In this document: positions 1 to 25,999 of the stretch, piece after piece
Numbering within the stretch: the first letter of the stretch is position 1
Layout of the letters: every line of letters starts with the position of its first letter
Virus record (IMG/VR): IMGVR_UViG_3300042542_000516
Location: 1 to 25,999 of that record
Strand: one strand, 5' to 3'
Source of the DNA: a virus
DNA length: 25,999 bases
The notes under the pieces: model-generated
Told to the model about the DNA's origin: nothing
The model's database searches: none
Seen by the model: the letters and a program-made list of their open reading frames with translations, nothing else
Program-made: the position numbers and the translations under genes

Positions 1-1
1 A

Positions 2-70
2 GCATCCGCCCCTCGCAGCGATGCAGTTGCCGCATATCTAGGCAGCCATCCGAAACCACTGGAGACCTGA
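2..70 (+). CDS. 3' end of an upstream gene (partial)
   Basis: An open frame runs in from the left edge and stops with TGA at 68-70, one base before the small terminase start. Only about 22 residues are visible, ending in AAYLGSHPKPLET, with no recognisable domain. The tight junction with the next ATG fits the packing of the rest of the window, which is the main reason to treat it as real. The product cannot be named from this fragment. Genes just upstream of small terminases in such phages are often HNH nucleases or small regulators, but nothing here shows that. Confidence 0.4.
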   Translation, partial: ASAPRSDAVAAYLGSHPKPLET

Positions 71-71
71 C

Positions 72-362
72 ATGCCGAAAGGCGGTCCCCGTCCCGGCGC
101 CGGCCGACCGAAGCAGTCGCAGGCGGCCCCGGCCAAGTTGATCTTGACCGAAGCCATGCTCGTTGGCCTGTCGCCGCTGGAATACATGCTCTCCGTCATG
201 CGCGACCCGTCCGCCGACGCCGCGCGCCGCGATCGCATGGCCCAGGCGGCAGCCCCATACGTCCACGCCCGCGCCGAAGCGCCCGGCAAGAAGCAGCAGG
301 CCGAAGAGCTGGCCGCGACCGCCGAGCGCGGAACCGACTGGGAGCGCCTGCTGGCGAACTGA
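72..362 (+). CDS. terS: Phage terminase small subunit (putative)
   Basis: This 96-residue protein probably recognises the packaging site on phage DNA and recruits the large subunit to it. The N-terminus carries the GGPRPGAGRPK motif (residues 4-14), a basic glycine/proline stretch common at the start of small terminases and related phage DNA-binding proteins. A helical middle follows (LTEAMLVGLSPLEYMLSVMRD, split near residues 25-45), then a charged C-terminus. The protein is short for the family, and the helix-turn-helix is not obvious. The start is supported by GGAG at 61-64, seven bases before the ATG. Its stop overlaps the large terminase start as TGATG. The call rests on the N-terminal motif and on position directly upstream of a clear large terminase. 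Confidence 0.8.
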   Translation: MPKGGPRPGAGRPKQSQAAPAKLILTEAMLVGLSPLEYMLSVMRDPSADAARRDRMAQAAAPYVHARAEAPGKKQQAEELAATAERGTDWERLLAN

Positions 363-2011
363 TGGGCTGGGACACCGCCTGCCGCGACTGGGCTGATCGG
401 CTCCGGTCGGGGCGGTCCCTGGTCCCGGACCTGCCGCTCGACAAGGACGCCGCCGACCGCGCGGCGATGATCTTCGACGCGCTGCGCCTTCCCGACGTTC
501 CCGGCCGCCCGCGGATGCGCGAGGCCGCCGGCGACTGGCAACGCGACATCGTGCGGGCGCTGTTCGGCTCGGCGATCGGCGGAGAGCGTAAAATCCGCGA
601 GGCATTCGTCCTCGTGCCGAAGAAGAACAGCAAGACCACCGCCGGCGCAGCGATCATGTTGACCGCGCTCTTGGTCAACCAGCGCCCGCGCGCCGAGTTC
701 TTGCTGATCGCGCCGACGCAGGAGATTGCCGACCTCGCCTTCAATCAGGTTGTCGGCATGATCGAGGCCGAGCCAGTCCTGGCCGCCAAGTTCCACGTCC
801 AGTCGCACCTCAAGCGCATCGCCTACCGGCAGACGAAAGCGTTCTTGAAGGTCAAGTCCTTCGACCCGAAGGTCGTCACCGGCACGAAGCCTGCAGGCAT
901 CCTGCTCGACGAAACGCACGTCATCGCCGAGGCCGCCGACGCTGACCGCGTGATCGGTCAGCTGCGCGGCGGTCTGATCTCGCAGCCCGAAGCCTTTTTG
1001 ATCCAGATCACCACGCAGTCCGAGCGCCCGCCTGCCGGTGTGTTCGCGGCGGAACTGTCGAAGGCCCGCAAGGTCCGCGACGGTCAACTGGCCGCGCCAC
1101 TCCTGCCGGTCCTGTACGAGTTTCCCGAGGGCGTTGACTGGCAGGATCCCGGCAACTGGCATCTCGTCACGCCCAACAACGGCCGTAGCATCACCGTCGA
1201 TCGCCTCGTCCCTGACTTCGAGGCCGCGAAGGAGGCGGGCGAGGCCGAGCTTCGCCGCTGGGCATCGCAGCACCTCAACGTCCAGATCGGCGTGGCCTTA
1301 CGGTCCGACGGCTGGGCTGGCGCGCAATTCTGGTCGCGCGGCAACGGCGGCCCTCGATCGCTCGACGAGCTGCTCGACCGCGCTGAGGTCGCCACGATCG
1401 GCCTCGACGGCGGCGGCCTCGACGACCTGTTCGGCTTCGCGGTCATTGCGCGCGAGCGCGATACGCGCCGATGGCTGCTCTGGGCTCATGCGCTGATCAG
1501 CCCCGAGGGGCTGGACCGGCGAAAGGCAAACGCCGCGCTCTACCAGGACTTCGCTCGCGACGGCGACCTGACGGTCGTCGACGGCCTGCCGGGCGATCTG
1601 GAGTGGATCAAGTCGCATGTCGGGCTTGTGCTGGATGCCGGCTGCCTCGCGATGGTCGGCGCAGATCCCGCCGGCATCGGCGGCGCGGTGGACGCGCTGG
1701 CCGAGATCGGCGTCTCGGAAGAGACGAAGCTGCTCGTCGGCGTGCCTCAGGGTATCCGATTGATGAACGCGGCCAAGACCGTCGAGCGCAAGCTGGTCGA
1801 CGGCTCGCTGAAACACTCCGGCTCGCGCCTCATGGCGTGGTGCGCCGGAAACGCCAAGGTCCGCGCCACCTCGAGCGCGATGATGATCGAGCGCGCCGCC
1901 TCGGGCTACGGAAAGATCGATCCGCTGATGGCTGCATTCAACGCCGCGCACCTCATGACGCTGAACCCGACCGTCGCCGGACCGGCGGCGGCGTGGGCGA
2001 TGCCGTGCTGA
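362..2011 (+). CDS. terL: Phage terminase large subunit (ATPase and nuclease)
   Basis: This 549-residue protein is the packaging motor, which pumps DNA into the prohead and cuts the concatemer. The N-terminal ATPase shows a Walker A-type motif VPKKNSKTT (85-93), a Walker B motif GILLDETH (179-186, catalytic pair D183-E184) and a coupling motif ITTQS (216-220). The C-terminal RNase H-like nuclease has acidic candidates in IGLDGGGLDD (346-355), GADPAGIGG (433-441) and KIDPLMAAFNA (518-528). The order and length fit the HK97-type Terminase_1 family. The ATG shares one base with the preceding TGA, so translation is probably coupled to the small subunit. Both functional centres look intact. Confidence 0.97.
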   Translation: MGWDTACRDWADRLRSGRSLVPDLPLDKDAADRAAMIFDALRLPDVPGRPRMREAAGDWQRDIVRALFGSAIGGERKIREAFVLVPKKNSKTTAGAAIMLTALLVNQRPRAEFLLIAPTQEIADLAFNQVVGMIEAEPVLAAKFHVQSHLKRIAYRQTKAFLKVKSFDPKVVTGTKPAGILLDETHVIAEAADADRVIGQLRGGLISQPEAFLIQITTQSERPPAGVFAAELSKARKVRDGQLAAPLLPVLYEFPEGVDWQDPGNWHLVTPNNGRSITVDRLVPDFEAAKEAGEAELRRWASQHLNVQIGVALRSDGWAGAQFWSRGNGGPRSLDELLDRAEVATIGLDGGGLDDLFGFAVIARERDTRRWLLWAHALISPEGLDRRKANAALYQDFARDGDLTVVDGLPGDLEWIKSHVGLVLDAGCLAMVGADPAGIGGAVDALAEIGVSEETKLLVGVPQGIRLMNAAKTVERKLVDGSLKHSGSRLMAWCAGNAKVRATSSAMMIERAASGYGKIDPLMAAFNAAHLMTLNPTVAGPAAAWAMPC

Positions 2012-3588
2012 GCTGGATAGAGCGGCTGCTCGGCCGCGACGAGAAGAAGGCGGTCGAGTTCACCGAGGGCTGGCTCGACGCCGCATTCGGCTACAGCCAG
2101 TCCTGGACCGGCGAGCCCGTCACGATCTCGACGGCGCTGCAGGTTCCGGCCTTCTATCGCGCGGTCATGGTCATCGCCGACGGCATCGCGCAGCTGCCGA
2201 TCGTGCTGATGCGCCCGGTCGATGGCGGCATGAAGCCGGCGACCGATCACCCGCTCTACGACCTGTTCGCGCGCAAGACGAACGCATGGCAGGACGCGAG
2301 CGAGTGGACGCGCACGACCATGATGCACAAGGCGTCGACGGGCTGCGCGGTGTCCTGGCGGAACGTGGTCAACGGCCAGATCCGCGAGCTGATCCCGATC
2401 AAGCCCGACAACGTGCAGATCGTGGTTCGGCAAGACCTTGAACTCGAATACACGATCAGCCTGGAGAACAGCCGCACCCTGACGCTCTCGCGCGGCGAGG
2501 TCTTCCATCTGCGCTCACCGTCGTGGGACAGCGCGCGCGGCCTCGATCCGGTCCTGCTCGGGCGCCAAGCGCTCGGTCTCGCCCAGGCCAGCGAGCGGTC
2601 GCAAGCCGCTCTGCACAAGAACGGCGTCCGCACGACCGGACTTTTCACGCTCGACGGCAACCCGTCGGAGGAGCAGCGCGATCGCGTGCGCCAGGCGATC
2701 GCTTCGATGTACGGATCGGCAGCGAACACCGGCAAGCCGGTACTGGCCTCGGGCGCCCTCAAGTTCACGCCGACGCAGATGACCGGCGTCGACGCGCAGC
2801 ACCTCGAAACGCGCAAGCACCAGATCGAGGAAATCGCGCGCCTCATGGGCGTGTTCTCGATCATGCTCGGCCACGCCGGCAACAACTCACCGACCTTCGC
2901 GAGCGCCGAGGCCTTCTTTGCGGCGCATGTCCGCTACACGCTTCAGCCCGAGATCAAGGCCCTCACCGCCGCGCTGAACGCGCAGCTCCTCACCGACGAC
3001 GAATGGCGCGCGGGGCTCCGCTTCACGATCGACACCAGCGAACTGCTGCGCGGCAGCCTCAAGGATCGCGCCGAGTACTACGACCGCGCGATCCGCGGCG
3101 GCTGGATGACGCGAAACGAGGCGCGCGAGGACGACGGGTGGAACCCGCTGGACGGCCTCGACAAGCCTCTCTTCCCGCTCAACATGGGCGAGGTCGCCGG
3201 CCAGGGCTCGGATGCGGACGTGGCGTCGCCGGTCGACGTCGAGGACGACGATAACGGCGCGAAGAACCCGTGGAAGCCGACCGACGAGATGGCGGCGAAC
3301 GCGCGGCGGGCGCTGGCGTGGCGCGACGAGTTCGGACGCGGCGGCACGGCTGTAGGCATCGCTCGCGCGCGCGATATCAGCAACGGTCGCCGGCTGCCGC
3401 GCGACACGATCATGAGGATGGTCTCGTTCTTCGCTCGGCATGAGATCGACAAGGAGGCCGAGGGCTTCCGCCCGGGCGAGCCGGGCTTCCCCAGCAACGG
3501 GCGCATCGCATGGGACCTCTGGGGCGGCGACGCTGGCCGCGCGTGGGCGAACAGGATCGCCGATCGGATCGAGGAGCTCGGAGAATGA
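2005..3588 (+). CDS. Phage portal protein with an extra C-terminal module
   Basis: The portal is the dodecameric ring at one capsid vertex through which DNA enters and leaves and onto which the neck assembles. Residues 1 to about 400 look like an HK97-family portal: an N-terminus beginning LSWIERLLGRDEKK, then VPAFYRAVMVIADGIAQLP, a long central alpha/beta region, and the typical segment FSIMLGHAGNNSPTF near residue 290. HK97 portal is about 424 residues; this one is 527. The excess is a distinct module from about 427 (DEMAANARRALAWRDEFG) to the end (WDLWGGDAGRAWANRI). The start is uncertain. GTG at 2005 overlaps the terminase by 7 bp and is preferred because junctions here are short; GTG at 1993 is the alternative. 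Neither has a clear Shine-Dalgarno site. The 3' end overlaps the protease gene as ATGA. Confidence 0.93.
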   Translation: MLSWIERLLGRDEKKAVEFTEGWLDAAFGYSQSWTGEPVTISTALQVPAFYRAVMVIADGIAQLPIVLMRPVDGGMKPATDHPLYDLFARKTNAWQDASEWTRTTMMHKASTGCAVSWRNVVNGQIRELIPIKPDNVQIVVRQDLELEYTISLENSRTLTLSRGEVFHLRSPSWDSARGLDPVLLGRQALGLAQASERSQAALHKNGVRTTGLFTLDGNPSEEQRDRVRQAIASMYGSAANTGKPVLASGALKFTPTQMTGVDAQHLETRKHQIEEIARLMGVFSIMLGHAGNNSPTFASAEAFFAAHVRYTLQPEIKALTAALNAQLLTDDEWRAGLRFTIDTSELLRGSLKDRAEYYDRAIRGGWMTRNEAREDDGWNPLDGLDKPLFPLNMGEVAGQGSDADVASPVDVEDDDNGAKNPWKPTDEMAANARRALAWRDEFGRGGTAVGIARARDISNGRRLPRDTIMRMVSFFARHEIDKEAEGFRPGEPGFPSNGRIAWDLWGGDAGRAWANRIADRIEELGE

Positions 3589-4295
3589 GCAACGGCGTCG
3601 CGAGCATCGCGCTCGAAGTCAAGTTCGCGGCCGATAAGCCGATGGGCTCGTTCTCGGGCTACGGCGCGGTCTACGGGAACATCGACGAAGGCGGCGACAT
3701 GATCACGCCAGGCGCGATGGCGCGTAGCCTCGCGTCGTGGTCGAGCAAGGGTATGCTCCCTGCCATGTATTACAACCACGACCGCAGCAAAGGCGCGGTC
3801 GGCGTCTGGGAGAAGATGAGCGAGGACCAGAACGGTCTGCATGTCGAGGGCCGGATCATCGGCCTCGACACCGACGAAGGGAAGATGACCTACGCGCGGC
3901 TGCGCGAGGGTGCCATCAAGGGCATGAGCATCGGATACCGCGTACCTGCCGGCGGGTCGAAGATGGGCACGGGCCGCACCGGAGAACCGCGCCGCTGGCT
4001 CAAGGCCATCGATCTGCGCGAGGTCTCGGTGGTCGATGACCCCATGAACCCGCTCGCGAAGCTCGCCTACCTCAAGAGCGCGCCCGCGCTCATTCTCGAC
4101 GCGCGCGGCCTCGAGGCCGCTCTGCGCGACGAACACAAGATGTCCATCGCCGAGGCCAAGAGCCTCGTCGCGGTGGTCCGTCGTCACCTGCGCGATGCAG
4201 GCGACGAATACGCCGACGCCTCTCGTGATGACGAGGTCGAGGCTCTGGTCGCGTCGCTCAAGCGCGCGGCTTCCATCCTCTCCACGAAAGGTTGA
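3585..4295 (+). CDS. HK97-family prohead protease
   Basis: This serine protease is packaged inside the prohead and cleaves the capsid scaffold domain, and then itself, during maturation. The 236-residue product shows the family's landmarks in order: GYGAVYGNIDEGGDMITPGA (25-44), the catalytic histidine in YYNHD (H65), the catalytic serine in GMSIGY (S115), and the acidic strand LREVSVVDDP (144-153), which probably supplies the third residue. The remaining 80 residues are helical and charged, as expected of the part removed by self-processing. The ATG at 3585 was chosen because it overlaps the portal stop as ATGA and follows GAGGAGCTCGGAG. It lies directly before the capsid gene, the canonical order. 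Confidence 0.95.
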   Translation: MSNGVASIALEVKFAADKPMGSFSGYGAVYGNIDEGGDMITPGAMARSLASWSSKGMLPAMYYNHDRSKGAVGVWEKMSEDQNGLHVEGRIIGLDTDEGKMTYARLREGAIKGMSIGYRVPAGGSKMGTGRTGEPRRWLKAIDLREVSVVDDPMNPLAKLAYLKSAPALILDARGLEAALRDEHKMSIAEAKSLVAVVRRHLRDAGDEYADASRDDEVEALVASLKRAASILSTKG

Positions 4296-4299
4296 TCCA

Positions 4300-5565
4300 A
4301 TGGACACCAGCGAACTGAAGAGCGCGGTCGACGCTGTCGGCTCCGCTTTCGAAGCCTTCAAGAAGACCAACGACGCGCGCCTCGCCGAGATCGAGCGCAA
4401 GGGCAGCGCCGACGTCGTCGTGCGCGACAAGCTCGACCGCATCGAGGCGAGCCTGTCGAAGTACGAGACGCTGAACCAGAAGCTCGTGCAGGCCGAGCTG
4501 GCCGCGAAGAACGCGAGCGAGACCGCCGCCGATCTGGCCGCGAAGCTCAACCGCCTGGGCTCGGGCAAGTCCGCCCCGGCCGCCGACGAGGTCAAGGCCC
4601 GGGCCAACGACTGGATGCGCGCCGTGGTCCGCTCGATCGCGCGCGGCGACGGCTCGCTGTCCGAGAGCGAGCGTAAGTCGCTCGACAGCGTGCAGGCCGA
4701 GATGAAGACCCTGTCGCTCGCGCCCGACACGCTCGGCGGCTACCTCGCGCCGACCGAGTACGTCCGCGAAATCATCAAGGGCGTCGTCGAGATCACGCCG
4801 TTCCGCGCGGTCGCGCGCACGCGCCAGACCACGCAGAAGGCCATCCAGCTGCCGAAGCGCACGGGCACCTTCTCCGCGCAGTGGGTCCAGGAGCAGGGCA
4901 CGAAGTCGGAAACGACCGGCCTGACCTACGGCATGGACGAGATCCCGACGCACGAGATGTTCGCGCTCTGCGACATCACGAACCAGATGCTCGAAGACAC
5001 GGCGTTCAACATGGAAGCCGAGGTCCGCGCCGAGGCGACCGAGCAGTTCGCGAAGGCCGAGGGCGCCGCGTTCCTGTCGGGTTCCGGCGTCGGCCGTCCG
5101 TTCGGCTTCCTCAGCAACGCCTCGATCTCGACGGTCAACAGCGGCGCCGCGGCGGCGCTGACGGCCGACGGCATCCTGCGGGTCTTCTACGACCTGGAGA
5201 CCGACTACGCGGCCCGCGCCGTTTGGATGGCGAACCGCGCGACCATCGGCGAGATCCGGCGCCTGAAGGACGGCACCGGCCAGTACCTGTGGGCGCCGGG
5301 CCTGTCCGGCGGCGTCCCGAACACGATCAACGGCGCGCCGTATGTCGAGGCTCCCGACATGCCCAGCGTCGGCGCGTCGAACAAGCCGCTGGCATTCGGC
5401 GACTTCCGTCGCGCCTACGTGATCGTCGATCGGATCGCGATGGAAATGCTGCGCGACCCGTACACGCAGGCCACGAGCGGCGCGGTCCGCATGATCTTCC
5501 GCCGCCGCGTCGGCGGTCAGGTCGTGCTGCCCGAGGCGATCGTCCTCCAGAACGTCGCTCTCTGA
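4300..5565 (+). CDS. HK97-fold major capsid protein with N-terminal scaffold domain
   Basis: This 421-residue protein forms the icosahedral shell. Residues 1 to about 90 are charged and helical with a coiled-coil pattern (about 20-85), matching the delta domain that replaces a separate scaffold protein. The mature part begins around LSLAPDTLGGYLAPTEY (138-154), the usual start of the conserved capsid domain. It continues through RTGTFSAQWVQEQGTKSE and EGAAFLSGSGVGRPFGFL, both family hallmarks. The protease cleavage site probably lies near residues 100-140; the exact bond cannot be read from sequence. The start has GAAAGG at 4286-4291 and lies five bases after the protease stop. No separate scaffold gene is present, consistent with the fused arrangement. 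Confidence 0.96.
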   Translation: MDTSELKSAVDAVGSAFEAFKKTNDARLAEIERKGSADVVVRDKLDRIEASLSKYETLNQKLVQAELAAKNASETAADLAAKLNRLGSGKSAPAADEVKARANDWMRAVVRSIARGDGSLSESERKSLDSVQAEMKTLSLAPDTLGGYLAPTEYVREIIKGVVEITPFRAVARTRQTTQKAIQLPKRTGTFSAQWVQEQGTKSETTGLTYGMDEIPTHEMFALCDITNQMLEDTAFNMEAEVRAEATEQFAKAEGAAFLSGSGVGRPFGFLSNASISTVNSGAAAALTADGILRVFYDLETDYAARAVWMANRATIGEIRRLKDGTGQYLWAPGLSGGVPNTINGAPYVEAPDMPSVGASNKPLAFGDFRRAYVIVDRIAMEMLRDPYTQATSGAVRMIFRRRVGGQVVLPEAIVLQNVAL

Positions 5566-5590
5566 TCCTGATCGAGAAAGGACCATCGCA

Positions 5591-6019
5591 ATGGCCTCCA
5601 AAGACCTCCACAACAACATCGACGTGAAGCGGGCGATCTCGCCCGTTTCCGAGGCGGGCAACACCGCCCTCGTCTCGCAGATCCTCGACACGCGCGGCTA
5701 CGAGAGCGTCGAGCTGGTCATCCTGACCGGCTCGATCGCCGACGCCGACGCGACGTTCACCGTTCTGATCGAGGACGGCGACAGCGCGACCCTGACCGAC
5801 AACGCCGCCGTGGCCGATACGTTCCTGCTCGGCACCGAGGCGCAGGCCGGCTTCCAGTTCGACGACGACAACGAGTGCCGGAAAATCGGCTACGTCGGCG
5901 GCAAGCGCTACGTCCGCGCGACCATCACGCCCGCGAACAACGCCAGCGCGGCGCTGATCGCGGCCGTCTGGGTGCTCGGCCACGCCCGCACCGCTCCGAC
6001 GGCGAACCCGCCGGCCTGA
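5591..6019 (+). CDS. Small structural protein after the capsid gene, possible decoration protein
   Basis: I recognise the type of this 142-residue protein (small beta-rich proteins directly after phage capsid genes) but not a defined family. It has alternating hydrophobic strands (YESVELVILTGSIADAD, TFTVLIEDGD, KRYVRATITP) and ends in an alanine/proline-rich tail. There is no signal peptide, membrane segment or catalytic motif. The composition suits a compact beta-sandwich on the capsid surface or at the neck. The ATG has an AAAGGA-type ribosome site at about 5577-5582. It is the last gene before a strong hairpin (6027-6052), so it may close a highly expressed head segment. A decoration or head-stabilising role is an inference from position. 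Confidence 0.75.
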   Translation: MASKDLHNNIDVKRAISPVSEAGNTALVSQILDTRGYESVELVILTGSIADADATFTVLIEDGDSATLTDNAAVADTFLLGTEAQAGFQFDDDNECRKIGYVGGKRYVRATITPANNASAALIAAVWVLGHARTAPTANPPA

Positions 6020-6026
6020 TCCGATG

Positions 6027-6052
6027 AGGCGGCGGGCCTCGGCTCGCCGCCT
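6027..6052 (+). terminator. GC-rich hairpin with short T run, possible terminator or attenuator
   Basis: AGGCGGCG (6027-6034) pairs perfectly with CGCCGCCT (6045-6052). The stem can extend inward by three pairs (one G-T) to a four-base loop CTCG. A short TTT follows at 6052-6054. It fills most of the 53-base gap between two genes, one of the largest gaps in the window. The weak T run makes full rho-independent termination doubtful, and partial termination or mRNA end protection after the capsid genes is as likely. Confidence 0.5.
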
Positions 6053-6072
6053 TTCACCTAGCGAGGTGCCTC

Positions 6073-6546
6073 ATGAGCTACAACACGCAGAACTACGCCG
6101 AGCAGGGCGGCTCCCGCTGGGTCGTCGGCGGCGAACTCAACATCGCGTCGGGCGGCTATGTGTCCGGCGGCGCGGTGCTGAACAAGCGCCAGCGGTTCAC
6201 CATCGCCGAGATCAACGCGGGCGCCACTCTCCTGCCGGCGATCTCCGGCAAGAGCTACCGCATGGTCGCCGCGAAGGCGATCGCCGTCGGTGGCGCGGCC
6301 GGTGCGGTCACGACGGTTGACATCCTCGGGACCGTCTCGACCTCGCGCAAGCTGGTCGCGTTCGCGCAGGCGAGCCTGACGCAGTCGACCGTCCTCGTCG
6401 ACGGCGGCACGGGCGGCGCCGTTCTCGCCGATGGCGCGTCGTACACCGCCAACGACGCCGGCACGGCGATCCTGGTCGGCAAGACGGGCTCGAACGTGAC
6501 CACGGCGACGCACATCGACGTGATCTTCGACTACGTGGTCGAGTGA
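6073..6546 (+). CDS. Small beta-rich phage structural protein
   Basis: This 157-residue protein is alanine-, glycine- and threonine-rich, with strands rather than helices and no export signal. The N-terminus MSYNTQNYAEQGGSRWVVGG and the C-terminal stretch YTANDAGTAILVGKTG resemble conserved small proteins of unknown function in the head regions of siphoviruses. The start is fixed by GAGG at 6063-6066, six bases before the ATG, just downstream of the hairpin. It forms a set with the next gene, four bases away, which has a similar size and composition. A role as a virion surface or fibre-like component is plausible but inferred. It shows no enzyme motif. Confidence 0.75.
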   Translation: MSYNTQNYAEQGGSRWVVGGELNIASGGYVSGGAVLNKRQRFTIAEINAGATLLPAISGKSYRMVAAKAIAVGGAAGAVTTVDILGTVSTSRKLVAFAQASLTQSTVLVDGGTGGAVLADGASYTANDAGTAILVGKTGSNVTTATHIDVIFDYVVE

Positions 6547-6550
6547 TCCA

Positions 6551-6934
6551 ATGAAGGTCGAGCGCTTCAGCGTCTCGGTGACCACGGCGGCGGATGGGTC
6601 GGCGACGGCCCATTCGCCGACCATCACCGGCGCCATCTCGTCCATCGCCTATGTGGCCGACGGGACCAGCCCCTACGACGCGACAGTCGACTTCACGATT
6701 ACCGTCGAGAGCACTGGCCAGAGCCTTTGGACGCAGGCAAACATCTCCGCCAGCGGCACCCGGGCGCCGCGGCAACCCGTCCACGAGCAGGACGGGACCG
6801 ATCGCTTCTTCCAAGGAACGTCCACCGAGCACACCGTCTGCGATCTGATCTGCCTCGCCGACGATCGCGTCAGGATCGTGCTCGCGCAGGGCGGAAACGC
6901 CAAAACCGGCCGCTTCGTCATCACGGTCATCTGA
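6551..6934 (+). CDS. Conserved small phage structural protein
   Basis: A 127-residue beta-rich protein with segments such as DATVDFTITVESTGQSLW, GTRAPRQPVHEQDG and DDRVRIVLAQGGNAKTG. I associate this pattern with a small conserved protein in the head-to-neck region of many siphoviruses, with no assigned function. There is no signal peptide, membrane segment or catalytic motif. It lies four bases after the preceding gene with only a weak ribosome site, so it is probably coupled to it. Its stop shares a base with the connector start (TGATG). Its position between capsid and connector suggests a virion protein, perhaps a head-surface or neck component. Confidence 0.75.
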   Translation: MKVERFSVSVTTAADGSATAHSPTITGAISSIAYVADGTSPYDATVDFTITVESTGQSLWTQANISASGTRAPRQPVHEQDGTDRFFQGTSTEHTVCDLICLADDRVRIVLAQGGNAKTGRFVITVI

Positions 6935-7527
6935 TGCTCTCAGTTCTCGCCCCGGCAACATCCTCGCGCCTGACCACGCTCGAAGCGGTCAAGCGCGAGC
7001 TGTCGATCGCGGGCACGAGCGAGGACGCGCGGCTGCTGGCCTGCATCGACCAAGCCAGCGCCGTGATAGCCGACTACCTCGGCCGCACCCTCGCGCGCGA
7101 GACCGTCGCCGAGACCCTGCGCCTGCAGACGTCCGCCGAGGTCATCAAGCTGACCCGCTGGCCCGTGGTGAGCGTCTCCAGCGTCGTCGAGGACGGCGAA
7201 ACGCTCGTGGCCGCCGACTACGAGATCGACCGCAGCTTCATCTACCGCCTGCTCAGCGACGAACGCGCCCGCTGGCCAGCGGCGAAGATCGTCATCACCT
7301 ACGTCGCCGGCTACGACCTGCCGTCCGGCGTTCCGTCCGCCATCGAGCGCGCCGCCACGCAGCTCGTCGTGGCGATGAACGCCTCGCGCGGCCGCGATCC
7401 CGCGCTGCGCAGCGAGAGCGTCGAGGGCATCGGCTCGCAATCCTGGCTCGACCCGCGCAACGGCGGCGGGCCGCTTCCTGACGGCGTCGTGGCGCTGCTC
7501 AACCCCTATCGCGAGGTCATCGTATGA
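6934..7527 (+). CDS. Head-tail connector protein (HK97 gp6 / phiE125 gp8-like)
   Basis: This 197-residue protein probably forms the ring bound beneath the portal that extends the DNA channel. The N-terminal helices match the connector family: TTLEAVKRELSIAGTSEDAR, then LLACIDQASAVIADYLGR. A strand-rich middle follows (VIKLTRWPVVSVSSVVEDGE, YEIDRSFIYRL), then IVITYVAGYDLPSGVPSAIE and a helical C-terminus. The segment beginning VAGYDLP before closing helices is a hallmark of phiE125 gp8-type connectors. The ATG at 6934 overlaps the preceding stop as TGATG. The next gene overlaps its stop as ATGA, placing it in a coupled neck-gene series. Its position after head genes and before head-closure genes agrees. 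Confidence 0.88.
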   Translation: MLSVLAPATSSRLTTLEAVKRELSIAGTSEDARLLACIDQASAVIADYLGRTLARETVAETLRLQTSAEVIKLTRWPVVSVSSVVEDGETLVAADYEIDRSFIYRLLSDERARWPAAKIVITYVAGYDLPSGVPSAIERAATQLVVAMNASRGRDPALRSESVEGIGSQSWLDPRNGGGPLPDGVVALLNPYREVIV

Positions 7528-7928
7528 TCACCGGCGGCACCTTCAGCCTCGGCGACTTCTCGATCGGCGCCGCCGCGACGCAGGTCGGCGACGTCGTCGA
7601 TGATCTCGGCGGCGCGACCGCCATCACGCTCTCCGCGCGCCTGGGCTACGGCTCCGGCGGCACGTCGGTCTACGCGATCGTCGAGACCAGCTTGGATCAA
7701 GGCGTCTCGTGGGTACAGATCGCCCGCCTCGACTTCACGACCTCGGGCGCCCAGAAGGTCGTCACCGTGTCCGGCCTGACGCCTCGCACGTCGGCCGCCA
7801 CCGCTGGCACCCTGTCCGCCGACACCGCCCTCGACGGCACGATCGGCGATCGCCTGCGCGCGACGGTGGTCTCGACGGGCACCTACGCCGGATCGACGGT
7901 GGTCTCGGTCCGCGCCAACGTCCGATGA
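7524..7928 (+). CDS. Small phage protein between neck genes
   Basis: A 134-residue protein of unknown function, rich in threonine, serine, glycine and alanine. Its strands (FSIGAAATQVGDVV, TSVYAIVETSLDQGVSWVQI, RLRATVVSTGTY) suggest a beta-sandwich, and no membrane or signal segment is present. Stop and start overlap on both sides as ATGA (7524-7527 and 7925-7928). It is therefore likely made in step with the connector and head-closure proteins and may be a neck or virion component. The segment SLDQGVSWVQIARLDF recalls small phage proteins of the neck region, but this is resemblance only. Confidence 0.7.
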   Translation: MITGGTFSLGDFSIGAAATQVGDVVDDLGGATAITLSARLGYGSGGTSVYAIVETSLDQGVSWVQIARLDFTTSGAQKVVTVSGLTPRTSAATAGTLSADTALDGTIGDRLRATVVSTGTYAGSTVVSVRANVR

Positions 7929-8257
7929 ACACGCGCGGCGCGCTTGATCGGCTCGGCCAGGTCGCGCAGCTTCGACGCCTGACCGGCATCGGCGCGAACC
8001 AGGTCTGGCACGAGGTCACGCTGCGCGTCTTCGCGCGCCAGTTTCGCGCGCAGGAGATCGTGCCGGGGTCTGGTCTCCAGCAGGGCGACCGGCAGGTCAT
8101 CGCACACCACGCCGAGATCGACGCCGCGCAATGGCCGGCTCCTCCGCGCCGTGACGACAAGCTGCTGCTCGAAGGACGGCTGCTCAACGTGCAGTCGGTC
8201 GAGACGGTGCGCGTCGCCGAGGCGGTCGAACGCTACAACATGGTCTGCCGGGGATGA
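7925..8257 (+). CDS. Head-tail adaptor / head-closure protein
   Basis: This 110-residue protein has the size and strand layout of phage head-tail joining proteins, which close the connector after packaging and accept the tail. Strands are visible in HEVTLRVFARQFRAQEIVP, DRQVIAHHAEIDAAQW and DDKLLLEGRLLNVQSVETV, a pattern of barrel strands with a conserved charged turn before the C-terminal pair. There is no catalytic motif. The ATG at 7925 was chosen because it overlaps the preceding stop as ATGA. The position between connector and tail-completion genes supports the call more strongly than the sequence alone. Confidence 0.75.
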   Translation: MNTRGALDRLGQVAQLRRLTGIGANQVWHEVTLRVFARQFRAQEIVPGSGLQQGDRQVIAHHAEIDAAQWPAPPRRDDKLLLEGRLLNVQSVETVRVAEAVERYNMVCRG

Positions 8258-8916
8258 GGGCCTACCGCTCGCCGCGCGTCTTCGCGCGCGAGATCACGGT
8301 GGCATCGAAGAACCTGTTCCCGGCTCAGGTCGAGGCGCTGCTGGAAGACGCCGCGCGCCGCGAGAAGGCACGCGTCCTGGCCGAGCAGACGCAACGCGCG
8401 GGTATCGCGCCGACCACCGAAACCATCGTGGACGGACGGCGCGGTGCGCCGATCGACGCGGCGACGGACAAGTCAACGATCATCATCGAATACGAGTACC
8501 TCCGCGAGATCGCCGCATGGCTCCTCGACACGCTGGAGCGCGGCGCGGTGCGCGGGCCGACCGGCGCTTACGCGCGCTCGTTCATCCTGCTGGTCGATGG
8601 CGTCGAGGCCGAGGTCGGCGCGATCAAGCACGAAACGCGCTCGTTCGTGATCGCCAACACGCGCCCATATGCGCGGCGGCTGGAGGTCGGAAAGACACGC
8701 CGCGGCGATGCCTTCATCCTCGATGACAGCCGCTATCGGTTCATCGACAGCATCGCGAAGGTGGCCAAGGGCCGCTTCGGCAACATGGCCCAGGTCCGGC
8801 ACGCATTCGTTGGACTGGACAACGCCTATCGCCTACGCCGCGCGCAGGGCAAGCGCCGCGATCGCCAAGCTGGCGCGGAGATGACGTATCCCGCGATCCG
8901 CGTCTCGAAACTCTGA
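8254..8916 (+). CDS. Tail completion / neck protein (HK97 gp10-like)
   Basis: This 220-residue protein probably sits at the head-proximal end of the tail and helps join tail to head. The N-terminal half is helical and charged. The core (TGAYARSFILLVDGVE, then RSFVIANTRPYARRLEVGK) matches the conserved part of gp10-like proteins, where a sentence such as 'NTRPYARRLE' precedes the closing strands. The C-terminus is unusually basic (RLRRAQGKRRDRQ). It is longer than HK97 gp10, which is roughly 140-150 residues. It starts in an ATGA overlap with the head-closure gene and ends directly before a strong AGGAGG site, so the coupled neck series stops here. Confidence 0.75.
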   Translation: MRAYRSPRVFAREITVASKNLFPAQVEALLEDAARREKARVLAEQTQRAGIAPTTETIVDGRRGAPIDAATDKSTIIIEYEYLREIAAWLLDTLERGAVRGPTGAYARSFILLVDGVEAEVGAIKHETRSFVIANTRPYARRLEVGKTRRGDAFILDDSRYRFIDSIAKVAKGRFGNMAQVRHAFVGLDNAYRLRRAQGKRRDRQAGAEMTYPAIRVSKL

Positions 8917-8928
8917 GGAGGCCCCGTC

Positions 8929-9360
8929 ATGGCCGTGACGATTTCGCTCTACAACCACACCACCAAGCTGTTCGCCGAGGGATCGAATGCCTCGGGCGAC
9001 ACCTACAAGGTGAAGCTCTACACGGCGGCGACCTTCGACGCCACGCACACCACGCTCGCGGGCGTCGGCGGCACCGAGGCCACGACCGGCACCGGCTACA
9101 CCGCCGGCGGCCCGGCGCTGACCAACGTCACTGTGCCCACGGTCACCACCAACGATGCGCGCTTCGACGCCGACGACGTCACGCTGACCGCTTCGGGCGG
9201 CTCGATCACGGCGAGCTACGGCGTGATCTACAACGACACCGACGCGAACGATCCGCCGCTCGCGTTCATCGACTTTGACGGCTCGCAGAGCGCCGGCGCT
9301 GGAACCGACTTCAAGATCATCTGGGACGCCAACGGCATCTTCTCGTTCACGGTGGCCTGA
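8929..9360 (+). CDS. Conserved phage structural protein, first gene of the accessory block
   Basis: A 143-residue beta-rich protein: MAVTISLYNHTTKLF, then SGDTYKVKLYTAATF, a variable middle and DPPLAFIDFDGSQSAG near the end. This pattern recurs in many phage tail regions, but I know of no established function. Asp, Asn, Thr and Gly dominate, and no signal or membrane segment is seen. AGGAGG at 8916-8921, seven bases upstream of the ATG, is one of the strongest ribosome sites in the window and suggests abundant expression. It opens a run of seven genes between the neck proteins and the tail terminator. A tail decoration or fibre-attachment protein would fit and is an inference. Confidence 0.78.
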   Translation: MAVTISLYNHTTKLFAEGSNASGDTYKVKLYTAATFDATHTTLAGVGGTEATTGTGYTAGGPALTNVTVPTVTTNDARFDADDVTLTASGGSITASYGVIYNDTDANDPPLAFIDFDGSQSAGAGTDFKIIWDANGIFSFTVA

Positions 9361-9362
9361 TA

Positions 9363-9773
9363 ATGGCTGACAACGTCGCCATCACTCCAGGTTCGGGCGC
9401 GATAGCAGCCGCCGACGACATCGGCGGCGTGCTCTACCAGCGTGTCAAGGTCTCGCACGGAGCAGACGGCAGCGCGACGGATACGAGCGAGGCCGCGCCG
9501 CTACCGACGCAGGACACAAGCCTCTGGTGGATGCTCAATCGCATCTATCAGATGCTGGCTTCCCCGCGTGGCTACGACAAGTCGCTCCAGCGTCAGCGCG
9601 GGACGGTGGTCGTTGAAAGCGGCACGGTCACGACTGTCACAACGGTTACGACCTGTTCGACGGTGACGACTGTCAACAACATCGCCGCTTTCGGCAACGA
9701 GCAGCCGCAGATCATGGCCCGCGCGATGGCTCGCGCTTCCTGGCGCGCGAACGTGCGCGCGTGCATTTCCTGA
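9363..9773 (+). CDS. Phage structural protein with Thr-Val repeats
   Basis: A 136-residue protein. Its N-terminal part (YQRVKVSHGADGSATDTSEA, then APLPTQ) is a motif often seen in phage tail and neck-region proteins. A helical stretch follows (SLWWMLNRIYQMLASPRGYD). Residues about 85-104 are a low-complexity run of Thr and Val (GTVTTVTTVTTCSTVTTVNN), likely an extended or coiled fibrous segment. The C-terminus is basic and aromatic (MARASWRANVRACIS). The overall design, a head domain plus fibrous stalk, suits a trimeric virion appendage. No enzyme motif is present. The ATG lies two bases after the previous stop. Confidence 0.72.
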   Translation: MADNVAITPGSGAIAAADDIGGVLYQRVKVSHGADGSATDTSEAAPLPTQDTSLWWMLNRIYQMLASPRGYDKSLQRQRGTVVVESGTVTTVTTVTTCSTVTTVNNIAAFGNEQPQIMARAMARASWRANVRACIS

Positions 9774-9782
9774 GGTCTCCAG

Positions 9783-11393
9783 ATGGCAAACACATTCAAA
9801 AAAGTCATCGACCGTCTGGAGTGGGTGCAGACCTCGCCCTCGCCAAACGCGCATGCTGCCGGAACGCTCATGTGCTGCGACATGCGAAGCGATGTCTCGC
9901 GGCATCCGTTCGTGCAGAACCTGATCTCGACCACGGTCCTCAATCGCTACAACATCGTCACGAAGTCCTGGCAGCTATCAATCAACCCCGGCGCTGCTGC
10001 TGTCGCGGCAGGCGCGGCAATGTGCTTCGTCCCCAGCTTCGCCGCTGTCGGAACCATCGCTGCGGGCGCGACAACGACCAGCTTCGCGCTCTCGACGGCG
10101 CTACCGACCGCTGTCGGCGTCAACATGCTGGCGAACCGTGGCGGCTCGGGTGACTACGGCTTCAAGATCCGCATCACCGACACCACGGCGGGCAAAGTCG
10201 AGGAACGCTTCATCGTCGGGAATACGTCCGGCACGACGCCGACGATCACCGTCGATAACGCCTTCACGTTCACGCCCGCGACCGGCGCGCGATACGAACT
10301 GCTTTCGGGCCGCGTCATCATGCTTTCGAGCGGCGCTCTCGCAGCGGCGTCGTGGCGCAGCTACGAGGTCGCAGCGAATACGCTGGCGAATCTATCGACC
10401 ACCAACCTTGTCGCTACCGTTGCCACGGATAGCGCGCTGCTGGTCATGGACGAGCAGTATACGCCCTACAACAACGAGCCCGGCGAGGGCATGATCAAGG
10501 GCGGCTTCACATACGACACGAACATCGTGTCGCGGAAGGCCCTGACAGCCACCGCAACAGGCGCGTCTTCGCTGACCGGACAAGCGGCGGACGGCGACGC
10601 TGTCGTCGTGGCGAACGAATACCGGAATTTTCAGATCCGCATCGTTCAAGATACTGGCACCCCTGCTGCGGTGGGCCAGCGTCGCATCATCGCCTCGCAC
10701 ACGGCTGGCGCGTCGCCGGTCTACACGCTCGGCACCGCATGGACGACGACGCCATCCAGCACGGCGAAATACGTGATCGAGCAGCCGAATCTGATTGTCC
10801 TGCGGACCAGCGGCAACACGACGACCTACACCTACAACTACACTGATGCGACCATCAACAACGGAACGAACAGCATCGCGTCGAATGCTTGGTCCACGGC
10901 GTATTTCGGCGCTGGCCCGGCGAACAATGCAGCAGGATGCTTGTGGGCGCCGTCGTTCGGCATTCAGCCCGATCCCGCACGCAATGCTCGCCACAGCTTC
11001 AATTATTTCTTCCGTGGCGGCGCGACAACGCTCGATGTCCTCGACATCGCGAATACGATCACCGGCACATGGACGGGCGCCATCACCTACGACGGGGCGC
11101 AGAACGCGACCGGTGCTGGCACGACAGGATGCTATGCCCCTTATGGGGGCGAGGGCCGCTTCACGTATCTGAACATCTACGTCGCCTCGCAGGTCAATCA
11201 GATATATCGGTTCGACGCGAAGAACCGAGTGCTTTCGCCGCATGTTTCGACCGATTTCCTGCAATCCGGCACCGCTGCGATCGGTCAGCGAATGGCGGCG
11301 TTCGCCGCGATCGACGGATCGGACAAGTACGACGTGATCCTGCTCCAGTCGCATCTCTCGACGGTCACGCAGGAATTGTTGGTCCTGTTCTGA
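9783..11393 (+). CDS. Large conserved phage structural protein of unknown function
   Basis: At 536 residues this is the largest product of the accessory block. It is strand-rich and Ala/Thr/Gly-rich. Two related segments are visible: GDYGFKIRITDTTAGKVEER (about 122-141) with FIVGNTSGTTPTITVDNAF, and YRNFQIRIVQDTGTPAAVGQ (about 280-299) with RRIIASHTAGASPVYTLGTA. This suggests an internal duplication of a beta domain of about 150 residues. The C-terminal third (GEGRFTYLNIYVASQVNQIY) looks like another beta domain. No signal peptide or catalytic motif is seen. The start has TGAGGT at 9771-9776. A tail-surface or appendage protein is likely from size, composition and context; the specific role is unknown. 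Confidence 0.75.
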   Translation: MANTFKKVIDRLEWVQTSPSPNAHAAGTLMCCDMRSDVSRHPFVQNLISTTVLNRYNIVTKSWQLSINPGAAAVAAGAAMCFVPSFAAVGTIAAGATTTSFALSTALPTAVGVNMLANRGGSGDYGFKIRITDTTAGKVEERFIVGNTSGTTPTITVDNAFTFTPATGARYELLSGRVIMLSSGALAAASWRSYEVAANTLANLSTTNLVATVATDSALLVMDEQYTPYNNEPGEGMIKGGFTYDTNIVSRKALTATATGASSLTGQAADGDAVVVANEYRNFQIRIVQDTGTPAAVGQRRIIASHTAGASPVYTLGTAWTTTPSSTAKYVIEQPNLIVLRTSGNTTTYTYNYTDATINNGTNSIASNAWSTAYFGAGPANNAAGCLWAPSFGIQPDPARNARHSFNYFFRGGATTLDVLDIANTITGTWTGAITYDGAQNATGAGTTGCYAPYGGEGRFTYLNIYVASQVNQIYRFDAKNRVLSPHVSTDFLQSGTAAIGQRMAAFAAIDGSDKYDVILLQSHLSTVTQELLVLF

Positions 11394-11557
11394 TGTCCAT
11401 CTCCGATCTGATCCGCCTCGCGCAGAACCGACTCGCCACGCTCAACTCTGCGCGGGCGACCGCTGACAGGAATGGTGAGCCGGATCGCGTCGCCGCACTC
11501 GATGCCGAAATCACCGAGACCGAGGCGACGCTCGAAACCCTCCGGGGGCTCGCATGA
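11393..11557 (+). CDS. Small coiled-coil protein
   Basis: This 54-residue protein is entirely helical, with heptad-like spacing of leucine, alanine and isoleucine (SDLIRLAQNRLATLNSARA, then RVAALDAEITETEATLETLR) and many charges. It is long enough for one hairpin of two helices. Start (TGATG at 11391) and stop (ATGA at 11554) overlap both neighbours, a strong sign that it is translated. Possible roles are a fibre-assembly chaperone or a linker for the large protein upstream. Neither is shown by sequence. Confidence 0.7.
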   Translation: MSISDLIRLAQNRLATLNSARATADRNGEPDRVAALDAEITETEATLETLRGLA

Positions 11558-11991
11558 CTCTCGCCGACCGCCTCGCGCAGACCGACCTCGCGGACCTGCC
11601 CGACTGGCAGGCTGCGGCGGCGCTGAACCAGCCCGATCCGACGCTGCCGGCGGTCGAGACCTGGGTTGAAACCAAGATCGGCATCGGCGCGATTCTCGAC
11701 ACGCTCGGGCCGACTGCCGGGGCGACCTTTCTCGACGCCCTGGAGACGCTGGCCGAGACGACGCCGGTGGTCCGGTGGGGACTGGAACTGATCCGCGGTC
11801 CCGGCCTCGACCTGTCGCGGCCATCGGCTCGTTCGCAGCTCGCGACGCTGGTCGCTGGCCGGATCCTGACCCAGGAAGAGGGCGAGGCGCTGCTGGCCCT
11901 GTCGCGGCGCACGCGGCATCCGTCATGGGCTGAGGCCAATGGTGTGACGGTTGACGCGCGGGCAGTAGGCCTGGCGCGCGGAGGTCGGTGA
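11554..11991 (+). CDS. Helical phage protein of unknown function
   Basis: A 145-residue, mostly helical protein. Its start (MTLADRLAQTDLADLPDWQA) is followed by a second acidic helical region (GAILDTLGPTAGATFLDAL) and by LTQEEGEALLALSRRTRHPS, a typical helix-turn-helix-like segment near the C-terminus that may only be part of a helical bundle. I do not recognise the family. It overlaps the small coiled-coil gene by ATGA and the following gene by TGATG, so the three are probably co-translated. The helical design contrasts with the beta-rich genes on both sides, which hints at an assembly or chaperone role (inference). Confidence 0.68.
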   Translation: MTLADRLAQTDLADLPDWQAAAALNQPDPTLPAVETWVETKIGIGAILDTLGPTAGATFLDALETLAETTPVVRWGLELIRGPGLDLSRPSARSQLATLVAGRILTQEEGEALLALSRRTRHPSWAEANGVTVDARAVGLARGGR

Positions 11992-12401
11992 TGGCAGTCG
12001 CGAAATGGGCCACGCCCAGCACCCGCAGCAGCAACATCCTCTCGACGGTTGCGAACTCGTTAGCGAATGCGTCGGAAAGCGCAGTCGTCACGTATGACAA
12101 CAGCACCAACCGCGATCTCTACGCGCTGTTCACGCTCAAGCTCGGCTCGATCACGCCATCGACCAAAGGATCGGTCTCGATCCGCGTGACGATCAACGAC
12201 GGCACCGATACGAGCGACAAGGTCGGCGGCGATGTCTACGTCCTGCCGCTGACGAGCGGCGCGTCGGCCAAGGTCAACGTCGTGCAGGTCAGGCTGCCGC
12301 CGTATTCGCTCAGGCTATCGGTGGTCAACAACGCGGGCGTGACGCTCGCCGCGAGCGGCAACGAACTGTATGTCCGGCCATGGAACGAGGACGTCACCTG
12401 A
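11991..12401 (+). CDS. Small beta-rich phage tail-region protein
   Basis: A 136-residue protein with strands in SESAVVTYDNSTNRDLYALF, KGSVSIRVTINDGTDTSD, GGDVYVLPLTSG and YSLRLSVVNNAGVTLAASG. It resembles small virion proteins found next to receptor-binding proteins in siphoviruses; no function is assigned. ATG at 11991 is preferred over the adjacent GTG at 11988 because GGAGG at 11980-11984 is then six bases upstream, and it gives the usual TGATG overlap. The stop lies one base before the next ATG, so the product probably works with the lectin-like protein, perhaps as its base or chaperone. Confidence 0.7.
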   Translation: MAVAKWATPSTRSSNILSTVANSLANASESAVVTYDNSTNRDLYALFTLKLGSITPSTKGSVSIRVTINDGTDTSDKVGGDVYVLPLTSGASAKVNVVQVRLPPYSLRLSVVNNAGVTLAASGNELYVRPWNEDVT

Positions 12402-12402
12402 C

Positions 12403-13155
12403 ATGCCGCGCGGCTTCACCGACTACGACAGCGCGCGGATCCAGGGGCGGCTGTGGACGCCATTGATGTCGTCCAAGATCCGCGTGTGGTTGGACGGCCG
12501 CGCTCCGGACACTATGACGCTAGAGGCCGGTGGCAAGATTTCATCTTGGCGGGATAGGTTTGGTAGAAACCTTACGCAATCGGTAGACGCAAACCGACCA
12601 TTGCTCCAATTTGATTCCGGAGGATACCCAAACGGGGTCGGCGGCGTTGCTGGTGCTTCACTGGGAACATCTTCCGTTTTGTCTGGAACAACATACACAT
12701 TTGTTTTGCTTTTGCTGGATGCCGGAACAAGCACCGATTTAGTTCCGTTTTACAATGGGAACGGCGGATCGAGCGGATACGGAGCAATTTACAACTATGC
12801 TTCGAACAACGCATATGGCGGCCTGCATGGTGGAGTGCAGTTTCTTGCGCCAGCAACTTCAAGAAGCATTGGGTCCGTTATCTGCCATTCGCAATACTAC
12901 ACTGGATCGGGAAGCGACTACAGAATCGACATTAACAACGTTAGCACGCTTTTCAGCGCAGGTATCAACAACCCAAGCGGAACGCTTTCCGTAGGCGACT
13001 CTCCGACAATGTTTGGTTGCATCATGGCCGATTCCGTTTTGTCGCAGTATGAGCGAGAACAGGCAGAAGCATTCCTTTGGTGGCATCATGGATTTGGAGA
13101 TCAGATCCCTAAGGTGAACTTGTTCTCCAACCGCCCGCCGCTGATCGGGGACTGA
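12403..13155 (+). CDS. Concanavalin A/LamG-like virion protein, candidate receptor-binding protein
   Basis: This 250-residue protein reads like a LamG-type lectin fold: VWLDGRAPDTMTLEAGGKIS, then SWRDRFGRNLTQSVDANRP, a strand-rich core, and YEREQAEAFLWWHHGFG near the C-terminus, which recalls the closing helix of phage lectin-like domains. Such domains bind surface glycans or decorate tails. Bases about 12500-13110 are visibly less GC-rich than both flanks (24 of 60 in 12661-12720 against 43 of 60 in 12241-12300), while the first 90 and last 45 bases match the flanks. The middle thus looks like an imported cassette in an older frame. The receptor-binding role is inferred from fold and mosaicism. 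Confidence 0.72.
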   Translation: MPRGFTDYDSARIQGRLWTPLMSSKIRVWLDGRAPDTMTLEAGGKISSWRDRFGRNLTQSVDANRPLLQFDSGGYPNGVGGVAGASLGTSSVLSGTTYTFVLLLLDAGTSTDLVPFYNGNGGSSGYGAIYNYASNNAYGGLHGGVQFLAPATSRSIGSVICHSQYYTGSGSDYRIDINNVSTLFSAGINNPSGTLSVGDSPTMFGCIMADSVLSQYEREQAEAFLWWHHGFGDQIPKVNLFSNRPPLIGD

Positions 13156-13156
13156 G

Positions 13157-14446
13157 ATGCTGAGGACGCGCGCGCCGGGCTTTGCGGCTCTGTACCCGAC
13201 GCCCGCCACCATCAACGTCCCGTCCGCCTCGATCACGATATCCGCGACCGAGCCGCGCGTCAGCGTCGGGCCGTATCCGACAGGCCTGCAGGGCCTTCTC
13301 TTCCTCGTCGCTCACACATACGGCGCGATCGGCGTCAACGTCGCCTGCCCGACCGCCACGATCTCGCTGGCAGCCAACGCGCCGCAGATCTCGACCGGCA
13401 AGTCCATCTCGGTCCCGGCCGCGGCCATCGCACTCGCCGCGGTGGCGCCCGCCGTCCGGTCGGGCAAGTCCGTTGCGGCGCCTGCCGTCACGATCGCAAT
13501 CGCCGCCGCCGCGCCCACCATCCAGGCCGCAACCGGCGCATCCGTTGCCTGCCCTGCGGCCACGATCGCTCTGGCCGCATCTGCGCCGACGCTGGTCGCT
13601 GGCAAGTCGATCGCAGCCCCGGCCGCCGCGATCGCTCTGGCTGCCGCCGCGCCGCTGGTCGGGGGCGGCAAGTCGATCTCGGCTCCGGCCGCGGTCATCG
13701 CACTGTCGGCCGCCGCGCCCACCATCCAAGCCTCCTCTGGCGTCGATCTGCAGGTTCCGACCGCCGCGATCCTGATGGGCGGAGAAACGCCTGCGATCTC
13801 GGCGGGCAAGTCCATCGCCGCGCCCGGCGCCGCTGTCGTGCTGGCGGCCCTGGCGCCGCAGCTCGCGATGGGCAAGTCGATCCAGGTTCCTGCCGCAGCG
13901 GTCACCATCTCGGCCGCGTCGCCCGCCATCGCGGCAGGCAAGGCGATCGAGGTCGCCGCCGCGGCGATCGCCATCGGGGCGCTGCCGCCGGTCATTGAGC
14001 TGGTCGCGCCGCCCGGAACCCTGCGCGTGATCCGCGACGCCATCAGGACCGCCTGGGATGCGCGCTGGCCGCACGGAAGCGGATACCGGGTGCTCTGGCA
14101 CCAGAACGACAACGAGAGCGTCCCAGAGCCCGGAGAAGCCCGCGCATGGCTGCATATCTCGGTCGACTTCGACGTCGAGGACGTCCGCGGCTTCGCTGGC
14201 GGTCGCCACGCCGCTGATCGCGAGTGGCGCGGCACGGTCGAGATCCGCGTCATGGCCGAGACCGGCTACGGCGACGACGACGCGCTCGACCTGCTCGACG
14301 ACGCGCTGGCCGTGTTCCGGTCGCGCCGCGAGGCCGGGCTCTCGTTCATCGACGGCGAGGCCGAGCTGTTCGACAGCGCCACCGAAGACGGCGCGTGGAT
14401 GGTCCGCGGCACCGCGATCCCCTGGGCCTACGAGTACCGGGCATGA
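13157..14446 (+). CDS. Repeat domain fused to a tail-terminator-like domain
   Basis: A 429-residue two-part protein. Residues about 15-283 hold eleven repeats of 22-24 residues with consensus GKSI-x-VPAAAIALAA-x-AP-x-I. Nine regular units start at 81, 103, 127, 149, 171, 195, 217, 239 and 261, and two divergent ones precede them. Residues about 288-429 align along their full length with the whole next gene: WDARWPHGSGYRVLWHQN here and WDANWPHGDIYRVVWHEN there. That domain type (DUF4128-like) is associated with phage tail terminators, which cap the tail tube. The fused form is unusual; it may place repeat fibres at the neck or tail top. The repeats are Ala-rich with alternating hydrophobics, so beta structure is likely. 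GGGG at 13147-13150 serves as ribosome site. Confidence 0.82.
   Translation: MLRTRAPGFAALYPTPATINVPSASITISATEPRVSVGPYPTGLQGLLFLVAHTYGAIGVNVACPTATISLAANAPQISTGKSISVPAAAIALAAVAPAVRSGKSVAAPAVTIAIAAAAPTIQAATGASVACPAATIALAASAPTLVAGKSIAAPAAAIALAAAAPLVGGGKSISAPAAVIALSAAAPTIQASSGVDLQVPTAAILMGGETPAISAGKSIAAPGAAVVLAALAPQLAMGKSIQVPAAAVTISAASPAIAAGKAIEVAAAAIAIGALPPVIELVAPPGTLRVIRDAIRTAWDARWPHGSGYRVLWHQNDNESVPEPGEARAWLHISVDFDVEDVRGFAGGRHAADREWRGTVEIRVMAETGYGDDDALDLLDDALAVFRSRREAGLSFIDGEAELFDSATEDGAWMVRGTAIPWAYEYRA
13397..14002 (+). repeat. Coding tandem repeat, 66-72 bp period, nine regular units
   Basis: In-frame repeats inside the preceding CDS. Unit starts are visible as GGCAAGTC-type sequences at 13397, 13463, 13601, 13667, 13805, 13871 and 13937, with divergent units at 13535 and 13739. 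Spacing is 66 bp, or 72 bp where the unit ends in a two-residue insertion. All lengths are multiples of three. Units differ mainly at third positions and at the variable residues, so the array is old rather than freshly expanded. Confidence 0.85.
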
Positions 14447-14877
14447 GCCTGCGCAGCACGATCCGCAACGCGATCAGGGCCGTCTGGGACGCGAATTGGC
14501 CGCACGGCGACATCTACCGCGTGGTCTGGCACGAGAACGCGCATCCGGACACACCGACGCCCGGCGAGGTGCGCCACTGGCTTCATGCTCATGTCGAGTT
14601 CGCGCGCGAAGAGATGCGCGCGTTCGGCGGCGGCTCGCTCGCCAATGAGCGGCTCTGGTTCGGCGCGGTCGCGGTGCGCGTGTTTTCCGAGGTCGGCATC
14701 GGCGAGGATGTCACCCTCGATCTGCTCAATGCCGCCGTCGTGGCGCTTCGCGCGCGACGCGCCGGCAATCTGACCTTCGTGGGGCCGATCATCGGCATCG
14801 CGGATACCGCTAGATCGAACGGCGCGTGGTATGGTCGCGGCGCGTCGATCCCGTTCCAATATCGCTTCCAGGGCTAA
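14443..14877 (+). CDS. Tail-terminator-like protein (DUF4128-like)
   Basis: This 144-residue protein is the free-standing form of the domain fused to repeats in the gene just upstream. Shared landmarks in order are WPHGDIYRVVWHEN (about 19-32), PGEVRHWLHAHVEF, a central strand beginning AVAVRVFSEVGIGED, and GAWYGRGASIPFQYRF at the end. Size and position directly before the tail tube gene match phage tail terminators such as lambda gpU, which form a ring on the top of the tail and stop tube growth. It starts in an ATGA overlap with its paralogue. It is the better candidate for the true terminator because it lacks the extra domain. Assignment relies on order and domain resemblance. Confidence 0.78.
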   Translation: MSLRSTIRNAIRAVWDANWPHGDIYRVVWHENAHPDTPTPGEVRHWLHAHVEFAREEMRAFGGGSLANERLWFGAVAVRVFSEVGIGEDVTLDLLNAAVVALRARRAGNLTFVGPIIGIADTARSNGAWYGRGASIPFQYRFQG

Positions 14878-14889
14878 AGGAGACCCGAC

Positions 14890-16146
14890 ATGCCCATTTC
14901 CGAAGGCGTGCAGTCACGCATCGTCTACAAGGCCTACAGCAGCGGGTCGATCACGGCCAACAGTGAGCCGAACACCGCGACCGACCCCGGCACGTCCGGC
15001 GGCCAGGTGCTGCGGCGCGTGTCGTCGTCGCTGAACCTGGTGAAGGACAGCTATCAGTCCGAGGAAATCAGGACCGATCGGCAGATCGCGGACTTCCGCC
15101 ACGGGTTGCGGCGCGTCGAGGGCGCGATCTCGGGCGAGCTTTCGCCGTCCACCTATTTCGAGTTGCTCGTCGCCGCGCACCGCGACGCGGCGGTGTCGGC
15201 GCTGTCGCTGAGCAACACGCAGTTCACCAGCGTCACCAGCGACAGCTCGACCTCGGCCTTCGTCTTCACTGCGGGCGACCCGGTGACGAGCGGTCTGCGC
15301 GTCGGCGACATCATCCGCTTCACGAACCTCGCGACGACGGCGAACAACGATCGGAACTTCGTGATCCGGGCCTTCGGTGGCACGAGCAACCGCACGGTGA
15401 CGGTGTCGCCCGCTCCGACCACCGACGCGGTGGCGGATACCTCGTTCAACTTGTCGCGTCCCGGCAAGACCACCGTCGTCCCGGCCAGCAGCTTCACCTC
15501 GAGGAAATTCGGCATCGAGGAGTACCGTGAGGATCTCGACCTCTCGCGCCTGTTCACCGAATGTCGCGTGTCCGGCTATTCGCTGTCGCTCCCGGCCACC
15601 GGCCTCTCGACGGTGGAGATCCCGATCATGGGGCGCAACGCGGTGTCGCTGTCCGCCGGGTCCGCGCCCTACTTCACCGCTCCGACCGCCGCGACGACGA
15701 CCTCGGCCTGCGCTTCGGCCAACGGTCTGATCCTGTCGCCGGACGCCGGCTCGTCGCCGCTCGGCATCGTGACCGGCATCGACATCGCGCTCGATCTCGA
15801 AGCCGAGATGCAAGCGGTGATCAATCAGAACATCGCGCCCGAGATCTTCCTGGGCCGCGCGAATGTGACCGGCACGGTGTCGGCGTTCGTCGAGGACTTC
15901 GCCCTCTTCAATGCCTTCCTGAACGAGAGCGAGCTACAGCTGATCGTGCGCGTGGACAGCGGCTCGGCGGCGAACGCCGACGCCATCTGCATCTACCTGC
16001 CGCGCGTCAAGCTCGGCGGCGCGGACATGCCGCTGTCCGGCGCGAACGGTCAGACGATCTCGCTGCCGTTCCAGGCGCTCCGCTACACCGGCAGCGTGGC
16101 GGGCCGCGACACCACGACGATCCGCATCCACGACACGGCGGCCTGA
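14890..16146 (+). CDS. Major tail tube protein
   Basis: This 418-residue protein likely stacks as rings to form the tail tube. Landmarks are SSSLNLVKDSYQSEEIRTDR near residues 46-65, the GELSPSTYFELLVAAHRDAA region, a mid-domain (GDIIRFTNLATTANNDRNF) and the C-terminal QTISLPFQALRYTGSVAGRD. The segment beginning LNLVKDSYQSEEI is typical of phage tail tube proteins of this class. AAGGAG at 14877-14882, seven bases before the ATG, is a strong ribosome site, fitting the need for many copies. It is longer than the lambda gpV tube core (about 160 residues conserved), and residues about 105-190 probably form an inserted surface domain. Confidence 0.9.
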   Translation: MPISEGVQSRIVYKAYSSGSITANSEPNTATDPGTSGGQVLRRVSSSLNLVKDSYQSEEIRTDRQIADFRHGLRRVEGAISGELSPSTYFELLVAAHRDAAVSALSLSNTQFTSVTSDSSTSAFVFTAGDPVTSGLRVGDIIRFTNLATTANNDRNFVIRAFGGTSNRTVTVSPAPTTDAVADTSFNLSRPGKTTVVPASSFTSRKFGIEEYREDLDLSRLFTECRVSGYSLSLPATGLSTVEIPIMGRNAVSLSAGSAPYFTAPTAATTTSACASANGLILSPDAGSSPLGIVTGIDIALDLEAEMQAVINQNIAPEIFLGRANVTGTVSAFVEDFALFNAFLNESELQLIVRVDSGSAANADAICIYLPRVKLGGADMPLSGANGQTISLPFQALRYTGSVAGRDTTTIRIHDTAA

Positions 16147-16148
16147 GC

Positions 16149-16568
16149 ATGTCACGTTTCGCTGGTCTCGGCGCGTCGGTGGACAAGCCGACGCGCTGCT
16201 ATCTCTCGATCCCGGTCGCCGGTCGCCCGCCGCTGCTGTCGCGTGATGGCGATCCGGCGTACATCGACTGCCTGTCGCTCGACAGCCGCGAGGCGGGCGC
16301 GCAGCGTCGCGCATCCGCCATCGCGCGCCTCGACCGCCGCGCCGCGAAACTCACCGCCGATGACATCGAGGCCGAGCAGGTCGCGATGCTCGTCGCGCTC
16401 ATCACCGGCTGGCGGCTCTACTCGCTGGCCGGCGACCCGCTCGATGTCGAGTGCGACGAGGCGGCGAAGCGCGAACTGATGAGCGACCCGACATTCGCGT
16501 GGGTGCGCCGACAGGTCGAGGAGCACATAGGCGACCTGGGAAACTGGCTGAGCGCGACGGCGACCTGA
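16149..16568 (+). CDS. Tail assembly chaperone, short form (lambda gpG-like)
   Basis: A 139-residue protein between tail tube and tape measure. This is the fixed place of tail assembly chaperones, which bind the tape measure and help polymerise the tube. The N-terminal half is strand-rich (TRCYLSIPVAGRPPLL), and the C-terminal half is helical (ADDIEAEQVAMLVALITGWR). It ends DLGNWLSATAT. The slippery site GGGAAAC lies near its 3' end in the zero frame, so ribosomes that shift make the longer GT-type form. Lambda gpG has the same length (140 residues) and the same device. The ATG lies two bases after the tube gene stop. Confidence 0.9.
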   Translation: MSRFAGLGASVDKPTRCYLSIPVAGRPPLLSRDGDPAYIDCLSLDSREAGAQRRASAIARLDRRAAKLTADDIEAEQVAMLVALITGWRLYSLAGDPLDVECDEAAKRELMSDPTFAWVRRQVEEHIGDLGNWLSATAT

Positions 16569-16580
16569 TCGCCTTCGCGC
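16538..16580 (+). promoter_or_regulatory. Programmed -1 ribosomal frameshift site with stimulatory hairpin
   Basis: The heptamer GGGAAAC (16538-16544) is read in the zero frame as G GGA AAC, the X XXY YYZ pattern. Seven bases later a hairpin begins: GCGCGA (16552-16557) pairs with TCGCGC (16575-16580), and after one C-T mismatch GGCGA (16559-16563) pairs with TCGCC (16569-16573), leaving a five-base loop 16564-16568. The zero-frame stop TGA (16566-16568) sits in the loop. A -1 slip enters the frame that stays open to 16906. Confidence 0.92.
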
Positions 16581-16906
16581 GTCACCGTTTCGACCTCGAC
16601 CTGCCGCGCAAGGGCGGTCGCAAACGCGACCACCTGGAGAGTGTCGCGCGGCAGCTAGGACGCCGCCCTGTGGGCCTCGACGGGCCGCCGCTGCCTGCCT
16701 GGGGCGAGCACATCTGGTCGGCGTGGCTGGATCTCCACCAAGGTCGCCGCGTCGGCTTCAATGGCGCGGAGCCGCTGTCCTGGGCCGATCTCGATGCGTG
16801 GTCGAGGCTGACCGGCGCGGAGATGAGGCCGGATGAGGTGGCGCTTCTGATGCGGATAGATCGCGAGTTCTTCGCCGTGCGCGGCGAGATCGAGGGGAAG
16901 AAATGA
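16544..16906 (+). CDS. Tail assembly chaperone extension made by -1 frameshift (lambda gpT-like part)
   Basis: This frame is open from before the slippery site to 16906 and has no convincing start of its own; the ATG at 16451 is deep inside the other frame and has a poor N-terminus. It is best read as the continuation of the chaperone after AAC at 16542-16544: 132 residues from the first frame plus 120 from this one, 252 in all. The extension is helical and includes LSWADLDAWSRLTGAEMRPD, then EVALLMRIDREFFAVRGE, a pattern common in the second chaperone of phage tails. By analogy with lambda gpGT, this part should contact the tape measure and bring it to tube subunits. Its stop overlaps the tape measure start as ATGA. 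Confidence 0.88.
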   Translation: MAERDGDLIAFARHRFDLDLPRKGGRKRDHLESVARQLGRRPVGLDGPPLPAWGEHIWSAWLDLHQGRRVGFNGAEPLSWADLDAWSRLTGAEMRPDEVALLMRIDREFFAVRGEIEGKK

Positions 16907-18900
16907 TCAACGCGCCGAAGGAATCGATCCTCAAGGCTGGCCTCGACGCGAGCGATTACACGCGCGGCGCGCAGGAGATCGATCGGGCGAACGAGGCTAT
17001 GGCGTCGAGTGCCGCCGAGGTCGAGCGCGCGAACCTGACAGGCGCTCAGGCGCTTCAGGCGTTCGAGGAGGCCGAGCGTCGGTCGGCCAAGGCGAAGAAC
17101 GAACTCGCGCGCTCTCAGAAGCTGATCGCAGAGGCCGTTCAGCGCGGCGCGATTACTGAAGAAGACGCAGCGGCGAAGAACGCCGCCGCTCAGGCGCGAT
17201 ACGAACAGGCGCTTGTCCGAACGTCCGAGCAGACGCGCCGCACATCGACCTCTCAGGAGGAAATGACGCGGACCATCGTGTCGTCTGCGGCGAGCATGGA
17301 CCGCCTCCAGGCATCGCTCGACAAGGGCTTCGCGTCTCAACTGCGCTACGAGCAGATCGTGGACCGCGTCAACTCCGCGATGGAGCGCGGTCGCATCTCG
17401 CAGGAGCGCGGCGCGCAGATCATCAGCCTCGCGCAGCAGCGATACATGGCGGCTGCGACGGCGACGGCGGGGCTCGGCGCGGCCACCGCTGCCGCTGCGA
17501 CGTCGGGTCGGAACTTCGGCGCGGTCGCGCAGCAGGCCGGCTATCAGATCGGCGACTTCGCCTCTCAGGTCGCCTCGGGCGGCTCGGCGGTAACGGCGTT
17601 TGTCCAGCAGGGCTCGCAGATGCTCGGCATGTTCGGCATGTTCGGCGCGGTCGCCGGCGCGGCGCTGGCTATCGGCGGCGTGGCCTATCAGATGTGGGCG
17701 GCGCGGGATGCGGCGAAGGCGACGAAATCCGAAATCGAGTCTCTCACCGATGCAATCAAGAAGTTCAACGACGAGGCCGCCGAAAGGTCTCTTGGAGATC
17801 CCGGAGATCGCGCACGGCGGCGGCTCGCGGAGCTTGAGGGGCAGCTTCGAGAAGCTCAGGCCATTCGCGACGCTCTCATTCAGCAGGGCATCGGCGGCAT
17901 GGGCGACGAGTTCGGCGCGGCTGCTATGGTCGGCGCAACTCAACCCGCAATCCTTGAGGCACAGATCAAGGCACTGCGAGAGCAGATCCCGATATATGAT
18001 CAACTGCGAAAGGCCGCAGCAGATCGGACGCAGGAAGAGCGCGAGCAGGGATGGCAGCTTGACGGCATCCTTGAGAAGCAGCGCGAGCGTCGGCGCATAG
18101 AGGAAGAGGCCATCCGCGCGCGCGAGGAAGCGTCGAAGCGCCTTCTCGCCGACGTCACCTCCCTCGAAAACACCCTCGACCCGCTGACCGCCGCGACCCG
18201 CCGCTGGGCTGACCAGCAGGCGCTGCTGGCCCAGGCGCTCGACGCGGCGATCATCAGCCAGGAGCGATACAACGAGCTGGTCGCGATGTCGGACGAGGCA
18301 TTCCGAAAGGCCACCGAGAAGCAGACCGAATACCTGACCGGCATCGAGCGCCAGACGCGCCAGAACGAGAACCTAGCGCGCGATCTGGGCTTCACGTTCC
18401 AGTCCGCTTTCGAGGACGCGATCCTGCGCGGCGAGAAGCTGCGCGGCGTGCTGGCCGGGATCGCGCAGGATCTCGCGCGCATCGTGATGCGGCAGACGGT
18501 GACGGAACCAATGGCAAGGCTTGTCATGGGCGGGTTATCTGCCGCGTCCTCATGGCTATTCGGTGGGGCTCCCGGCGACATTCGCGGGCCGGGCGGATCG
18601 ACCAGCATTCCGTTCGGCGGGCCTCGTGCTCTCGGCGGGCCGGTCGAGGCGGGCAGTGCTTATCTGGTCGGTGAGCAGGGGCCGGAACTGTTCATGCCGG
18701 CGCAGTCGGGCCGCATCATCCCGAACGGCCAGACGGGCGGCACCGTGGTCAACCAGACCATCAACATCAGCGTCGGCGTCGCGCAGACCGTCCGCGCCGA
18801 GATCGCCGCGCTCATGCCAGCGATCAAGCGCCAGACCGTCGACGCTGTCGCCGATGCGCGAATGCGCGGCGGCAGCTTCGCCGCTGCGATGGGGACCTGA
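16903..18900 (+). CDS. Tail tape measure protein
   Basis: This 665-residue protein sets tail length and is threaded inside the tail tube. Residues 1 to about 200 are helical with long charged, alanine-rich coiled segments. GRNFGAVAQQAGYQIGDF and the following glycine-rich stretch are common tape-measure features, and a hydrophobic segment covers about 239-265 (LGMFGMFGAVAGAALAIGG). A second coiled region spans about 275-420. The C-terminus has ALGGPVEAGSAYLVGEQGPE near residue 577, typical of the family. On the usual relation of roughly 0.15 nm per residue, the tail would be near 100 nm. It starts in an ATGA overlap with the chaperone frame. Confidence 0.95.
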   Translation: MINAPKESILKAGLDASDYTRGAQEIDRANEAMASSAAEVERANLTGAQALQAFEEAERRSAKAKNELARSQKLIAEAVQRGAITEEDAAAKNAAAQARYEQALVRTSEQTRRTSTSQEEMTRTIVSSAASMDRLQASLDKGFASQLRYEQIVDRVNSAMERGRISQERGAQIISLAQQRYMAAATATAGLGAATAAAATSGRNFGAVAQQAGYQIGDFASQVASGGSAVTAFVQQGSQMLGMFGMFGAVAGAALAIGGVAYQMWAARDAAKATKSEIESLTDAIKKFNDEAAERSLGDPGDRARRRLAELEGQLREAQAIRDALIQQGIGGMGDEFGAAAMVGATQPAILEAQIKALREQIPIYDQLRKAAADRTQEEREQGWQLDGILEKQRERRRIEEEAIRAREEASKRLLADVTSLENTLDPLTAATRRWADQQALLAQALDAAIISQERYNELVAMSDEAFRKATEKQTEYLTGIERQTRQNENLARDLGFTFQSAFEDAILRGEKLRGVLAGIAQDLARIVMRQTVTEPMARLVMGGLSAASSWLFGGAPGDIRGPGGSTSIPFGGPRALGGPVEAGSAYLVGEQGPELFMPAQSGRIIPNGQTGGTVVNQTINISVGVAQTVRAEIAALMPAIKRQTVDAVADARMRGGSFAAAMGT

Positions 18901-18903
18901 CCG

Positions 18904-19506
18904 ATGCCGATCTCGTATCCGATCGCGCTCCCGACCTCCGGCGGCTATGCGGCCGTCGAGTTCCGCGCGAGCAACGTCGTGGGCGTCTCGACCTCGCCGT
19001 TCACGCTGCAGCAGCAGCTCGTCCGCCATCAGGGCGCGCGGTGGGAGGCGGACGTTACGATCGCCGAAATGGAACGTCCGGCGGCCGAGGAATGGATCGC
19101 TGCGCTGACCTCGCTCCGCGGCGCCTGGGGCACGTTCCGGCTGGGCGACCCGGGCGGCGCCACGCCGCGCGGAACCTGGGCCGGAACGCCACTGGTCAAG
19201 GGCGGCTCGCAGACCGGCGAGACGCTGCTCGTTGACGGCTTCTCTGCCGGCGCCACCGTCAAGGCGGGCGACTACCTGCAGGTCGGCGACCGGCTCTACA
19301 AGATCCTGGTCGACGCCACCGAGGCCGCCGGCGAGATCACGCTCGACATCTGGCCGCGCCTGCGCGAGAGCCCCGCCGACAACGCGGTCGTCACCACATC
19401 GAACGCCAGGGGCCTTTTCCGGCTCGCTGGCAATCAAAGCGGCTGGAGCCTTCAGGGCGCTGGCCTCCGCTACTCCATCGCCTTCGGCGCGGTCGAGGCG
19501 ATCTAA
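18904..19506 (+). CDS. Distal tail protein, lambda gpM-like position
   Basis: A 200-residue protein directly after the tape measure, the slot of the distal tail or minor tail protein that starts tail-tip assembly. Visible landmarks are ALTSLRGAWGTFRLGDPGG (about 67-85), GDYLQVGDRLYKILVDATE (about 121-139), and a closing SGWSLQGAGLRYSIAFGAVE. The DYLQVGDRLYKIL and following ITLDIWPRLRE segments recur in siphovirus proteins at this position. Fold and role are inferred from these and the gene order. The ATG follows the tape measure stop by three bases, with GGGGA at 18891-18895 upstream. The stop overlaps the next start as TAATG. Confidence 0.8.
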   Translation: MPISYPIALPTSGGYAAVEFRASNVVGVSTSPFTLQQQLVRHQGARWEADVTIAEMERPAAEEWIAALTSLRGAWGTFRLGDPGGATPRGTWAGTPLVKGGSQTGETLLVDGFSAGATVKAGDYLQVGDRLYKILVDATEAAGEITLDIWPRLRESPADNAVVTTSNARGLFRLAGNQSGWSLQGAGLRYSIAFGAVEAI

Positions 19507-20060
19507 TGGCGCGCGACCTCACCGCCAGCGTCATCACGCAGCTGCAGGCCGCCTCCGTCGAAGTCGGCATCCTGTTCGAGGGCGAGTTCGCATCGGGATG
19601 GGTCCGGCTCTGGTCCGGCATCGGCACCCTGTCCTGGGACAGCAAGACCTGGACCGGCACCGGCAATCTGCTGGGCATCAGCGGCATCGACGAGACCGCC
19701 GAGGTCCGCGCCTCGGGGATGACGGTCTCGCTCTCCGGCGTGCCGTCGGACCTCCTGTCCGCCGCGCTTGGCGATGCGCGCTCGGGCCGCATCGGCCGGG
19801 TCTACCTCGCGTTCTTCTCCGGCGGCAGCATCGTGGCCGATCCGATCCTCCAGTTCGAGGGCCGCCTTGACGTTCCGGCGATCGAGGATGGTCCCGAAAC
19901 GGCCACGATCTCGATCAGCTACGAGAGCGAGCTGATCGACCTTGAGCGCGCCCGCGAGCGCCGGTATACGCCCGAGGATCAGGCGATCGACTTCCCGGGC
20001 GACCTCGGGTTCGATTACGTGGCAAGCCTGCAGGATGCGCAGATCACATGGGGCCGCTGA
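19506..20060 (+). CDS. Minor tail protein, lambda gpL-like position
   Basis: A 184-residue, strand-rich protein. Landmarks are VGILFEGEFASGWVRLWSG (about 20-38), a mid-region ending GMTVSLSGVPSDLLSAAL, and the C-terminus RYTPEDQAIDFPGDLGFDYV (about 153-172). The last pattern, a short basic-aromatic start then a proline/glycine turn before the end, recurs in tail-tip proteins between the distal tail protein and the peptidase-like protein. No catalytic motif is seen, and no iron-sulphur cysteines are present as there are in lambda gpL, so homology to it is not claimed. Start and stop overlap neighbours (TAATG and TGATG). Confidence 0.75.
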   Translation: MARDLTASVITQLQAASVEVGILFEGEFASGWVRLWSGIGTLSWDSKTWTGTGNLLGISGIDETAEVRASGMTVSLSGVPSDLLSAALGDARSGRIGRVYLAFFSGGSIVADPILQFEGRLDVPAIEDGPETATISISYESELIDLERARERRYTPEDQAIDFPGDLGFDYVASLQDAQITWGR

Positions 20061-20473
20061 TGCTGACCCGCCGCGAAGACTGGCCCTCCCGCCTCGCCGC
20101 CGCGCTGGAAGAGGCGCGCGACAAGCCGTTCAAGTGGGGCTCGCATGACTGCGGCCTGTTCGCCGCGGACTGCGTGCTGGCCATGACCGACACCGACCCG
20201 GCAGCGCTCTACCGCGGCCAATACGTCGACGAGGCCGGAGCACGCGACACGCTGTGGCTGATCTCCGGCGGCGGCCTGCGCGCTGCGTGGACGAAGGCGC
20301 TCGGCCCGGCGATGAACAACGTCCGCATGGCGAAGCGCGGCGATGTCGTGCTGGTGGAGGTCGGCGGCGTCGAGGCGACCGGCGTGGTCGTGGGGTCGCG
20401 CGTGGCGTGCCTGAGCGAAGCGGGCCTTGCCATGGTGCCCGCGCACCGCATCGTCGCTGCGTGGAGCGTCTGA
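20060..20473 (+). CDS. Phage tail-tip cysteine-peptidase-like protein (DUF6950 / NlpC/P60-like)
   Basis: A 137-residue protein with the motif KWGSHDCGLFAADCV (about 24-38), in which the first cysteine is the candidate nucleophile. A GDVVLVEVGG segment follows, and VPAHRIVAAWSV ends the protein. This layout resembles NlpC/P60-like proteins next to tail-tip genes, at the position of lambda gpK, and suggests a role in tail tip assembly or cell-wall cutting during entry. The catalytic histidine cannot be fixed from sequence alone; H in VPAHRI or the SHDC histidine could serve. ATG at 20060 was chosen for the TGATG overlap; ATG at 20048 in the same frame is an alternative giving 141 residues. Confidence 0.8.
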   Translation: MLTRREDWPSRLAAALEEARDKPFKWGSHDCGLFAADCVLAMTDTDPAALYRGQYVDEAGARDTLWLISGGGLRAAWTKALGPAMNNVRMAKRGDVVLVEVGGVEATGVVVGSRVACLSEAGLAMVPAHRIVAAWSV

Positions 20474-20474
20474 A

Positions 20475-23273
20475 ATGGCATTCATCGCACCGGTGATCGC
20501 AGCCGCAGTGACGGGCGGCAGCCTCGGGTCGGCGCTGATCTCTGCTGGCATCGGGCTCGTCGCGTCGATCACGCTGACCTCGATTGCCGGGTCCGTGTTC
20601 CGCCCGAAACAGCCAAAGCTCTCCGACCCGTTCGCAGGCGCGCAGCGCACGCAGTCCGTGAGGCAAGCGATCACGCCGTGGCGCGTCGTCTACGGCCAAG
20701 TCCGCACCGGCGGCGCCATCACCTTCCTGCACACGACCGACGGCAATTCGCGCCTGCATCTCATCATCACGCTGGCCGGTCACGAGGTCGAGGAGATCGG
20801 AGACATCTACTTCGATGACGAGGTCGTGCCGCTCGACGTGAACGGCAACGCCACCGGCCGGTATGCGGGCTATGTGCGGATCAAGAAGGCCCTCGGCACC
20901 GACGCGCAGACCGCATTCGCAGACCTGATCGCCGAGGCGTCCGACAAATGGACCGCCGACCACCGGCAGCGCGGCAGGGCCTGCATCTATGTCCGGCTGA
21001 CCCACAATTCAGATCTGTTCGCATCCGGCATTCCGAACATCACGGCCATCGTGAAGGGCAAGAAGGTCTACGATCCTCGGACCGCGACAACGGCTTGGAG
21101 CGCCAACGCGGCGCTCTGCCTGGCCGACTACCTAACCGACCCGATACGCGGCCTGGGCGTGGACTACGCGACGCGCATCGACGAAGCCGATCTGATCGCC
21201 GCCGCGAATGTGTGCGACGAGAACGTGACGCTGGCCGCCGGCGGCACCGAAGACCGCTACACCTGCAACGGCACGTTCGAGGCCTCGGAGCGCCCGCGCG
21301 ACATCATCGCTTCCATGACCGGCGCAATGGCTGGCCGCGCGTCGTTTATCGGCGGCCGGTGGTCGATCTTCGCTGGCGCGTACACCGCGCCGAGCATCAC
21401 CCTCACCGAAGCCGATTTGCGCGGCCCGATCCGCGTGTCCTCGCGGCTGTCGCGACGCGAGCTGGCGAACGGGGTCAAGGGCACGTTCGTGTCGCCCGAC
21501 AACAAATGGCAGTCCAGCGACTTCCCGCCCGTAACCAGCTCGACCGGCTACACCGAGGACGGCGACGAGCGACTGTGGCGCGACATCGACTTGCCCTTCA
21601 CGACCTCGGCCGCGACCGCGCAGCGCATCGCGCGCATCGAGCTTCGCAAGGCCCGGCAGCAGATCAGCGTGCAACTGCAGGCCAAGTTGACGGCCTATCG
21701 CCTCGTTCCAGGCGACACCGTCGCCATCACGAACACGCGCCTGGGCTGGACCGCGAAAGCCTTCGAGGTCACCGGCCTGCGCTTCGTGGCCGCCGACGAC
21801 GGCAGCCTCGGCGTCGACCTGACGCTGCGCGAAACGGCCTCGACCGTCTACGACTGGACTGCCGCGACCGACGAGGTCGACGTCGATCCCGCGCCAGACA
21901 CCGAGCTTCCGAACCCGTTCTCGATCTCAGCACCGGCCACGCTGACGCTTGCCTCGGGCGATGCCGAGATCCTTGAACTGTCCGAGGGCTCCGTCCTGTC
22001 GCGGATCAAGGCCACGTGGACCGCGCCGAGCGACGCCAGGATCGCCAACTACGAGTTGGCCTGGAAGAAGTCCACCGAGAGCACCTGGGACAGCGTCCTG
22101 TCGTCGTCCTCCGTCACCGTCGGCTACATCTCGCCGGTCGAGGACGGAACCGCATACGACGTGCGTGTCCGGTCGATCTCGGGGCTTGGCGTGGTCAGCG
22201 GATGGGTCACCGTCACCGGCCACGTCGTCGTCGGCAAGACCGCAACGCCGCCCCGCCCCGACACGTTCCAAGTCGCGCGCATCGCCGACGGCACGCGGCG
22301 GTTCACGTGGTCGCTGGCATCTGTGCCGGCGGACGTCCGCTCTGGCGGCGGCTACCGCATCCGCTACAAGGCATCGTCGACGACCGACTGGTCCAGCATG
22401 ACCGCGCTTCACGACGGCCTGTTGATTTCGTCGCCATACGAGACGGCCGATCTTGCCTCGGGCACCTACTGGTTCGCGATCAAGACGGTCGACAGCAGCG
22501 GCAACGAAAGCACGTCCGCCACGTTCATCAACTCGGCCGTCCTTGGCGACCCGCCGCTGCGCGACGTTCTGGTTCAGCGGATCGAGCAGTCGCTCGCATG
22601 GCCCGGCGCGAAGACGTCGTGCTTCCTGGACACCGACAACGCGCTTCATGCGACGTCGTCGCAGAACTGGTCGAACCTCCCGTCCGCGTGGTCGAGCCTT
22701 CCCGCGACGTGGGACAACATTTTGACGAACAACAGCCCGATCCGCTACGAGACCGCCGTCATCGACCTCGGGGCCGACGTGACATTCACGCCGCTGGTCA
22801 CCGCCGTGGCGAACGGCACGACGACCCTGGAAATGAAGACCGGCACGCAGGCCGACGGCACCGTGGTCGGCTCGTGGGTCTCGCTGGCGCTGGTCGAGGG
22901 CAAGCGCTACGTCCAGATCCGCGTGAGCGTGGCCGACACCACGCCGGTCCTGTCGGGCTTGACTACGATCATCTCGTCGTCCTCGTACACGGACACATAC
23001 GAGGACGTGAACACCGCCACCGAAACGGCGTCGTGGTTCTCATCGGTCGCCGCCGGGCATTTCAAGATCGGGGCGCGCGGCCAGCTCGCGGCGATCTCGA
23101 CGGCCCGTATCCTCGCGCTGCAGAACGTGGGGGCGGGTTGGTCGTGGGAACTTATCTCGAAGACCCAGACCGTCAACGGGGAGCCTGCCGCAGAGTTCAA
23201 GATTTACAACTCGTCAAATACTCTCGCAAATGCTACTGTTGACATCGAACTGAGAGGGCCGCAGGCGTCATGA
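20475..23273 (+). CDS. Tail tip / host specificity protein (lambda gpJ-like) with fibronectin type III domains
   Basis: This 932-residue protein forms the tail tip and contacts the host. Residues about 3-37 are a hydrophobic Ala/Gly/Ile/Leu stretch unlike most J proteins; it may replace the missing separate gpI-like gene. Hub domains follow (TPWRVVYGQVRTGGAITFLH, IPNITAIVKGKKVYDPRTAT, and YLTDPIRGLGVDYATRIDEA), all standard J-family segments. Two FnIII-like domains lie at about 482-590 and 593-690 (RIANYELAWKKSTESTWDSV; GGGYRIRYKASSTTDWSSM). Residues from about 695 form a beta-rich C-terminal part with YETAVIDLGADVTFTPLVTA, which may be a carbohydrate-binding domain. The start follows the preceding stop by one base. 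Confidence 0.93.
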   Translation: MAFIAPVIAAAVTGGSLGSALISAGIGLVASITLTSIAGSVFRPKQPKLSDPFAGAQRTQSVRQAITPWRVVYGQVRTGGAITFLHTTDGNSRLHLIITLAGHEVEEIGDIYFDDEVVPLDVNGNATGRYAGYVRIKKALGTDAQTAFADLIAEASDKWTADHRQRGRACIYVRLTHNSDLFASGIPNITAIVKGKKVYDPRTATTAWSANAALCLADYLTDPIRGLGVDYATRIDEADLIAAANVCDENVTLAAGGTEDRYTCNGTFEASERPRDIIASMTGAMAGRASFIGGRWSIFAGAYTAPSITLTEADLRGPIRVSSRLSRRELANGVKGTFVSPDNKWQSSDFPPVTSSTGYTEDGDERLWRDIDLPFTTSAATAQRIARIELRKARQQISVQLQAKLTAYRLVPGDTVAITNTRLGWTAKAFEVTGLRFVAADDGSLGVDLTLRETASTVYDWTAATDEVDVDPAPDTELPNPFSISAPATLTLASGDAEILELSEGSVLSRIKATWTAPSDARIANYELAWKKSTESTWDSVLSSSSVTVGYISPVEDGTAYDVRVRSISGLGVVSGWVTVTGHVVVGKTATPPRPDTFQVARIADGTRRFTWSLASVPADVRSGGGYRIRYKASSTTDWSSMTALHDGLLISSPYETADLASGTYWFAIKTVDSSGNESTSATFINSAVLGDPPLRDVLVQRIEQSLAWPGAKTSCFLDTDNALHATSSQNWSNLPSAWSSLPATWDNILTNNSPIRYETAVIDLGADVTFTPLVTAVANGTTTLEMKTGTQADGTVVGSWVSLALVEGKRYVQIRVSVADTTPVLSGLTTIISSSSYTDTYEDVNTATETASWFSSVAAGHFKIGARGQLAAISTARILALQNVGAGWSWELISKTQTVNGEPAAEFKIYNSSNTLANATVDIELRGPQAS

Positions 23274-24148
23274 CCCTTCCCGCTTCCGCGACCAAGGTCT
23301 ACCTCGACAGCGCCACCGACGATCCGAAACAAGCCCGGCCGGAACTGGCCGACCTCGTCGACAAGTTCAACGACCTGTTGACGCATCTCAACCTGTCGAC
23401 CATCACCAGCAGCCCGGCGGCGATCCCGCTCTCGGTCTCAAATGGCGGCACCGGGGCGAGCACGGAGGCGGGCGCGCGCACGAACCTTGGCGTTGCCGAC
23501 GCCACCGAGATGGCGCCCGGGCGCATCGAGATCGCGACGCAGACCGAAAGCAACAACGGCACCGACGACACGCGCGCCCTCACGCCCGCGAAGCTGGCGA
23601 ACATCTCGCCCGCGTCGGTGACGTTCGCGGCCAGCGATCAGGTGTTGATCCTTGATGCGAGCGACAGCAACAAGCTGAAGCGCGCGACGGTGACGACGGG
23701 CAAGGTCATCCAGCAGGTCGCATCGTCGTCATCGGCCATCGTCTCCACGACGACGACGACGCCGCTGGACGATACGATCCCACAGAGCACAGAGGGTGGC
23801 GAGTTTCTCACGGTCACCATCACGCCGACGAACTCAAGCAACCTGCTGCTGATCGAGGTCTCGGCGTTCTTTTCGCACGGGTCCGGCGGGCATGTGATCG
23901 GCGCGATACATCAGGACGCCACGGCCAATGCACTAGCGGCCGTGTCGAACAACCACCCGTCGAATAACGACCACATTTTCGTGATGCGTCACCGCATGAC
24001 CGCCGGCACGACCAGCGCCACGACGCTGAAATTCCGCGCGGGCTGCAACAATTCCGGCACCCTGCGGATGAACGCCGACAGCAGCGGCAATCGCCGCTTC
24101 GGCGGCGTCGCATCCAGCATCATGACCGTCACCGAGATCGCCCCATGA
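23270..24148 (+). CDS. Tail fibre protein
   Basis: A 292-residue protein downstream of the tail tip gene. Helical residues about 20-42 are followed by the fibre motif SNGGTGASTEAGARTNLGV (about 57-75). Then comes GRIEIATQTESNNGTDDTRA, a segment seen in many phage fibres where GTDDTRA precedes TPAKLA. Residues about 145-292 form a beta-rich, Ser/Thr/Asn-rich C-terminal domain with a HGSGGHVIGAIHQD segment, probably the trimeric tip that binds the host. It overlaps the J-like gene by ATGA. No chaperone or endosialidase motif is recognisable. Confidence 0.87.
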   Translation: MTLPASATKVYLDSATDDPKQARPELADLVDKFNDLLTHLNLSTITSSPAAIPLSVSNGGTGASTEAGARTNLGVADATEMAPGRIEIATQTESNNGTDDTRALTPAKLANISPASVTFAASDQVLILDASDSNKLKRATVTTGKVIQQVASSSSAIVSTTTTTPLDDTIPQSTEGGEFLTVTITPTNSSNLLLIEVSAFFSHGSGGHVIGAIHQDATANALAAVSNNHPSNNDHIFVMRHRMTAGTTSATTLKFRAGCNNSGTLRMNADSSGNRRFGGVASSIMTVTEIAP

Positions 24149-24360
24149 GCGAGATAGATCCGCGCGAATTCGGCCGCTTGGAAGCCGAGGTCAAGGCGCT
24201 GACGAAGAGCGTCGAGGCCATGTCCGCCGACTTGAAGGCCGTGCGCTCGGCGCTCGACGCAGCGGGCGGCGGCTGGCGGGTGCTGGTGGCGGTCGGGGCG
24301 ATCTCCGGCTCTATATCTGCTCTCGCCATCAAGCTTCTCCCATTCCTACCTCTGAGGTGA
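24145..24360 (+). CDS. Small membrane protein, candidate holin or holin-associated
   Basis: A 71-residue protein. Residues 1-40 are helical and charged (FGRLEAEVKALTKSVEAMSA) and suit a coiled coil. Residues about 44-68 are hydrophobic (RVLVAVGAISGSISALAIKL) and suit one membrane segment with the C-terminus across or at the membrane. This layout, a soluble coiled coil then one membrane segment, is like XhlA-type haemolysin/holin proteins in phage lysis cassettes. Position directly after the tail fibre and before an exported protein supports that. The lytic enzyme is not in view, so the lysis role is an inference. It overlaps the fibre gene by ATGA. Confidence 0.7.
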   Translation: MSEIDPREFGRLEAEVKALTKSVEAMSADLKAVRSALDAAGGGWRVLVAVGAISGSISALAIKLLPFLPLR

Positions 24361-24363
24361 TCC

Positions 24364-24630
24364 ATGCGTGCGCTCGTCGCCCTCCTGCTGGCGGCGACGC
24401 CAGCAATCGCCAACGCCTCCGTCTGCGCGCCGCTTGAGGATCTCGCCCGCGTCCTGAAGGACGACCACCAAGAAGTCCCGATCGCGATCGGCGACGCCCG
24501 CGGCGGACAGGTCATCGTGTTCTCGACGCGAGATGGTTCGTCATGGACGATCCTGCTGGTCGGCCAGTCCGGCCATGCCTGCGTCGCCGCCGATGGCGTC
24601 CGGTGGCGCCTGCCGGGTCGCGGTGCCTGA
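24364..24630 (+). CDS. Small exported protein of the lysis-region type
   Basis: An 88-residue protein with a clear signal peptide: M-R, a hydrophobic core ALVALLLAATPAIANAS and a likely cleavage after ANA (residues 16-18). The mature part of about 70 residues has cysteines in VCAPLE and HACVAA, a possible disulphide, and strands GGQVIVFSTRDGSSWTILLV. Similar small periplasmic proteins occur in GC-rich alphaproteobacterial phages and hosts beside lysis genes, function unknown. GAGG at 24354-24357, six bases before the ATG, is a good ribosome site. Its stop overlaps the phosphoesterase start as TGATG. It does not resemble spanin (Rz/Rz1) proteins. Confidence 0.75.
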   Translation: MRALVALLLAATPAIANASVCAPLEDLARVLKDDHQEVPIAIGDARGGQVIVFSTRDGSSWTILLVGQSGHACVAADGVRWRLPGRGA

Positions 24631-25796
24631 TGCCGACGCCAAAGCTCAGCCGCGAAGAGGCGCTGCGGCGCATCGAGGCCATTGAGGCGGCCCTGCGCGC
24701 GGGCCACGCGCCGCCCGGCAGAACATCCGGTGCCGGGCGCCACGGCGCGCTCGCGGTGGCGTCCAACGCGCTGGGCCTGCCGGGAACATGGGGCAGCGAG
24801 AAGATCGGCCGCGTCGAGGCCGCTGCAGGCCGGTCGATCGACTGGTCGCTCTGGCCCGGCCGGGCGCCGGTGCAGCCGGTCGCGCCGCGGTTTGATCCGC
24901 CGGCGATCCCCGACGACGACATCCCGGTCGAGCAGCTGATCGACCAGCTGGCCGAGCGCTTCGGCAAGCGCGCGGAGAACGCGGCGGCGCGCAAATGGAT
25001 GCGCTTCTCGCTGCACGACGACGGCCCGTATCTGTTGGCCTTCGTGGGCGATCCGCACCTCGACGACAACGGCTGCAACTGGCCGCTCCTGAAGCGCGAC
25101 ATCGAGCTGATGCGCCGCCCGCATGTCCACGGCGTCATGCTCGGCGACGTCACGAACAACTGGTCGGGCAAGCTCCAGCGGCTCTACGCGCATCAGGACG
25201 TGACGCGCGACCGCGCTTGGAAGCTGGCCGAGTGGTTCTGGCGCGCTGTTCCGTGGCTGCTGCTGATCAAGGGCAACCACGACATCTGGTCGCAATCGCA
25301 CGGGCAAGGCGATCCGCTTGATTGGATGGCGCGCGGGTCTGCGGCGCTGGAGGACTGGCAGGCGCGCATCGAGGTCGCAGCCGGCGGCCACGTGCTGCGC
25401 GTTTGGGCCTCGCACGACTTCAAGGGCTCGTCGATCTACAACCCGCTACACGGCCCGATGCGAGCGCAGCGGTTCAGCGCAGGAGAGGCCGACATCCTGG
25501 CGGCGGGGCATCAACACCACTGGGAACTGTTCAGCGGCGAGGACGCCGACAAGACGTCCCGGCCGCATTGGCTGGTGCGCGCGCGTGGCTACAAGTTCCT
25601 CGACCCGCACGCAGACCGGCACCAGTACGCCTCGCAGCAGCACGGCGCGACCATCGCCGCGGTGGTCGATCCCGGCCGCGCAGGACCGGCGGCGGTGCAG
25701 TGCTACGCCGATCTGGCCGAGGCCTGCGAGATCCTCGCATTCAAGCGCCAGCGCTGGGAGGCCGACCGTGCCGCGCCGCCGAAACGCAAGCGATGA
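24630..25796 (+). CDS. Metallophosphoesterase with N-terminal helix-turn-helix-like domain
   Basis: A 388-residue protein. The N-terminal 75 residues (SREEALRRIEAIEAALRAGH, then LAVASNALGLPGTWGSEKIG) look like the helix-turn-helix module that phages place before catalytic domains. The catalytic part has every calcineurin-like motif in order: GDPHLDDNG (about 147-155), GDVTNNW (about 172-178), KGNHDIW (about 214-220), WASHDFKG (about 259-266) and AGHQHHW (about 292-298), so metal binding is intact. It would hydrolyse phosphoesters; substrate (protein, nucleotide or nucleic acid) cannot be told. The C-terminus is basic (PPKRKR). It starts in a TGATG overlap. Presence at the end of a structural operon rather than among early genes is notable. 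Confidence 0.88.
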   Translation: MPTPKLSREEALRRIEAIEAALRAGHAPPGRTSGAGRHGALAVASNALGLPGTWGSEKIGRVEAAAGRSIDWSLWPGRAPVQPVAPRFDPPAIPDDDIPVEQLIDQLAERFGKRAENAAARKWMRFSLHDDGPYLLAFVGDPHLDDNGCNWPLLKRDIELMRRPHVHGVMLGDVTNNWSGKLQRLYAHQDVTRDRAWKLAEWFWRAVPWLLLIKGNHDIWSQSHGQGDPLDWMARGSAALEDWQARIEVAAGGHVLRVWASHDFKGSSIYNPLHGPMRAQRFSAGEADILAAGHQHHWELFSGEDADKTSRPHWLVRARGYKFLDPHADRHQYASQQHGATIAAVVDPGRAGPAAVQCYADLAEACEILAFKRQRWEADRAAPPKRKR

Positions 25797-25977
25797 CGAG
25801 GCGTGGGCCGACCGCCACGAGGGCGAATGCGCCGTCGGCCACATCTGCGAGCTGCGCGAAACCAACCCGCCCGGCAAGCCCTTCGAGCCCAGGCGCGGCC
25901 CGCTCGGGTTCTGCGTCGATCCTGCAGCCTACCGGCCGGTCAAGCGGCGACGTCGTGGTAAGGTGGTGGCCACATGA
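25768..25977 (+). CDS. Small basic protein of unknown function
   Basis: A 69-residue protein starting at GTG 25768, chosen because GGGAGG (25756-25761) lies six bases upstream and no ATG exists in the frame nearby. It overlaps the phosphoesterase 3' end by 29 bases. The ends are basic (PRRRNASDDE at the start, KRRRRGKVVAT at the end). Two cysteines (GECAVGHICELRE) and a third in LGFCVDP could bind metal, but spacing fits no defined zinc motif. Its stop overlaps the next start as ATGA. Nucleic acid binding is possible from charge; function is unknown. Confidence 0.6.
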   Translation: MPRRRNASDDEAWADRHEGECAVGHICELRETNPPGKPFEPRRGPLGFCVDPAAYRPVKRRRRGKVVAT

Positions 25978-25999
25978 CCTCGACATTCCCGCAGGCTGG
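25974..25999 (+). CDS. Start of a further gene, cut by the window edge
   Basis: ATG at 25974 overlaps the preceding stop as ATGA and follows AAGGTGGTGG. Only eight full codons are visible (MTSTFPQA), so no product can be assigned. An endolysin would fit the neighbourhood because none is present in the window, but the sequence does not show it. Confidence 0.5.

Follow-up and report, generated by a model that had tools for sequence, protein, structure and literature searches.

Tail terminators have so far been treated as invariant caps, one per phage. Known single terminators, namely lambda gpU, T5 p142, the terminator of T1, and SPP1 gp17, have the fold and the gene place before the tube gene that we observed for the protein named P0002 below, but they occur in a single copy and carry no repeat arm, unlike the gene pair P0001/P0002 reported here. 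In T5, the tip of loop 63-67 of p142 binds the tube, and the lumen-lining sheet of the terminator fold has the helices on its outer side (PMC11784142). Contractile systems provide cases in which a second terminator or terminator-like domain is present at the end of the tail: T4 (gp3/gp15) and P2 (gpR/gpS) possess separate tube and sheath terminators, and the PVC16 terminator includes a second terminator-like domain within one protein (PMC11784142). These resemble our locus in that respect, but in T4 and P2 the second protein ends the sheath, in PVC16 the second domain is inside a single protein, and none of them bears a repeat arm. Likewise, extra domains or proteins on the terminator ring are present in the neck of Staphylococcus phage 812, where the gp99 terminator has a beta-sandwich domain and gp56 is a terminator decoration protein (PMC12886913); phage 812, however, is a myophage with one terminator, and its decoration protein has not been described as paralogous to a terminator. 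Finally, appendages at the head-tail joint, the role proposed here for P0001, include the T4 wac whiskers, the XM1 gp40 spikes, phi29 gp12, and the TP901-1 neck passage structure, which, as described, lack the terminator domain base of P0001.

The stretch analysed (the window) is the entire virus record IMGVR_UViG_3300042542_000516, with a length of 25,999 bases. It carries two adjacent terminator genes, and the first of them is fused to an N-terminal repeat arm that is swapped among relatives, a sign that these uncultured tailed phages may bear an exchangeable appendage where head and tail join. The initial annotation knew of no described system with such a pair, and a search of open-licence papers by exact phrases likewise turned up no account of two or duplicated tail terminators.

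Two terminator genes and their surroundings

The features of the locus are given in Table 1. The ungapped alignment of P0001 residues 292-428 with P0002 residues 7-143 covered 137 residues at 47% identity (E 6e-43), a likeness far above chance, and the end-to-end alignment of the P0001 domain with P0002 spanned 143 residues with one gap, much as the initial annotation had described it. Both proteins matched the phrog_179 "tail terminator" profile (P0001 with E 8.7e-9 over residues 288-416, P0002 with E 2.5e-8 over residues 5-141), whereas neither matched a Pfam family, and exactly these two phrog_179 copies were found when the complete 25,999-base record was searched. The stop codon of P0001 and the start codon of P0002 share four bases (ATGA, 14443-14446). 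This overlap was retained in all relatives with upstream sequence, which favours coupled translation.

Table 1. Genes, domains, and repeats of the terminator locus, with positions in the window.
Feature	Position	Strand	Evidence
Tail completion gene (HK97 gp10 / Neck1-like)	8254..8916	+	phrog_16336
Cassette of further genes between the tail completion gene and P0001	8929..13155	+	placement compared with Bradyrhizobium phage ppBdUSDA122-1
Variable gene, lectin/LamG-like in appearance	12403..13155	+	phrog_10356 virion structural protein, E 5e-6
P0001, 429 aa, N-terminal repeat arm and C-terminal terminator-like domain	13157..14446	+	family match, kept in relatives
Hydrophobic insert LQGLLFLVAHTYGAIGV, P0001 residues 44-60	13286..13336	+	at differing places in most relatives
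Ten repeats of 22-24 residues, nearly contiguous, P0001 residues 64 to about 286	13346..14014	+	period 22, unit positions
Terminator-like domain of P0001 (residues 287-429) and stop	14015..14446	+	phrog_179, dN/dS about 0.15
P0002, 144 aa, canonical tail terminator	14443..14877	+	phrog_179, AlphaFold2, Foldseek
Major tail (tube) protein, relative of two-domain tube proteins	14890..16146	+	PF18906, E 5e-23

The AlphaFold2 model of P0002, built with 31 sequences from the window and the fetched loci, reached a pLDDT of 84 and a pTM of 0.82 and predicted a four-strand sheet with two flanking helices, which corresponds to the terminator fold. The best Foldseek matches in the PDB were terminators, including T5 p142 (E 6e-6), T1, and lambda gpU; the highest TM score (0.71) was obtained with the head-to-tail interface of phage FCWL1, and the fold also agreed with predicted viral structures. 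The full-length model of P0001, based on an alignment of only 16 sequences, had a pLDDT of 36, and a terminator fold of its C-terminal domain is implied by the 47% identity to P0002. The earlier assignment of the shared domain as terminator-like thus held by profile for both proteins and by gene position, and the structure check of P0002 gave a terminator-like fold rather than any other. The two domains differ in charge: that of P0001 is strongly acidic, with a net charge of -12 in the window and of -11 in relative L017, whereas the corresponding values for P0002 are +1 and -1, and this acidic shift could reflect a different binding site. The loop at P0002 residues 61-68, which joins the long strands, has glycines that are nearly invariant across the family and are retained in P0001 (FAGG), and we infer that it corresponds to the docking loop of T5 p142.

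Regarding which copy is the ordinary terminator, the P0002 gene is situated directly 5' of the tube gene, the usual terminator place. In five cultured phages with related tube proteins, namely Curvibacter P26059A, Limnohabitans DC31, Caulobacter DMCA, Bradyrhizobium ppBdUSDA122-1, and Stenotrophomonas A1432, there is one PHROG 179 terminator, 131-151 aa long, whose gene either immediately precedes the tube gene or lies one gene farther upstream, and the members from DMCA, ppBdUSDA122-1, and A1432 have no repeat arm, unlike P0001. Among more distant tube-protein relatives in IMG/VR, 22 of 27 showed one detectable terminator just upstream, while in the other five or so it went undetected by the profile, some of these contigs beginning too near the tube gene. 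All relatives outside the clade with a detectable terminator are therefore single-copy, with the gene in the same place, and the second copy is as unusual as first supposed. Because P0002 occupies this single-terminator place, P0001 is the added copy; the reverse assignment, in which P0001 would be the true terminator and P0002 a remnant, is contradicted by the gene position and by the relatives.

The tube protein gave further profile matches to 8xan (E 3e-57) and to P74-26 gp93 (E 0.002), and a profile comparison of its two halves detected no internal duplication. On the other side of the pair, the product of the lectin-like gene showed a weak, sub-threshold match to CBM_35_2; its first ~68 residues are kept, while the remainder is replaced in all close relatives except near-identical ones, and it is probably a virion adhesin. 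In ppBdUSDA122-1, the homologue of the tail completion gene (PHROG 16336) lies directly before the single terminator, whereas in the window the two are separated by 5.5 kb (8929-14446), of which P0001 is the last gene. Some genes of the intervening cassette probably encode virion proteins. One of its genes (9363-9773, with a product starting MADNVAITPG) encodes 136 aa in the window and several hundred residues in relatives L058 and L133, and a short tandem array of 18-base units lies within it at 9624-9680. The open frame at 24543-25796, located 3' of the tail genes, includes a metallophosphoesterase-like stretch (GDPHLDD, GNHD).

Conservation of the pair and exchange of the arm

A scan of IMG/VR yielded 54 loci with P0002 at 85-100% identity. 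The fused copy was present in every locus extending upstream, among them partial ones truncated where the contig begins, and the one locus without it starts inside P0002. The same pair was found on one contig of a metagenome-assembled genome (MAG) among the GTDB genome contigs. Searches of cultured phages by tblastn with P0001 and P0002 gave no matches. A phrog_179 scan of 274 genomes of the MAG's class returned two matches, both short open frames of 154-175 aa, and is insensitive here because it missed the MAG itself. An assembly artefact is ruled out because the same pair recurs on dozens of contigs drawn from numerous samples. The relatives bearing the pair are all close (P0002 at least 85% identical), and they thus represent one lineage rather than many independent tests. 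Across the 52 loci with both genes, the fused domain had a mean dN/dS of 0.15 and P0002 one of 0.12, indicating strong purifying selection and equal constraint on the two.

The repeat arm of P0001 comprises 11 units of the type AP-AAAIALAAxAPxIxxGKSI, the first at residue 21 and the other ten starting at residue 64, with a periodicity of 22 (shuffle z 12.9). The earlier figure of about 280 residues of repeats is roughly right, given that the hydrophobic stretch at 44-60 lies among the units; in relatives, this insert varies in position or is missing. No family in Pfam, PHROG, or the PDB was matched by the repeat part. The arm ahead of the terminator domain measures 199-425 aa in relatives and holds 6-15 units, a rough count made with a simple pattern. 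With a dN/dS of about 0.35-0.5 in pairs with more than a few changes, the repeat part is less constrained than the terminator domains; synonymous changes were favoured in the repeat frame in most pairs, which rules out that this frame is non-coding.

Comparison of individual loci at the nucleotide level indicated how the arm varies. In three relatives (L003, L004, and L005), the terminator domain, P0002, and the tube gene match the window at 100% identity, whereas the arms are only 73% identical and contain indels. An arm at 73% identity beside a fully identical flank shows that the arm is exchanged, with a breakpoint near the junction of arm and domain. In L052, the arm and its domain are 100% identical to those of the window, while P0002 is 87% identical, and a second breakpoint can thus lie between the two terminator copies. 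The fall from 100% to 87% takes place between 14027-14440 and 14443-14874 and is a sign of recombination there.

Possible roles of the fused copy

We propose, at a probability of roughly one half, that the terminator paralogue P0001 serves to dock a variable arm on the tail end that faces the head. P0002 would be the working terminator capping the tail tube, and P0001 would be a virion protein kept as a docking domain at the neck, its terminator fold lying in the same six-membered ring as P0002 or in a neighbouring one. The N-terminal repeats would project as an arm, possibly together with the variable lectin-like protein encoded upstream; since the helices of the fold lie outside the lumen-lining sheet, an arm placed before helix 1 could point outward. 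The arm is swapped among related phages while the putative docking domain stays constant, a pattern expected of a part that meets changing surfaces such as host cells, glycans, or the environment. The appendage anchor suggested in the initial annotation gains support from the swapped arm and the fixed anchor domain, as well as from the exchangeable extensions of two other terminators described below. If P0001 does anchor a fast-exchanging arm, the neck would join the tail tip as a site of contact diversification, and fused terminators would offer a handle for finding neck appendages in genomes.

One form of the docking reading has P0001 and P0002 alternating 3+3 in a hexamer on a three-subunit, pseudo-sixfold tube, giving three neck arms. 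The overlap of the two genes and the acidic and neutral character of the paralogues are compatible with such a mixed ring, as is the profile relationship of the tube protein to P74-26 gp93, whose rings are trimers of two-domain subunits (PMC10034513), making a 3+3 terminator ring possible. We nevertheless consider it unlikely, given that a homohexamer caps the trimeric tube of T5 (PMC11784142), that one terminator suffices in relatives with the same tube family, and that an internal duplication of the tube protein is undetectable by sequence. It is likewise doubtful that P0001 is a virion protein located off the neck, with the terminator fold reused to fix the arm to the side or tip of the tail or to the capsid. 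The different surface charge of its domain would fit such a place, many tail proteins use a tail tube domain whose fold is akin to that of terminators, and T5 p143 was located at the tail tip, contrary to what its gene position would suggest (PMC11784142), which means that a terminator-like fold alone does not prove a place at the neck. Against this stand the strong conservation of the domain, the retained docking-loop glycines, and a gene that adjoins the terminator and tube genes.

Two further explanations do without a neck appendage. P0001 could be an assembly or tail-length factor that loads the true terminator and is not retained, with the repeats acting as a scaffold; the translational overlap with P0002 would suit this, but repeats that are swapped and vary in length while the tube protein and the terminator remain unchanged are unlike a conserved assembly role, and we regard this explanation as improbable. 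Tandem paralogues are common in phages, and the pair might simply be an ordinary duplication without a distinct function and heading for loss, although retention in all relatives reaching upstream and a dN/dS of about 0.15 leave this with hardly any credibility.

History and parallel lineages

In the terminator tree, the fused copies, the single copies, and the terminator of L133 formed one group with 95/98 support, inside which the single copies and L133 were grouped at 81/97. As L133 is a long branch, the placement of the duplication before or after the split of L133 is not firm. This contig has a single terminator, and directly before it lies a free-standing Ala-rich repeat gene (3981-4478, period 21, z 5.9). 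It is plausible that a free, possibly homologous repeat gene beside the terminator came first and later gained its own terminator copy.

Additional terminators with extra domains, belonging to a separate lineage, were encountered on the contigs L136 (1664-2854) and L158 (3001-4128). These single terminators are 96% identical over 160 residues and end in different C-terminal extensions, of which that of L136 is LamG-like (PF13385, E 1e-5, just under the curated cut-off) and that of L158 is unassigned. As in P0001, a terminator domain bears an exchangeable extra domain; they differ from P0001 in being single-copy and in having the extension at the C-terminus. These contigs, two in number, lend independent support to the view that terminators serve as mounting points for exchangeable domains. 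A broader and more tentative possibility, to which we give clearly less than even weight, is that a duplicated terminator acts as a platform, with the swapped arms of a mixed or double ring forming a binding organelle that varies and sits at the tail's top instead of its tip, and that a second lineage achieves the same through domains on its sole terminator. Finally, a 770-residue protein for which no family was matched, with longer GWLGQLNRAP-like repeats, is encoded 5' of a single terminator in L132 (1401-3710).
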